From Methanococcoides methylutens MM1 (GTDB lineage Archaea; Halobacteriota; Methanosarcinia; Methanosarcinales; Methanosarcinaceae): a DNA stretch of 64,000 nt. The translations under genes were made by a program, and so were the position numbers. The stretch is from contig NZ_CP009518.1 in NCBI RefSeq assembly GCF_000970325.1, positions 1,116,001-1,180,000 on the forward strand. Direction: 5' to 3'. The notes beneath the pieces were generated by a model. The model was not told the origin of the DNA, did no database searches, and saw only the letters and a list, made by a program, of their open reading frames with translations. How positions within the stretch are numbered: the first letter of the stretch is position 1; every line of letters starts with the position of its first letter. This document shows positions 1 through 64,000 of the stretch, in pieces.

Positions 1-1
1 A

Positions 2-430
2 AATGTATTACTGGTTGCAGGAATTCCGGCAGCTTATGACAGATCAGCTATAGAGAACATTACATCCAATGTTGATCTCTTTGTTCTAATGGCCCACGAC
101 ATGGATGAGGTCGATCTGACAGCTGAAGAAATAGAGGATTCTGTTGCTTCAAAGATGGGAGAGATCCGAGGAGCTGAAGAATATGCCCTGATCACAGTTG
201 TCGTGAGCGAAGGATCCGATGATGCAGAAGTCAATGAACTGTTGAACAGTCTATATGCCTACTACTCTGATGATCCGGCATTCCTGGGTGTTTCTCTTCT
301 AATGCATGAAGACCTGCAGGAAGTTATAGAGACTTCAGCCCCGGCCGAAGATAAGGGAACACCAGGATTCGAAGCTATATTTGCGATCATTGGTTTGCTA
401 TCGATCGCATATAGGCTGAGAAAGCAATGA
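2..430 (+). CDS. C-terminal part of a secreted/surface protein with PGF-CTERM-like tail (partial, runs off left edge)
   Basis: The reading frame is open from the window edge, so only the last 142 residues are seen. The visible part is acidic and alternates hydrophobic strand-like and helix-like segments. It ends in TPGFEAIFAIIGLL followed by a hydrophobic stretch and a basic RLRKQ tail. That layout (short PGF motif, one transmembrane helix, basic end) matches the PGF-CTERM signal that archaeosortase A removes while attaching surface proteins to lipid. I infer a cell-surface protein. The function of the upstream domain is not recognisable from this fragment. Confidence 0.75.
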   Translation, partial: NVLLVAGIPAAYDRSAIENITSNVDLFVLMAHDMDEVDLTAEEIEDSVASKMGEIRGAEEYALITVVVSEGSDDAEVNELLNSLYAYYSDDPAFLGVSLLMHEDLQEVIETSAPAEDKGTPGFEAIFAIIGLLSIAYRLRKQ

Positions 431-834
431 GATCGTTGGTATATCAGAATATCTGAAAATGTGAATAGGATGGATCTTTTGGGAATGATCTTCCAATTAT
501 CCATTCCTTAATCTCTTTTTTTAATGATCTCTTTTTATACAGTTACTTTTCGAAATCATTTTCGAGAGAAGCTTCATCTCAAACTGGATATCAGTCAGGA
601 TGATCTAATTAATGAGTGGCGCATCCTTGAAGACACGAAAGAAAACAGGGCATTCTTGGGAATAAATTGAAGGATTACAAATTCTCTTTCTTCTTCTTCT
701 TCTTCTTCTTCTTCATACACTTCACAGACTTCTTCACCAGCTACCAAATAACAAAACTAGATTACTGTAAAGTATAAACGTCCAAAAATAATATATAGTG
801 ATTTTCCGACTTTATAATGAGGGAGTGATATTAG
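431..834. other. Intergenic region, 404 bp
   Basis: No gene seen. Just after the stop codon there is a weak hairpin (GGAATG at 482-487 with CATTCC at 502-507, 14-nt loop) followed by a T-run at 516-522, a possible terminator. A TTC microsatellite lies at 688-714. An AT-rich segment with AATATATAG near 789-797 is a plausible TATA box for the gene starting at 835. Confidence 0.4.
688..714. repeat. TTC trinucleotide microsatellite, nine units
   Basis: Nine uninterrupted TTC units lie in the intergenic region. They are outside any supported gene, so length variation would not change a protein. Confidence 0.9.
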
Positions 835-1086
835 ATGAAAGAAAATAGTAGAGGCTTACCTATTATAGGAGCACTGATTGGTGGAACTGTTGGATATCTA
901 CTAAGACCAAGTGCTCCACTAGTGGGTCAACTACCATTCGATGTGGTCATTACCAGGGGAAGTAACCTACAGGGCTTAGAGAGGATGGTAATACCAACAG
1001 CAGAAGCATCTTTTAACTACATTGTAGCAGGCGTAATTATAGGTGCAATACTGTTCTGGATAATAAGCATCCAATTAAAGAAATAA
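835..1086 (+). CDS. Small two-helix membrane protein, unknown function
   Basis: 83 residues. Two hydrophobic segments are visible: residues about 8-24 (glycine-rich, LPIIGALIGGTVGYLL) and about 61-79 (YIVAGVIIGAILFWIISI), with a polar loop between them and a lysine-rich end. A ribosome binding site GGGAGTGAT sits a few bases before the ATG. The topology suggests an integral membrane protein with a short external or internal loop. No family recognised. It stands alone, transcribed toward a small gene on the opposite strand. Confidence 0.7.
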   Translation: MKENSRGLPIIGALIGGTVGYLLRPSAPLVGQLPFDVVITRGSNLQGLERMVIPTAEASFNYIVAGVIIGAILFWIISIQLKK

Positions 1087-1195
1087 GATATATCAAAACC
1101 AATTACAATAGATTTAATTTTTTATATGGTTTGCTGGTTTGACCAGAGATCTGATCAAACCACAGCAACTTCCAGAAAATGGGATAGTCAGGACC

Positions 1196-1363
1196 TCAAA
1201 AGAGGTTGACATAAGATGAAAGCCTGAGGAAGGCAGCAAATGCGATGGACATTGTAAGTGTGGCAATGAATGCGGTGTTGCCATCAATGTTAAGTCCTCC
1301 AGTTGTCCATTCAAGGATGCGGTCTTCTTCGTCCATCATGGAACCTTCGTAGTATGTGTCCAT
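1196..1363 (-). CDS. 55-residue hypothetical protein with hydrophobic C-terminal half
   Basis: A short gene. It starts at the ATG at 1363, eight bases after a strong GGAGGAAAG ribosome binding site, and ends with TGA at 1196-1198. The N-terminal half is strongly acidic (MMDEEDRILEW). The C-terminal half is a hydrophobic helix (TAFIATLTMSIAFAAFLRL) ending SYVNLF, consistent with a single-span or membrane-associated protein. The upstream region carries a palindrome and a repeated half-site (1401-1455), which supports a regulated transcription unit. No family recognised. The good ribosome binding site and sensible topology make it likely to be real despite its size. Confidence 0.65.
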   Translation of the reverse strand: MDTYYEGSMMDEEDRILEWTTGGLNIDGNTAFIATLTMSIAFAAFLRLSSYVNLF

Positions 1364-1400
1364 TTATTCTTTCCTCCGAAATTGTGTTAATTGTTTTATT

Positions 1401-1455
1401 GATGATTATTAATTGTCACGATTAATCATCAAACATATTATAACGATTAATCATT
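1401..1455 (-). promoter_or_regulatory. Palindrome and repeated half-site upstream of the 55-residue gene
   Basis: GATGATTA (1401-1408) faces TAATCATC (1423-1430). A third copy, CGATTAATCATT, lies at 1444-1455 in the same orientation as CGATTAATCATC at 1419-1430. TATA-like sequences overlap these sites on the minus strand. I infer operator sites for a dimeric repressor at the promoter of the gene starting at 1363. Confidence 0.45.
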
Positions 1456-1612
1456 TATAAGGTTTTCTATTCTACACAACTTCGTACACTTTTTCAGCGT
1501 TTTATATATCCCCGGTAGGAGTTAAGAGGCATAAGCTCCAAACCATCGAAAATCAACTCTTGCCCCAAACCTCTCACAAATCGTTTAATACTAAAAGTAC
1601 AAATAGCAGACT

Positions 1613-2233
1613 ATGTCTCACAGCTCCCACGCTGAAGAGGACGACGATGTTGAGATCGAAGAGGAATACCTGGGAGATTATGCCAGTGTTCGGTCTATTG
1701 TGAAGGAGGCATTGCCGTTCCAGCTTATTGCTACGTTAGGAGGAGCTGTGGCCGGGCTTATACTTACGGGGATGACGGAGGAGCTTGAGCTTATTCCGGG
1801 GCTGATCGTAATTTATCCGGCGGTCCTGGGGATGCGTGGGAACATTTCGTGTACTCTGGGGTCACGGCTTGGGAGTGCTATTCATATGGGTCTTATTACT
1901 AAGATCGAGAGAAATCCGGAGCTTACCAATAATATTCTGGGGTCTTTGATACTCGGTTTTATTCTGTCTATCGTTCTGGGTATACTGGGACATGGCATGA
2001 CAGCCCTGCTGGGGCTTGAGAGTGCTGGTGTTATATCCCTTACGCTGATCGCTGTGCTTGCAGGGGTGTCCTCAGGGCTCATTCTTGCGGTTATCGCTGT
2101 GTTCCTTGCGTTGGGTATGTTCAGGTTCGGATTTGATCCTGACAACGTTGTAACGCCTGCAATTGCTACTATTGGTGACATCGTATCCATGTTCATGCTG
2201 TTAATGGCTGCAAAGGTGGTGCTGATGTTATGA
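1613..2233 (+). CDS. MgtE-type divalent cation transporter, membrane domain only (first of pair)
   Basis: 206 residues: an acidic N-terminal tail (about 1-30), then about five hydrophobic segments. Two signatures of the MgtE/SLC41 membrane domain are present: the YPAVLGMRGNISCTLGSRLG stretch near residue 65, and GFDPDNVVTPAIATIGDIVS near residue 175, whose acidic residues bind Mg2+ in MgtE. The regulatory N and CBS domains of bacterial MgtE are absent; archaeal homologues are often split this way. The next gene overlaps it by four bases, so the two halves are probably co-translated and pair in the membrane. No strong ribosome binding site precedes the ATG; a TTTATATATC box lies about 110 bases upstream. 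Confidence 0.85.
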   Translation: MSHSSHAEEDDDVEIEEEYLGDYASVRSIVKEALPFQLIATLGGAVAGLILTGMTEELELIPGLIVIYPAVLGMRGNISCTLGSRLGSAIHMGLITKIERNPELTNNILGSLILGFILSIVLGILGHGMTALLGLESAGVISLTLIAVLAGVSSGLILAVIAVFLALGMFRFGFDPDNVVTPAIATIGDIVSMFMLLMAAKVVLML

Positions 2234-2790
2234 CCTATTATACCATCGATAGCATCGTCCGCAGGGGATTGCCTATCCTTCTGCTCACATCACTGCTCGG
2301 GCTTACTGCAGGACAGCTCATGAACTCCCAGATCGAGAATCTTGTGGCAATACCTACCATACTACTGCTGATACCTGCTCTGATCAAGATCGGCGGAGAC
2401 ACCGGGAGCATGCTGGGTGCAAGGCTGGCCTCGGCGTTCCATATGGGTATCGGTACCACGCATATACAGAAGAACCCGGTTGTCAAGAACAGCGTCATTG
2501 CCGCCCTCATTGTGGGAATGTCAGCATCGGTGTTCCTGAGCATTATCGCCTGGATAATCTGCTGTTTCGGGGAAAGCGGTTTCAGCTTTTCCACGATCTT
2601 CACAATATGTATCATCTCCAGCTTCTTCGAGCTGATCGCTGTGTTCTCAGCCACCATCGCCATAGCATTCGCATCCCACAGGTTCGGTATCGATCCGGAT
2701 GATACCGTAATTCCCATCATCGCAACACTGGGAGATATCGTGGGTATCATTGCTATCTTCTCAACATTACATCTGATGCACATCATCTGA
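2230..2790 (+). CDS. MgtE-type divalent cation transporter, membrane domain only (second of pair)
   Basis: 186 residues, beginning inside the stop of the preceding gene (ATGA overlap). About five transmembrane segments. It carries the same family signatures as its partner: GGDTGSMLGARLASAFHMG near residue 55 and GIDPDDTVIPIIATLGDIVG near residue 155. The paralogous pair plus the downstream PhoU/TrkA-C gene forms a conserved archaeal arrangement. I infer a two-subunit Mg2+ or other divalent cation channel. Confidence 0.85.
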   Translation: MTYYTIDSIVRRGLPILLLTSLLGLTAGQLMNSQIENLVAIPTILLLIPALIKIGGDTGSMLGARLASAFHMGIGTTHIQKNPVVKNSVIAALIVGMSASVFLSIIAWIICCFGESGFSFSTIFTICIISSFFELIAVFSATIAIAFASHRFGIDPDDTVIPIIATLGDIVGIIAIFSTLHLMHII

Positions 2791-2810
2791 AAAACATCAT
2801 GAAAAACGAT

Positions 2811-2820
2811 TATATATAAA
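2811..2820 (+). promoter_or_regulatory. TATA-box-like element before the PhoU/TrkA-C gene
   Basis: TATATATAAA lies 39 bases before the ATG at 2859, in the 68-base gap after the second MgtE-like gene. It could give the regulator-like third gene its own transcript. Confidence 0.45.
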
Positions 2821-2858
2821 TAATTAGAAAATCATAGCTAATAGCTGGTATTAATAAC

Positions 2859-4064
2859 ATGAGTCCCAAAGAAATCAAGTATATTCCGAGGAATCTAAAG
2901 GACCTTCTCATTGAAATGAAGGACACTTCGGAACTGATGGTCGATCTTGCCTATTCTGCAATGGTATATGATGACGAGGACATTGCCGAGGAAGTGCTTC
3001 ATCTTGAAGAAAGGATGGACACACTTCACTACCACATGAAAATGGCTGCAATGCTGAGTACACGCCGTATTGACGAGGCCGAGGACATGGTAGGTGTTCT
3101 CCAGGTGGCAGCATCCGCCGAGACCATCGCCAACGCAGCCGGTGATATTGCCAAGATCATCGACATGGACATCGGAATTCCTCTTGAGCTCAAACTTGGT
3201 CTCAGGGAAGCCGAAGAGACCATCGTAAGGGCCACTGTCAATGAGAATTCCGACATGTGCGGACGCACCCTTGGTGACCTTGAACTTGAGGTCGAGACCG
3301 GCATGTGGGTTATCGCCATTCGCAGGAGCGATGACTGGAACTATGATCCGCATCACGACACCCGCGTCCGTCCCAACGACGTGATCTTCGCAAGAGGTCA
3401 TGACGAAGGTGTACCTCTGCTTGTTGAACTTGCCACCATGAAAAACTACGTACCTCGTAAGTTCGAACACGAGAGCGTCTTAAAGGACCTCGAAAAAGCA
3501 GTGGATCTTATAGTTGACATGAAGAACACCGCGGAACTATCCGTAGGACTCGCGTATTCAGCATTGCTCTTTGACAACACCGATATCGCGGAAGAAGTAA
3601 AGGCCCTTGAGGCCGAGATGGACAAAAAGAAATCCGATCTCCAGCACTGGGTCCTTGAGACCGCAAAACACGTCCCTGACGTGAACCAGCTTCGTGGCCT
3701 GCTTCAACTGGCCAATGCATCAGAGTTCATCTCTGACGCCGCATACGGAATTGCAGACATCGTTCTCCGTGACATCGACCTACACCCCATCATCACCATC
3801 GCTGTACGTGAATCCGATGAGGTCATGATCAAGATGCAGGTTGACGGCTGCTCACCGATCATCGGCAAAAGCCTCAGGGAGCTGAAACTTGAGACCGAGA
3901 CCGGAATCCACATAATGGCCATCAAGCGTGACGAGCGCTGGGTTTACAGTCCTGTTCCTCGCACAATGGTCAGGGAAGGGGACATCCTCATAGGTCGTGG
4001 TTCACAGACCAGCGAGGAAGCTTTGCTTGAGATGTGTGCCTGTCCCACAAGAGAGGACGAGTGA
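2859..4064 (+). CDS. Two-repeat PhoU-like/TrkA-C domain protein, probable cation transport regulator
   Basis: 401 residues built as a tandem duplication. A PhoU-like helical domain (about 10-105) and a TrkA-C/RCK_C domain (about 110-195) are followed by a second PhoU-like domain (about 210-305) and a second TrkA-C domain (about 310-395). Repeated phrases show the duplication: MKDTSELMVDLAYSAMVYDD versus MKNTAELSVGLAYSALLFDN, and ETGMWVIAIRR versus ETGIHIMAIKR. TrkA-C domains bind small ligands that gate cation channels. Its position after two MgtE-like genes suggests it senses a ligand for that channel. Cytoplasmic; no signal peptide. Confidence 0.85.
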   Translation: MSPKEIKYIPRNLKDLLIEMKDTSELMVDLAYSAMVYDDEDIAEEVLHLEERMDTLHYHMKMAAMLSTRRIDEAEDMVGVLQVAASAETIANAAGDIAKIIDMDIGIPLELKLGLREAEETIVRATVNENSDMCGRTLGDLELEVETGMWVIAIRRSDDWNYDPHHDTRVRPNDVIFARGHDEGVPLLVELATMKNYVPRKFEHESVLKDLEKAVDLIVDMKNTAELSVGLAYSALLFDNTDIAEEVKALEAEMDKKKSDLQHWVLETAKHVPDVNQLRGLLQLANASEFISDAAYGIADIVLRDIDLHPIITIAVRESDEVMIKMQVDGCSPIIGKSLRELKLETETGIHIMAIKRDERWVYSPVPRTMVREGDILIGRGSQTSEEALLEMCACPTREDE

Positions 4065-4420
4065 TCTTTAGCTCTGTAGATTTCTCAACTAAACAAAATA
4101 CATGACTTTGAATATACATGTCAAGGTTGTGTATTAATATCTTATTTTTAACCCTTTTTACTTTATTTCTATACGTATTTCACAAAGATTCTCCTTACGG
4201 TTTTTAAAATTACATAGCAATGCCATGTACATTTGTTTAAGGTTGCAATTAAAGAGGAGAAATTCCACAAAACTGCCCAAAAAATTAAAGTCACATGGGT
4301 TTAATTATTATAATGTGTTTTTTGTGAGGATACTTCTGCGGTATTTGAAATAACTGAGAATATGAAAAGAAAATATGGATTTTTAAATAGCCTGATTTTT
4401 AGTAAAGGGGTTTTTAGTGA
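4065..4420. other. Intergenic region, 356 bp
   Basis: No gene seen. It is AT-rich. TTTTTAAATAG near 4379-4388 is a good TATA box for the gene at 4421, about 35 bases upstream of its ATG. Confidence 0.4.
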
Positions 4421-4876
4421 ATGAATAAAACAGTTGTATATGGCCTGATTATACTCTTTTTAGGAATAGCGATCGGATACAGCATCAATGACATGGCAAC
4501 TGTCGAAGAGGTTCCTGTTGGTTTAAAAGTACCGGAAATGTCAGCCTACCTGCGTTCCGCTGCTGAGAACAATACTGACAGTCACATCTGGTTTTACGAT
4601 ATCATATTGTATAATTCCGGGGATGAAGCAGTATACGTAAACTCGGTTGAGCCTGTTTTCAGTAAAAATTTCTCAAAACTTGTATTGGAAGACAACAACA
4701 TTATAGTTGTAGACAAACTTATAAATGGAAAATCTTCGGTAGAGGTCAACGGTCAGGTTGAGTTCAATACCACAGGTCTTTCAAAAGAAGAGATTCTTGA
4801 TTCAACTGACGAGAACATTATAGGATACAACATATCTTCAACAGAGACCATCTATCATTCCTGGGCAGAAATTTAA
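4421..4876 (+). CDS. Membrane-anchored or secreted protein, unknown function
   Basis: 151 residues. Residues 5-22 (VVYGLIILFLGIAIGYSI) form an uncleaved signal anchor or signal peptide. The rest is polar with several N-x-S/T sequons (NNT, NFS, NTT, NIS), consistent with an extracellular, possibly glycosylated beta-rich domain. Ribosome binding site AAAGGGG before the ATG. It converges with rpiA, with a hairpin between them. No family recognised. Confidence 0.7.
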   Translation: MNKTVVYGLIILFLGIAIGYSINDMATVEEVPVGLKVPEMSAYLRSAAENNTDSHIWFYDIILYNSGDEAVYVNSVEPVFSKNFSKLVLEDNNIIVVDKLINGKSSVEVNGQVEFNTTGLSKEEILDSTDENIIGYNISSTETIYHSWAEI

Positions 4877-4945
4877 AAAGAACGTGGAAAACACATGCAT
4901 TATCGGTCTGATGACCATTGCAGGTATTTCCACATGTTTTTGTAA

Positions 4946-4965
4946 GGTTAACTGAATTGTTAACC
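4946..4965. terminator. Hairpin between convergent genes
   Basis: A perfect inverted repeat, GGTTAAC-6 nt-GTTAACC, in the gap between the secreted protein and rpiA. It could serve both strands. Confidence 0.5.
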
Positions 4966-4974
4966 AATTAATTT

Positions 4975-5670
4975 TCACTTGATGATCTCAACAGCGCCGC
5001 CTTTCCTGCCAACATAGACTTCGTCGGTGTTCAGGAAAATGCCGTGCTCTACAACACCCACACAGGCAGAAAGCCTCTGGTAGAGCTCTGCAGGGTCGTC
5101 AATGGTGCCAAACTCAACATCCATGATGACATTGCCGTTGTCTGTGATGACAGGACCGTCCTTTCTGGATGCCATCCTCATTACAGGGACACCTCCAAGT
5201 TCGATCATCTGCTTTTTCACAAGCTCCCTTGCGTATGGAAGGACTTCCACAGGCACGAAGTGGTTGAGCTCTTCGCTCATCTTGGAGTCATCTGCAACTA
5301 CAATGAAACGGATTGCTGAATTTGCAACTACCTTCTCGCGGGTATGTGCTGCACCGCCGCCTTTGATGACGTTCATTTTGGCATCTACCTGGTCTGCACC
5401 ATCTATTGCAAGGTCAAGCACAGGATGCTCTGCAAGGCTTGTCAGTGGCACGCCTGCCTCAATAGCAAGCATTTCTGCCTGATAGGATGTGACCACCGCA
5501 AGGACGTCCAGGTTTTCTTCACGTACACGTCTTCCAACCTCTGCAATAGCAAAGGCTGTGGTGGAACCGGTACCAAGACCGATAACCATGCCGTCTTCCA
5601 CAAGTTTTGCAGCTGCAATTCCTGCTGCCTGTTTTTCAGCACTGGATGCACTTGCATTTCTTTCTTTCAT
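4975..5670 (-). CDS. rpiA: Ribose-5-phosphate isomerase A
   Basis: Interconverts ribose 5-phosphate and ribulose 5-phosphate, supplying ribose for nucleotides in archaea that lack a full oxidative pentose pathway. Family motifs are present: [12 protein letters not shown] near the N-terminus, DGADQVD around the catalytic region, and [11 protein letters not shown] containing the active-site lysine. I chose the ATG at 5670 (MKERNAS) because GGGA lies seven bases upstream; the frame stays open further upstream but would overlap aspS. This gives 231 residues, normal for RpiA. It lies 46 bases after aspS in the same direction, so they are likely co-transcribed. Confidence 0.93.
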
Positions 5671-5716
5671 CTTCATTCCCTTCTTATCGGAAAATAAATG
5701 ATGAGCGATGCCACCA

Positions 5717-7048
5717 TTAAGGTGACAGTCGCCTCCTGTCCCTTGGGAACAGGACAGTGTCACGGATGTTCTCTACACCGAGCATGGTCATAACAAGACG
5801 CTCACAGCCGACACCCCATCCGGAGTGTGGTGGCATACCGTACCTGAATGCACGGAGGTAGAATTCGAAACCGTCAGGGTTGAGTCCCTGTGATTCGATC
5901 CTTTCCTTGAGCATGTCATGCAGGTGTACACGCTGTGCACCTGAGGAAAGCTCCATTGTCCTGTGCATCATATCGAATGACTTGGAGATAAGTGGGTCGT
6001 TCTCGTATGGCATAGCGTAGAACGGCTTGATCTCGGTTGGCCAGTCAGTGATGAAGTAATGTGATTCGCCGGTTTCCTTGAAGACGTGCTCACCGATGGT
6101 GTGCTCAGCCTGTGTACCAAGGTCGTCTCCCCACTCGAGCATTTCCTCGCCCTTTGCGTTGACGATGTCAACAGCCTCGCTGTATGGGACCTTCATGAAA
6201 GGTGTCTCCGGTACCTTAAGCTCAACACCAAGAGCCTCAAGGGAAGCGGATTCGTTCTCAATGACCTGCTCATAGACGTAAGCGATCATGTTCTCGAGGA
6301 TCTCCATTACCTGGAAGTGGTCCACGAAACTTGCCTCGATATCGATGGATGTAGCTTCATTAAGGTGCCTGCGTGTGTCGTGCTCCTCTGCCCTGAAGAT
6401 AGGACCGATCTCGAATACCCTGTCAAGTCCTCCGGACATCAGGATCTGCTTGAAGAGCTGAGGGCTCTGGTTCAGGAAAGCTTCCCTGTCGAAGTATGTG
6501 ATCGGGAAGAGTGATGTACCACCCTCGGTAGCTGTTGCCACGACCTTAGGACTGGATGTCTCGATGAAGCCCTCGGTTGAAAGGAAGTTCCTCACTGCAC
6601 GGAGGACCTCATGGCGGATCTTGAAGACAGCTGTGGTCTTCTCACGTCTTAAGTCAATGAACCTTGAGTCAAGACGTGTGTCAAGCTCAGCATCTACCTT
6701 TCCGGTGGTGTCCATTGGGAGTGGAGATTCTGCCTCGTTGAGGAGTACGACCTCATCAGGGATGATCTCGTATCCGTTTGGAGCCTTGCCTTCAGGCTTT
6801 GCAGTACCGGTAACAGCCACAACTGACTCACGTACCAGCTTTCTTGCAGTATCGAAGAGTTCCTTGTCGATCTTCTTCTTGACAAGTGTGACCTGTGCCC
6901 TTCCGTCGCGGTCACGGACCACCAGGAAGCAGATACCGCCAAGGTCTCTTACTTCATGTACCCATCCGCAGACGGTGACCTTCTCATCACCGATCGTTTC
7001 CGGGTTGATCTGTGAAGTATAATGTGTTCTCGGGTTTTCTAATGCCAT
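5717..7048 (-). CDS. aspS: Aspartyl-tRNA synthetase, archaeal type
   Basis: 443 residues, the size of archaeal AspRS. The N-terminal OB-fold anticodon-binding domain (about 18-105, [18 protein letters not shown]) is followed by the class II catalytic core. Motif 2 is [20 protein letters not shown] and motif 3 contains [11 protein letters not shown]; the protein ends in the typical [11 protein letters not shown]. Lacking the bacterial insertion domain, it belongs to the archaeal/eukaryotic group. Whether it is discriminating or also charges tRNA-Asn cannot be decided without residue-by-residue comparison. An AAGGTGA ribosome binding site precedes the ATG. A tRNA-Asp gene lies elsewhere in the window (20761). 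Confidence 0.95.
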
Positions 7049-7478
7049 TTGTTCACCTTATAAAGTTATCAAAATGATATGTATCGCGCTTTATGACGCT
7101 TTTGATAAGCCTGTTAGTATATAAACTATTCTTGTAGTCTAAAATGCATTAATGTAAATATATCTTACTGTACCACTTCTTTTTAGGTGGGATCACATGA
7201 ATTAACATACTAATGATATTTCACTATAGATCAGAAATGATAGATCATATTATACGCCGAAAATTCTTTGTTCAAAACGTGGTTTCCATTGCAGGATGAA
7301 TGGTCCTTTTGATAATGTCGTATAAGCGAAAGTATTATCTAAAATATTATCCATGACGCTTGTTACGTAAAATAATAAGCGTGTTTTGCACTTTTAGGAT
7401 CAAGAAGGAAGGACAATTTAAGTTTCCTCCACATTTTTATCAATTGTTAAAACTATCATCCATTAAGGAAAGAAAAAC
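7049..7478. other. Intergenic region between divergent genes, 430 bp
   Basis: No gene seen. It must hold the promoters of aspS (AGTATATAAAC near 7115-7125) and of the KefF/KefC pair. A hairpin at 7356-7382 pairs ACGCTT with AAGCGT and extends inward through a G-T pair and TTA/TAA. Its role is unknown; it could act in regulating the KefF/KefC pair. Confidence 0.35.
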
Positions 7479-8087
7479 ATGAACAGAATTCTCATTAATT
7501 TTGCTCATCCGTCAAGGCCACGTTCAAAGATCAATAATGCCCTGCGTGCTGCTGTTGAAGATCTTGAAAATGTAACCATCAACGATCTTTATGCGAACTA
7601 TCCGGATTTTTTGATCGATATCAAAAGAGAACAAAGTCTCTGTGAAGATCATGACATAATTATTTTCCAGCATCCTTTCTATTGGTTCTCAACCCCGTCA
7701 ATAATGAAAGAGTGGCTTGATCTTGTACTTGAGCATGGATGGGCCTATGGTTTAAAAGGTAAGGCACTCGAAGGAAAGATTTTCCTGCAATCTATTACTG
7801 CAGGTGGTGATGACAGTACTTACCGTGAAGGTGGCTGTAACATCTTTACGATCAGAGAGCTAATATCTCCATATTACGCTATGGCAAAGGTATGTAGAAT
7901 GAAATGGCTTCCACCGTTTACAGTTTTGGGTATTCATGGCGGCTTGTCAAAAGAAAAAGTAAATGCTCATGTCGAAGACTATCGCCGTACCATCATTGCT
8001 TTGCGGGATGAAACACTGGATATTGAGAAAGCTCAGCAGGAGAAATACCTTAACAGTGATCTAAATTCAATTATCAGGAGATCGTAA
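7479..8087 (+). CDS. NAD(P)H:quinone oxidoreductase-like flavoprotein, KefF-like
   Basis: 202 residues with a flavodoxin-like fold of the NQO1/KefF/MdaB family. It opens with a beta strand and phosphate-binding loop ([19 protein letters not shown]). The family phrase [29 protein letters not shown] is visible around residues 65-95. It binds FMN or FAD. In bacteria KefF activates the KefC K+/H+ antiporter; here the next gene is a KefC-like antiporter two bases downstream, supporting the same role. Translated as an operon from a promoter before 7479. Confidence 0.85.
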
Positions 8088-8089
8088 AA

Positions 8090-9946
8090 GTGGACAATTT
8101 CTTATTTCAGCTCTTTGTGTTTCTGATCGCAGCAGCCATTGCCGTTCCTATTGCGAAAAGATTCGGTCTTGGCTCAGTGCTTGGATATCTCATAGCAGGT
8201 ATCATCATTGGACCTTTCGGTCTCTCTCTGATCGCTGACATTGAAGAGGTCATGCATTTCACGGAGTTTGGTGTAGTAATGATGCTTTTCCTGGTCGGTC
8301 TTGAACTAAAACCATCACTGCTCTGGCAGATGCGTACTCCCATATTGGGAATGGGTGGAGTACAGGTTATTCTTTCGAGCATTATCATTGCTGGTATAGC
8401 CCTTATCTTTCTGCCCTGGCAACAGGCAGTAGCCATCGGTCTTATCCTTTCCCTTTCTTCTACAGCCATAATTTTACAAACCCTGCGGGAAAAAGGATTG
8501 ATGAATACCTCTTCTGGAAGATCGGTCTTCTCTGTTCTCCTTTTCCAGGATCTGGCAGTCATTCCTATGCTTGCAGTTCTACCTTTCCTGGCAACGATAG
8601 CTATGCATGATGATGGCCATCTTGAATCAGCCCTTTTTGATATCAGCTCACTGCCGGAATACATGCAAATTATTATTACGCTACTTGCGATCCTATTCAT
8701 TTTGTTCCTTGGTAAATATGCAAGCAGACCAATATTCAGGACCATTGCAGCTACACGGGTTCGAGAGATCTTTGTTGCTGCTGCCCTTGCCCTTGTAGTT
8801 GGCATATCATTACTCATGATGACAGTAGGTCTTTCTCCTGCCCTTGGAGCATTCCTTGCGGGTGTTGTCCTTGCAGACAGCGAATATCGTCATGAGATCG
8901 AAAGTGATATTGAACCATTTAAGGGACTGTTACTTGGAATTTTCTTCATTTCGATAGGGGCCAGTCTCAATTTTATACTGATCGGAGAACAGATCATGCT
9001 GATCGCAGGACTTACAGCAGGTCTGCTGGCTTTCAAATGGCTAGTCCTCTCTATTACTGCTTTCATCTTTAAGATGCCAACAAAAGAGCGCTCTTTCTTT
9101 GCAATTGCCCTTGCTCAGGGTGGTGAGTTTGCATTTGTTCTTTTCCAGTTCTCCAGAGTAAACGGAGTATTACCAGCTCAAACTATAGAGCCTCTTATTT
9201 CTGCAGTTGCGATATCCATGTTCCTGACCCCTCTGCTATTCCTGGCACATGAAAAGTTCAGTAAAAGTGGTCAGGATGATGAGGAGGAAAGACGTGGTCC
9301 GGACATGATTGATCACACTGGACACAAGGTAATTCTTGCCGGATTTGGTCGTCTTGGAACTGATCTGGGTCGTTTCCTTATTTCTGCCGGTGTCAAACCT
9401 GTCATTATCGACAATGATGAAGCCAATGTGGATGTTCTGAGAAAATTTGGATTTAAGGTTTATTATGGTGATATTACACGACTTGATCTTCTTGAAGCCG
9501 CCGGAGCTTCTGAGGCTGAACTCTTAATAATCACTATAGATGATATAGACAAATCAAGAAAGTTGATTGAATTGGCAGGTAAGCACTATCCACACCTTAA
9601 AATAGCCGTTAATGCCTTTGATCGTCCCTCAGCCCATGAGCTCATGGATATGGGAGTAACTAACATACGAAGGGAGACTTTCGGTACTTCCCTTGCACTT
9701 GGTCAGGATTCATTGCAACTTCTTGGTTTCGATCCTTATGAAGCACACAAGTTGATGCTCATTTTTAAGAAAAAGGATGAAGAGATGATGCCTGAACTGC
9801 ACACAATATGTCATGAAGATGAAGATAGCTACATCTCAATGTATAAGAAACACAATGCAGACCTTGAGATATTAATGAAGCTCGACCTTAATCTGGACAT
9901 GGAAGAGATCGACAAAGCCTGGACTGCTGAAAACCCGGAAACATAA
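8090..9946 (+). CDS. CPA2-family cation:proton antiporter with TrkA-N domain, KefC-like
   Basis: 618 residues. The membrane domain (about 1-385) holds around 12 helices, beginning [19 protein letters not shown] and containing [16 protein letters not shown] and the [10 protein letters not shown] region. A TrkA-N Rossmann domain follows (about 405-530) with the nucleotide-binding loop [13 protein letters not shown] and [14 protein letters not shown]. The C-terminus is charged. It starts at GTG 8090, two bases after the KefF-like gene, with GGAGAT about eight bases upstream. Expected role: K+ or Na+ efflux in exchange for protons, gated by a nucleotide and possibly by the flavoprotein partner. 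Confidence 0.9.
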
Positions 9947-10316
9947 TGCGATATAAAGAAATCCAGAATATTTGGTAAATAGCCTGGATCGTATTAACTT
10001 CCCTCTGGAATTAAAGCAGTCTCATGAATTGATTTCAGGGGGAGGTTTACATACCTTTTTCTATATTTTTTTATATTTTTTCTCCTATTGGAGATGCTCA
10101 AAAAAAGAAGCAATTTACCATCGCCTGCCCGGATATCAGACCTATGTATTTCCTAAGGGCTCTTCATCACGATAATCATAAATTATATATAAAACCGGGT
10201 AGATGTTGGTTTAACTTTAGAATATATATTCAATATATTTTCTGACATCTGTCAGAACAACTGTCGAAAGAGACAGCAAGCAACAGAACAGGTTAATACA
10301 GCGTAACGGTGATAAG
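9947..10316. other. Intergenic region, 370 bp
   Basis: No convincing gene; a 67-codon open frame here lacks family features and a good ribosome binding site. TATA-like boxes lie near 10184-10194 and 10221-10240. A perfect palindrome at 10240-10257 is listed separately. Confidence 0.4.
10240..10257. promoter_or_regulatory. Perfect 18-bp palindrome upstream of the ASCH gene
   Basis: TTCTGACATCTGTCAGAA has 8-bp arms around a TC centre. It abuts an AT-rich TATA-like segment (AATATATATTCAATATATTT, 10221-10240) and lies 60 bases before the ATG at 10317. Position and symmetry fit a repressor operator. Confidence 0.5.
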
Positions 10317-10922
10317 ATGGCTCATGGGCAGAATTCAACAACAGACATAAAAGTTTCCGGAAGCTGGGATGTCGTCGTTACTCCAAAAGAACCAACATAT
10401 TTCGATCGTTTCTTACCCAATACCCATCAGCAGACAACACTTGCTGAATGTGGTATCGATTCAGGTGATGAATACGCATTGCCATACCCCAAGATCCACG
10501 TCCTTGCAATAAAACAACCCTGGGCATCACTGGTCATAAGCGGCCTGAAGGACGTAGAACTACGTTCAAAGAACACATTCATCCGGGGTACTATCGCCAT
10601 ATATGCAAGCAGGGCTCCCATCAAGAAAAAGGACCTGAAATGGGTTAGCGAGAACTATGAAATTCCTCCTGAACATCTCCATGACCTCCCTACTGGAAAG
10701 ATAATCGGTACGGTGAACCTCGTTGAGTGCAAGGAGTATGAATCTGATTATCATTTCAAGCTGGACCAGAGCCGGCATCTGAGCCCTGAGGAGGGCTATT
10801 CAAGCAACATAAAGGGGTGGTTGTTCAAGTCACCCAGGAAGATCGAACCTGTGGACTACAGGTTCAATGGTGAGGTAGTCTGGAGCTTGGCAGATACTGA
10901 GATCATCCGGCAGACGACTTGA
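10317..10922 (+). CDS. ASCH (ASC-1 homology) domain protein
   Basis: 201 residues. The N-terminal 55 residues are family-unspecific. From about residue 58 comes an ASCH domain: IHVLAIKQPWASLVISGLKD, then VELRSKNTFIRGTIAIYAS, a beta-barrel related to PUA that binds RNA or modified nucleobases. The QPWA and E-x-R residues are typical. Ribosome binding site GGTGAT before the ATG. Convergent with the Fic gene. Function of archaeal ASCH proteins is mostly unknown; an RNA-binding or nucleoside amidohydrolase-like role is possible. Confidence 0.85.
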   Translation: MAHGQNSTTDIKVSGSWDVVVTPKEPTYFDRFLPNTHQQTTLAECGIDSGDEYALPYPKIHVLAIKQPWASLVISGLKDVELRSKNTFIRGTIAIYASRAPIKKKDLKWVSENYEIPPEHLHDLPTGKIIGTVNLVECKEYESDYHFKLDQSRHLSPEEGYSSNIKGWLFKSPRKIEPVDYRFNGEVVWSLADTEIIRQTT

Positions 10923-10947
10923 TGCGCTTCTCGCATTGGTGAACGCT

Positions 10948-11895
10948 TTAATTAAGTTCTTCCTTCTTTCTCTTCTGAGCATGCTCTCGCATGTACTTCT
11001 CAATTGAGTTCTGTGAACTTAACCATATATTACCTGTTTTTACAGCATCAAGTGATCCCTGTCTTGCTCTTAAACTTAGATATTCCTGTGAATAAGGTGT
11101 TAGTGGTACAAGATCTTTAAGAGGGACCAGTTCATCTTTTCCGCCGTAGATGGATAGGTATGAGCTTAAACTCGCATCTACCGCTTTTGCAATGAAATTA
11201 GCAAAAGGTTTCAGGTTACCGGCATCTGCTGACCTTAAAGCTTTGTAGTACTTCAGTCGGTCCTCTTTTTTCAAAATGATAGGTGGATATCGATTTCCCA
11301 TCAGGTAGAGATTAGTAAGCAACCTTGCAACTCTTCCGTTTCCGTCAATAAAGGGATGTATCTCAACAAAACCATGATGCAACAGGGTACTTGTCTCAAT
11401 AATACTGTCTTTGGATGAATTGACCTTATTAAAAAGCTCATCCAGCATTTTTATTATTTTTGACCAATCAGGTGGTGTCTTTACAGCGCCTGTTATCCTT
11501 ACGTTCTTGGTACGATATCTTCCGGCATCTTCCAGTATGTTCTTTGTCACAATTTCGTGTACCTGCTGAACCAACATGTGATCTATCGCTTTATTTTCTC
11601 TTGCCAAGTCTTCGATCAGATCAAAAGCTTTTGCGTTGTTGCTTGCTTCCAGATGTTCTCTGAGGGATTTGCCACCGATAGTAATTCCTTCTTCCAGAAC
11701 AAGTTTTGTTTCTGAAAGGGTCAGCGTATTACCTTCAATAGCATTCGAATGGTAGGTATGCATGACCTTTATTTCATCATGCAATCTGCTCAGTGTATCC
11801 ACTGAAAGTGGGCGCATGGAGTTGATAAGGTCTACCTTTTCTTCAATGTGGAAAAGTAATTCTTTATTGATCAGGGATATATCGGTATTGGCCAT
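10948..11895 (-). CDS. Fic family protein (probable AMP transferase) with N-terminal inhibitory motif
   Basis: 315 residues. The Fic core motif HPFIDGNGR is at residues 180-188: His is the catalytic base, and the Asp and Gly-Asn-Gly-Arg bind Mg2+ and the nucleotide phosphates. SNAIEGN at residues 50-56 matches the (S/T)xxxE(G/N) inhibitory helix placed before the core (class II), so the enzyme is expected to be self-inhibited until triggered. The C-terminal part (about 235-315) looks helical and charged, possibly DNA-binding. The ATG at 11895 lies only about 30 bases from a TATA box embedded in a repeated element, so the mRNA is nearly leaderless. Confidence 0.9.
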   Translation of the reverse strand: MANTDISLINKELLFHIEEKVDLINSMRPLSVDTLSRLHDEIKVMHTYHSNAIEGNTLTLSETKLVLEEGITIGGKSLREHLEASNNAKAFDLIEDLARENKAIDHMLVQQVHEIVTKNILEDAGRYRTKNVRITGAVKTPPDWSKIIKMLDELFNKVNSSKDSIIETSTLLHHGFVEIHPFIDGNGRVARLLTNLYLMGNRYPPIILKKEDRLKYYKALRSADAGNLKPFANFIAKAVDASLSSYLSIYGGKDELVPLKDLVPLTPYSQEYLSLRARQGSLDAVKTGNIWLSSQNSIEKYMREHAQKRKKEELN

Positions 11896-11964
11896 AATTA
11901 CACATATCCGATATTTGTTTGTTCCCTTATATCGGTATTGGTTAATTTCTAAATAAACCGATAT
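11877..11964 (-). promoter_or_regulatory. Repeated TATCGGT half-sites at the Fic promoter
   Basis: Four copies of the 7-mer CCGATAT or its complement: ATATCGGTATTGG at 11879-11891 (overlapping the start of the coding region) and again at 11929-11941, TCCGATAT at 11907-11914, and ACCGATAT at 11957-11964. The copies at 11929-11936 and 11957-11964 form an 8-bp inverted repeat. One copy merges with the likely TATA box (ATATAAG on the minus strand). This is strong local evidence for autoregulation or a dedicated repressor. Confidence 0.6.
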
Positions 11965-12133
11965 TCTGATTTTGCGATATTTCCTTCAGTAAATCTGGCT
12001 TGTAATCATATCTTTAATATACATGTAATGCATACTATGAGCAGATTATTTGACATAAAAATCAATATCTGCTAAATTGAAAATTAATAAATTCATTATG
12101 TGTTTTTAACTACAAATATCATTTACACGATAA

Positions 12134-14086
<1,953 letters not shown>

Positions 14087-14097
14087 GGTGAGATAAG

Positions 14098-16602
14098 ATG
14101 GCAGATAATACTAATAATGGTCCAGCAGATGAAAGGCCGGAAGAAGAAACACCTCTGGATATCCAGCCTACTGATACAGGTGAAAGGATTGTTCCTGTTC
14201 TCATACAGGAAGAGATGAAGAACTCCTATATCGATTATGCAATGAGCGTCATTGTGGGAAGAGCATTACCTGACGCACGTGATGGTCTAAAACCAGTCCA
14301 CAGGCGTATCCTGTATTCCATGAAGGAATCAGGCATTACCTACGATAAAGCATACAAGAAGTCTGCCCGTGTAGTGGGAGACGTTCTTGGTAAATACCAC
14401 CCGCATGGTGATTCCGCTGTTTACGATTCCCTTGTCAGGATGGTGCAGGATTTCTCCTTAAGGTATCCGCTTATTGACGGTCAGGGTAACTTCGGTTCAA
14501 TTGACGGTGACTCCGCAGCAGCAATGCGATACACCGAGGTCCGCATGGACCGTGTCTCCAACGAGATGCTCTCAGACATCGACAAGGACACCGTGGAATA
14601 CAAGCCGAACTATGATGGTTCCCTACAGGAGCCTTCCGTACTTCCTGCAAAGTTGCCAAATCTTCTTATTAACGGTTCCACCGGTATTGCGGTGGGAATG
14701 GCCACCAACATGGCACCGCACAACCTTGGTGAAGTCATTGATGCAACACTGAAGCTCATTGATGATCCTGAGACCACGATCCAGGAACTTATGGAGATCG
14801 TAAAAGGACCGGATTTCCCGACAGGAGCTACAATCCTGGGAAAACAGGGAATCAGGTCTGCATACGAGACCGGAAGAGGTCCCATCAAGCTGCGTGCTGT
14901 AACCTCCATAGAGGAGATGAAGAACGACAAGAACCGTATTGTCGTGACAGAACTTCCGTATCAGGTCAATAAGGCCAAGCTGATCGAGAATATCGCTGCC
15001 CTTGTCAGGGAAAAGAGGATAGTCGGCATTTCCGACCTTCGTGATGAGTCCGACAGGGAAGGCATCCGCATAGCCATTGAGCTTACAAGGAACACAAATC
15101 CTGAAGTGATCCTGAACCAGCTTTACAAGCATACCCAGATGCAGACAACTTTTGGTATCATCAATCTCGCACTGGTGGATGGTGTCCCAAGGGAACTTAC
15201 TCTCAAGGAGATCCTCCAGATCTACCTGAAACACAGGATCGAGGTAATTCTCAAACGCAGTCAGTTCGACCTCAGGAAAGCCGAGGAAAGAGCACACATA
15301 CTCAAGGGTCTGCTGATAGCACTTGATCACATTGATGAGGTCATTGCCCTTATTCGTGCTTCAAAGACCGTGGAAGAAGCAAGGAACGGTCTGATGGAGA
15401 AGTTCGGACTGGATGAGATACAGGCAAAAGCTATCCTTGACATGCGCCTCCAGAAGCTGACCGGACTTGAAAGGCAGAAAGTTGTTGATGAGCACGAAGA
15501 GCTTCTCAAGGTCATCGAGGACTTGAAGGACATCATCGCCAGCGATGAGAGAAAATATAATATCATTAAGGAAGAGCTGCAGGATATCCGTGACAGGTTC
15601 GCTGACGAACGCAGGTCAAAGATCACAGGTTCCCATGTGGAGATCGAGGATGAGGACCTTATTCCTGAGGAAGACGTCGTTGTGACCATCACGAACCACG
15701 GTTACATCAAGAGAATGCCGATCGACACTTACAGCCAGCAACACAGGGGTGGAAAAGGTGTCATTGGTATGGAGACCAAGGAAGAGGACTTCGTAGAGGA
15801 TATCTTCGTGGCTTCTACTCATGATTATCTCATGTTCTTCACAAATCGTGGAAGGGTACACTGGCAAAAGGTCTACGGAATTCCACAGGGAAGCAGGCAG
15901 TCCAAGGGTAAAGCCATCGTCAACCTGCTTGAACTTGCAGAGAACGAGTCCGTTACTGCAATGATACCTGTAAAGGAATTCGATGATGACAAATACCTGT
16001 TCATGGCCACAAGGTCCGGCACGGTAAAGAAGAGCAGCCTGTCTGATTTCAGCAATGTCAGGAAGGCCGGTATCATTGCCATTAAGCTTGACGAAGGCGA
16101 TGAACTTGTCAATGTGGCACTTACTGACGGCTCAAGAGAGATCATGATGGTCTCAAGACATGGTAAGGCAATAAGGTTCTCTGAAGACGATGTGCGTTCA
16201 ATGGGAAGGGCTGCAAGAGGTGTACGTGGTATGAAGCTTGCAGGTGATGATATCGTTGTAAGCCTGGATATTGTAGACTCTGAGAGCAAACTTCTCACAA
16301 TAACCGAGAACGGATACGGCAAACGTACTTCATTTGATGAATACCGTGGAATGAGAAGAGGCGGGCAGGGTGTTATCACCATTGTCACCAGCCTGCGTAA
16401 TGGTCCTGTAATAAATGTGAAGGCCGTTCACGATGATGATGAGGTCATTATCACCAGCTCTGATGGAATTATCATAAGAATTCCTGTTAAAGATATCAGA
16501 TCACAGGGAAGGAATACACAGGGTGTTAAAATTATGAATGTGAAGGCCGGCGACAAGGTCGTTGGTGTTGCAAGAATTAAGAAAGAGGATGACACGAACT
16601 AA
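14098..16602 (+). CDS. gyrA: DNA gyrase subunit A
   Basis: 834 residues. The N-terminal winged-helix/tower breakage-reunion domain (about 30-515) carries the catalytic tyrosine Y145 in [10 protein letters not shown]. The C-terminal domain (about 525-825) has the repeated beta-pinwheel blades that wrap DNA. The GyrA box is seen as QQHRGGKG at 547-554, which marks a gyrase rather than topoisomerase IV. The first 30 residues are an acidic extension. The ribosome binding site GGTGAGATAAG overlaps the end of the gyrB region. Co-transcribed with gyrB; pdxS follows after 55 bases. Confidence 0.96.
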
Positions 16603-16657
16603 ACACTTTTAACCATTGACTATATTTAGTACTCTAAATCAACAGAAGGATGATCAT

Positions 16658-17554
16658 ATGGAACTTGAAAAATTACGACATGGTACCGAACTTATCAAGC
16701 GCGGTTTTGCAAAGATGCAGAAAGGCGGCGTTATTATGGACGTTACAACTGCTGAAGAAGCGAGAATCGCTGAGGAAGCAGGAGCTGTTGCAGTTATGGC
16801 ACTTCACGCTGTACCTTCCGATATCAGGAAGGCAGGCGGCGTCGCAAGGATGGCAGACCCACAGGTCACTGCTGACATCATTGAAGCAGTAACAATCCCT
16901 GTAATGGCAAAGGCAAGGATCGGCCACTTCGTTGAAGCTGAGATCCTTCAGTCACTTGGTGCTGACATGATCGATGAGTCAGAAGTACTCACACCTGCTG
17001 ACGAGCACTTCCACATCGACAAGACCGAGTTCACAGTTCCTTTCGTATGTGGTGCACGTAACCTCGGAGAAGCACTCAGAAGGATCAACGAGGGTGCAGC
17101 TATGATCCGTACAAAAGGAGAAGCTGGTACCGGTGATGTCAGGGAAGCTGTACGCCACATGAAGCAGATCATGGGCGAGATCAGGACCCTCAAGGGCATG
17201 ACCAAGGAAGAACTTATCATGTACGCAAGAGAGATCGAAGCACCTATCGAGCTTGTTATGGAAACCGCAGAGATGGAGCGTCTTCCTGTTGTGAACTTCG
17301 CAGCTGGCGGTGTTGCAACTCCTGCTGATGCAGCTCTCATGATGAGACTTGGCTCAGACGGTGTTTTCGTCGGATCAGGTATCTTCAAGGCAGAAAACCC
17401 ACCACTCATGGCAAAAGCTATTGTAGAGGCTGTCAACAATTACGACAACCCAGAAGTGCTCGCTGAGATCTCAAAGGGTATCGGCGCAGGCATGAAGGGA
17501 ATCAGCGTAGATTCCATTCCAGAGGATCAGGTTCTCCAGACACGTGGCTGGTAA
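16658..17554 (+). CDS. pdxS: Pyridoxal 5'-phosphate synthase subunit PdxS
   Basis: 298 residues. The synthase subunit makes PLP from ribose 5-phosphate, glyceraldehyde 3-phosphate and ammonia, in a (beta/alpha)8 barrel. Family phrases: [36 protein letters not shown] with a catalytic Lys, and [13 protein letters not shown]. The ATG at 16658 (MELEK) is preceded by AAGGATGATC; the frame extends upstream to 16616 but gains only non-conserved residues. The glutaminase gene pdxT lies directly downstream, and rpiA, which interconverts the substrate pentose, is in this window too. Confidence 0.96.
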
Positions 17555-17592
17555 CCTTTTTTCCTTTTCTTTCTTTTTTTACGGTGTTAATT

Positions 17593-18189
17593 ATGCGTAT
17601 AGGTGTTATCGCTATTCAGGGCGATGTTTCTGAACATGTTGAATCTGTCGAGAAGGCACTTGCCGAACGCGGGGAGACTGCCGAAGTTGTCACTATCAAG
17701 CATAAGGGAATAGTTCCCACATGCGATGGTCTTGTGTTCCCGGGCGGAGAGAGCACAACTCTTGGCCGCCTGATCCTCAGGGAAGGTATTGCCGAAGAGA
17801 TCAAGGAAGCAAAAGAGAAAGGTATTCCAATACTTGGTACCTGTGCAGGCCTCATCCTTCTTGCAACAAGAGGAGATTCACAGGTTGAGAAGACACACCA
17901 ATACCTGCTTGGACTGATGGATATAAAGGTCAACAGGAATTCCTTTGGAAGACAGTTCCAGTCCTTCGAAGTAGATCTTGATGTGTCTGTACTGGATTCA
18001 CCGTACAACGCGGTCTTCATCAGGGCACCGGCAATTCTTGAAGCAGGAGTGGATGTAAACGTCCTTGCATCAATTGATGAAAAGATCGTTGCAGCAGAGC
18101 AGGACAATGTCCTTGCACTGGCATTCCACCCCGAGCTTACCGAGGATATGAGGATACACCAGTATTTCCTTGACAAGCTTTTCAATTAA
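17593..18189 (+). CDS. pdxT: Pyridoxal 5'-phosphate synthase glutaminase subunit PdxT
   Basis: 198 residues. Class I glutamine amidotransferase that feeds ammonia to PdxS. The nucleophile Cys lies in GTCAGLILLA (about residue 80). The oxyanion strand GGESTTLGRL and the His-Glu pair in AFHPELTED complete the triad. I chose ATG 17593 (MRIGVIAIQGDV), with GGTGTT upstream, over a GTG nine bases earlier. It is 38 bases after pdxS across a T-rich spacer. Confidence 0.96.
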   Translation: MRIGVIAIQGDVSEHVESVEKALAERGETAEVVTIKHKGIVPTCDGLVFPGGESTTLGRLILREGIAEEIKEAKEKGIPILGTCAGLILLATRGDSQVEKTHQYLLGLMDIKVNRNSFGRQFQSFEVDLDVSVLDSPYNAVFIRAPAILEAGVDVNVLASIDEKIVAAEQDNVLALAFHPELTEDMRIHQYFLDKLFN

Positions 18190-18210
18190 AACACACAAAT
18201 AGATTGGATC

Positions 18211-18234
18211 GGAACAGCATAATTTGCTGTTTCC
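18211..18234. terminator. Hairpin between convergent pdxT and methyltransferase genes
   Basis: GGAACAGCA pairs with TGCTGTTTCC with one bulged T around a short AATT-type loop. It sits in the 54-base gap between convergent stops. Confidence 0.45.
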
Positions 18235-18243
18235 AAAAAATTT

Positions 18244-18990
18244 TCATTCTTTTTTCTTCATGATATAGAATACGTATCCGTAATCATCGGAGCATTCTTT
18301 ATATATTTCCATTTCTTCATATATCTCTTTAGAGAACTCGTTAAATTCAGCATTTTCCGAGTATTTCTTTTTCATTTCCTCAAGGCGTAATTCAAGTGGG
18401 TGATAATAGTCCCACCAGGCAGATTCTGGAAGGATGAATATGTCAATGCAATCAAAACCAATCTCAGAGATCGTTTCTTTGTTCTCTTCAACGGTCTTCA
18501 TTGAAACCTCCGGATAATTGTTCCAATATGAAATTGCTTTCTCTGACGGGTTATCTTTGAGCCAGTTGATTTCCGATACACAAATGTATCCTTTGTTTTT
18601 TAAGAACTGTTTCCAGTATGAAACCCCTTCTTTAAAGCCCATGATGTATATCGACCCCTCCGCCCAAATCAGGTCGAAACTGTCCTTTTCATAAGGAAGG
18701 TCTGTCATGGAACCAACACATGTCCTGATATTGTCTGAGATTCCCTTCTTCATGGCTCTTTCATTAAGGTCATCAAGGAATATACGGTACAGATCCAGGG
18801 CATCTACTTTTCCTCCCGAAAGTTGTGCAAGTAAAAGGGTCTGCATTCCGGAACCACATCCAATGTCAAGTATGTGTGGTCTTTCGGGCAGTTCCGATAG
18901 TATTTCGAATGCTTTTTTTGTGCACTCGTTTTTCCCCGGTCCCTGTCTTGGAAGTCTGTCAAACATCTCTATGAACACGTCTGATACCAT
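18244..18990 (-). CDS. SAM-dependent methyltransferase (class I)
   Basis: 248 residues. Motif I is ILDIGCGSGMQTLLLA and motif II follows as VDALDLY. The post-motif region LIWAEGSIYIMGF carries the acidic residue expected near the catalytic centre. Substrate unknown; it resembles the UbiE-like class annotated as class I methyltransferases in methanogens. I chose ATG 18990 (MVSDVF) because AAAGGTG lies seven bases before it; the frame extends upstream to 19017. The lysine-rich end (KKKE) is near a T-rich stretch. Confidence 0.8.
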   Translation of the reverse strand: MVSDVFIEMFDRLPRQGPGKNECTKKAFEILSELPERPHILDIGCGSGMQTLLLAQLSGGKVDALDLYRIFLDDLNERAMKKGISDNIRTCVGSMTDLPYEKDSFDLIWAEGSIYIMGFKEGVSYWKQFLKNKGYICVSEINWLKDNPSEKAISYWNNYPEVSMKTVEENKETISEIGFDCIDIFILPESAWWDYYHPLELRLEEMKKKYSENAEFNEFSKEIYEEMEIYKECSDDYGYVFYIMKKKE

Positions 18991-19227
18991 TCTTGCACCT
19001 TTTACATCGACGATCAAAAGCTCAAATTACTATACAGTATTTCAATGTCTGTCCAGATAGATAATTGTTGCACTCTAAAATATCAACTCCTTTCAACAAA
19101 TCCAATTAAAAATAGGATCTGATAGCGGCAAGATAGAACAAATAAGAAATTCTTATTAAGGTATAACGTGTTTTCTCTTTAGGTCTCAAACGAGATCATT
19201 ATTATTCTATTAGAAATGGTGATTTAG

Positions 19228-19632
19228 ATGGTCAAACTTACAGAAGATATGAAGGAAGCATTTTCAAAGGTAAAGATATTCCCATTCGCAACAGCATCAA
19301 AGGCAGGAATACCAAATGTGATCCCTATTGGCATGTGCCAGCTGGTGGATGATGAAACTATCTGGATCACTGACAACTATTTCCTGAAGACACGTGAGAA
19401 CCTCGATGAGAACCCTGTAGCATCTGTTTTTGTATGGGGGCCTGAGGTTGGTGCCTGCTTCCAGATAAAAGGAGATGTCGAGGTGAAGACCAGTGGTGAG
19501 GACTATGATAAAGCCTATGCTGCTGCAAAAGCAAGGGGGGACAAGTATCCCGCAAAAGCACTCATGGTCATGAAGATCACCGAGGTTTTCGAATGTATTT
19601 CCGGTGATAATGCCGGAAAGAAGCTCCTCTGA
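19228..19632 (+). CDS. Pyridoxamine 5'-phosphate oxidase-related FMN-binding protein
   Basis: 134 residues forming a split beta-barrel of the PNPOx-like superfamily. Recognisable are KVKIFPFATASKAGIPNVIPIG at the start, then DETIWITDNYFLKTRENL and the ENPVASVFVW strand. Such proteins bind FMN, F420 or haem; the substrate is not predictable here. Ribosome binding site GGTGAT before the ATG. Single gene, convergent with the Cdd1-like gene 10 bases beyond its stop. Confidence 0.8.
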   Translation: MVKLTEDMKEAFSKVKIFPFATASKAGIPNVIPIGMCQLVDDETIWITDNYFLKTRENLDENPVASVFVWGPEVGACFQIKGDVEVKTSGEDYDKAYAAAKARGDKYPAKALMVMKITEVFECISGDNAGKKLL

Positions 19633-19642
19633 GCACAAAATC

Positions 19643-19957
19643 TTATATTTTTTCTTTTTTTACTTTTTCTCTTTTTTCCATATTTTTGTCGGACCAGTTC
19701 CACCATTTTAACAGTTCAGGATCATGGTCTCGATGTGATGCATAATAGACCGCTTCCCGGAATCCGTACAATACACACCTGTCAATGTGTCTGTCTCTTA
19801 GTTCGGTCAATTCAAAATACATCCGCTCAGGATCCTTATCTTTGAGCTCGGAGATAGATCGTATCCCAAGGTCCCATAACTGCTCAGCGGATTTCTTACC
19901 AAAACCAGGCATCTGCATCAGATCTCTTAATACTTCTTCTTTTTTTGATTTACTCAT
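19643..19957 (-). CDS. Helix-hairpin-helix protein of the Cdd1 (pathogenicity locus) family
   Basis: 104 residues. A helix-hairpin-helix segment, MPGFGKKSAEQLWDLGIRSISEL (residues 15-37), is followed by the family core around DRCVLYGFREAVYYASH. The charged C-terminal tail is lysine-rich. Cdd1-family proteins are small HhH proteins of unknown function, thought to bind DNA. Divergent from the broken tag gene; both concern DNA repair-type folds, but a shared role is speculation. Confidence 0.8.
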   Translation of the reverse strand: MSKSKKEEVLRDLMQMPGFGKKSAEQLWDLGIRSISELKDKDPERMYFELTELRDRHIDRCVLYGFREAVYYASHRDHDPELLKWWNWSDKNMEKREKVKKEKI

Positions 19958-20018
19958 CTTTTACCCTTTACCACTTTATCAGATCATTATGTCCATCTTA
20001 GAATTTTCTAAAAGAAAC

Positions 20019-20025
20019 TATAAAA
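20019..20025 (+). promoter_or_regulatory. TATA box of the tag gene, probably leaderless
   Basis: TATAAAA lies 24-30 bases before the ATG at 20049 and no ribosome binding site is seen. The spacing implies transcription starting at or very near the start codon. Confidence 0.5.
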
Positions 20026-20048
20026 GCGTTAATGTCTCTCTAAAATGT

Positions 20049-20628
20049 ATGAAAATTCGTTGCGAGTGGGCAAATACAAACGACCTTGAAAAAAAGGTAT
20101 CACGACACTCAATGGGGAGTACCCGTGCATGATGACCAGGTCCTTTTTGAGTTTCTGATACTTGAAGGTGCACAGGCAGGTTTGAGCTGGGATACAATTT
20201 TGAAAAGAAGAGATGCTTATAATGAAGCCTTTGATTATTTTGATTTCAACAAAGTTGCTGCATATGATGAAGAATAGGTTGAAGAACTGATGCAAAACAG
20301 TGGCATCATACGCAACAGGAGAAAGATCCTGTCTTCGATAAAGAATGCCAGGGCATTCATCAAAATAATAGATGAATTCGGGTCCTTTGACAATTATATT
20401 TGGGATTTTGTAAACCATACACCGATACAGAATTCTTTCAATTCCATCAATGACATCCCAGCAAAGACCGAGCTATCTGAAAAGATTAGCAAGGACCTGA
20501 AGAAAAGAGGCTTTTCATTTGTTGGCCCTACTATAATCTATGCGTTCATGCAGGCAGTTGGGATCGTCAATGACCATCAGGTCGGGTGCTTCAGGCACGA
20601 AGAATGCAGGAAAATGGCTGATGAATAA
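20049..20628 (+). pseudogene. tag: DNA-3-methyladenine glycosylase I (tag), interrupted by a frameshift and an in-frame UAG
   Basis: The start MKIRCEWANTND is the usual Tag N-terminus. After the A7 run at 20089-20095 the reading continues one frame over as YHDTQWGVPVHDD, so one A is surplus. The second part then meets TAG at 20275-20277 (AYDEE-stop-VEELMQNSG), where relatives usually carry lysine or another residue. The frame beyond resumes correct Tag sequence through GFSFVGPTIIYAFMQAVG and DHQVGCFRH. The total length (about 192 codons) is normal. Either this is a recent pseudogene, or the UAG is read as pyrrolysine and the A-run is a sequencing or slippage matter. Tag excises alkylated adenine from DNA. 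Confidence 0.8.
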
Positions 20629-20760
20629 GTGAACAGAACAGCAAGTAAACAATAAAAAGCAAAAAATGGAGCGAAAAATGAACTGAACAGTCCAAAAATG
20701 CGATACGTTTATATGTTTAGAAGCATTGTAGGTGTGCTCATAACAGCAATCAGTCGCAAT

Positions 20761-20833
20761 GTCCGAATAGTGTAGAGGCCTATCATGGAGCCCTGTCGAG
20801 GCTCCGACCCGGGTTCGAATCCCGGTTCGGGCG
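20761..20833 (+). tRNA. tRNA-Asp (GTC)
   Basis: Acceptor GTCCGAA pairs with TTCGGGC through one T-G pair. Anticodon stem GAGCC/GGCTC encloses loop CTGTCGA with anticodon GTC. T arm CCGGG-TTCGAAT-CCCGG is perfect. Discriminator base is G, as expected for Asp. CCA is not encoded and no intron is present. Confidence 0.95.
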
Positions 20834-20838
20834 TTTCT

Positions 20839-20879
20839 GAGATTACCGGCATCTTCGCCGGTAAACTAATCTCTTTTTT
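20839..20879 (+). terminator. Strong hairpin with T-run after tRNA-Asp
   Basis: TTACCGGC (20843-20850) pairs with GCCGGTAA (20857-20864) across ATCTTC. GAGATT (20839-20844) and AATCTC (20868-20873) can pair outside it. A T-run follows (20874-20879). Confidence 0.75.
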
Positions 20880-20931
20880 GTAATTCAAACTAAGAAATAA
20901 TCCTGGATAACAGAAGCTACTGCTCTATATG

Positions 20932-21034
20932 TGGGAGCATAAGCGAAGCGGGGTGTAAAACGTTTTTGGGGAGGTACTTTGTCAGACCGAAGTCGGATTG
21001 GAGTGGCAAAGAATTTTCTTCGCTTTCACTCCCA
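20932..21034. other. Large stem structure, possible structured RNA of unknown type
   Basis: TGGGAG (20932-20937) pairs with CTCCCA (21029-21034). After a 3x3 internal loop, AAGCGAAG (20941-20948) pairs with CTTCGCTT (21018-21025). Inside, CTTTG (20977-20981) pairs with CAAAG (21007-21011), enclosing a small CCG/CGG arm. The rest of the 390-base gap between tRNA-Asp and the convergent ligase gene has no open frame of note. The nested pairing suggests a folded RNA or a decayed element. No known RNA family recognised, and strand is unclear. Confidence 0.4.
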
Positions 21035-21223
21035 TAGAATGTATCGGGTTCGTACTAAAAACGGGTTGTGGTTGATCCAAATATTTATTTAATATTTATT
21101 TAATAAAATAAACAAGTTAATTGAGTTACTTAGCTGAGATCACCAAACACCACATGCAAGTTCATCTGCCTGTAATCAGATCAAAAAAAATAAAATAAAC
21201 TAAAATAAAACGAAATGATCGAA

Positions 21224-22582
21224 TCATCTTCGATCAACAACTCTCTTCGCCCTTCCTTTCAGCTTGTACAATTCAAGCTCTCTAGATCCCATCAGTTTGA
21301 TATCAACATCGAGATTCCCGTCATTATAAAGCCCTCTGGTTCCTGTTATAGTAGAAAGGAAACCTTTCAGGAAATTCTCCTCAATAACAGACCTGTCACA
21401 TTTTTCCGGATCGATGCATTCCAAACTTACCTTAAGAATAGAAACTCCTTCCTCATCCTCGTACAGGAAAGCTTCGTACTCCCCTGTCAGATAATCCATG
21501 TTCTCCCTCTGAAAAACACCTCTTTCGACATCCACCCGATTGAATGGGGAACCTGATACCCAGAAGGTCTCAGCCTCTCGTTCGGGAGTGAAGATACGCA
21601 TGTGTGTCCTGCCACATGCACATTTTTTCCTTGATAGTACAACAGTTGTATCCTCAGTATCATAGTTGATCAGGAGACTTCCGCACTTTTCACCGGGGCT
21701 CAGGAGTGTCGTCAGAACTATCCTGCCACATTCTCCATCCTCTAGGAACTCCTTCCGGTGCGGGTCATAGATATCCAGGTGAACGAGATCTTCCGGAACA
21801 TGGAGCCCATTTTGCTCCGTACACTCCCCGCACATCGTCCCTTCGGTACTTCCATAGGTGTTGTATACAGGACAGTCCCAGATTTCCTGGAGATAGCTCC
21901 TGCTTTCCTCAGCAAAGCTCTCTCCTCCCACAACCAGCTTTTCGATACTGGTTTCTTTTGGATCTATGCCTTCGCTTTCGAGCCTTCTTGCAAGCCTTAA
22001 AAGCTTGAAGACACTTGCGACAATGCCTGTGGGTCGGTAGCTTTCCAGGACGCGTGTGGGAAAGACACATTTACCTTCCGGTATGACTGCCATGCCTACA
22101 TCGCGTGCAGAAAGTGTCATTGTATTGGCTCCCACATTCATTCCGTAGGAAGCACACATTATCATCCTATCTCCTGTTCCAAATCCCTGAGATGTGAAAC
22201 TTCGGCTGTATTTTTCAGCAAAACGTAGCCAGTCATCCCATGTGAGGAAAAATGCCTTGGGAGTACCGCTTGTGCCACTGGTCTCATGTATAGTAAAAAT
22301 ATCTTCCCAGCTGGTACTCATAAAGTTAAAATCATTGGTTTTTGGAGGCTGGTTGTTCCTTATAAGCTCGCCAGAGACCAGTGGCATTTCCAGCAGGTCT
22401 TCATGGTCCCGGATGCTCGAAGGTGAGACATTGTTTTGTTCAAACCATTTCCTGTAAAAGGAAGAATGTTTTACAGCGTAGTCTATGGTATATCTCAATT
22501 TCTCTTCGACCAGAGCATCAAGGTCCCCCCGCTCCATGGTCTCTATTTCTTCATTGTAATACTCCCCACTCAAATTCTTCAC
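21224..22582 (-). CDS. Adenylate-forming ligase of the phenylacetate-CoA ligase / coenzyme F390 synthetase family
   Basis: 452 residues, normal for the PaaK-like family. The ATP loop is SGTSGTPKAFFLTWDDW near residue 100; the adenine-binding segment is YNTYGSTEGTMCGEC near 240. A CxCGR motif (CACGRTHMRIF, about 335-345) is shared by PaaK and by methanogen F390 synthetases, which adenylate coenzyme F420 under oxidative stress. Which substrate applies cannot be told from sequence alone. Start is GTG at 22582, with AAGGG a few bases upstream; N-terminal YYNEEIETM is conserved in the family. The next gene upstream (UbiB-like) is co-directional. Confidence 0.85.
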   Translation of the reverse strand: MKNLSGEYYNEEIETMERGDLDALVEEKLRYTIDYAVKHSSFYRKWFEQNNVSPSSIRDHEDLLEMPLVSGELIRNNQPPKTNDFNFMSTSWEDIFTIHETSGTSGTPKAFFLTWDDWLRFAEKYSRSFTSQGFGTGDRMIMCASYGMNVGANTMTLSARDVGMAVIPEGKCVFPTRVLESYRPTGIVASVFKLLRLARRLESEGIDPKETSIEKLVVGGESFAEESRSYLQEIWDCPVYNTYGSTEGTMCGECTEQNGLHVPEDLVHLDIYDPHRKEFLEDGECGRIVLTTLLSPGEKCGSLLINYDTEDTTVVLSRKKCACGRTHMRIFTPEREAETFWVSGSPFNRVDVERGVFQRENMDYLTGEYEAFLYEDEEGVSILKVSLECIDPEKCDRSVIEENFLKGFLSTITGTRGLYNDGNLDVDIKLMGSRELELYKLKGRAKRVVDRR

Positions 22583-22653
22583 CCCTTGCCCTTAATAAGG
22601 CAATTCTGTATTATTGATTTTCTTGAATTTTTGTTTAGCTGATGCTATTAATT

Positions 22654-24279
22654 TTACTGACTTCGCAGGAACAACACTCCAAACATAAAGATACCTACAA
22701 CGAATCCTGCGATTCCAAGGGTTGCAAGGCTACCCTCCAACTGTGATGCCATATAGGCTGAAGCCACCAGGATAATAGACAGGAAGACATACTTTGCAAG
22801 GTTCTCGATCATTCTGTCATGCTTGATCTCCCGGGTCTTTTCTTCCAGTTTCTCTATACGATATCCCCTTATCGTCTCGATAACATCATTTACGCCCTGT
22901 GGCAGGTTCTTGAATATCTCAAGATACCTGTCGCCTTCCAGCAGGAAGTATTCAGCTGCCCTGAATGGTGAATATCTCTTCATCATAACCATGGCGATTA
23001 GTCTCTTGGCATCTTCGATAATGTTGAACCTTGGATCAAGTTCCAGGCATACCCCTTCTACAAGAACCAGAGAACGTTCAAGTGTAGAGAAATCGCTCGG
23101 AAGAGATAGGTTGTACTTTAAAGCAAGATTTGCATAACTATCGTTCTGTCGTTCTCCGAGAGCGAAGTTTTGTATTGATATAAGCGTATCAAGGTCAACC
23201 TTGAACTTATGTACATTAATCTCATCCTTGTTGATATTGGCAATTTTCAGGAAAGCATCAAACGCGATATCGACATTCTTTTTGTATATTCCATAGAAAA
23301 GATTCAGCATATTCCTTCGAAGATCTGAGTCTATAAGTCCCACAGCACCGAAATCGATGTAAGCAATTCCATCATCACGAAGGAGGATGTTTCCTGAATG
23401 GGGATCCGCATGGTAGAATCCATGCACATATACCTGGTTCAGGTAACTTGAACTGATAATGTGAGCATATTTTGATCTGGTCTTCTGGTCCGTTGTGTCA
23501 AGGTCTTTTACAAGAATACCTTCCATATAATCCATTACAAGAACGCTTTCAGTACAGTATTCATCGTGTACTGCCGGTATATGGACATCCCGTACATCAC
23601 TGAAGATCTCCTCGAACCTTTTGATGTTTCGGGCTTCATTCAGGAGGTTAACTTCTTTGTTAAGCATATCCTGGAATTCATCAAGAAAATCATCGATGTC
23701 GATATTATCTCCAAAACCACCAACTTTTTTCATTATGGGCTTGAGGTCATTGATAATAGCAAGGTCAACATTGATCTGGTCTATAAGACCGGGTTTTGCG
23801 ATCTTGACGGCCACTTTTTTATCATCAATCCTCGCTTCGTAGACCTGGGCAATGGATGCACTTGCAATTGGTTTCCTTTTGAAATCATCAAAATTAGAAA
23901 GAAACTCGGATACAATGGTATCAGTATCTGCTTCCGCAATTGAACAGCCGGCACGGAATCCCTCAAGGGACTCGGTCATTTCTTCAAGTTCAAGAGGACG
24001 GACTTTGTTCTGGAGCTGGGAAAGTTCCCTTACGTAATCAATGGGAAGGAGATCAGGGCGTTTGCTCATGATCTGTCCCAGTTTGATGAACGTTACTCCG
24101 AGATCTTCAAATGCAAGCCTGAGCTTCCGGGCATTTTTCTGCCTCTCGACATCGATATAGCAGGTTCCCTTTCTGTTGGAAACATAGTTCTGCTGTATGT
24201 CCTTGTACAGAAGGCTGACCAGGTTATATTTGAAAAAGACCTTTGCAATGGAGAAATAACGTCTTGTCTTCTTGAACAT
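22654..24279 (-). CDS. ABC1/UbiB/AarF family atypical kinase
   Basis: 541 residues. UbiB-family hallmarks: KxGQ motif in FIKLGQIMSKRPDLLP (about 45-60), alanine-rich loop PIASASIAQVYEA instead of a kinase P-loop, VAVKI lysine, HADPHSGNILL and YIDFGAVG metal-binding aspartates. Two transmembrane helices close the C-terminus (about 495-538). Members bind ATP and act on membrane lipids, in bacteria for ubiquinone synthesis; in methanogens a role in methanophenazine or isoprenoid lipid handling is possible but unproven. No clear ribosome binding site before ATG 24279. Confidence 0.92.
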   Translation of the reverse strand: MFKKTRRYFSIAKVFFKYNLVSLLYKDIQQNYVSNRKGTCYIDVERQKNARKLRLAFEDLGVTFIKLGQIMSKRPDLLPIDYVRELSQLQNKVRPLELEEMTESLEGFRAGCSIAEADTDTIVSEFLSNFDDFKRKPIASASIAQVYEARIDDKKVAVKIAKPGLIDQINVDLAIINDLKPIMKKVGGFGDNIDIDDFLDEFQDMLNKEVNLLNEARNIKRFEEIFSDVRDVHIPAVHDEYCTESVLVMDYMEGILVKDLDTTDQKTRSKYAHIISSSYLNQVYVHGFYHADPHSGNILLRDDGIAYIDFGAVGLIDSDLRRNMLNLFYGIYKKNVDIAFDAFLKIANINKDEINVHKFKVDLDTLISIQNFALGERQNDSYANLALKYNLSLPSDFSTLERSLVLVEGVCLELDPRFNIIEDAKRLIAMVMMKRYSPFRAAEYFLLEGDRYLEIFKNLPQGVNDVIETIRGYRIEKLEEKTREIKHDRMIENLAKYVFLSIILVASAYMASQLEGSLATLGIAGFVVGIFMFGVLFLRSQ

Positions 24280-24560
24280 TGATATAATGTATGCTTTGTT
24301 CTACTAAATAAATTGAAGGGTGAACAGAGCATGAGCAATATTTTTTAGAACCTGTTTATTTGTACATTATTCATCTTTACTATCCTATGTTGATAATTAA
24401 TTTCTGTATTATAAGAAAAGCATAAGTATGAACAATATTTCAAGGCAAAATTATTTAAAGCATCTTCTGTTTCTGATTTTTAATCCATTAATAGTTAATT
24501 TTAAATATTATTACTACGGAAGTACGCTGCATATTACCGTAATAAAATCGGAGTAGAATT

Positions 24561-25784
24561 ATGTACGATACAGGAACAACAGGCTTTATGCTGATCTCGA
24601 CGAGTCTTGTTATGCTTATGACGCCAGGACTGGCGTTTTTCTATGGCGGGCTTGCATGTAAAAGAAATATTCTCGGAATAATGATGCAAACCTTCCTTTC
24701 ACTGGGAATTACAACGATTTTATGGTTCATCATGGGTTATTCGTTATGCTTCAGTGGTGGAGAAGGAGGAATAATAGGAAATCTGGATAAGATGTTCCTG
24801 AACGGCGTTACAATAGACTCGGCTTTCTCAGCTACCGGAAAGATCCCGGAGATCGTTTTTGTATCCTATCAGATGATGTTTGCGATCATTACTCCTGCAC
24901 TAATAACCGGTGCATTCGTCAATCGTGTTACTTTCAAAGCATACGTTATCTTCCTTGTTCTGTGGCAGATATTTGTCTACTACCCATTCGTCCATATGGT
25001 CTGGGGAGGCGGTCTGTTGTCAACGCTTGGTGTGCTTGATTTCGCAGGTGGTATCGTTGTCCATGCAACTGCAGGGTTCGCTGCTCTAGCATCGGTATTC
25101 TATGTTGGCAAGAGAATGGATACGAAGGCAAATCCAAATAGTATTCCACTTGTTGCAATAGGTACAGCCTTGCTGTGGTTTGGATGGTTCGGATTCAATG
25201 CAGGAAGTGAACTTAATCTGGATGGCATCACAACACTTGCATTCATAAACACAGATATCTCTGCATCATTTGCAGCTATTACATGGTTGCTCATCGAATG
25301 GAAAAAAGAAGGACAGCCAAAATTTGTAGGACTACTTACAGGATCGGTTGCCGGTCTTGCAACGATCACCCCTGCTGCAGGATTCGTATCAATGCCGGTT
25401 GCTGCAATAATGGGAATATGTGCAGGTATTGGATGTTATGCTGCCGTTCACATCAAGAACAGGTTCGGATGGGATGATGCCCTTGATGTATGGGGCGTAC
25501 ATGGAATGGGTGGTGTTCTGGGAACGATTCTTCTTGGTGTTTTCGCATCCACAGCGATCAATCCATCAGGTGCTGACGGCCTAATTTATGGGGGAACATC
25601 CTTCTTTGTAATCCAATTTGTTGCTGTGGTAGCAACATCTGTCTACGCATTCGTCTTCACGTTCATGATGCTGAAATTGATCGATGTTATTACACCGGTC
25701 AAAGTTTCAGAAGAACATGAATGCCTTGGATTGGATTGGGCGATACATGGTGAAAATGCATATGATCATGATTTTGCCAATTAA
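24561..25784 (+). CDS. amt: Ammonium transporter, Amt family
   Basis: 407 residues with 11 hydrophobic helices. Amt signatures: MTPGLAFFYGGLACKRN in helix 1, DFAGGIVVHATAGFAAL with the first pore His, WFGWFGFNAGSEL, and DVWGVHGMGGVLGTILLG with the second pore His. Imports NH4+/NH3. Ribosome binding site GGAGTAG before the ATG. A partial inverted repeat, TACGG/CCGTA (24515-24541), lies upstream. Unusually for amt, no glnK/PII gene follows. Confidence 0.95.
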   Translation: MYDTGTTGFMLISTSLVMLMTPGLAFFYGGLACKRNILGIMMQTFLSLGITTILWFIMGYSLCFSGGEGGIIGNLDKMFLNGVTIDSAFSATGKIPEIVFVSYQMMFAIITPALITGAFVNRVTFKAYVIFLVLWQIFVYYPFVHMVWGGGLLSTLGVLDFAGGIVVHATAGFAALASVFYVGKRMDTKANPNSIPLVAIGTALLWFGWFGFNAGSELNLDGITTLAFINTDISASFAAITWLLIEWKKEGQPKFVGLLTGSVAGLATITPAAGFVSMPVAAIMGICAGIGCYAAVHIKNRFGWDDALDVWGVHGMGGVLGTILLGVFASTAINPSGADGLIYGGTSFFVIQFVAVVATSVYAFVFTFMMLKLIDVITPVKVSEEHECLGLDWAIHGENAYDHDFAN

Positions 25785-25818
25785 ATGATTCTCTGAAAAA
25801 AGATAATATTGAATCTAT

Positions 25819-25840
25819 CCCTCCTGTTTTTTCAGGAGGG
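25819..25840. terminator. Perfect hairpin between convergent amt and GNAT genes
   Basis: CCCTCCTG-TTTTTT-CAGGAGGG, an 8-bp stem with a T6 loop, in the 78-base gap between convergent stops. Confidence 0.75.
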
Positions 25841-25862
25841 AGCAACTCCTTTTACTTTGTCA

Positions 25863-26291
25863 TTAGTTTTTACTTTTCTTCAGCATCCACACATGCTCTA
25901 TGCCGCCATCATCAAAGGTCTCACCAAATTCCTCAAAACCAAAGGACTGGTAAAAACCTCTTGCGTACATTTGTGAGCTGAGATAGATATCGTTATATCC
26001 AGATTCTGATGCCTTTTGAAGCAGCAGTTCCATGAGGATTCGACCAAGACCGGTCCCACGGTGTGTGTTCAGTACACATATTCTCCCAATGTAGGACTTA
26101 GCATCTTTTTCATAGAACCTGCCGGTTGCGATCGGTTCGTTCTCTGAGAACAGCACGAGGTGTGTGGCATAGCCATCCATCTCATCGATCTCTATCTCTT
26201 CAGGGATAGCCTGCTCATCAATAAAGACGGCTTTCCGGACACTGAAGGCTTCATCGAAGCCCTCCATGCCTTTAGTCCACCGGATCTGCAT
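25863..26291 (-). CDS. GNAT family N-acetyltransferase
   Basis: 142 residues. GNAT fold with acetyl-CoA binding motif A: ICVLNTHRGTGLGRILMELLL (R-x-x-G-x-G). Preceded by HLVLFSENEPIATGRFY and followed by YLSSQMYARGFYQSFGFEEFG. The N-terminal VRKAVFIDEQAIPEE resembles the ElaA-like/YjcF group. Acceptor substrate unknown. The ATG at 26291 immediately follows the stop of a small membrane protein gene, so the two are co-transcribed. Confidence 0.88.
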   Translation of the reverse strand: MQIRWTKGMEGFDEAFSVRKAVFIDEQAIPEEIEIDEMDGYATHLVLFSENEPIATGRFYEKDAKSYIGRICVLNTHRGTGLGRILMELLLQKASESGYNDIYLSSQMYARGFYQSFGFEEFGETFDDGGIEHVWMLKKSKN

Positions 26292-26468
26292 TTATTCCCC
26301 TCTGCTTTTCACCCTGAGGTAGATCAGAGTAATGAGTCCTGCAATTGTACCTGCAGGGAGTCCTACGAATATGGAGAAGAAGATGCGTTCCTGAAGAAGG
26401 TCAGTTACGGCAATTGTTACTATAGCAAATACAATTAAAGCTATCAGAAAGTGGACTATTCTCATCAT
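26292..26468 (-). CDS. Small two-helix membrane protein
   Basis: 58 residues from ATG 26468 (MMRIVHF). Helix 1 is about residues 4-22 (VHFLIALIVFAIVTIAV) and helix 2 about 31-50 (FSIFVGLPAGTIAGLITLIYL), ending VKSRGE. Its stop abuts the GNAT start, and it begins 41 bases after the stop of the oxidoreductase operon. No family recognised. The frame is open upstream into that operon, but the upstream part reads as shadow sequence. Confidence 0.6.
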   Translation of the reverse strand: MMRIVHFLIALIVFAIVTIAVTDLLQERIFFSIFVGLPAGTIAGLITLIYLRVKSRGE

Positions 26469-26508
26469 GTTGGTCAAAAATAAAGTTTGCCGGAAATTAA
26501 CCGGCAAC

Positions 26509-27936
26509 TTATTTAATGTTTTCTCTTGACCACTTTGCACCGGCTTCAAGAATATCCAGGTTCATCGGGATAAGCTTTGGCTTGCTTGCAAAAGTATCCT
26601 CGATCGCTTCCCTGAAAACCTTCTCCGGAAGACGTGTGTCACCCTGTGCCATAAGCACACCGAGCATGACGGTATTTGCAGCTTTCACTGAGCCAGCATC
26701 CTTTGCGATCTGCATGGATGGTACTGCAATTGCCCTTACTCCTTCAGGAGTATCGAAATCGCCAATGGTATCGTCATAAAGGATGAGTCCTCCCTTCTTC
26801 ACATCATTTGCGAATTTCTCAAGGGATGGCTGGTTAAGTGCCACAAGCACATCAGACTCGTAAACAACAGGTGAACCAATGGATTCTCCTGAAATGACGA
26901 CTGAACAGTTGGATGTTCCACCGCGCTGTTCAGGTCCGTATGATGGATACCAGGAAGCATAGCGCTGGTCACGGCATCCTGCACGTGCAAGTGTAAGTCC
27001 CATGCTCAATACACCCTGTCCACCGAAACCGGCGATCTTAACAAGTGCCTGGCCAAACTCAGGGTCAGGTACCGAATCAGGGGATGCGCTGCTTTCAAGG
27101 CTGTAAAGGTCATCAATAGCTTTCTTTGAGAAATCACTATCAGAGCGTAGCAGTGGTTCGGTCTCGTCGAAGTTGTCCCTGAAGTTACCGAGAGGGAATT
27201 CCTTCTCCATCATCTCGTTCACGAACTCAGTGCTCTGCTCGGAGTTCTGCCTGAGGTTGGTCGGACATGTGGAAAGTACTTCAACGAATGCGTATCCTTT
27301 GCCTTCCTTCTGGACCTCAAGAGCTCTTCTGACAGCTTTCTTTGCCTTCCTTATGTGTGCGATATCAGATATTGAGACACGCTCTATGAACACAGGAGCC
27401 TTGAGGTTGTCAAGAAGCTCGCACATGTGCATTGGGTATCCTGCAAAGCGTGGGTCCCTTCCATCAGGACATGTGACTGTCTTCTCACCGATCAGTGTTG
27501 TTGGTGCCATCTGGCCACCGGTCATACCATAGACGGTGTTGTTCACGAAGAACACTGCCATCTTTTCACCACGGTTAGCTGCCTGCATGGTCTCATTAAG
27601 ACCGATGGATGCAAGGTCACCATCACCCTGGTATGCGATCACAACAGAGTTGTCCTGTGCCCTTGACATACCTGTACCTACAGCAGGTGCACGTCCGTGT
27701 GCCACCTGAAGGTTTCCACAGTCAAAGTAGTAGTAAGCGAAAACCGCACAACCTACAGGACTGATCATAACGCTTCTGTCTTGGATCTCAAGGTCTTCCA
27801 TGGCCTCTCCGATAAGTTTGTGCAAAATACCGTGTCCGCATCCCGGACAGTAGTGAGTAGCAGCTGGAGCAGCTCCGCCTTTGCGTGGGAATTCCGGATA
27901 GATTCCGGATGGTCTTCCAATGATCTTTTCTGCCAT
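26509..27936 (-). CDS. 2-oxoacid:ferredoxin oxidoreductase, fused beta and gamma subunits (VOR-type)
   Basis: 475 residues. The beta half (about 1-245) binds thiamine pyrophosphate ([20 protein letters not shown]) and an Fe-S cluster (cysteines in [10 protein letters not shown] and elsewhere). The gamma half (about 305-475) starts [20 protein letters not shown], typical of the POR gamma family. The two are separate genes in many archaea, so the fusion is notable, though known in Methanosarcinales. The ATG at 27936 has GGAGG seven bases upstream; an overlapping ATG lies at 27942. With the alpha subunit and ferredoxin it oxidises 2-oxoacids to acyl-CoA, or runs in reverse. Confidence 0.92.
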
Positions 27937-27938
27937 GT

Positions 27939-29000
27939 TCATTCCTCCCTTGCAGCAATTTCTCTTATCTTTTCCATGACCTGGTCCATTGTGATCAGGT
28001 TTCCGCCCATGCGGTTAACGAGTTCCACCTTTTTGCTGCAACCGGTGGCAAGGCGTATGTCATCCCTTAGCTGGCCGTTGCTCATCTCTACGGATACGAA
28101 GGTCTTATCTCCTGCATCTGCAAGTTCCTTTAGCTGGTCTTCAGGGAACGGGAACAATGTTATCGGACGGAAAAGACCGACCTTGATGCCTTCCCTTCTT
28201 GCGATCTCCACAGCTGAACGGCAGATCCTGCTACTGATTCCGTAGGCCACAAGCACGATCTCTGCATCGTCCATCATGTATTCTTCGTACTCGACCTCGT
28301 TCTTCTTGATGGTCTCATACTTCTCCTGAAGTTCATAGTTGAAGTCCTCAAGCTGGTCGAAGTCCAGAAAGATGGATGTTACAAGATTCTCTCGTGTTTC
28401 CTTTGTTCCACAGACAGCCCATGATTCATCAATGACAGGTTCCACAGCTTCCTCAGGGAACTGGAGTGGCTCGATCATCTGGCCGAGCACACCGTCTGCC
28501 AGTACAACAACAGGGTTGCGGTACTTTGTTGAAAGTTCAAATGCCTTTATTGTGAAATCACACATCTCCTGTACGGAGTTCGGTGCGACGACGATGTTGC
28601 GGTAGTTTCCGTGTCCGCCACCCTTTACTACCTGCACGTAATCTCCCTGTTCTGGACCGATGTTACCAAGACCGGGACCTGCTCTCATGATGTCCACGAT
28701 GACACATGGGAGTTCAGCTCCTGCAAGATATGAAACACCTTCCTGTTTCAGGCTCATGCCAGGACCGGATGAAGCGGTCAAGACCCTGTGGCCAGCGGAT
28801 GCTGCACCATATACCATGTTGATCGCAGCCTCTTCGGATTCTGCCTGTACGAACTTCCTTCCAAGCTTCGGGAATGTCTGGGAAGCTTCGTGGAGGATCT
28901 CACTTGCAGGTGTGATCGGGTAACCGAAATAACAGTCACAGCCTGCATATAAAGCACCAATGACAACTGCGGAGTTGCCTTTAATCAATTGTGTAGCCAT
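27939..29000 (-). CDS. 2-oxoacid:ferredoxin oxidoreductase, alpha subunit (VorB-like)
   Basis: 353 residues. Pyrimidine-binding thiamine domain: [15 protein letters not shown] and the conserved Glu in [19 protein letters not shown], then [13 protein letters not shown]. The sequence is closest in style to 3-methyl-2-oxobutanoate (branched-chain) oxidoreductase alpha subunits, rather than pyruvate ones. Ribosome binding site GAGGTAA before the ATG. Its stop overlaps the next gene. Confidence 0.9.
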
Positions 29001-29021
29001 AGTATTACCTCTTTTTTTGGC

Positions 29022-29264
29022 TTATTTTTCCTTGATCGGGACGTGCACTGCAATTGCCAGTGGCTCAGGACAGGTGTAGTAACAGTTTCCACAGCCTATG
29101 CATCCTTCTCCCGTATATTCAACATAGTGGTAGCCGCGTTCGTTGATCTGTTCGCTCATGAAGAGCACATCCTTTGGACATGCAGCTACGCATCTTTCAC
29201 ATCCTTTACACTCAATGATGTTGAGTTCCGGATATGGTTGCATCTTTTCATTATTTTCAGACAT
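29022..29264 (-). CDS. Two-cluster [4Fe-4S] ferredoxin subunit of the oxidoreductase
   Basis: 80 residues with two cysteine motifs: [12 protein letters not shown] and [12 protein letters not shown], each binding one [4Fe-4S] cluster. It is the delta-type subunit passing electrons to free ferredoxin. It lies 21 bases before the alpha gene. A small hairpin GGACC/GGTCC (29283-29297) precedes the start codon, which is reached through AGTTGATATC, a leader also seen before the regulator gene at 31707. Confidence 0.92.
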
Positions 29265-29403
29265 GATATCAACTCAATGAAGGGACCACGAAGGTCCGGA
29301 ATTATCAATTGTTAAATATTTTAGATCAAACTCTTTTTGATATGTTCAAAGTGATTTGATCAGGAAACCTTCCGGCTCCCTGACATGAAGTTATCAGGAT
29401 TTA

Positions 29404-31077
29404 TTAGTTTGCTTCCTTGTCGTGATCACGGATCTCGACACGCCTGATCTTACCACTAATGGTCTTTGGAAGCTCATCAACGAATTCCACGGCCCTTGGG
29501 TACTTGTAAGGGGCAGTGGCCTTCTTGACATGTTCCTGAAGCTCCTTCTTAAGCTCATCGCTTGCTTCATAGCCTTTTGCAAGCACGATGGTTGCCTTGA
29601 CGATCTGTCCGCGGACAGGATCAGGAACACCGGTAATAGCACATTCAAGTACTGAAGGGTGCTCGATAAGTGCACTCTCTACCTCGAAAGGACCGATCTT
29701 GTAACCGGAGCTCTTGATGATGTCATCAGACCTTCCGATGAACCAGAAGTAGCCGTCCTCGTCCTTCCATGCCATGTCACCTGTGTGGTAATATCCGTCA
29801 TGCCAGGTCTCAGCGGTCTTCTTCTCATCTCCACGGTATCCTGCAAAAAGACCTACAGGCTTGCCTTTTGTTGTATTGATGACGATCTCTCCTTCCTCTC
29901 CGGAATCACAGAGCTTTCCGTCAAGGTTGATAAGCTGAATGTCATATTCAGGTGATGGTTTGCCCATGGATCCCGGTTTTGGCTCCATCCATGGATAGGT
30001 TGCAATGGTAACGATGCTTTCGGTCTGGCCGAAACCTTCCATGAGCTTAAGTCCTGTGAACTCAAGGAACCTCTCATAGACCTCAGGGTTGAGTGGTTCA
30101 CCGGCGACCACACAGTACTCAAGACTGCTGAAATCATACTGTGAAAGGTCTTCCTTGATAAGGAACCTGTAAATGGTAGGTGGTGCACAGAAGGTTGTTA
30201 CTCCATAACTGCTTGCTTTTTCGAGCATGTTCTTTGCATCGAAGCGCTCATAGTCATAAACAAAGACCGCGGTTCCGCAGATCCACTGACCGTAGAGCTT
30301 TCCCCATACACATTTTGCCCAGCCGGAGTCTGCGACTGTAAGGTGCAGTCCGTCATCCATGACGTTCTGCCAGTAATTCGCAGTGATTATATGACCAAGA
30401 GGGTAGCTGAAATCATGCTGTACCATCTTTGGCAGGCCGGTGGTTCCGGATGAGAAGTATAAGAGAGAGATGTCATCGTTCCTTGTTGCTTCATCGCCCT
30501 CTGGCCTGCTGAAGTCCTCGGAAGCTGCTTCGAGCTCTTCTGTGAAATTGAGCCATCCTTCTTTTTCAACATTCAGCACAGCCTTGTGAAGCAGGATATC
30601 CTCGTAACCCTCGTGTGCTTCGTCAATGTATCCCATGAGACCTTCATCATCAGCACTTACTACCATCTTGATATTTGCAAGCTCTATACGGTATGTTATA
30701 TCCTTGGTCGTCAGCATATGGGTTGCAGGAAGTGTGACAGCTCCGATCTTGTGGAGTGCAAGGATGCATATCCAGAACTCATATCTACCCTTGAGGGTCA
30801 GCATTACCACATCGCCCCTCTTGATGCCATATTTCCTGAAAACATTTGCAGCTTTGTCGCTGTATTTCTTCAGGTCTGCGAAATTGTAGATGAGTTCTTC
30901 ACCATCGTCATTGCACCATACAAGAGCTCGTTTTTCAGGCTGCTCCTTTGCGTACCTGTCAACGATATCGTATGCGAAGTTGAAGTTCTCAGGAACCTTT
31001 ATCTTAAAGCTCTCCTTGAATTCATCATACGATTCGAATTCTGTACGTGAAACATATTCTTCTAAAAAGGATGACAT
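29404..31077 (-). CDS. Medium/branched-chain acyl-CoA synthetase, AMP-forming (Macs-like)
   Basis: 557 residues from ATG 31077 (MSSFLEEYV), chosen because GGTGT lies nearby upstream; the frame also offers ATG 31095. ATP loop [18 protein letters not shown], adenine region GFGQTESIV, hinge [22 protein letters not shown] and catalytic lysine segment [11 protein letters not shown]. It resembles the Methanosarcina acetivorans acyl-adenylate synthetase that prefers 2-methylbutyrate. Placed before a branched-chain oxidoreductase, it probably activates short branched acids to CoA esters, which the oxidoreductase can carboxylate to 2-oxoacids. Confidence 0.9.
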
Positions 31078-31152
31078 ATTTACACCGTTTTCCATTGTCT
31101 TATAGATCGGATCTCAAATCTGGGTTCGAATATAAAATTCAGTAGATGCATT

Positions 31153-31707
31153 TCAGACGATCATGGCCAGGAATTTTGCAGGCTTGTCCCCAACGGCTTC
31201 CATTGCATGATCATAGCCGGAATCAAAGTAGATGGAATCTCCTTCTTCAAGGATGATCTCATTGTCATGTATCTTTATCTTCAGTGTACCTTCAAGCACA
31301 AAATCGAACTCCTGGCCCGGGTGTGAGCTCATGGAGTGCTCAGGATCCGTTGATCCGGGTTCTACCAGAACAATAAATGTCTCGGCCTTTTTGTGTATGA
31401 AATTTGGCCCGAGGTTCTGGTACTTGTAAGCTTGTCTTCTCTCGACAGTAGGCCCCTTACCTTTTCTGGTGACAGTAAAGATATGCATGCGTGGTTCTTC
31501 ACCGGTCAAAAGCAATGTCATGTCCACTTTCAAGAACTGTGCGATCTCAAAAAGGATGCTGGCAGGAATGTCAGCCTCGCCTGTGTCATACTGCTGGTAG
31601 GTTTCAACAGGTATGTTCAGGTATTTTGCTATTTCTTCTTCAGTGATGTCTGACAGTTCACGTAATTCATGGATGCGTGATGAGATTTCCTTTATTTTTT
31701 CCTGCAT
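31153..31707 (-). CDS. Transcription regulator: XRE-type HTH plus cupin domain
   Basis: 184 residues. N-terminal HTH (about 6-60; [24 protein letters not shown] and [16 protein letters not shown]). C-terminal cupin beta-barrel (about 115-184; [37 protein letters not shown]), likely sensing a small ligand. It lies 76 bases before the acyl-CoA synthetase gene in the same direction, so it likely controls that operon, possibly in response to an acid or CoA ester. Start ATG 31707 is preceded by AGTTGATATC. Confidence 0.88.
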
Positions 31708-31841
31708 GATATCAACTTTTATTGGTTAATAAGGAAGATACTTACAAAATAAAATAGAATTTTGAAAGAACAATATTCAAGCAAGTTAGCTTGATATTGC
31801 GATCCTTTCCTGTATTTTAACAGACAGGAAGTTAAAAAAAG

Positions 31842-31878
31842 TACCGGGTGCCATGTTAACACATGACACTGCCCGGTA
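31842..31878 (-). terminator. Hairpin with T-run after the Ig-like secreted protein gene
   Basis: TACCGGG (31842-31848) pairs with CCCGGTA (31872-31878); inner CATGT/ACATG (31852-31865) extends the stem. On the minus strand the hairpin is followed by T7. Confidence 0.75.
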
Positions 31879-31893
31879 TAGTATGCCAGACAC

Positions 31894-33222
31894 TTATTTT
31901 GCCGGACCGATATTGATGGAATATTCAAAGTTCTCTGTGTTGTGTGGCATGATCTCAAGTGTCCACTCACCAGCAGCACCATCAACAGTATAGGTCTCCG
32001 TATATCCCGTGGAACCTTCCTGATAGACAGCAAGCTGTTCAATGTCCTCATTCACCGGAGATTCGGCTTCCATGTAACTGCTTGCAGCTTCATCCATTGC
32101 CATCCTGTAAAGAACAGGTGACTGCTGTCCCAGACTTACAGAGCCAGTGTAACTTGTGCTCACCAGTACAGGCTTTGCTTCACCATTCGCGTTCTTCATT
32201 ACTACATCAAAGGAAGGTGTTGTGGAAGATATACTGCCGGTACCATAATTGTAGTCAACTGAGAAGACCTTGATGGTAATTGGATCGGCAGTTGCTGCAG
32301 TGAAAGTTGTCCTGTATGCTTCATCCGGCTGTTGCCAGACATCGAAGTTCATGCTGACCTTCTGGCCCCATTCACTGATCGTCCTGTCCTTAATGTTCAG
32401 GTTGATCCTTCCATTGACACTTCCTTCCGCATCAGCAGGGATCTTCACCTTTACCTTTACAATGGCCTTCTCTCCTGGTTCTATAACAGAAGGTGCTGTG
32501 ATGGTCACATCCTTCTCATCAAGGGAATCCTGTTGACTGTAGTACCATTCATCCTCGACCCTTTCGAACTCCGGATCGATGGAGATAGGCTTATCTGCAA
32601 CGTTCTTCAGCCTGATGACATATTCAGATTCAGAACCAGCTTCCACTCGGTCACTGATATATGAGTTGAACACCTGTACATTTGGTGGCAGCCATACATT
32701 TACTGAAAGATCAAGCGCTCCGTTGTAACCCGGATACATGGCAGCAATGTCTCCTTCAAGACCGGTGAAGAAGATATTTGCATTGTAATGTCCAAGTTCA
32801 GCATCCTCAGGAACTGATACTTTGATGGTGAATTCCTGTGTATCCTCGGTTTTGATCTCGGCTTTTGAAGGTGAGATGCTGACCCATTCCTCGTCAAGTT
32901 TGCTGTCGCTGAAGAACTTTGGTGCAACACGTGGCTCAACGGTTATTGTATCTTCACCATAGTTATAGAGGGTAACAGTCATTTCATCTGATTCACCGGG
33001 TTTTATTGTAAGGTAGGAATATCCCGGATCAACATAGAGTGGCACGGCCTCTCTTGCAGATTCAGGATATACCATGTCCTGATAATATCCATCAGCAGCG
33101 ATCTTTTCAGCTATCAGTACTGGTTCCTCGGCAACCGGTTCAGAAACGGCAACAGCAACTCCTGCTGCTGTCATGCTGAGTAACAGTATACCAAGTGTTA
33201 CGTATGTGAAGTATTTCTTCAT
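31894..33222 (-). CDS. Secreted protein with Ig-like (NEW3-type) repeats
   Basis: 442 residues. Sec signal peptide at 1-26 (KKYFTYVTLGILLLSMTAAGVAV). Two beta-sandwich repeats similar to NEW3/CARDB domains are visible: a first with YLTIKPGESDEMTVTLYNYG (about 70-170) and a second with VEAGSESEYVIRLKNVADKP (about 190-290). A third beta-rich region ends in WTLEIMPHNTENFEYSINIG. No membrane anchor or PGF-CTERM tail is seen, so it is released or held in the S-layer by contacts. Function unknown. A terminator follows. Confidence 0.8.
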   Translation of the reverse strand: MKKYFTYVTLGILLLSMTAAGVAVAVSEPVAEEPVLIAEKIAADGYYQDMVYPESAREAVPLYVDPGYSYLTIKPGESDEMTVTLYNYGEDTITVEPRVAPKFFSDSKLDEEWVSISPSKAEIKTEDTQEFTIKVSVPEDAELGHYNANIFFTGLEGDIAAMYPGYNGALDLSVNVWLPPNVQVFNSYISDRVEAGSESEYVIRLKNVADKPISIDPEFERVEDEWYYSQQDSLDEKDVTITAPSVIEPGEKAIVKVKVKIPADAEGSVNGRINLNIKDRTISEWGQKVSMNFDVWQQPDEAYRTTFTAATADPITIKVFSVDYNYGTGSISSTTPSFDVVMKNANGEAKPVLVSTSYTGSVSLGQQSPVLYRMAMDEAASSYMEAESPVNEDIEQLAVYQEGSTGYTETYTVDGAAGEWTLEIMPHNTENFEYSINIGPAK

Positions 33223-33435
33223 GTAAGTCTCTCCTTTACGTTTGTGATTTTGATGTTTTCATTTTTGAATTTGAATTATCTAATTTTCATCGTCTTTCGA
33301 CATGTTACAATAGGACGTTGACTTATTAAAGAATTGTCTAAACTTCAAACTGATTCGTAGTTATCAAACCAGGAAAAAGAACAGTGGTGTGCTTAAAACA
33401 TACCACTTGGAACTAATTTTATTATGAAATATTCC

Positions 33436-36165
33436 TCATTTGATCCTGCTTCTTTTCATCAGCAGTGAGTTCGTCACAACAGACACCGAGCTCATTGCCA
33501 TGAAGGCGGCTGCCATTGCAGGTGTCACAAGCACCTGATGGAATGCCGGATATAGGACCCCTGCAGCTATTGGAATACCAAGGCTGTTGTATCCAAAGGC
33601 CCAGAACAGGTTCTGCTTGATCTTTCTCATGGTCAGCCGGCTTAAGCGCAGGGAAGCCACCACATCGAGAAGGTCGTTCTTGATAAGTACGATCTCTGCA
33701 GACTCCATTGCAACGTCTGTTCCAGCTCCCATGGCAATGCCGACATCCGCCTGAGTTAGTGCAGGAGCATCATTGATGCCATCACCAACCATTGCCACGA
33801 TACGCCCTTCTCCCTGAAGCTTCTTGATCTCAGCGGCTTTGTCCTCAGGCAATACTTCTGAAAGGACACGGTTGATGCCTGCCTGTGCTGCGATGGCTGA
33901 TGCTGTCCTGCTGTTGTCTCCAGTGATCATTACCACCTCAAGTCCAAGATCCCTGAGCTTTGAAACAGCCTCGATGGAGTTTTCTTTGAGAGTGTCTGCA
34001 ACTGCCACTATGCCGATGGATCTTTCATCAACTGAGACCAGCATTGCAGTTTTTCCCTGATGTTCAAGCTCTTCGAGCCTGCTGACAAATGAAGAGATAT
34101 CAATATTGTTGTCAGCCATGAGCTTACGGGTACCAAGCAGCAACTCCTGCTCTTTAATGATGGCCTTTACACCGTGTCCGGGTATGGACTCAAAGGATGA
34201 AACGTCGAGTATCGGGATATTCTCGTCCACAGCACCGTTAACAATAGCCTCTCCAAGTGGATGCTCCGATCCCTTTTCAGCAGTAGCTGCAAGGGAGAGG
34301 ACCTCGTCCTCGGAGTGTTCTCCTGAAGCGATCACATCGGTCAGTATAGGTTTTCCTTCTGTGAGCGTACCTGTTTTGTCGAATACGATGGTATCGATCT
34401 TGCGGCTTACCTCAAGAGCTTCACCGCCTTTAATAAGGATTCCATTCTCTGCTCCTTTCCCCGTACCTACCATTATAGCCACCGGAGTTGCAAGCCCCAC
34501 GGCACATGGACAGGATATCACAAGGACTGTGATACCGATCAGAAGTGAGAACAGGAACGGGCTTGTGATCACGGAATATCGTGCAACATCAAAGAGATTG
34601 TATCCCACAAGGAACCAGAAAAGGAATGAGATGGTTGCAATTATGATAACTGCGACAATGAAGCGACCGGCAACATAATCGGCTATCCTCTGGATAGGTG
34701 CTTTGGATGTCTGTGCATCCTCCACAAGCTTGATGATCTGTGAAAGGGCAGTGTCAGCACCTACTTTTGTAGCCTTGAACTTGAAAGAACCGGTGCCGTT
34801 CACAGTAGCGCCGATCACCTGGTCACCGAGATTCTTCTCTACAGGAATGCTCTCACCGGTGATCATAGACTCGTCTATGGAGGAGGCGCCTTCGGTCACG
34901 ATACCGTCAACCGGCAGTTTCTCACCAGGCCTGACAACAACAATGTCTCCTGTGACAACGTCTTCCACAGCGACTTCTGTTTCCTCGCCATTTCTGATAA
35001 CCCGGGCCGTCCTTGCCTGAAGGCCGATAAGCTTCCTGATGGCTTCGGATGTCCTTCCTCTTGCTTTTGCTTCAAGGTAGCGACCGAATGTTATGAATGT
35101 GATAAGCATGGCAGCCGAATCGAAGAAAGTGTGCTGGTATCCCGGCCCGAGATCGATGAAACCGGTCACAACGCTAATAGTGTATGCAGCACCTGTGCCC
35201 GTTGCTATCAGCAGGTTCATGTCAGCAGAACCGTGTCGAAGTCCCTTATAGGCACCTACAAAGTACTGCCTTCCGGGGAAGGCCATAACTATGGTTGTAA
35301 GGATGAATAGCACGAACCTGTCAGCAAGGATCGGTGGCACAAAGTAAAGGTACTGGGGGAATCCACCACTCATTCCACCCAGCATGATCGGTACCATCAG
35401 CCCGAAAGCTACCAGCAGGTTGTTCCTCTGCCGGGTGATCTCCATATCCCTCGCAACCTGTTCCCGGTCAGCAGGACTGCCTTCTTTCTTTACGGATGCC
35501 GTATAACCGATGTCCTCTATCGCTTTAAGCATGTCAGCTATGGAAACCTTTGAGGAATCGTACTCTGCATGTGCAGTAGACATCGGGAAGTTAACGCTTG
35601 CATTGCTGACCCCTTCGATCTTCCTGAGAGCACGTTCGATATTGGATGCACAGGCAGCACAGGACATGGCACCAACATCAAAATTGATCTCATCTTTTAA
35701 AATTCCATAACCGGTGTCTATAACTGTCTCTTCAAGCTTGCCGGTGTCTGTCAGTTTTGGATCATAGGTCACAGATGCCTTCTCAAGAGGAAGATTGACA
35801 GTTGCCGAAAGGACACCGGGTTGTTTCTTTAAAGCATCCTCTATGCGCAATGCACAGGCTGCACATGTCATGCCGGTAACTTTCAGAGTGGAATCCGTTG
35901 TTCTTTCTGCAGTTTCTGCCTTCTCTTTTGGAACTTCTGCAGGGGCTTCTGATGCGTCAGCTTCGCCTGTTTCATATCCGGCATTTTCAACAGCCTGCCT
36001 GATCTCTTCAAGACTCACTTTTTCAGGATCAAAGCTCACAGTGGCGTTGTTCTCTTCAAGGCTTACTTCAACGCTTTCCACACCATCAAGGGAGGAAATA
36101 GCCTTTGTGACCCTCTCATGGCAATGCATGCAGGTCATTCCGTGGACATCGATAGTGGTCTTCAT
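33436..36165 (-). CDS. copA: Copper-translocating P-type ATPase with three metal-binding domains
   Basis: 909 residues. Three N-terminal HMA domains with CxxC pairs at C12/C15, C101/C104 and C169/C172. Membrane helices carry the P1B CPC motif (552-554), placing it in the Cu+ exporter group. Phosphorylation site DKTGT has Asp at 596; HPLGEA near 635 is the nucleotide-binding HP motif; [10 protein letters not shown] closes the P domain. It removes Cu+ (or Ag+) from the cytosol. The copper chaperone gene lies upstream in the same direction, so Cu-responsive co-regulation is likely. Confidence 0.94.
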
Positions 36166-36283
36166 GTTATCACATCAAAATAAAGAAATAAGGTTCATCG
36201 GACAAGCGATGGCTGACAATACGTTCTTTCATTGTGTATTGTTACCTGGCAGCAAAGATAAATCCAGAGTTAAATCTATACGT

Positions 36284-36487
36284 TCAGGCCTTATATCCGG
36301 CATCATTGACCGCCTTTTTGATAGCGTCAATATCTGTTGCCTGAGGATCGTAGGAAACCGCAGCTTCTCCTTTCTCAAGATCAACGTCGACAGAAGAAAC
36401 GCCTTCTAGTCCGGATATTGCTTTTGTAACGGCCATCTGGCAGTGTCCACAGGACATGCCTTCTACTTTAATGGTGATATAAGTCAT
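36284..36487 (-). CDS. copZ: Copper chaperone, single HMA domain
   Basis: 67 residues: a free HMA domain with the metal motif GMSCGHC. ATG 36487 (MTYITIK) is preceded by GGGAGTG; the upstream in-frame ATG adds only MYGSAK. It is the Atx1-like donor for the ATPase encoded 118 bases downstream. A TATATATG box and an inverted repeat lie upstream. Confidence 0.92.
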   Translation of the reverse strand: MTYITIKVEGMSCGHCQMAVTKAISGLEGVSSVDVDLEKGEAAVSYDPQATDIDAIKKAVNDAGYKA

Positions 36488-36525
36488 TTTTGCACTCCCA
36501 TACATATATAAAAAATTCTGCGATT

Positions 36526-36563
36526 AATACTTTTTCCATTATTTTCAGTTAGCAAAAAGTATT
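36526..36563. promoter_or_regulatory. 10-bp inverted repeat upstream of copZ
   Basis: AATACTTTTT (36526-36535) and AAAAAGTATT (36554-36563) form perfect arms separated by 18 bases. The element sits just upstream of the copZ TATA region in the copZ/nadA divergent gap and may be a copper-responsive operator. Confidence 0.45.
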
Positions 36564-36581
36564 TATTCGGTCAGCCGGTAA

Positions 36582-36596
36582 GTTAACGCCGTTAAC
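36582..36596. promoter_or_regulatory. GTTAACG palindrome in the copZ/nadA gap
   Basis: GTTAACGCCGTTAAC has 7-bp arms around a central C. The complementary strand shares GTTAACGGCGT with 57582-57592 upstream of sufC. It lies about 120 bases before nadA. Confidence 0.45.
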
Positions 36597-36714
36597 ATAC
36601 ATAAATACTACCCATATTTATAAAAACGAATAAGCATACTTAGCTATAGAGCTCGATATAAAAATAAAAGATGTTTTATATGTTATATTATGAAAATTAT
36701 TATGTGGTGGGAAC

Positions 36715-37635
36715 ATGCAGGACATGAAAGATATAATTGACAGGATAAATTCCCTGAAAGCCGAACACAATGCAGTTATCCTTGCCCACAATTACCAGCG
36801 CCCGGAAGTCCAGGATATTGCAGACTTCACAGGCGATTCGCTTGGCCTCAGTCAGCAGGCCGTGGAAACCGATGCCGATGTTATCGTATTCTGTGGCGTA
36901 GACTTCATGGCAGAAAGCGCTGCAATTCTCAGCCCGGAAAAGACTGTGCTTCTTCCCGAAAAGGATGCAGGCTGCCCGATGGCCGAGATGGTCGATGTGA
37001 TATCACTTGACGATGTAAAGCAAGAGTACCCTGACGCGGCTGTGGTCTGTTATGTGAATTCTTCTGCTGAGATAAAGGCCCAGTGCGACATCTGCTGTAC
37101 ATCGGCAAACGCGATCGATGTAGTAAGATCCCTTGAAGAAGACGAGATCATCTTTGTTCCTGACAAGAACCTCGGTACCTATGTCTCACATTTCACTAAC
37201 AAGAAAATCATCACATGGGAAGGCTTCTGCCCGACCCATCACCAGATGCGTGCAGATGATGTTATCAAGGCAAAGGAGGAACATCCTGATGCCCTGTTCC
37301 TGGCACACCCCGAATGCAGGACAGAAGTCCTTGACCTTGCAGATGAAGTATTAAGCACTACCGGCATACTCAACTATGCTAAAAGCTCTGATGCTAAAGA
37401 GTTCATCATCGGTACTGAGAATGGGCTGCTCCACAGGCTAAGCAAAGAGAACCCTGATAAGAAGTTCTACTACCTGTCCGAGTTCACGATCTGCCCTAAC
37501 ATGAAGATCACAACCCTTGAATCAGTACTGAATGCACTTGAGAACATGGAATATGTGATCACCGTGCCTGAAGAGACAAGGCTCAAAGCAAAAGAGGCAC
37601 TCGACAGGATGCTTGCGGTAAAACGCACAATGTAA
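36715..37635 (+). CDS. nadA: Quinolinate synthase A
   Basis: 306 residues. Condenses iminoaspartate and dihydroxyacetone phosphate to quinolinate for NAD synthesis. The start [21 protein letters not shown] is characteristic; conserved cysteines lie in [21 protein letters not shown] and near TICPNM, consistent with the three ligands of its [4Fe-4S] cluster. Ribosome binding site GGTGGGAAC before the ATG. No nadB or nadC neighbour is seen. A terminator hairpin follows. Confidence 0.94.
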
Positions 37636-37646
37636 AGTTCAACTAT

Positions 37647-37698
37647 GGATGCCGGGACGAAAGCTGATCATATATCAGTTTTAACGTTACAGGCATCC
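37647..37698 (+). terminator. Nested hairpin after nadA
   Basis: GGATGCC (37647-37653) pairs with GGCATCC (37692-37698), with inner CTGAT/ATCAG (37664-37678). T-rich sequence follows. Confidence 0.6.
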
Positions 37699-37747
37699 CT
37701 TCATATTTTAACTCTGTTTTTTATTCAGTTACCACCTGAATTTTCAT

Positions 37748-38473
37748 TTAAAAATCAAAATCGATCTGGCCAGATTTAACTGCCATCACAATGCTTTTGT
37801 CATGTTCAGCAGCAGGATAGTTTCCATTCGCCAGCTCCAGCGCTCTGTCATGTTCACTGATAGCCTCATCAAAACTGCCCTCAAAGAAGAGCACATTACC
37901 CATCCCATTATGAGCACTGGCATTTTCCGGATCTAGCTTAAGAGACCTCTCAAAGGAGATCCGTGCACGAGCCAGATATTCTTTGCGTTGTTCCGGAGAA
38001 AGCAAATCCTTTGAACTCTGGTAGATATCCTTGAGCGTATAACCCATCAATGCATGAAGATCCGCATCTTCTGAAAAACTCCTGAGAGCAGTATCAACCG
38101 CCCGAAGGTTCTTGTTGGTCAATGCCCGGGATGCATCTGCTTTCCCGGATTCCAGCATTTTTACGGCCTTCGCCTGAACACTTGCCAGGTACTTGAAAAC
38201 CTCATCCCTGTATTCAGGTGTCTCCGGTATCGGATCAGGTGGAGTCTGTCGGTTTTTCCAGCGGCCTATCCAGTCGGTAGCAAGGGCAGTGATCAACAAT
38301 ACAATGGCAAGATATGAATAAAGTTCAAGCCCGGTAAGCGGATAGGCCAGAATACACAGAACAAATCCTGCCAATGGTGCCCACACAAAAGGATTCTCTA
38401 TATTTTCTACGAACTTGCGAATTATGGGTTCAGCGACTGTAAGAAAGCCACTTGCGTCCTCGTTTCCACTCAT
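37748..38473 (-). CDS. Membrane protein with TPR repeats
   Basis: 241 residues. N-terminal acidic segment, then two adjacent transmembrane helices (about 30-66; FVWAPLAGFVLCILAYP and LYSYLAIVLLITALATDWI). From about residue 95 there is a helical region with tetratricopeptide repeats, clearest at ARISFERSLKLDPENASAHNGMGN and EAISEHDRALELANGNYPAAEHD. TPRs mediate protein contacts; partners unknown. Convergent with nadA. Confidence 0.78.
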   Translation of the reverse strand: MSGNEDASGFLTVAEPIIRKFVENIENPFVWAPLAGFVLCILAYPLTGLELYSYLAIVLLITALATDWIGRWKNRQTPPDPIPETPEYRDEVFKYLASVQAKAVKMLESGKADASRALTNKNLRAVDTALRSFSEDADLHALMGYTLKDIYQSSKDLLSPEQRKEYLARARISFERSLKLDPENASAHNGMGNVLFFEGSFDEAISEHDRALELANGNYPAAEHDKSIVMAVKSGQIDFDF

Positions 38474-38581
38474 ATTAGTTTCCCCCGATCTGCCTATGGT
38501 AACAGGCTTAGATCCCCATATAATATATTCAATTTAATATAATTAAAATCGATCGGAGAGATCAGCAGATATTTCACATGG

Positions 38582-39817
38582 TCACTCGGTAGGAGAAGTT
38601 ATCACATCTAACTCCGTGATCCTTTCAATCAATGCCTGAACATCATCTACATCGTCCGGCATTCCTAGGATCCTGATGAAGCTGTCGTGGAATTTGTGGA
38701 ACGGGCCTTCACCGATATCTTTCACGATAATAACATTAACTCCCTTTTCCTCAAGGAATTCAGCTGTCTTCACACCTCTTTTCCTTTCAAGATCAGCCGC
38801 CGGGTTCTCAACTACATTCCAGTTTTTTAATTTGTTGTCCTCCATATCAACAAAAATGTAATAGGGTGTTTTGCCAATATGCCGGGAAAGCTTTGACTGC
38901 AATCCTTCCGAACCGGCCACCGGGATCGCGATCCTGAGCTCTGACATTTTGCCGGGTTTTACGTCCACTGAGAGATGTTCAAGATTTTTGATCTTGTCTT
39001 TGACCACTTCTTCTATCTCAGCTGAAAGGAATTCCACCCGCTTCAGGTCGCACTCTCCTGCACTTTCCACCTGCATTTCACCGAATACAACAAGACCGGA
39101 TCTTCTGAGCCTTATATCATCAACCCTGTTAACACCTGGAATGTGCTCCACTGACTCCCTAATTGTTTCGATGGAATCCCTGTCCAGCCATGCATCCATC
39201 AGAGTGAGTGCTGATTCCTTTGCTGTGCTGATACCAAGCTTGAAGATGACAACAGATATTACAAGGACACCCAGGCTGTCCAGCCAGGGCATTCCGAGCA
39301 TCGAACCAATGATTGCAACAACAACGACCATAGAACTGAACACGTCTGTGTAGGAATGGGTAGCATCTGCGATCAAGGCCTGTGATCCGATCTCATTTCC
39401 TACCCTGAACTTATACTGTGAAAGCGCATAGATCGTGATTACCGAGAAGACTGCAGCTCCAAGTGCCAGTCCCTGAAACTCGATCTCAGCAGGATCTCTT
39501 ATGGTTGACAGTGCCTCACGTACAAGTTCAACACCGGACAATATGATCAGTAGCGATACGAAGAGGGCAACCAGGTTCTCTGCTTTGTAGTAGCCGTAAG
39601 GGAAGTGTTCCCCACTGCTTTTCAGGCTAAGTTTCAGGCCGACCCATACAGCCAGGGAAGTAAAGATGTCCATTGATGTATGGATAGCATCTGCTATCAG
39701 GGAAGAACTTCCGGAATAGAAACCAACCGATCCTTTGATCGCTGCAAGAAAGATAAGTGCAATAGTAGAATTCCTTGAAGCCTTTGCACCCGCCCTAAGT
39801 TCTTCTTTTACAGCCAC
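38582..39817 (-). CDS. Cation diffusion facilitator fused to a NifX/NifB-type (dinitrogenase cofactor) domain
   Basis: 411 residues. The CDF membrane domain (about 1-210) has paired metal motifs ADAIHTSMD (42-50) and ADATHSYTD (150-158), HxxxD in each. A cytoplasmic CDF domain follows (about 211-288). From residue 291 a dinitrogenase iron-molybdenum cofactor domain is fused (MSELRIAIPVAGSEG to about 400). CDF proteins export Zn2+, Fe2+, Mn2+ or similar in exchange for protons. The C-terminal domain binds metal-sulfur cofactors in NifX/NafY, suggesting metal or cofactor sensing or delivery. The same domain appears in a free gene at 41960, two genes away. Confidence 0.88.
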   Translation of the reverse strand: MAVKEELRAGAKASRNSTIALIFLAAIKGSVGFYSGSSSLIADAIHTSMDIFTSLAVWVGLKLSLKSSGEHFPYGYYKAENLVALFVSLLIILSGVELVREALSTIRDPAEIEFQGLALGAAVFSVITIYALSQYKFRVGNEIGSQALIADATHSYTDVFSSMVVVVAIIGSMLGMPWLDSLGVLVISVVIFKLGISTAKESALTLMDAWLDRDSIETIRESVEHIPGVNRVDDIRLRRSGLVVFGEMQVESAGECDLKRVEFLSAEIEEVVKDKIKNLEHLSVDVKPGKMSELRIAIPVAGSEGLQSKLSRHIGKTPYYIFVDMEDNKLKNWNVVENPAADLERKRGVKTAEFLEEKGVNVIIVKDIGEGPFHKFHDSFIRILGMPDDVDDVQALIERITELDVITSPTE

Positions 39818-39888
39818 ACTTTATTCCCCGATAAACAATGAATATCAAAAAAGAAAAAATGATCCCTCAAAGGGATCTTTCTCTGGAA

Positions 39889-41808
39889 TTAATCATTCAG
39901 GACCTCACTGATGAACTGGCCCTGGCCCACCAGTTCAATGATGTTACCGAGTCGTTCCTTTCCGGGTTTTGTCCTGTACTTGACAAATGTCTTACCGATC
40001 TTATCGATAAGAGCAGGGATCTCCTCCTTTGTGCAGAACGCCTTAAGAAGAACTCCGTTCGTTGGCCTTCTTGCATCGTTACCGCCGATCCAGACAGAAT
40101 AACCTCTCTCGTCCTCAACAGCCGCTTCATGCGGACATCCCCTGACACACCATCCACAGTTGATGCACAGGTCCCTGTCGATAACAGCCTTTCCTGCAGT
40201 CACAGTGAGAGCGTTCAGCTTACAGAGTTCAGTACACCTTCCGCAGCCAGTACACTTTTCAGTCTCGATCTTAGGACGCAGTTGTCCCACGATACCGATG
40301 TCATTGCTCTCTGCCCTGACACAGCTGTTGGGACATCCGGCCACACCGACCTTCATCTTGTGCGGGGTTAGTTTCTGGGCGAACTGCATGGTGATCTCAT
40401 TTGCAAGGTCCTTGGTGGTGACAAGTCCCTCTGGGCAGTAATCCATTCCCGGACATGCATTGGCATATCCCATTCCGATGGTCTTTAAGCCGCTTCCGTA
40501 GACATCTGCCATCAGGTCATCGACATTTTCGCCTTTGACACCCTGTATCTCAACGCTCTTCCTTGTTGTAAGCTCAAGGCTGCCATCACCGTACTTCTCT
40601 GCGAGTTCCGCGACCCTGGCAATGTAATCATGCTGGACGATACCTGAACTTGTCTTGATCTTAACAAAGTTGGTACCATTCACCTCAGGCCTGACGCCAG
40701 GATAGTCACGTACCCAGTAGAAGTTGACCTTCTTCCCGTCTTCAAGGCGGTTGTCAAGCTCCTTTCTGAACTTTTTCATCTTGATGGCTGCAAAGTCCTC
40801 CAGCATGCTGATATCAACATCATCGATGGTCTCAATGTAACCTGCTTTTTCAGCTGCTTCAAGAAGCTCCAGGCCTTTGGCATTGCGGGCTATCAGGGTT
40901 GTCCATCCGGTGGATGATCCCACATGTCCTGCTGATATGTCTGCCACTTTGGAGACAGCGTCCCTGCATATGCGGCATCCGTCCCAGACGCAGTCCTTGA
41001 TATCCTTTAATGAGATCTCGATCTCACCATCATCAGTGGTGACGATCATTTCATCAAGATGGATGGAATATTTCCTGACCTTGTTAAGGTCAATGCCTAT
41101 GCTTTCCATATAATTGGACAGCTTTTCGTAATTGAAGTTCTCCATGCAGAAAAGACCGATAGTATATGGGATATTTGGAATGTTAGCTTTTTCACCGTCC
41201 ATTCCGACCTCAACCGGATGAACGTTCAGACCTGTAAAGAACTGGGTCCTTCTGGTACCGTAGGTCTGGCAGGGAACCCCTACCATTGCAACATTTTTCA
41301 TTTCAGTATTGTTCTGGCGCAATGCGGCCATTACAGGAACTGCTGAATATTTTGCACCCTGAGTGTCCAGAAGTTCTTCTTTACTTGCAACTATGCAGGA
41401 ATCAGGCTTTGTGAAACCTGCAGTTGTTACAGCTCCATCGATGAGACCATTGTCAAAGCAGTATCCTAACAGAGCGGTCACAGCTCCGCCATCCTGTCCC
41501 TTTCCGGCGATCTCCGCATCAGTGGCCCTGGCAGAGACGATCTTCTGGTACTGTCCCACAGGTGTAGGAGGAAGTGATTTGAAATTGAACACGTTCATGG
41601 ATATGCGAGCTGCATCTGTCATGACACGCTGGCATACATCCTTACAGGCTCCCTGCCCGTTCCTGTAGCACTCATCCTTTAATTTTGGCCCGTTCTCATC
41701 GAATTCGATGATCTCATAGGGGCAAACAGCAGCACAGGCACCGCACATAGTACACATTCCGGTGTCTACGACCGCATCTTTCAAAAACCACTTGTATTCT
41801 TCTGACAT
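39889..41808 (-). CDS. fsr: F420-dependent sulfite reductase (Fsr)
   Basis: 639 residues. N-terminal half: ferredoxin motif C19-C22-C25-C29 then an FrhB/FpoF-type F420H2-oxidising domain (about 40-340, with VPCQTYGTRR and CWDGCRICRD-like cysteines). C-terminal half: a sirohaem sulfite/nitrite reductase domain with ACPGMDYC (C-x5-C) and AGCPNSC (C-x3-C) ligating the sirohaem-[4Fe-4S], and an inserted two-cluster ferredoxin with CTGCGRCTELC and CINCGWCVRGCP. It reduces sulfite to sulfide with F420H2, detoxifying sulfite, an inhibitor of methyl-CoM reductase. I chose ATG 41808 (MSEEYK); an ATG at 41817 is equally in frame. Confidence 0.93.
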   Translation of the reverse strand: MSEEYKWFLKDAVVDTGMCTMCGACAAVCPYEIIEFDENGPKLKDECYRNGQGACKDVCQRVMTDAARISMNVFNFKSLPPTPVGQYQKIVSARATDAEIAGKGQDGGAVTALLGYCFDNGLIDGAVTTAGFTKPDSCIVASKEELLDTQGAKYSAVPVMAALRQNNTEMKNVAMVGVPCQTYGTRRTQFFTGLNVHPVEVGMDGEKANIPNIPYTIGLFCMENFNYEKLSNYMESIGIDLNKVRKYSIHLDEMIVTTDDGEIEISLKDIKDCVWDGCRICRDAVSKVADISAGHVGSSTGWTTLIARNAKGLELLEAAEKAGYIETIDDVDISMLEDFAAIKMKKFRKELDNRLEDGKKVNFYWVRDYPGVRPEVNGTNFVKIKTSSGIVQHDYIARVAELAEKYGDGSLELTTRKSVEIQGVKGENVDDLMADVYGSGLKTIGMGYANACPGMDYCPEGLVTTKDLANEITMQFAQKLTPHKMKVGVAGCPNSCVRAESNDIGIVGQLRPKIETEKCTGCGRCTELCKLNALTVTAGKAVIDRDLCINCGWCVRGCPHEAAVEDERGYSVWIGGNDARRPTNGVLLKAFCTKEEIPALIDKIGKTFVKYRTKPGKERLGNIIELVGQGQFISEVLND

Positions 41809-41959
41809 TGTTCTCATCTCGTATTATTTATTACATTTTAAGGCAAGCATGGTTTAGCTTGGTTGTGGTATAAACGAACAAAATCTATAAATATTTAAGC
41901 TTTTCTATTTTAATTTTCAGAAGAAATAATGGAACTTCCGGATCAATAGTAGCCTTAAT

Positions 41960-42418
41960 TTATTGATTCATTCCTTTGCCTGCTCCGCCACGGCCTCCCA
42001 TACCCCGTCCTGCTCCGGCAGACCTTCTACCTCCGCCCATGCCTCTTCCAGGCGCAGCCATAGAAGCATGTGCCTCTGCTGTTGGAGCAGCGGTTTCCTT
42101 CAACTGGCCTTCCTTATACTGATCAATGGCATCTTTGACTGAACCACTGGCTCCGGTCATTACTTTAATTCCGGCTGCGGAAAGGATCGGGAAGGCGTTG
42201 GGTCCGACGCTACCGGTAAGAAGAACATCGATCCCCTTGTCAGAAATGTTCTGGGCAGCCTGTATACCTGCTCCTCCTGAGGCTGAGGCTGCTTCATTAT
42301 CAACTGCTTTAGATTCCATGGAATCCGGATCCACGAGGACAAAGTAAGGGCATCTTCCAAAACGTGAATCCATTGCTGCATCAATATTTTTATCTGTGGC
42401 TGTTACACATATCTTCAT
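41960..42418 (-). CDS. NifX/NifB-type (dinitrogenase cofactor) domain protein with Gly/Arg-rich tail
   Basis: 152 residues. Residues 1-105 form a dinitrogenase iron-molybdenum cofactor domain: MKICVTATDKNIDAAMDSRF, then GRCPYFVLVD and VDVLLTGSVGPNAF-like strand. The tail from about 118 is Gly/Arg/Met-rich (RGMGGGRRSAGAGRGMGGRG), a low-complexity region common in archaeal members. These proteins carry metal-sulfur cofactors; no nif genes are nearby, so nitrogen fixation is not implied. Located upstream of fsr in the same direction, 151 bases away. Confidence 0.85.
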   Translation of the reverse strand: MKICVTATDKNIDAAMDSRFGRCPYFVLVDPDSMESKAVDNEAASASGGAGIQAAQNISDKGIDVLLTGSVGPNAFPILSAAGIKVMTGASGSVKDAIDQYKEGQLKETAAPTAEAHASMAAPGRGMGGGRRSAGAGRGMGGRGGAGKGMNQ

Positions 42419-42542
42419 TTAATTTCCTCATGTTGATCTATCTTTTTATTGTATAACTCACAGATGAGAGGAAATATATAAAGTTTGCTGAAAAAGGCTA
42501 TATATTTACCCATCTATGAGAGATTATATAGAATAAATTCGT

Positions 42543-42568
42543 TGAAGATAAATGAAATTTTATCTTCA
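42543..42568 (+). promoter_or_regulatory. Inverted repeat in the leader of the first DUF169 gene
   Basis: TGAAGATAAA and TTTATCTTCA form 10-bp arms with a 6-base spacer, 30 bases before the ATG at 42598. It could be an operator or an mRNA hairpin. Confidence 0.5.
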
Positions 42569-42597
42569 GAAAAACTAAAAGTTACGGAGAAATCAAA

Positions 42598-43299
42598 ATG
42601 GATTATGCAAAAATAAGTGAGAAGCTTATTGAGACGCTGGAACTTAATGGAAAACCAGTGGCAATATCATTACTTAAGCGGGAAAAGGACATCCCTGAAG
42701 GTCTCGAAAAGATCGATGCACCAAGAAGATACTGTCAGATGCTTCAGGATGCAAGATTCGATGATAAGGTCACTTATGCTACCATGGATGAGCATGCCTG
42801 TAAGGGAGGAGCTGCAGCAATCGGATTACAGGACTACCCTGACAAGATCAAAAGCGGAGAGCTTTATTTTGATAAGCTTGGAAAAGAGATTTCCCTGAGC
42901 GTTGCCAAGCGTGTTGTTGACAATATGCCAAGACCTGCACCCGGATCCACAGTTGCAACCATCGTTGCTCCACTTGACCAGACACCAGCAAAACCGGATG
43001 TCATTATAGTGATCGGTAACACCCTTGTTGCAAGAAGGATCGCACATTCCGTTATCTACAGGCGCGGAGGCCGTATGAACGCAAACTTTGCGGGTATCCA
43101 GTCCACATGTGCAGATGCTACCGGCTCACCTTACACCACCGGAGAAGTGAACATTTCCATTGGATGTGACGGCGCTGCCAAGAACGCAGGACTCAAGGAC
43201 GACGAAATGGTCGTTGGTATCCCAGAAGAACAGCTTGAGGATATCACCAATATACTTGCTGAAAAAGCAGGCGCATGGAACGACTGGATGAGATCATAA
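42598..43299 (+). CDS. DUF169 family protein (first paralogue)
   Basis: 233 residues of COG2043/DUF169. Opening KPVAISLLKREKDIPEG is typical. Cysteines C46 (RYCQM), C68 (HACKGG), C171 (QSTCAD) and C190 (SIGCDG) are all conserved in the second paralogue 241 bases downstream, so a shared metal, Fe-S or haem-type ligand is likely. No signal peptide. Function of the family is not established. Divergent from the NifX-type protein and close to fsr. Confidence 0.85.
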   Translation: MDYAKISEKLIETLELNGKPVAISLLKREKDIPEGLEKIDAPRRYCQMLQDARFDDKVTYATMDEHACKGGAAAIGLQDYPDKIKSGELYFDKLGKEISLSVAKRVVDNMPRPAPGSTVATIVAPLDQTPAKPDVIIVIGNTLVARRIAHSVIYRRGGRMNANFAGIQSTCADATGSPYTTGEVNISIGCDGAAKNAGLKDDEMVVGIPEEQLEDITNILAEKAGAWNDWMRS

Positions 43300-43540
43300 G
43301 TGGTTTTATCCTCTTTTTCTTTCTTTTCCTTTCTTTCCTTTTTTTTATCAATTTTAATTTTGAGGTCCCTGAAAGCAGCTAAAGCTTTTTTTCTTTATCA
43401 CGAGTGGTAAAACTTATATAAAATCAGTTGTGTACATTTATAACACAACCGAAACAAACCATTATAAGCAGTAGCTACAACACTGTTAACAAATAATTAT
43501 AAATTAACCATTATACCTTACATAACACAGAGTGATCAAT

Positions 43541-44224
43541 ATGGATATCAAAGAAATAAACGAATTTGGAAAACAGCTTACTGAGAAGTTGAACCTTAAA
43601 ACAAAACCTGTTGCAGTCTCACTTATTCCAGAAGGTCATGACATTCCTGAAGGTATTGAAAGGATAGATGAGAACACAAGGCACTGCCAGATGGTCGATA
43701 ATGTCAGAAAGACCGGAAATCAGTTCTACGCCTTAGCAGATGACCAGATGTGCAAGGGCGGATCTTCTGTGATGGGATTACAGGAAATGCCACACAAACT
43801 GGCTACCGGTGACACCTACTACAACCTCAAGCGCTTTAGTACCATCAATGCTGCAAGAAGGACAATGGAAAAGGTCACTAAGGTAGCACCGGGAACTACA
43901 AAAGCTGCCGTTTACGGACCACTCGAAAGTGCAACATTCATCCCTGATGTTGTCGTTATAGTAACTTCACCAAAACAGGTCATGCAGCTTTCCCAGGCAC
44001 TTCTCTACAAATTTGGTGGAAGGGTTGATGCAAGCTTTGCAGGCATTCAGAGTGTCTGTGCCGATGGCGTTGCCCTCCCATACAAGGAAGGCAAGATCAG
44101 CGTAACTGTAGGATGCGGTGGAAGCAGGAAGTTCGCGAACGTTGCTGACGATGAAATGATCCTCGGTATCCCTGTAGAAAGACTCCACGACCTTGTGGAG
44201 GCTGTGAATGAGATGTTCGCCTGA
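43541..44224 (+). CDS. DUF169 family protein (second paralogue)
   Basis: 227 residues from ATG 43541 (MDIKEINEF); GAGTGATC precedes it, and a GTG nine bases earlier is in frame. Same layout as the first copy, with the four cysteines kept (RHCQM, QMCKGG, QSVCAD, TVGCGG). Upstream are two CCATTATA direct repeats (near 43459 and 43507) and a T/C-rich run that may end the preceding transcript. The tandem duplicates have diverged well, implying distinct partners or ligands. Confidence 0.85.
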   Translation: MDIKEINEFGKQLTEKLNLKTKPVAVSLIPEGHDIPEGIERIDENTRHCQMVDNVRKTGNQFYALADDQMCKGGSSVMGLQEMPHKLATGDTYYNLKRFSTINAARRTMEKVTKVAPGTTKAAVYGPLESATFIPDVVVIVTSPKQVMQLSQALLYKFGGRVDASFAGIQSVCADGVALPYKEGKISVTVGCGGSRKFANVADDEMILGIPVERLHDLVEAVNEMFA

Positions 44225-44253
44225 ACATCTTATTCAGTTTTAATTAATCTACA

Positions 44254-44285
44254 ATTCATTCATTCATTCATTCATTCATTCATTC
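44254..44285. repeat. ATTC tetranucleotide microsatellite, eight units
   Basis: Eight uninterrupted ATTC units in the gap between the DUF169 gene and the helicase gene. Outside coding sequence. Confidence 0.9.
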
Positions 44286-44353
44286 ATATATTTAGTATTG
44301 AATTTCTTTTAAAGTACATATTAAACAATCTACATTATAAAATGTATTTATAA

Positions 44354-47185
44354 TTAGAACTCATCACGTCCGTAAAGAGCATTGTCTGCTTCCCTCAATT
44401 TGTCTCTCATCTGCTTCGTCCTGACATCATCCGGTTTTATCCTGAGGGCTTCATTATAGGCCTCAATGGCACCTGCACGGTCCCCTAAAAGCCGTAAAGC
44501 AGTGCCTTTGTTCTTCCAGACCATAGCACTCTTCACATAACCAAGGTCAATGAGCCTGTTAAAGCACTGGAGAGCCTGGGCATGCTTCCCCATCATGATA
44601 TATGTGATACCTTTGTTCGAGAGTGCAACACTGTTGTCAGGCTCCAGTTGCAGGGCCTTATCAAAACAATCGCATGCCTTACTGTGGTCCTTTTCATCCC
44701 TTCCAACAGCGATTCCTCGTTTGATCCATTCATCAGCACCACTGGAACCCTGACGTTTGAGCTTCTTCCTCGCCCTGTTCAATGCTGCGCCTGCATCGTT
44801 ACTGTCCTTCTTATCCTGAGGCCTGCTAATACCGTTAGCTCCGGATCTCTGTTTTGATACCTCGGACAGGTGCCTTGTTTTCGGGATGTACTCTGGCTTG
44901 CCAAGCATCTTCCTGAGGATCATGATCGCTGCATCCTTGTCCAGAGGATTGTTGTTATTTCCACATTTGGGTGACTGGATACAGCTCGGACATCCATCCC
45001 TGCAGGGACAGCTCTCGATAGCCTTCAGCGTGACCTCGAGCATTTCAGCGATCCTGCCATAACCTGCTTCAGCATAACCAACACCACCGGCATGTCCGTC
45101 ATAGACAAAGATCCCGCTCTTTCTCTCCAGGTCAGCATGCTCCGGAGTGGAAACACCACCTACGTCGTTCCTGTCAGCAAGAAGATGGAGCGGATACATG
45201 GAAATAATGGCATGCTCTATGGCATGGATACCGCCGTTGAAATCCCTGCCATGCTGTTCCACAAGCTCGGTGAAATATTCAGGAAGCTCGATCCAGAGGG
45301 CTTCGGTCTCAAGGCTGAACTTTGGCATCGTCAGGGAATGCTGACCAATCTCTTCGTCGGTACGCTGCCTGAAACGCTTGTAGCCGGTAACCTGCTGGGT
45401 GACCTCAACATCACCAAACCCTACAGTGATGCCGTCACAGGTCGGCAGGGATTTTGTGTCAACCACGTCAGTGATGTGGATATCAGAAGCCACCTGTGAT
45501 CTTGTGTAATAGCCATCCCTTGCTTTTTCAACCCGGATGAAGTGTTTCTCATGGTCGATCTGACTAACAGAATACGGAGTTCCCTTGTTTATGTAAACAG
45601 CACCCTTGAAGGCCTCCCTGTATGCTCTCAGTTTTCCAATGTCCTTTTCCAGGGGAGCACGGCTTCCTTTCTCAAAAATAGTATAGCCATCACCTTCAAT
45701 TCCCCTTATGGACACCCGCATGTGGGCCCTGTCATCAGTGCATCGCTTTTCAAGACCACCCTCAAGCAGCCCTTCCTCTTCAAGCACTCCCATTATTTCG
45801 TTAAGGTCATTGCCGAAATATTTCTCGTCCTCCGGACTAAGCGGTAGTTCCCTTGCTGCACAGAGGAGGTGTCCTGCCTGAATGTACCGATTGGATACAT
45901 TGATCACAGCCTCCTCACATTCCTTCCTGAAAAGGTCGGTGGGATTTCTCATGTAATACTGGTCAAGGGCATTGGAATCCGCTACAAGGGCAACAACACT
46001 CTCCTGACTTCCACGCCCTGCACGTCCGGATTGCTGTCTTGCACTCATGATGGTACCCGGGAAACCATCCATAATACATGCATCCAGGCCTCCTATGTCA
46101 ATTCCAAGCTCAAGGGCCGTGGTGGATATAACTCCTGCAATATTTCCTCTTGAGAGTCCCTTTTCTATTGCTTCACGCTCGTTCCCGTGATAGCCTCCTC
46201 TATAAGGACTGATGGTCTTCTGCACACCACGCTGCTCGAGCCTACTCTTAGCCTCCACGTACATCCTTTCGACCTTCTGTCTTGCCCTTGCGAACACAAT
46301 GGTCTGGAGGTCGCTTTGTACAAAGGTCGTGAAGAGGTCGACAGTCTCGCCGAAACTTGCTTTTCGAAGGGTGAAATTGTTAGATCTTGACTTGGTATAA
46401 AGGGGTGGGTTCCAGAAGATGAACTTCTGCATACCACTTCCGGAGCCATCCTTATTGACCAGTGTAACATCCCTGCCAATGAGGGCGGAGGTGTGCTCTG
46501 TGGGATTACCTATGGTAGCTGTACAGCAGATGTACTGTGGACTGGACCCGTAATGGTCACAGATGCGGTTGAGACGCCTGAGAAGGTTTGCCATGTTGCT
46601 TCCCATGACACCGCTATAGGAATGACTTTCATCAAGGACGATGTACTTCAGGTTAGAAAGGAACTTCTTCCACTGATGCTTCCATTGCAGGAAACTCAGG
46701 TGGAGCATTTCCGGGTTGGTGAAAAGAATTCGTGGGTTGCCATACTTTACAGCGGACTTTTCCTCGGAGGACATGGTACCGATGAACCTGTTGATGTTCA
46801 TATCAAGCCCCATGAGGTCACGGAAGTCTTTGAACGTCTCAAGCTGGTCGTTGACCAGAGCGTTCAGTGGCGAGATGTAAAGAGCAGTTGCACTGGGATC
46901 TTCCATCAATGTCTCGAAAATGGGAAGCATGTAGCACATGGATTTGCCGCTTGCCGTACTTGTGGAGAGGGCAAGGTGTTCTCCCCTTCTGACCGTGTTT
47001 ATGGCCTCTGCCTGGTGAGTGTAAAGTTTCTCGATCCCCATTTCACTGAGAGCATATCTTACCAGTGGTTTGAGCTCCATATCCTCAAATTCCGGCTCTT
47101 TTGGAGGAATGGTCTCAACGTGTACGATCTGGCCTTCATATCTGCGTGAGGAACGGATAGTGTTGATCAGCTGAGGAACATCCAT
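44354..47185 (-). CDS. Superfamily 2 helicase (Hrq1/MrfA-like, DUF1998) with C-terminal TPR repeats
   Basis: 943 residues. N-terminal RecA-like domains: Walker A-type STSTASGKSMCY, DEAH-class box DESHSYS, motif VI region QQSGRAGRG. The C-terminal DUF1998 module holds a four-cysteine cluster (CPCRDGCPSCIQSPKCG, about 745-760) typical of Hrq1 and bacterial MrfA. Bacterial MrfA repairs mitomycin crosslinks and yeast Hrq1 acts in crosslink repair. Beyond residue 820 there are about three TPR repeats (SKACDCFDKALQLEPDNSVA; AIEAYNEALRIKPDD), an uncommon fusion. It is followed closely by no partner gene; the zinc-ribbon miniprotein at 47355 is upstream and co-directional. Confidence 0.9.
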   Translation of the reverse strand: MDVPQLINTIRSSRRYEGQIVHVETIPPKEPEFEDMELKPLVRYALSEMGIEKLYTHQAEAINTVRRGEHLALSTSTASGKSMCYMLPIFETLMEDPSATALYISPLNALVNDQLETFKDFRDLMGLDMNINRFIGTMSSEEKSAVKYGNPRILFTNPEMLHLSFLQWKHQWKKFLSNLKYIVLDESHSYSGVMGSNMANLLRRLNRICDHYGSSPQYICCTATIGNPTEHTSALIGRDVTLVNKDGSGSGMQKFIFWNPPLYTKSRSNNFTLRKASFGETVDLFTTFVQSDLQTIVFARARQKVERMYVEAKSRLEQRGVQKTISPYRGGYHGNEREAIEKGLSRGNIAGVISTTALELGIDIGGLDACIMDGFPGTIMSARQQSGRAGRGSQESVVALVADSNALDQYYMRNPTDLFRKECEEAVINVSNRYIQAGHLLCAARELPLSPEDEKYFGNDLNEIMGVLEEEGLLEGGLEKRCTDDRAHMRVSIRGIEGDGYTIFEKGSRAPLEKDIGKLRAYREAFKGAVYINKGTPYSVSQIDHEKHFIRVEKARDGYYTRSQVASDIHITDVVDTKSLPTCDGITVGFGDVEVTQQVTGYKRFRQRTDEEIGQHSLTMPKFSLETEALWIELPEYFTELVEQHGRDFNGGIHAIEHAIISMYPLHLLADRNDVGGVSTPEHADLERKSGIFVYDGHAGGVGYAEAGYGRIAEMLEVTLKAIESCPCRDGCPSCIQSPKCGNNNNPLDKDAAIMILRKMLGKPEYIPKTRHLSEVSKQRSGANGISRPQDKKDSNDAGAALNRARKKLKRQGSSGADEWIKRGIAVGRDEKDHSKACDCFDKALQLEPDNSVALSNKGITYIMMGKHAQALQCFNRLIDLGYVKSAMVWKNKGTALRLLGDRAGAIEAYNEALRIKPDDVRTKQMRDKLREADNALYGRDEF

Positions 47186-47354
47186 TATAGGGCAACTCCG
47201 CTATCCATTACAGAATTGATGATACTTAAAATGGTGTGAAATGGATCTTTAGAAAAAAGAAATACCAAAAAACAGGACGTGTGATCAGGATAGGAAAATC
47301 CTATCTGACCGCACATTTTACTTCTATACTTAGAATGTTGTTATCCAAAACCAG

Positions 47355-47507
47355 TTACTCTTTTTTAGGCTTACGTTTCTGGAAGCAATCCCTGCAGTAT
47401 ACCGGCCTGTCCGGGTCCGGTACGAAAGGCACGCTTGTTTCCTGACCGCAGTCAGTACACTTTGTTCTGTGCAAATCCCTCGGCCCTTTGAAATCTACTT
47501 TCTTCAT
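47355..47507 (-). CDS. Zinc-ribbon miniprotein, 50 residues
   Basis: A short gene from ATG 47507 (MKKVDFKGPRDLHRTKC). Ribosome binding site GGGGG lies about nine bases upstream. Four cysteines form a treble/ribbon: CTDCG near residue 17-21 and CRDC near 39-42, with the typical VPFVPDPDRPVY spacer and a lysine-rich end. Archaeal and CPR genomes carry many small proteins of this CxxC-CxxC type, often annotated as zinc finger proteins; some relate to translation factors. Function unknown. Confidence 0.8.
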   Translation of the reverse strand: MKKVDFKGPRDLHRTKCTDCGQETSVPFVPDPDRPVYCRDCFQKRKPKKE

Positions 47508-47750
47508 TTGATATTTCCCCCTTGCCATATCTGAAATTGTTCATTCTTGCAGGGTGCAATAGGTTTGCCATAGCGCATGAAATACTCACAAGCTTTTGCC
47601 AGATACTATATTTTCTGTATCAGTTATCTACATCAATATTCCAGCATAAAAATATCAATGTTTCAATGATCCAGATGATCTGAAAGACCCCGAATTGCAT
47701 TTCCCCGGTAAAAAATGATACTCAATTTAATATATACCTATTGGAAGTGT

Positions 47751-48128
47751 TCAGGAATCTACGTGCTGGTCAAAAAGAATGGGATTCCCGTCCGGGTCGA
47801 TCACAATCAAACTTGCAGGTCCGGAAGAGTTCTCATCTGCTTCATCCTGTATTTCAACACCCTTAGCTTTAAACTGCTTCTGGAGCTCCCTGATATCTGT
47901 AAATGAATTAAGCTCATTGGCATTTTGATCCCAGCCGGGATTAAAGGTCAGAATATTCTTTTCAAACATTCCCTGAAACAGGCCAAGTACGCAATTGCCA
48001 TTCTTCATGATCAGCCAGTTCTGTGATATGTCCCCCTGAAAAACCATAAAGCCGAGTTTCTCATAGAACGATCTTGAAGCTTCAATATCCTTTACATTAA
48101 GACTTACTGAAAATGCACCTAATTCCAT
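47751..48128 (-). CDS. VOC superfamily protein (glyoxalase/bleomycin-resistance-like)
   Basis: 125 residues with the paired beta-alpha-beta-beta-beta units of VOC proteins: [22 protein letters not shown] and later [15 protein letters not shown]. The glyoxalase I metal-binding residues cannot be confirmed. Ribosome binding site AGGTGGGAAC before the ATG. Substrate unknown; single gene. Confidence 0.85.
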
Positions 48129-48222
48129 GTTCCCACCTGTTGAATTCCCTTAACTTAGAATATCTTGGTTTTTTATATATCCACTTTTTGCACTACATGA
48201 AGCAGAATACCAAACCTAAAAT

Positions 48223-48504
48223 TCACTGTAAACTCCTACCCCACTCTTCCAGCGATTCCATAATTGCATGGAAATACTGCATTTCATGAGTAACAGATAA
48301 CTGATACCATGCTTTAAGGGTCTGAGCCGAAAATACATCCAGGTTCCTGATAACTTCCTTTGCGAATTCAAGAGGGACAATCCCTGAGGCAGTTATAAGG
48401 TTACCATCAGTCACAGCAAGCTCCTGGCGATAAAATGATTCTCCGTCTCCGTCGACATCTTCAACTGCTGCCAAACTATTTGTATTTTCAGAGATAAACT
48501 CTAT
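48223..48504 (-). pseudogene. 3' fragment of a DJ-1/PfpI family gene
   Basis: The C-terminal half only of a YdeA/YoaZ-type DJ-1/PfpI protein: YRQELAVTDGNLITASG, PLEFAKEVIRNLDVFSAQTLKAWYQL and EMQYFHAIMES. Family members are about 190-200 residues, but the homology stops near 48504, where an APC permease gene begins on the opposite strand at 48515. The catalytic Cys half is missing, so the gene is a remnant. The frame remains open further right but reads as permease shadow. Confidence 0.75.
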
Positions 48505-48514
48505 TTGGGATTTA

Positions 48515-49810
48515 ATGGGAGAAGAGTTTACTCTTAAAAGAGAGCTTGGGCTTTTGGAGATCACACTCAGTGGTGTGGGAAGCATACTGGGAGCCGGCAT
48601 ATATGTTCTTATTGGAAAGGCAGCAGGTCTTTCGGGCAATGCCCTTTGGTTGTCCTTTTTGTTTGCTGCCATTGCTGCCGGGCTTACCGCTATAAGTTAC
48701 ATGGAGCTTTCATCCATGTTCCCCAAGGCAGGGGCCGAATATGAGTATGTCAGGAATGCCTTCGGTGAGTTCCTGGGTCTTCTTATAGGCCTGCTGGTCG
48801 TTTTCGTGGAGATCATTTCAAGCTCTACCGTTGCTCTGGGCTTTGCGGGATATTTCGAGGTTCTGTTTCACACACCTGCTATTCCCTCAGCTATCGCTCT
48901 TATACTGCTGTTCACATTGATCCTTTTCGTGGGTATTAAGCAATCTGCAAGGGCTGCCATTCTTATGACCTTCATCGAGATCATAGGCTTGCTTGTGATA
49001 ATCTCCATAGGTCTTCCCGAGATGGGGTCTGTGGACTATCTGGAGGTACAGAGCCTGTCAGGTATATTTGAGGCATCAGCGCTTGTTTTCTTTGCATTCC
49101 TCGGCTTTGAGGAGATAGTAAAGCTATCACAGGAGACAAAGGACCCTCATAGGACGACACCCAGAGCCCTTATGATTGCCATTGCAACCACTATATTGCT
49201 TTACATACTTGTTGCATTGGCTGTTGTGAGTGTCCTTGACTGGAGGGTATTGTCAACGTCTTCGGCTCCCCTGGCAGAGGTTGCATCCGTGGCATTGGGC
49301 AGCAATGCATTTGTCATCCTTTCGTTGATAGCTCTTTTCTCGACTGCCAATACCGTTCTGCTTATGCAGATCGGGGGCTCGAGGATACTCTATGGTATGG
49401 CGGAATCCGGTTCACTTCCCTCATTGATCTCCTGGGTTCATCCAGGGACAAGGACTCCATGGGTCTCTATATTGGTATTCACATCACTCTCAATAATGTT
49501 TGTTTTCATAGGTGATATCGCGATCGTGGCGAATCTGACCAATTTCATGGTCTTTATCATCTTTATAACGATCAATCTTTCACTGATATGGTTGAGGTAC
49601 TCAAAACCTGATATCGAAAGACCATTCAGGATCCCCTTTAACATAGGCCGTTTTCCTCTTTCACCACTTTTTGGTATATTATGTGCTCTTTTGCTCTTTG
49701 CACACCTGAGCCTTGAGGTCATTGTCTATGGTTTTATTTTATTGCTCGTGGGTGTCGTGGCGGTATTTATCAGGTTAAAGAGCCAAGGTAATTCAAGGCA
49801 GGTCAAATAA
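48515..49810 (+). CDS. APC family amino acid permease
   Basis: 431 residues with about 12 transmembrane helices. N-terminal ITLSGVGSILGAGIYVLIGKAAG is the helix-1 signature of the superfamily. Later segments include FFAFLGFEEIVKLSQETKDPHRTTPRA (helix-6 region, with the conserved FxGFE). No strong ribosome binding site before ATG 48515. The substrate is probably an amino acid or amine. The gene begins directly at the break of a DJ-1/PfpI remnant, suggesting that it was inserted here by recombination. Confidence 0.85.
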   Translation: MGEEFTLKRELGLLEITLSGVGSILGAGIYVLIGKAAGLSGNALWLSFLFAAIAAGLTAISYMELSSMFPKAGAEYEYVRNAFGEFLGLLIGLLVVFVEIISSSTVALGFAGYFEVLFHTPAIPSAIALILLFTLILFVGIKQSARAAILMTFIEIIGLLVIISIGLPEMGSVDYLEVQSLSGIFEASALVFFAFLGFEEIVKLSQETKDPHRTTPRALMIAIATTILLYILVALAVVSVLDWRVLSTSSAPLAEVASVALGSNAFVILSLIALFSTANTVLLMQIGGSRILYGMAESGSLPSLISWVHPGTRTPWVSILVFTSLSIMFVFIGDIAIVANLTNFMVFIIFITINLSLIWLRYSKPDIERPFRIPFNIGRFPLSPLFGILCALLLFAHLSLEVIVYGFILLLVGVVAVFIRLKSQGNSRQVK

Positions 49811-49868
49811 ATAAAAAGTGTATTCTGATTGGAAAAAACTAGGATTTTCTAAAGGTATATTGCATTAT

Positions 49869-49952
49869 ATGAAGAAAAATGCTGAGGTTGATAAGCCTTT
49901 TACGCTTAATGCACATGTAAAGGAGAGGTTAGAGATGTGGTGTGGGGGTTGA
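49869..49952 (+). repeat. Copy A of a short repeat, encodes a 27-residue peptide
   Basis: ATG at 49869 reads MKKNAEVDKPFTLNAHVKER and on to a TGA at 49950-49952. The DKxFTLNAHVKE segment recurs in copy C and, decayed, in copy B. Whether any copy is translated is unknown; a GTATATTGC box precedes it. Confidence 0.5.
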
Positions 49953-50005
49953 ACACCAATAATACATCCCACCAAACAACACACATAAATTTTCTAAAAT
50001 AAATC

Positions 50006-51100
50006 TTAAAAAGATTCTGCTGTCCAATAAATATCAACTGATTTTACGATTCCTAGGCTTTCAAAGAATCCCATCATATTTTTATTTCTGGTTTCGTAGA
50101 ACGTATATGCTGGGTCTTTTGTATAATATGCAGAGATAAGACCATATTCTTTTCCAACTTCAATATAACCTATTTTGTCATAACTGTCCAATTCTCCGAT
50201 TTGTTGAGTTGAGCCAGTGCAATCCACGTATACTAAGCCTTTATCCGTAGTTTCAAAGGCATTTAATGCATGACCATCTACATCATCGTAGAAATCAATT
50301 GTTACAAAAGCAGAACGTATTCCTGCTTTTTCTGCCTTATTGTGTAATCTCTCTGCAAAATCTGCACAGACAAAACTATCATCGGCATAAATCAAACGAT
50401 CAGTATCATCTGCCTTTATAAAACCAATCAATTCATCCCATGTTACATCATGAGCATATTCATTGTCAATTAATTCAATTGGTTCACCCGATGCTTTAAT
50501 GAATTGCACTGATGGAACACCCATCGATTCATAAGAAGAATCCCATATTGAAAAATCTCCTGCACTTGTAAATACGAAGTAAGCACCACTCATAAGGACA
50601 ACAAATACTAGCATTGCAGCTATCAACCTTTTAGTAGAGTACCATGTTTCTCTTTTAGGCATAGATGAGGCGACAGGAACAGGGGGACTATTATTACTCG
50701 CTTTTTCCTTCTTTTTTATTACAGGTTCTACTATTACTGTTGAAGACATCATTGATGGAGACTTCGTGGGTTTAGGAATTCCACCTTTCATAAGTAATCC
50801 AATGCAATTGTGTTGTTCTGGTAATCTATGATCTTCACAATATGAGTTTCCACAAAAGTTACACTTGAAAAGGAATTGATAAGTATCTTGAATGATATCC
50901 ATCTTCCCGCCAGTATGGTGACGGACTTGTCCTTTTTTTATGCCTGGAGTTTTCCCACATAAAAAGCACTTGTTTTTACTATTGCTATTATTACTGGTCG
51001 AATCAGTATTATTAAGATTAGTGTCCTTTTTGGGAACGTCATCAGGTAATATTAAATTGCCATTCGAATCTCGTTTATATCCCCTATCTGCTAACCCCAT
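50006..51100 (-). CDS. AN1-type zinc finger, transmembrane helix and transglutaminase-like domain protein
   Basis: 364 residues. Starts with MGLADRGYKRD, a motif shared with the small protein at 51372. An AN1-like zinc finger follows: C45/C48, C80/C83, then C88, H91, H97, C99 (CEDHRLPEQHNC). One transmembrane helix at about 158-176. The extracellular domain has a papain-like/transglutaminase layout: C245 (FVCADFAERL), H277 (DGHALNAF), D293 (VYVDCTG), the catalytic triad order. The combination suggests a membrane-tethered enzyme with a cytosolic metal-binding sensor. Substrate unknown. Low codon use of GC-rich codons; the flanks carry repeats, so recent acquisition is possible. Confidence 0.75.
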   Translation of the reverse strand: MGLADRGYKRDSNGNLILPDDVPKKDTNLNNTDSTSNNSNSKNKCFLCGKTPGIKKGQVRHHTGGKMDIIQDTYQFLFKCNFCGNSYCEDHRLPEQHNCIGLLMKGGIPKPTKSPSMMSSTVIVEPVIKKKEKASNNSPPVPVASSMPKRETWYSTKRLIAAMLVFVVLMSGAYFVFTSAGDFSIWDSSYESMGVPSVQFIKASGEPIELIDNEYAHDVTWDELIGFIKADDTDRLIYADDSFVCADFAERLHNKAEKAGIRSAFVTIDFYDDVDGHALNAFETTDKGLVYVDCTGSTQQIGELDSYDKIGYIEVGKEYGLISAYYTKDPAYTFYETRNKNMMGFFESLGIVKSVDIYWTAESF

Positions 51101-51271
51101 ATCTACTACCTACTGCTTATTTTTTAGACACGTTTTTAAAATATACTATTTTATTATTATAATTTATAGATAATCGATTAAAATGAAAGATTTAATAGTA
51201 TTTTATTCTAATGTTTAGAAAAAGAGGGGGAGCCCCAAAGGCACATTGTAGTACATGGTGTAGAATGCCAG

Positions 51272-51320
51272 AACTGAGAAGCGTTTACCCCCAATGCTCA
51301 TGGGAGGAGAGATTTGAAGA
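51272..51320 (+). repeat. Copy B of the short repeat, decayed
   Basis: The core GCGTTTACCCCCAATGCTCATG (51281-51302) matches copies A and C, but the reading frame of the repeat peptide is broken by TGA. Lies between the two MGLxDRxY genes. Confidence 0.5.
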
Positions 51321-51371
51321 ACACGAAGAATACAACCTAATATAACATACCGATGATTATCTTTAATTTCA

Positions 51372-51563
51372 TTAAATATATGAATACACGATGAATGCAA
51401 TAATTGCTCCTAATATGAATAACCAGAAGGTTGGTTTCTTTTTTCTTGTGTTGACTGATTGAGTATTTGAAAATGAACGATATGATGTTCCATAAGGAAT
51501 GTACTCTAAACGTTCTTTCTTTGAGTGTTTCTCTCGATAATAATCCCTATCCTCTAATCCCAT
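51372..51563 (-). CDS. Small membrane protein with MGLxDRxY N-terminus
   Basis: 63 residues. N-terminal MGLEDRDYYREKHSKKER resembles the start of the protein at 50006 (MGLADRGYKRD). The C-terminus is one transmembrane helix (about 45-62, FWLFILGAIIAFIVYSYI). In between is a basic, serine/threonine-rich linker. Ribosome binding site GGTGAATTT before ATG 51563. The shared N-terminus suggests a common localisation or binding signal for both proteins. Confidence 0.7.
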   Translation of the reverse strand: MGLEDRDYYREKHSKKERLEYIPYGTSYRSFSNTQSVNTRKKKPTFWLFILGAIIAFIVYSYI

Positions 51564-51683
51564 AGTAAATTCACCACTATTAATTCAAATTAAGTACAAA
51601 TTTATAATTATACATCATATCAATTAATATTATTTAAATGTTGCAAAGTAATCTTAATGAAATAAATGTGCATCATAAAGCAC

Positions 51684-51788
51684 ATGAATCGGAATTCTAA
51701 GAGTGATAAAACGTTTACTCTCAATGCTCATGTAAAAGAAATATTAAAGAATTGGGAGGTAGCGTCACTAAATTGCTGTAAATTATAA
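51684..51788 (+). repeat. Copy C of the short repeat, encodes a 34-residue peptide
   Basis: ATG at 51684 reads MNRNSKSDKTFTLNAHVKEI and continues to TAA at 51786-51788. It shares TFTLNAHVKE with copy A and the nucleotide core ACGTTTACTCTCAATGCTCATG at 51711-51732 with copies A and B. Confidence 0.5.
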
Positions 51789-51867
51789 TTAGTCCTGTAC
51801 CTTTGTTAGATCGCTAAAACCAAAAAGGATACAGGACAATTCAAACAAGTTTTAATATCCCAAAACC

Positions 51868-52479
51868 TCATTTCCTGTAATCCGGAACCAGCCTCTTCTC
51901 CATCGCCGTGAAGATCACATCCAATGTCATTGCTATCAATATCGCAGGAATGGCACCTGCAAGGATCTTCTCATTGTTGAAGCCCACAAGTCCTTCGAAG
52001 ATGAGCTCTCCAAGGCCACCACTGCCGATGTAAGCCGTCAGTATGGCTATACTGTTGATGAGGATGGAAGCGAACTTGATTCCTGCAAAAATGGCAGGAT
52101 AAGCATTTGGAAGGCGGACGTACCTGAGTATTTGCCACTGGTTGAGTCCTATGCCGTCCGCATAGTCAAGCATGGCAGGATCTACCGTTGAAAGGCCAAT
52201 GTAGGTGTTCTTGATGATAGGCAAAAGTGCCCTCAGCAGGATGGCAATCAGAGCCGGGTAGAATCCAATTCCGATAAGTGGGACCACGATAGCAACGACA
52301 GCAAAACTCGGCACTGCCTGGGCAAGGTTTGCGAACTTCATGATCACATAACCGATGCGTTTGCTGTAAAGGGAAGCGAACGCAAGAGGCAGGGAGATAG
52401 CAATACTGACGAACAGTGTAGTAAGCAGGAGCACGAGGTGTTCACCGGTGTGTCCCAGTATGGTCTCAATGGTTACCAT
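51868..52479 (-). CDS. Osmoprotectant ABC transporter permease (OpuC type, second)
   Basis: 203 residues. Binding-protein-dependent permease fold with five to six helices; coupling EAA-type loop ILLRALLPIIKNTYIGLSTVD. The start ATG 52479 overlaps the end of the first permease by seven bases. With its partner it forms the membrane channel for glycine betaine, carnitine, choline or similar osmolytes. It is the last gene of the operon. Confidence 0.9.
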   Translation of the reverse strand: MVTIETILGHTGEHLVLLLTTLFVSIAISLPLAFASLYSKRIGYVIMKFANLAQAVPSFAVVAIVVPLIGIGFYPALIAILLRALLPIIKNTYIGLSTVDPAMLDYADGIGLNQWQILRYVRLPNAYPAIFAGIKFASILINSIAILTAYIGSGGLGELIFEGLVGFNNEKILAGAIPAILIAMTLDVIFTAMEKRLVPDYRK

Positions 52480-53111
52480 GTACCATACCTCCTCTGCAGC
52501 TTCTTCTCAATGGTCCCGGCAAAGCCGTCAAGGATGACTGCCAGAAGACCTGTCCATATGCCTGCAACAAGGATCGTGCCCACATTGTAGAGCTGAATGC
52601 CGGCTATGAGGGCTGCTCCGAGACCACCTGCAGCGATCAGTCCTCCAAGTGTCACGACGCCCATGGTAAAGACAAGGGCTATTCTAAGTCCACCTGCTAT
52701 CATTGGCAGGGAAAGTGGAATTCTCACTTTCATGAGGATCTCACGCTGGGAAAGTCCCATTGCATGTGCAATATCGATGTACTGCTGGTCGACCTCTTTG
52801 AGGCCAGTGTAGGTATTACGTGTGATAGGTAAGAGTGAATATAGGATGGATGCCACGATGGTTGGTTCCTCTCCAAGTCCGAATATCGGCAGGAGAAGTA
52901 CAAGTAACGGAATATCCGGTATTGTCTCCACCACGTTCAGGAAATTAAGGACAGGATGGGCGATCCGGGGTCTGCTGTACAAGTAGATGCCTATGCTTAC
53001 TCCAATGATAGAAGCAATGACTATGGCAATACTGAACATCGTCAGGTGCTCAATGGTACGTGTGGTCAGGGAATTCGTTTCCCAGACATCCACAAGATCA
53101 GTTAGTAGCAC
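52473..53111 (-). CDS. Osmoprotectant ABC transporter permease (OpuC type, first)
   Basis: 212 residues, about six helices, EAA-type loop SILYSLLPITRNTYTGLKEVD. Start is GTG 53111, six bases after the purine-rich GGGGGGGAGAA. Homologous to the other permease in the operon, as in OpuCB/OpuCD pairs. Confidence 0.9.
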   Translation of the reverse strand: MLLTDLVDVWETNSLTTRTIEHLTMFSIAIVIASIIGVSIGIYLYSRPRIAHPVLNFLNVVETIPDIPLLVLLLPIFGLGEEPTIVASILYSLLPITRNTYTGLKEVDQQYIDIAHAMGLSQREILMKVRIPLSLPMIAGGLRIALVFTMGVVTLGGLIAAGGLGAALIAGIQLYNVGTILVAGIWTGLLAVILDGFAGTIEKKLQRRYGTW

Positions 53112-53129
53112 ACTTCTCCCCCCCGCAGG

Positions 53130-54257
53130 TCATACCAGTTGTTTGAAAACATCGTTCGGGAACAGGAAACCTTTGACCTTCCCGGCATCTGTGACGAAAG
53201 CAATGGAATCATCGTTCTCATGCAGTTCCCTGAGTGCATTCTCGAGGAAGCCACTAATTTCGTATGATGGAACTTTGACAACGTGGTCACCGATGATATC
53301 GTTAGTTTCACCAAGTCGCATCAGGTCATTCAGCCTGACAACACCCATCGGTTCACCGCCATTTACTACAACGGCAAGCTCGATGTCCCTTTCAAGCATT
53401 GAGTCGATGGTCTCTTTGACAGAAAGGGATGCTGGATGTACATACTTGTTATCAAGAGGGGACATCAGGTCCTTTATTCTCAGGGTGTCCAGATGCTTGA
53501 ACTTCTTTCCGGTATCAACAATGCTCGCCACCATATCGTTCACAGGATGGAAGATCAGCTCCTCTGCCGTTCCAATCTGCACAAGCTTCGCATCATCCAT
53601 AATGCCTATCCTGTCTGCCAGACGGAAAGCTTCTTCGATATCATGTGTCACGAAAATTATGGTCTTCCCGAGCTTCTCGCGGATAAGACAGAACTCTTCC
53701 TGAAGCTGCTTTCTAAGGATAGGGTCGAGAGCTCCGAAGGGCTCGTCCATGAGCAAAAGCGGCGGGTCCATTACCAGTGCCCTTGCAAGACCGACCCTCT
53801 GCTGCTGGCCTCCGCTTAACTGGTGAGGATACCTGTCCATGAACATATCTGCCGGAAGGGATACGAAATCCAGAAGGTAGCGTACCCTCTCATTGATCTT
53901 TGCCTTATCCCAGCCTTCCAGTTTAGCAACAAGGCCAATGTTCTCACCGATGGTCATGTGAGGGAACAAGCCAATGTTCTGGATGACATAACCGATGTTC
54001 CTCCTGAGAGCAACCTGCTCAATTTCCATGATGTTCTGGCCATTTATGTGAATGGTACCTGAATCCGGTTCGATCAAACGATTGATCGTACGCAGTGTCG
54101 TAGTCTTTCCCGAACCACTGGGACCGAGAAGAATTAGCATTTCCCCGCCCTCGATGTCAAGGTCCAGATCATTGATGGCAAACCTGCCTTCATATTTCTT
54201 GGTCACACCGCGGATCTCTATCGAATCTATTCTGTCAAATATCCTTTTGGATGGCAT
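53130..54257 (-). CDS. Osmoprotectant ABC transporter ATP-binding protein with CBS domains
   Basis: 375 residues. Walker A GPSGSGKTTTLRTI, signature LSGGQQQRVGLARAL, Walker B LLLMDEPFGALDP, H-loop FVTHDIEEAF. Two CBS domains (about 265-375) likely sense ionic strength or a nucleotide to gate transport, as in OpuCA. ATG 54257 (MPSKRIF). It lies 18 bases before the permease. Confidence 0.92.
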   Translation of the reverse strand: MPSKRIFDRIDSIEIRGVTKKYEGRFAINDLDLDIEGGEMLILLGPSGSGKTTTLRTINRLIEPDSGTIHINGQNIMEIEQVALRRNIGYVIQNIGLFPHMTIGENIGLVAKLEGWDKAKINERVRYLLDFVSLPADMFMDRYPHQLSGGQQQRVGLARALVMDPPLLLMDEPFGALDPILRKQLQEEFCLIREKLGKTIIFVTHDIEEAFRLADRIGIMDDAKLVQIGTAEELIFHPVNDMVASIVDTGKKFKHLDTLRIKDLMSPLDNKYVHPASLSVKETIDSMLERDIELAVVVNGGEPMGVVRLNDLMRLGETNDIIGDHVVKVPSYEISGFLENALRELHENDDSIAFVTDAGKVKGFLFPNDVFKQLV

Positions 54258-54324
54258 AAGTAGATCTCAGTTTAAAAGCTGTTCTTGCAGCAATACTAAA
54301 AAAGTAAAAGGATCGTAGAGGTGT

Positions 54325-55239
54325 TCAGGCCTCTATGAATCCATTATCTACGAGGTATTCTCTTGCAATGTCCTCAGCATCACGCTTCTCGACATCGAAC
54401 TGGTAGTTCAGGCTTCTCATGGTGTCTGTATCGATCTGACCGTTCAGTTTTCCAAGAGCAGCGGCTGCATCAGGATTTTCCTCAGCGAACTCTGCAGACA
54501 TCACAAAGATGGCATCGTATGGAGGTAATGCGTTCTTGTCATCGTTCAGGATGCGAAGATCGAACACTTCGTTCCTGGTATCTGTTGTATATGCTGAAAC
54601 TATATCGACCTCATCATTCTTGATAGCCTCATACATGATGTTGGCAACTGTAGGCTTGACTTCCATGAACTCAAGACCGTAAAGCTCATTGATACGTGGA
54701 AGACCATCCTCACGCTGTGCGAATTCCGGATCAGTTCCTACGATCATTTCAGTTGAATATCCTTCAAGATCACTGATGGTAACGACATTGTTCTCTTCAG
54801 CCCACTGTTCCTTTACAGCAAGTGCATATGCATCCTCAAAGCCAAGGTCTGCCACGATGACAACACCATCAGCATTGAGACCTTCTTCGGTTACCTGATA
54901 TACAACTTCAGGGTCCCATACCTCAAGTGCAGGCTCCTTCAGGATCTGACTATATGCTGTACCGGTGTATTCGGCATAGACATCCACTGTGCCCTGCTTG
55001 AGACCTTCGTAGTTAACGAGAGTGCCTCCGAGGCCTTCTTTTACATCGACTTCATACCCTTCTTCCTCGAGCATGATACCGGCCATATGGGCCAGGATAT
55101 AAGACTCCTGGAACAATTTAGAACCAATGACCACTTCTCCCTTCACAGCATCTGCAGTTTCATCAGATGCAGGCTCTGTACATCCACTGAGGATTACAGC
55201 CAGAACAACAAAAGTTGCTAATAGAATTTTCATATTCAT
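54325..55239 (-). CDS. Osmoprotectant-binding lipoprotein (OpuC type)
   Basis: 304 residues. Signal peptide with lipobox LSGC (about residues 17-20). The mature protein is a periplasmic-binding domain of the glycine betaine/carnitine/choline group: VVIGSKLFQESYILAHMAG and YAEYTGTAYSQILKE. In this operon type the binding protein comes first. It is anchored on the cell surface. ATG 55239 is preceded by GGGG, which is also one arm of a palindrome. Confidence 0.92.
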   Translation of the reverse strand: MNMKILLATFVVLAVILSGCTEPASDETADAVKGEVVIGSKLFQESYILAHMAGIMLEEEGYEVDVKEGLGGTLVNYEGLKQGTVDVYAEYTGTAYSQILKEPALEVWDPEVVYQVTEEGLNADGVVIVADLGFEDAYALAVKEQWAEENNVVTISDLEGYSTEMIVGTDPEFAQREDGLPRINELYGLEFMEVKPTVANIMYEAIKNDEVDIVSAYTTDTRNEVFDLRILNDDKNALPPYDAIFVMSAEFAEENPDAAAALGKLNGQIDTDTMRSLNYQFDVEKRDAEDIAREYLVDNGFIEA

Positions 55240-55245
55240 TTTTTA

Positions 55246-55262
55246 CCCCATTTATAATGGGG
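55246..55262 (-). promoter_or_regulatory. Perfect palindrome overlapping the ribosome binding site of the opuC-type operon
   Basis: CCCCATT (55246-55252) faces AATGGGG (55256-55262) across 3 bases, ending six bases before the start codon. A TATATATATTC box lies about 25 bases upstream (near 55268-55280), so the palindrome sits near the transcript start. It could be a repressor operator or a hairpin that hides GGGG from the ribosome. Confidence 0.55.
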
Positions 55263-55417
55263 AACTTATGAATATATATAAGTTTGGAATGTTTTGACAG
55301 TTTTTCGACTTGCAGAGAGGTTGCCAACTACAAAAATAAGATCAAAATACAATAAGGTAGGAATTTAAATTATAAAAAGGATTTAAATAAAAATAAAGAA
55401 AAAGAAGCGACCAATAT

Positions 55418-56641
55418 TCAGATCGCATCCTTTCCTATCTGTGCGATAGTCTTATCGATATCTGCTGCAAGCTCATCCGGAAGGCCGGTGATACCAACAT
55501 CAAGGAATCCACGAACGATCATTCCTACTGCTTCCTCTTCAGAAAGACCGCGTGCCATCAGGTATTCCACCTGTTCCTTTGCGATCCTTCCCACAGCAGC
55601 TTCGTGGGTAAGTTCCACATCATCAACATTGGCCTCAAGTATAGGGATCGCACGCTGTGTACCCTCGTTGTTGAGCACAAGACCGTGGCATTCCAGGTGA
55701 CCTTTTGAGTGAAGCTCATTTGCCACCATTTCTCCTCTTGCAATGACCGTTCCACCTGTTGTAATGGTCCTTGAAACAAGCTCTGCTTTTGTGTTAGGAG
55801 CATTGAAGAGAACCCTGCTTCCAAGATCAAGTTCTGAACCGGGGTGTGCAACAGCAATGGTATGGAACCTTGCAAAAGCGCCCTCTCCGTCAAGTATAGC
55901 GGTCGGGTAGGACTGGATAGACCTCACAGGCTTCAGGAGGATGTAGTTGTTGACGAATGTTGCGCCTTCCTCCAGGTGGATAACTGTCCTCGGGCGTACT
56001 CCGATATCCTCTGCCCAGTTGTGTATCATTGTGAAGTTAAGAACTCCGCCCTTTTTGACATATATCTCGGAGATACCAAGGTGCATTGCCCTTTCGACGC
56101 CCTTTTTGGTAGTACATCCGGTGATGACATCAAGCTCTGCGTCCTCTTCTACAATAAGGATGTTGTGGACTGTCTGTGTGACGTCCTTGTGGCCCATGAC
56201 AAGACATGTCTGGACAGGCATTGAGCTCTTCTTGCCTGCAGGTGCACGGATGAAATATCCATTGGCATTCTCAAGATAACTCTTTGCAGTGTATTTGTCT
56301 GCATCCACGGAGACGAGCTTCCAGGAATATTCATCCAGCCAGTCGTGTTTCTCCATGGCTTCATGCAGGGACATCAGTTCAACGTCAGGATCCCTCATGG
56401 TTGAATGAGATACTGTATTGTCAAGCATAAGGAAGCTTCCTGAACGTCCTTCCTCGTCAGGGAGTACACCGGCATTGAGAAGTGTCTGCTTAAACTCACT
56501 GTCAAGATCTTCAAGGTTCTCAGTTTCCGGTAATTCCTTTTCACCAACCTCAAATTCATCGAGGTTGAAGTCCTCACCGTACATTGCGATCTTTGTTATG
56601 GCCTTTTCAGCCTTCTCCTTTAAATCTGTCCCAGTTTGCAT
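55418..56641 (-). CDS. sufB: SufB/SufD family Fe-S cluster assembly scaffold
   Basis: 407 residues from ATG 56641 (MQTGTDLKEK); GGAG lies about ten bases upstream inside sufC. The right-handed beta-helix core shows ITGCTTKKGVERAMHLGISEIYVKKGG and the conserved RTITTGG and LECHGLVL segments. In archaea SufBC is the minimal cluster-assembly system; SufB is the scaffold. No sufD neighbour is present. Overlaps the end of sufC, so translation is coupled. Confidence 0.9.
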   Translation of the reverse strand: MQTGTDLKEKAEKAITKIAMYGEDFNLDEFEVGEKELPETENLEDLDSEFKQTLLNAGVLPDEEGRSGSFLMLDNTVSHSTMRDPDVELMSLHEAMEKHDWLDEYSWKLVSVDADKYTAKSYLENANGYFIRAPAGKKSSMPVQTCLVMGHKDVTQTVHNILIVEEDAELDVITGCTTKKGVERAMHLGISEIYVKKGGVLNFTMIHNWAEDIGVRPRTVIHLEEGATFVNNYILLKPVRSIQSYPTAILDGEGAFARFHTIAVAHPGSELDLGSRVLFNAPNTKAELVSRTITTGGTVIARGEMVANELHSKGHLECHGLVLNNEGTQRAIPILEANVDDVELTHEAAVGRIAKEQVEYLMARGLSEEEAVGMIVRGFLDVGITGLPDELAADIDKTIAQIGKDAI

Positions 56642-57369
56642 GTGTAGCACTCTCCATATCCCTGCTTTTTTATTTCCCTGAGCATTTCACGTGGGTGTCC
56701 TTTACAGACAACACTACCATTACAAAGGATGTAGCCCATGTCAGGCTCCACATAATCAAGCACCTGGCCGGTGTGGGTAATAATAAGTGCGGAGTTTCCT
56801 CTTCTGTTGTGATCAACAAAACAGTTTGACCTGCTCTTCAGGAGCTCATCTATGGTCTTACCGATCTCCTCAATGCTTACAAGGTCAACACCGGATTCCG
56901 GCTCATCGAGCAGGTAGAAGCATGGGTTCTGTGCTGATAGCTGCAAGAGTTCGGATCTCTTGATCTCCCCACCGGAGAAACCGACATTGACATCCCTTTC
57001 CATAAAACGGACCATATCGAGTTTCTTTGCCATTACTTCAGTATCAAGACTGTTTTCTGTTGATATGGCATCCACGAGGTCCTCAAGCTTAACACCTGTC
57101 ATGTTAGGTGGTCTCTGGGTCATGATACCCATTCCGCGTTTAGCTCTCTCGTCAACTGAAAGATGAGTTATGTCTTCACCTTTGAATATAATCTGCCCGC
57201 CAACTACATTGTAACCGCTAAATCCCATAAGCGTCATGAGAAGCGCGGATTTACCAGCTCCGTTCGGGCCGAAAAGAACAGTGGTGCTACCCTGCTCTAC
57301 TTTGAGATTGACCTTGTTCAGGATGGTCCTGCCGCCGATCTCAACTGTCAGATCTTTTACCTCGAGCAT
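56620..57369 (-). CDS. sufC: Fe-S cluster assembly ATPase SufC
   Basis: 249 residues. Walker A FGPNGAGKSALLMTLMGF, ABC signature in GFSGGEIKRSELLQL, Walker B CFYLLDEPESGVD. It drives conformational change of SufB during cluster assembly. First gene of the sufCB operon; ATG 57369 (MLEVKDLTVEI). A long upstream region holds a TGTTAAC/GTTAACA pair at 57581-57609. Confidence 0.94.
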   Translation of the reverse strand: MLEVKDLTVEIGGRTILNKVNLKVEQGSTTVLFGPNGAGKSALLMTLMGFSGYNVVGGQIIFKGEDITHLSVDERAKRGMGIMTQRPPNMTGVKLEDLVDAISTENSLDTEVMAKKLDMVRFMERDVNVGFSGGEIKRSELLQLSAQNPCFYLLDEPESGVDLVSIEEIGKTIDELLKSRSNCFVDHNRRGNSALIITHTGQVLDYVEPDMGYILCNGSVVCKGHPREMLREIKKQGYGECYTCKLGQI

Positions 57370-57951
57370 GTTTCCTCCAATTTTTTGAAGAGATATCAGT
57401 TATCTATGAATTAAATATGAAGTTATCAGATTACTATGATCAAATATGATCAGTTGCTGACCACCAATTGATTCATCTGAAATTTCAAATCAGAACATGA
57501 GTATCTGCTACTTAGTTCTATCGACAAAAATAATTCAATCGGTTAGTCATATAGCCATTACTGATAAGCTTTTGCGTTTGTGTTAACGGCGTGAAATGAG
57601 ATGTTAACAGATATAAATGTATCTTAAGGGCAACAATTGCCATTTCTTCAACAGACTTTATATGCATTGAGTTCAATTTAGAAACAACAAATATGCTTAT
57701 GGTTTGTTATTAAAAAGATCATATTCACTTTTTTGAATGATAAATTATATTGATCATATTTGCCCGATCATCAAATAAACGGCATTATAAGGACTTGCAA
57801 GAATTGAGATCCATCAAGTGCTTAAAAGCACTTCCTGTCAATTCACATAGCCCATTTTATTTGCTGATCTGACCGATCAGAATGCCCACACGCATTCCAA
57901 AAAAAGATTTAGTAAAAAAGAGGAATTAATCTGGCTAATTATAGAAGTAAT
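57370..57951. other. Intergenic region between divergent sufC and aIF1A, 582 bp
   Basis: No gene seen. Elements: GTTAACGGCGT at 57582-57592 within TGTTAAC(57581)-GTTAACA(57609); CAAATATGATCA at 57441-57452 and its exact complement TGATCATATTTG at 57751-57762; palindrome AAGTGCTTAAAAGCACTT at 57816-57833; and CTGATC/GATCAG at 57864-57880. The last two lie within about 140 bases of the aIF1A start and could fold in its leader. Confidence 0.45.
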
Positions 57952-58272
57952 ATGAGGAAGAATAAAGGTACCAGTGGCAAAGCTTCCGACACTCCGGAAG
58001 TGACAAGGGTCCGTACACCAAGAAAGGACAAAAATGAGATCCTGGCAACAGTAGGTACACTACTTGGTGGAAAAAGGGTTACGTTACAATGTATGGACGG
58101 CGTCGTAAGAATGGGACGTATACCCGGTTCAAAGAAGAAGAGGATGTGGGTCCGTGAAGGTGACATCGTAATCGTTACTCCATGGGACTTCCAGGACTCA
58201 AAAGCTGATGTGATCTGGAAATACACTGGTCCGCAGGTTAACTGGCTCCAGCGTAAGGGGTATCTGAAATAA
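57952..58272 (+). CDS. Translation initiation factor aIF1A
   Basis: 106 residues. Lysine/arginine-rich N-terminus ([13 protein letters not shown]), then the S1/OB-fold with [22 protein letters not shown] and [27 protein letters not shown]-like core, ending [10 protein letters not shown]. It binds the A site of the small ribosomal subunit during initiation. No strong ribosome binding site before ATG 57952. A terminator hairpin follows. Confidence 0.94.
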
Positions 58273-58275
58273 AAT

Positions 58276-58305
58276 ATGAATGATCAAACATTCATTATTT
58301 TATTT
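58276..58305 (+). terminator. Hairpin after aIF1A
   Basis: ATGAATG (58276-58282) pairs with CATTCAT (58289-58295) across ATCAAA, followed by a T-rich run. Confidence 0.6.
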
Positions 58306-58644
58306 TCATTATTTTGCTGATTTTAGCATTTCATTTTCCCGGATGATGTTGTGTGACCTCACAGGTAACAGGATACATCGAATCTTGATGTGATCATCAC
58401 ATCTTGTTGACCATTGTCGATCGTATCTTAGCCGAAGGCTTGATCTTGATAGAGAATAGTTAGAATAACTTCAGACCGGAAATTATGAGTTGTGCTTAAA
58501 GTGCCAGGACTTTAAAATTAATGATAATAGCAGAAAAAGCCAATCTAAATTAGTATTAAAAATCAATAAAACTGAAATGATATCAAAAAAACCGGATGAA
58601 AGACCTGACAACAGGCCTTCACCAGTATTGTTATTGTTAAATAA
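58306..58644. other. Intergenic region, 339 bp
   Basis: No gene seen. A perfect palindrome GATGTGATCATCACATC at 58387-58403 stands out. The rest is AT-rich. Confidence 0.35.
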
Positions 58645-58848
58645 TTAAGCAACTTCGCCGAATGCGAACTTTCTCATTACTTTAGTTACCTTGATTGTTA
58701 CTTCGTCGCCTACCTGTGTGTTTGGGACGAAAATAACGAAACCGCTTACTCTAGCGATTCCATCGCCTTCTCTTGCGATATCTTCAATTGTTACGTCGTA
58801 TGTTTCACCAGCTTCTACTGGAGCAGTTGATTCCATGTTGTTAAACAA
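58645..58848 (-). CDS. Small TRAM-domain protein (cold-responsive RNA-binding type)
   Basis: 67 residues: a free TRAM domain, APVEAGETYDVTIEDIAREG, then DGIARVSGFVIFVPNTQVGDE and the ending RKFAFGEVA. In Methanococcoides burtonii free TRAM proteins are cold-responsive and bind RNA, possibly as chaperones. I chose TTG 58848 (MFNNMES) because GGAAGTG lies six bases upstream; GTG 58857 and ATG 58836 are alternatives, but the first has too short a spacing and the second too long. Confidence 0.85.
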   Translation of the reverse strand: MFNNMESTAPVEAGETYDVTIEDIAREGDGIARVSGFVIFVPNTQVGDEVTIKVTKVMRKFAFGEVA

Positions 58849-59218
58849 ATATTTCACTTCCTATAAGATGCTTAAAAAGATAACTAACAAAACCGGTAAA
58901 CACACAGAGAAATAGTAAAACAGTTAAAGCAATACCATCTAAACCTATATATTCATCAAAGCAGCGTTAATCCTCTAAAAGCACACTGAAATTGTGTTTG
59001 CTTTCATATAAGGCTTTTGGGTGTTTATGATTTTTATCAATTTAAACAGGAACAAATCGATTAGGCTATATATGTCCTTTAAAAATAGTGAGATGAACTT
59101 TAGTTAAAAAACATATATAAGTACAAATTCTTTATATAGTATAATTGCAAATAAGAAATATTGTGTGATATATTATTACTAAGAAATTCAAATCATATGA
59201 ATGTGGGGACTTGAACAA
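58849..59218. other. Divergent intergenic region, 370 bp
   Basis: No gene seen. TATA-like runs occur at 59067-59072 and 59134-59142 (plus direction) and an AAACCTATATATTC box near 58943-58956 for the TRAM gene. Confidence 0.35.
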
Positions 59219-59425
59219 ATGAGATCTAAATATTATTCTTATACGCTCATAATTCTTTCGTATGGGTTACTTGCCCTGGTTGCTGAATCGTTGATCCGAT
59301 TAGAGACAGCTGCAATGCAAACAGGAATCAACGGATTCCTTGAGAATAACTTATTCCTTCTGATAGCCCCTTTAATGGTGCTTGTGGGTTATGCAGCAAT
59401 CAAAACTACTAAATTAACTGAATGA
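59219..59425 (+). CDS. Small two-helix membrane protein, unknown function
   Basis: 68 residues from ATG 59219 (MRSKYYSY). Helix 1 about 8-25 (TLIILSYGLLALVAESLI), helix 2 about 46-62 (LFLLIAPLMVLVGYAAI). GGGG lies about 13 bases upstream; an in-frame ATG at 59201 is also possible. Standalone. No family recognised. Confidence 0.6.
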   Translation: MRSKYYSYTLIILSYGLLALVAESLIRLETAAMQTGINGFLENNLFLLIAPLMVLVGYAAIKTTKLTE

Positions 59426-59653
59426 GATGAAGCTAATCTAATACAAATCTATTTTTAATGATTTTTTAAACATGTGGTTTTGCAATATTATACTATTGTA
59501 GACACTTCTTATTTTTCCATTAATAAATCCCTAAATTCCAGCTTCCTGCCGATACCTGTTTAAAGCTGATCCACATCGATCTAACAGGATTTCAATCAAG
59601 GCAGAATCATAAAAAGCAAAATTCAGGATAAATTGAGAAGGAAAAACAGTAGA

Positions 59654-60205
59654 TCAGTACTCTTTAACTCGAGAGTGCCACCATACATATTCAAAGCAGT
59701 CATCCATCAAATGCTCCCGGGATTCTTCATCATCAAAATCACTCCAGGCAATTTCCCTGGCCAGGTCAAAACCTATTTCGGTATGGAAGATCTTCATCAT
59801 TGTACGGCTGCCTTTTGCGTTGAGCGAAATGGAGCTACCAGTGAATACTATTTTTTTACCACTTAGCTCATCGGGATGTGTCAGAATTACAGGCATGATC
59901 TCATAAATTGAAGCGATCATTGAATTGCGCAAATGATCATTGTCAGTATAGGTCTTTTTTTCAAGTCCGATAACTATCGCATCAATATTTTCATAGTAGC
60001 TGACCCCAACTACATTCACCCCCGAATCTAGCGGTATTTCACCTAACTCGGACATCAGGCCATCTGCTATTGTCGGATGTTCTTGTGCAGATCCAACCAT
60101 AGCTCCTCCAGAAAATGTAGAATTATTGTTGACTATAACAGCTGCACTGGTTATCAAGAGAATCCCGATTATAAGACCAATTGATAATTTTAAGACAGAC
60201 TTCAT
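59654..60205 (-). CDS. Membrane-anchored or secreted protein, unknown function
   Basis: 183 residues from ATG 60205 (MKSVLKLS), with GGTGG nine bases upstream. N-terminal helix about 7-25 (LSIGLIIGILLITSAAVIV) acts as anchor or signal peptide. The rest is soluble, acidic at the end, with strand-helix pattern (VNVVGVSYYENIDAIVIGLE; MMKIFHTEIGFDLAREIAW). No family recognised. Confidence 0.65.
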   Translation of the reverse strand: MKSVLKLSIGLIIGILLITSAAVIVNNNSTFSGGAMVGSAQEHPTIADGLMSELGEIPLDSGVNVVGVSYYENIDAIVIGLEKKTYTDNDHLRNSMIASIYEIMPVILTHPDELSGKKIVFTGSSISLNAKGSRTMMKIFHTEIGFDLAREIAWSDFDDEESREHLMDDCFEYVWWHSRVKEY

Positions 60206-60715
60206 TACTTTAGTACCACCACATCTTGAATGCACTTATGAGCTAAAAGATAAATTAACATATATATTTTACTATTATTTGTCAATTATTATGTACAAGA
60301 GGGATAATAGAAAAGATTTTTTTGCTTTTTGTCAATAATTAGCTGCTTCTAATAAAATTGATAGTGCACTGATTATTAAATAATAAAAAATAATAAAATA
60401 ATAGAGTTTAAACATGAACTGATCACTATTCTGCAATCCCAACTAGATCTATAATAAGCCAGGGATTGGCTGTTCATTAAGGCCCTAATCAACCCTGCAA
60501 AAGAAAGTACACATTTAACTAATTACTCGATCAAAAGAAAAAGAAAGGTTCAGGAAATTATTAACTGGTAAAAAGAATCATAGGTTGTAGAGGATATATA
60601 TCGTTAGGAACTGATACTCATATTGGGGTTCACTATAGCATAAGTGAGTATAAAAATATGTAGATTAGAAATATCTAGATTATATTCTATGCTATTCTAT
60701 AAACATCCTATAAAA
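60206..60715. other. Intergenic region, 510 bp
   Basis: No gene or clear structure seen. AT-rich runs (60376-60404) and a TATA-like TATATATTTTAC near 60259-60270. Confidence 0.3.
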
Positions 60716-60835
60716 TCAGAGGTAGCATGCCAACTGCTGGGCCAACTCCCTTGCTTCACGAGAGTTTATGATGATCGTTTCACGATCTGTGGATATTTCA
60801 ATCATATCCTCTTCGTATTCGTTAACCATTATCAT
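60716..60835 (-). CDS. 39-residue acidic hypothetical protein, probably leaderless
   Basis: Short gene with ATG at 60835 (or 60829) and TGA at 60716-60718. The product is acidic at the start (NEYEEDMIEISTDRETIII) and helical at the end (SREARELAQQLACYL). A minus-strand ATTTATATAATC box lies about 25 bases upstream, giving transcription near the start codon. Codon use looks coding-like, with no run of rare codons. No family recognised. Confidence 0.5.
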   Translation of the reverse strand: MIMVNEYEEDMIEISTDRETIIINSREARELAQQLACYL

Positions 60836-61013
60836 AATGTTTAATGGGTTTTATGATTATATAAATTTTTATATATGCATCTTTGAAAGTTCGTTTAACT
60901 GCAAAAAACAGGGGCATATTATAAAGAAACTATACTTACGCCTGAGACAAAGAGTAACAAATATTACAAATTATCAATTTCAGGACAACAAGATTAATTA
61001 AAAAAGAATTTGG

Positions 61014-61086
61014 TAGCCCGGCACGGATTCGAACCGAAGTTGCGGGATCCAGAGTCCTGCATGATTGACCACTACACTACCGGGCT
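61014..61086 (-). tRNA. tRNA-Gln (CTG) with two stem mismatches
   Basis: Acceptor AGCCCGG/CCGGGCT is perfect, and anticodon loop CTCTGGA gives CTG (Gln). The discriminator is A and CCA is encoded next (61011-61013). The anticodon stem has one A-C mismatch and the T stem one T-T mismatch, unlike the clean tRNA-Asp in this window. Confidence 0.85.
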
Positions 61087-61153
61087 GCTAATGATTGCAG
61101 CTCCTACATAGTAATTCTAATTAATAAAGGTATCGGCTGGTGCTTAAAAAGGG

Positions 61154-61555
61154 TTAAAGATCATCCGGATTCTCATCCAGAATTGCTGTCATCCACCACC
61201 TGGCCATGTCCATGAGATCACGACTGAACTGGCCGGACAAACGGTATTTCTGGTTCTTGTTTGTGATCATTCCGGCACCAAGGAGCTTATTTCGCATAGC
61301 GTAGAACGAGGCCCTACCTATATCAAGCTCATTAATGACATCCTGCCATTCGCTGGTCTTGATAGGATTTCCTGCCTTCTGGCGCTCTTCAACCATTATC
61401 AGGAACTTTTGCCCGCGCATAGCCGTGGCATCTTCCTGGAAAAGACGACGCATGAGGCTAAAATAAGGATCTCTGGAGCGAGTTATGCGCGCATTGGTAT
61501 CAGAACGTACCATTAAGGTAGTCGAAGTCCTGGGAGCATCTTTTACAGATACCAT
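61154..61555 (-). CDS. Winged-helix-like DNA-binding protein, unknown target
   Basis: 133 residues. A winged helix can be read in the central part (KTSEWQDVINELDIGRASFYAMRNKLLGAGMI, then NKNQKYRLSGQF as the wing). Short acidic tail. I kept ATG 61555; ATG 61513 (MVRSDTNARI) is an alternative. Co-directional with, and 27 bases downstream of, a second small regulator gene. Confidence 0.65.
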   Translation of the reverse strand: MVSVKDAPRTSTTLMVRSDTNARITRSRDPYFSLMRRLFQEDATAMRGQKFLIMVEERQKAGNPIKTSEWQDVINELDIGRASFYAMRNKLLGAGMITNKNQKYRLSGQFSRDLMDMARWWMTAILDENPDDL

Positions 61556-61582
61556 GTAAGATCTAAGCCTGCTGATCGGTCA

Positions 61583-61903
61583 TCAGCTTGAGGCAATCCC
61601 CTTGGAACTAAGTTCTGACTTTAAGAGATCAGCATATTCTTCCTTTAAAGAATAGACCGTAGGAGTCTTGTAGGATTCCTTATGCGACCTGAGGATCCCG
61701 AGCTTTGAATGTATATACCCGACCATCGAAGCAACTGCACTTCTGGAAACATCATACCTTTTGGTAATGGTCTGATGTAATTCATCAACAGTAGACTTCT
61801 TTAAATTCAAAAACAATGATAAGACATAGCTCCTCAGTCCATCAACATCCAGTTCAATGAATTTTTCAAGGCGGTCTTTTATTTTAGATCGAATAGATGC
61901 CAT
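61583..61903 (-). CDS. DUF2551 family winged-helix-like protein
   Basis: 106 residues from ATG 61903 (MASIRSK), with GGGAG about 11 bases upstream. The sequence KIKDRLEKFIELDVDGLRSYVL, then KKSTVDELHQTITKRYDVSRSAVASMVGYIHSKLGI fits DUF2551, a small archaeal helix-turn-helix group with few characterised members. It is divergent from the zinc-ribbon protein gene at 62020, so it may control it. Confidence 0.75.
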   Translation of the reverse strand: MASIRSKIKDRLEKFIELDVDGLRSYVLSLFLNLKKSTVDELHQTITKRYDVSRSAVASMVGYIHSKLGILRSHKESYKTPTVYSLKEEYADLLKSELSSKGIASS

Positions 61904-62019
61904 GTATATTATTCTCCCTAAAGAACAGTAAAACATATTATGTAGATTGCAGTATATATATCTTTGTAAAATAATGAGATAAATGTGCTAAAGAGCCATT
62001 GATCTGCAAAGGGATATCA

Positions 62020-62568
62020 ATGAAAAACCCCGAAACTCACAACTACAGATACGATCTTAAAGAGAATATATTTTACGCAGGAGATCGCCGGATACCGGCC
62101 TATGAGCTTGAGGAAAATGATATCGGAACCTGCGGATACTGTGATTCGACCATCACGAGTCTCAGCTATCATGCACTGGATGACGAATTCGTTGTTACAG
62201 GTAAATGTGTAAACTGTGGAGCCCTCTCCGCTAATATTTATGACAATGACTGGAACTGGGTCAGGGAAATAACCATATCTCACTTTTCCAGGTCAATCCC
62301 TGCAGACAAATCAGATAATATAGACATAACTATTCCTGATGCCAAAGAAACAAAAAACAAAGACACTCAGGAAAGCAACGAGATCGATGACCTGGAACTG
62401 CTGAACAGTATACCCATGAGGCAGATCGAGACCATATTTTCACCTACAGAGATCAAAGCAATGTTCGCCCGTGCAAAAGGGGAAAAATGTATTCGGCAAT
62501 ATCTCTACAATGCCAGGAAAAAATATCAGAAATTTGAAGATGTTTTTGGAATTAAGTTAACAATTTGA
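62020..62568 (+). CDS. Zinc-ribbon protein with C-terminal helical region, unknown function
   Basis: 182 residues from ATG 62020 (MKNPETH), with AAAGGGAT six bases upstream. A zinc ribbon is formed by CGYC (about 41-44) and CVNC (about 66-69). A polar, low-complexity linker (KETKNKDTQESNE) follows. The C-terminal helical part (PMRQIETIFSPTEIKAMFARAKGE) resembles a small DNA- or protein-binding domain. Divergent from the DUF2551 gene. No family recognised. Confidence 0.65.
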   Translation: MKNPETHNYRYDLKENIFYAGDRRIPAYELEENDIGTCGYCDSTITSLSYHALDDEFVVTGKCVNCGALSANIYDNDWNWVREITISHFSRSIPADKSDNIDITIPDAKETKNKDTQESNEIDDLELLNSIPMRQIETIFSPTEIKAMFARAKGEKCIRQYLYNARKKYQKFEDVFGIKLTI

Positions 62569-62608
62569 CAAAATCTTATTTTTATATGATCAGTATTAAT
62601 TAAATAAG

Positions 62609-62634
62609 TAATGTAATAAAATATTATTACATTA
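62609..62634. repeat. 10-bp inverted repeat in AT-rich region
   Basis: TAATGTAATA (62609-62618) and TATTACATTA (62625-62634) are perfect arms with a 6-base spacer. Part of this repeat recurs directly near 63949. Confidence 0.6.
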
Positions 62635-62997
62635 ATTAATATTACTAATATAATAGATAACTATAATTTAGTTATATATTGACAACATAATAAATATGAC
62701 TAAAATATAAATAAATTTTGAGTGAATGATGATTTCCAAACAAAACTAAAATATAAAAAAAATTAGAACAACGTATATAAAAATTATTGGTTATTAAGTA
62801 TCATCAAATAACTTCAAAAAATTTTAGGGTCATTTTTGCATATGTGTTTTTACTACTTTTTTACTTGCAGAGTGTATATGCAATCGCTCTTAAAGTGCAA
62901 GAAAAATATAGCAATTTTTTGCAAAATATATTCTTAAAGAACAAAATCCTTAATTAAATTTGAGATATGATCTAAAAATAGCAAACTACTATAGTTC

Positions 62998-63041
62998 AAA
63001 AAGTGAGAGCAAATTCTACAAATGAATAACTCTCACTTTTT
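62998..63041. repeat. 12-bp inverted repeat in AT-rich region
   Basis: AAAAAGTGAGAG (62998-63009) and CTCTCACTTTTT (63030-63041) are perfect arms, 20 bases apart. The right arm ends in T5, so on the plus strand it could also be a terminator. Confidence 0.7.
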
Positions 63042-64000
63042 AATACAACTGGCAAAACAAATGAGTAACTTTTTTAAAATAAAAAAGATCTCGAGAATTG
63101 ATCCTGAGAGCATACAAATATTATGTTGTATTTTGCCTATGTGATACCTATAATTAATTATTCACAACCTATACCAGTGGCAATCTAAAAACTAGTAGAA
63201 AAGCATAGCATTGTATCATGGGAAATTATACATAATTTTTGCACATATTTGGGATGAAAAAACAAAATCTCGAATTTGATCTGACACAAAACTAGAAAAA
63301 TCAGAGCAAAAAAGGCCGTGAAATCTCCATAACAGATACTATATGCATAGATTACTTGGACATATGTTATATGCATTTCTCGATTATTTTTTGCATAGAA
63401 TAACGGGTCTGCAAGATCAGTACTCCTTATTCATATAGAGTATGTAATAATTGAGTTTGTATAATTGGCCCTTTTCAGCACATGCTTGCAGTTGTTCATA
63501 TAGAATATAAGAATGGGAGAGGGAGAGTGGCTATCGAGTATTTTTATGATCATTTGAGCAAAATTACTGGACACTTCAAACTCACTAAAACTTCAATGTC
63601 AAATTTCACTAAAATAAATTTAAAATTTAGACATTTTTTGGTTAAATTATTAATGAAGTTTAACTACATTCAAAAATAATTACTCAACTTTTGCTATATG
63701 TATTTACATATATTCTGATTGCAACACCTACACTAAGTGAGCAATAAAATATTATATAAATATAGCACAATAATATCAGATTTGTCTTTATATATACTAG
63801 AATATACATAAAAGATATAATAAATCTCCTCATTAAAAATATCTATTATGAAATATAGACATCATAAAAGAGAGAATGTTGTAATTTAAATATATGGTAC
63901 ATAATAGATATCAAAGTATCATAAGTATCATATTTAAAAAAGCAAAGATGTAATAAAATATTATAATAATAGTATATATTATACAATAAAGTAAAGAAAA

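Follow-up and report, generated by a model that had tools for sequence, protein, structure and literature searches.

A shared N-terminal motif of a probable surface protease and a small inovirus-type membrane protein in Methanococcoides methylutens MM1

Introduction

Two adjacent genes of Methanococcoides methylutens MM1 encode otherwise different membrane proteins that begin with the same short motif, and one of these proteins also carries an AN1 zinc finger. What does the shared start mean, what does the larger protein do, and does the finger point to a ubiquitin-like or proteasome pathway? We analysed the 64-kb stretch of DNA around the pair (the window, 1.116-1.180 Mb of the complete 2.39-Mb genome). 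The shared start is the strongest part of the observation and looks like an undescribed docking or sorting tag. The larger protein, of 364 aa, is a probable surface protease, as judged from its sequence and a structural model. The AN1 part of the finding is ordinary.

Results

Layout of the two genes and topology of their products

Both open reading frames are real and lie on the minus strand. The gene of the smaller protein (63 aa) is located upstream of the enzyme gene with a gap of 271 bp. Neighbours of the pair, named from their sequence, are a glycine-betaine-type transporter operon and an amino-acid permease. The features of the pair are:

50006-51100, minus strand: gene of the 364-aa enzyme, start at 51100 (predicted order: tag, AN1 finger, linker, transmembrane helix, extracellular catalytic domain)
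51047-51100, minus strand: N-terminal tag of the enzyme, MGLADRGYKRDSNGNLIL, aa 1-18, from pattern searches
50804-50968, minus strand: AN1-type zinc finger, aa 45-99, from Pfam (match at aa 76-101) and ligands
50570-50626, minus strand: single transmembrane helix, aa 159-177, positive on the N side (N-in, C-out)
50009-50536, minus strand: predicted transglutaminase-like catalytic domain, aa 189-364, from alignment and model (pLDDT 92.8)
51372-51563, minus strand: gene of the 63-aa tail-anchored protein, inovirus phrog_13107 kind, start at 51563
51531-51563, minus strand: N-terminal tag of the 63-aa protein, MGLEDRDYYRE
51375-51431, minus strand: C-terminal membrane anchor of the 63-aa protein, aa 45-63

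The sole hydrophobic stretch of the 364-aa protein (residues 159-177) carries a charge of +3 on its N-terminal flank and -3 on its C-terminal flank. A low-complexity linker separates it from the AN1 finger, and a C-terminal domain of 176 aa follows. The 63-aa protein also has one hydrophobic stretch, residues 45-63 at its extreme C-terminus, so that it ends in a membrane helix as the initial annotation had stated. Given one hydrophobic stretch in each protein and the flanking charges, both N-termini are expected in the cytosol. The charge flanks, a conserved catalytic triad and the model support the earlier description of the 364-aa protein as membrane-anchored, outward-facing and transglutaminase-like.

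The shared start in archaea

A DNA pattern for MGLxDRxY gave two matches in the 64-kb window and none in 100 shuffles. Searching the whole 2.39-Mb genome again returned only the pair, with no match of the reversed control pattern, and no other open reading frame of this genome starts with MG[LIVMF]xDRxY. The start that the initial annotation had noticed in both proteins is thus present and exceeds chance. The two variants differ, with MGLADRGYKRD in the enzyme and MGLEDRDYYRE in the 63-aa protein. Beyond the pair, the start is tag-like and opens unrelated small membrane-associated proteins of relatives, bacterial retropepsins and inovirus proteins.

Relatives carry the same tag (MGLADRDYTKRDSNGN). 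Searching for GLADR[DE]Y at any position in 112 Methanosarcinaceae genomes yielded 11 matches, nine of which are true protein starts (the remaining two are attributed to chance); the reversed control gave none. The patterns MGxxDRDYxR and MGxxDRDYxxR were found in Methanosarcinaceae alone among 393 genomes of the phylum, and the controls were empty. In several genera of this family the tag stands at the true start of standalone proteins. These have 57 aa (loci L064 and L161), 58 aa (L067 and L068, adjoining an enzyme gene), 62 aa (L070, adjoining an AN1 enzyme gene), 157 aa (L065, adjoining an AN1-TM gene), and 198 and 216 aa (L066 and L069, which have a zinc module and end in a basic amphipathic stretch). 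A further tagged frame of 27 aa (L160) is probably truncated. While several standalone tag genes directly adjoin the same enzyme family or an AN1-TM gene, about half lie away from the enzyme.

On the enzyme itself, the tag was found in three other cases, L080 (MGVMDRDY), L081 (MALDGRDYTKRDKNGN) and L096 (MGLADRDYMRW), whose hosts are a Methanococcoides sp., Methanolobus and Argoarchaeum. Degenerate forms occur in L084 and L086, and the enzymes of L082, L083, L085 and L087-L095 have no tag. With so many family members lacking it, the tag appears to be optional and not needed for the enzyme. Matches to MGVLDREYLG belong to aminotransferase-like proteins and were discarded, as were matches in L063, L071 and L075 that fall inside longer frames. 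Beside tagged genes (L067:1040-1324, L081 at 8827, and L014), small proteins repeatedly begin with a second motif, MGIDR[LV]I.[DQ]QKE. In a search of papers available without subscription, the string DRDYYRE was found in none.

The 63-aa protein, inoviruses and the tag in bacteria

Domain searches with profile HMMs, covering both proteins, confirmed the AN1 finger of the enzyme (PF01428) and assigned the 63-aa protein to phrog_13107 of PHROGs (E=9.4e-6, residues 1-58). An HMM built from inovirus proteins alone also found the 63-aa protein among 13,227 open reading frames with E=1.5e-10. The same HMM ranked tagged bacterial proteases below it (2e-7 to 1e-6) and scored archaeal MGLADRDYTKRD proteins at E of about 0.1-1.5. 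Among 2.9 million viral contigs, MG[LIVMF]xDRDYYR[DE] had 11 matches, all on contigs of 6.3-10.1 kb, which is inovirus size. Most of these contigs encode a 63-91-aa protein with a C-terminal transmembrane helix, and several of the tag genes lie directly downstream of a gene for a Walker-A/Zot-like assembly ATPase. A named Inoviridae genome encodes a similar protein (MGMYDRDWYRED) directly after a Zot-type gene. By its sequence, the 63-aa protein belongs with the small tail-anchored proteins of inoviruses.

The pattern of the MGLADRDYT(K/N)RD kind, typical of Methanosarcinaceae, had no match in the viral contigs. No inovirus assembly ATPase (Zot) was identified beside the 63-aa gene within the window, and none adjoining any archaeal tag gene. 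The Zot family was dropped as a test for inoviruses in Methanosarcinaceae because most genomes match, mostly with 223-254-aa frames that resemble general ATPases, which makes it uninformative.

In bacteria, plasmids of Methylococcaceae encode tagged TIGR02281 retropepsins, in which MGLQDRDYYREKY is followed by a transmembrane helix and an aspartic protease. The 63-aa protein had five matches on plasmids, three of them retropepsins as well, with E-values of 2-4 that serve as a pointer only. A plasmid search with the whole enzyme as query gave zero matches. A further, unrelated family of single-pass membrane proteins starting with MGLKDRDYMRERY occurs on sphingomonad plasmids, many of them conjugative. 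On both methanotroph plasmids (L183 and L184), the tagged retropepsin gene directly follows a DUF6794 gene.

Casposon cas1 relics and mobile elements

Three casposon cas1 relics, all from the 3' end of the gene, flank or separate the two genes:

49821-49949, plus strand: cas1 3'-end relic (Cas1 aa 358-400, 70% identity), convergent with the enzyme gene, flanking the pair from outside
51237-51330, plus strand: cas1 3'-end relic in a more decayed state, in the gap between the genes (best preserved at 51279-51302)
51684-51755, plus strand: cas1 3'-end relic upstream of the 63-aa gene

At this locus we found cas1 3'-end fragments only and no intact casposon. The intact parent is encoded elsewhere in the same genome (Cas_Cas1, E=4e-68). 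The fragment is a dispersed repeat that comprises the last 105-125 bp of the gene, mostly without the remainder, with homology ending at the stop codon. It is present in 8-33 copies per Methanococcoides genome, clustered 1-4 kb apart, and also in Methanolobus. Further relic sites are G004:C9:115000-133000 (L240), L241, L242 and L247. Tag or enzyme genes lie near a cas1 relic or gene at five loci (the window, L066, L069, L080 and L086). This closeness is suggestive only, and as the relics are so common and stand beside many ordinary genes, it is weak evidence; transport of the pair by casposons was therefore set back as the main explanation. Near enzyme relatives, we also observed tyrosine integrases and a prim-pol/D5 protein (L082:2581-3798, L085:10368-11540 and L080:10057-12378), which point to mobile elements.

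One may ask whether the two genes are simply cargo of such elements, the 63-aa protein being derived from an inovirus and the enzyme travelling on integrative elements or casposons and modifying the cell surface, for instance as a block to competing viruses. The inovirus kind of the 63-aa protein, the integrases, prim-pol/D5 protein and full cas1 near enzyme relatives and the patchy distribution within the genus would fit, and inovirus proviruses are present in Methanosarcinaceae (PMC6813254). However, an inovirus ATPase was identified beside no archaeal tag gene, viral contigs gave no match to the Methanosarcinaceae tag pattern, and the high copy number of the cas1 relics weakens the argument from their position. 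We consider the cargo explanation unlikely, although it keeps some weight.

Alternatively, the shared start could result from shuffling at the locus, in which case the small genes would be copies of the enzyme gene that decayed or recombined but retained its beginning, and the motif would have no function of its own. The pair sits between cas1 relics, at a site of repeated insertion and decay, and the 27-aa frame of a relative looks truncated. On the other hand, the small proteins are unlike the enzyme beyond the motif and have basic or hydrophobic C-termini of their own. Additionally, the 63-aa protein matches an independent inovirus family over its whole length, and bacteria have the same start on proteins unlinked to this locus. 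Shuffling thus seems a rather improbable origin of the motif.

The C-terminal domain of the enzyme

The C-terminal domain of the 364-aa protein matched nothing over the cut-off in Pfam or NCBIfam. A scan of 84,980 genomes identified 80 loci with relatives of this domain, in Methanosarcinaceae, ANME-1/Methanophagales, Argoarchaeum, many Dehalococcoidia, other Chloroflexi and one bin labelled Pacebacteria. An alignment of 71 rows, with 70 homologues (Methanosarcinales, ANME-1, Dehalococcoidia), revealed the predicted catalytic residues:

50366-50368, minus strand: codon of predicted catalytic Cys245 (Cys in 69 of 71 rows, Ser in 2)
50270-50272, minus strand: codon of predicted catalytic His277 (His in 71 of 71 rows)
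50222-50224, minus strand: codon of predicted catalytic Asp293 (Asp in 70 of 71 rows, Glu in 1)

A second His (H253) and Asp (D286) are invariant across the 71 rows. In a tree, archaeal and Chloroflexi rows are largely separate, and the enzyme of the window stands beside that of Methanococcoides sp. SMBSF09, followed by Methanolobus. A paralogue of the domain is encoded in the same genome (L002:1108-2148), behind a TPR-like region and a transmembrane helix and beside PQQ-repeat-like proteins.

The AlphaFold2 model of the domain (pLDDT 92.8, pTM 0.88) shows the order Cys-His-Asp in an alpha+beta core with a helix at 57-70 and strands at 89-96 and 100-105. C245 is predicted where a helix makes its first turn, and H277 and D293 on adjacent strands of a hairpin, H277 opening one strand and D293 closing the next. 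This placing argues for an arrangement as in the transglutaminase core, which we take the enzyme motif FVC.DFAE...AGI+A.V...GHA.N.F...YVDCT to resemble. Foldseek with the model gave weak matches (best E 0.04, best TM 0.41), of which the top neighbours are mostly papain- or transglutaminase-like cysteine peptidases (MOA/PSL, 3isr, LapG, IdeS, Gsp amidase and VASH, all weak). Single family members reached Gln_amidase (6e-4), DUF553 (7e-4) and Transglut_core (0.024) in Pfam, all below the cut-off; a PDB sequence search with the 71-row profile returned nothing useful. From the alignment and the model, which give the fold class, we assign the domain to a Pfam-unassigned family inside the transglutaminase-like superfamily.

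Serine replaces the catalytic cysteine naturally in two homologues (L086:4017-4529 and L144:7962-8597). Such exchanges would be expected if the domain were a catalytically dead transglutaminase fold serving for binding or sensing, and a zinc module, a transmembrane helix and an outer domain are also the layout of a sensor. But nearly all 71 rows, which span two domains of life, retain Cys, His and Asp, and we give a dead fold little credence.

Exchangeable zinc modules

All eight zinc ligands listed in the initial annotation (C45, C48, C80, C83, C88, H91, H97 and C99) were read off the protein exactly as given, and the AN1 finger scores 38.9 bits against a cut-off of 27.9 (E=9.5e-10). AN1 stands ahead of the unit of transmembrane helix and enzyme in Methanococcoides, Methanolobus (L082) and Methanosarcina (L090-L093). 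Elsewhere its place is taken by an 8-Cys RING/FYVE-like or IBR-like region (L068/L081 and L095), by a C2H2-like finger in Argoarchaeum (L096) or by zinc ribbons in Chloroflexi (L110, L118 and L136). Some enzyme relatives have no zinc module and a signal-peptide-like start alone. Of 24 near relatives, 21 have AN1 itself, usually as part of a protein with ~265-330 aa; in the genome of the window, the AN1 copy analysed (L003) is an AN1-rhomboid. By sequence comparison, the AN1 finger is one of several interchangeable cytosolic zinc modules and is ordinary in these archaea.

The initial annotation had linked the finger to ubiquitin-like and proteasome pathways, a reading that loses its basis because the finger is exchanged or lost in relatives and common elsewhere; nothing was found that points to ubiquitin-like proteins or the proteasome. 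That AN1 ties the enzyme to such a pathway is very improbable: the finger is a true one over the Pfam cut-off, and in eukaryotes AN1 proteins, among them the membrane-bound ZFAND2B, function in p97/proteasome pathways, but other zinc modules take its place, no ubiquitin-like or proteasome gene was seen adjoining the enzyme gene, and in these archaea AN1 is common on another membrane protein, the rhomboid.

A small zinc protein of 57-64 aa with a CxxC...CxxC pattern is encoded in the window (47355-47528, minus strand) and also at L090, L091, L092 and L241. Near Methanosarcina AN1 enzyme genes it is present in two or three copies.

Discussion

Proposed working of the tagged proteins

On balance, we favour the reading that the 364-aa protein is a membrane-anchored extracellular cysteine peptidase whose tag would act as a cytosolic docking signal. 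The protein would span the membrane once, with its N-terminus in the cytosol and a papain-type cysteine hydrolase domain outside the cell. This domain most likely cleaves proteins or amide bonds between membrane and S-layer; a hydrolase rather than a cross-linker is suggested by the usual activity of prokaryotic members. The cytosolic part may be a docking arm of two independent modules: the tag, roughly 16 residues long (MGLxDRDYxxRDxNGN), and a zinc finger, the type of which varies among relatives. The 63-aa protein would be a separate tail-anchored protein that presents the same tag on the cytosolic face. The tag could act as a short linear signal for a single shared factor in the cytosol or membrane, which would recruit or sort tagged single-pass membrane proteins, and the enzyme and the 63-aa protein would thereby share one place or compete for one partner.

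Tentatively, and with less assurance than for the peptidase, we propose that MG-x-x-DRDY-x-(x)-R[DE] serves single-pass membrane proteins of methanogens, Pseudomonadota and inoviruses as an undescribed N-terminal signal for sorting or docking on the cytosolic side, and that it is often carried by membrane-anchored extracytoplasmic proteases of unrelated folds. The tagged protease folds are papain-like in archaea and retropepsin in bacteria. Two unrelated protease folds are tagged, and most tagged proteins cross the membrane once or are associated with it and have the tag on the cytosolic side, which favours such a role over descent of entire genes from a common ancestor. Should the tag prove to be a real signal, membrane proteins of bacteria, of archaea and of filamentous phages, which assemble at the membrane, would be marked by a single short motif for the same factor, and this factor could be sought directly by pull-down. 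The enzyme family itself would be an unassigned surface peptidase, as predicted, common to methanogens, ANME-1 and Dehalococcoidia.

Comparison with known systems

Compared with casposon Cas1, the casposase (PMC4046053, PMC10359463), the plus-strand relics of the window are decayed 3' ends of this gene. A Methanolobus-like genome (G013) carries genes for Cas1, HTH-like, ribbon-helix-helix-like and HNH-like proteins and DNA polymerase B (L246:3518-9535); the HTH-like, HNH-like and polymerase B genes beside cas1 are as in casposons (PMC4046053).

Compared with AN1-type proteins (PF01428), the finger of the 364-aa protein is replaceable in relatives. The archaeal AN1-rhomboid (L003) has the same finger before a membrane protease in the same genome. 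However, the rhomboid is an intramembrane serine protease, whereas the 364-aa protein is predicted to have a single helix and an outer cysteine domain. With the transglutaminase-like superfamily and the papain-like clan CA (Transglut_core PF01841, DUF553 PF04473, LapG and 3isr), the modelled domain shares a Cys at a helix start and His and Asp on the following strands. In contrast to these, the domain falls below every Pfam cut-off and has its own C-terminal part, and the protein adds an N-terminal zinc module and a transmembrane helix.

The 63-aa gene lies in an archaeal chromosome with no Zot gene identified alongside, but its product is like phrog_13107 and the small inovirus proteins near Zot/pI in its size of 63 aa, the MGxxDRDYYRE start, the basic middle and the C-terminal transmembrane helix. 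Finally, the TIGR02281 retropepsin-like proteases of Methylotuvimicrobium and Methylobacter plasmids are aspartic, bacterial and without a zinc finger, yet they share with the enzyme the tag, one transmembrane helix and a protease domain after it.
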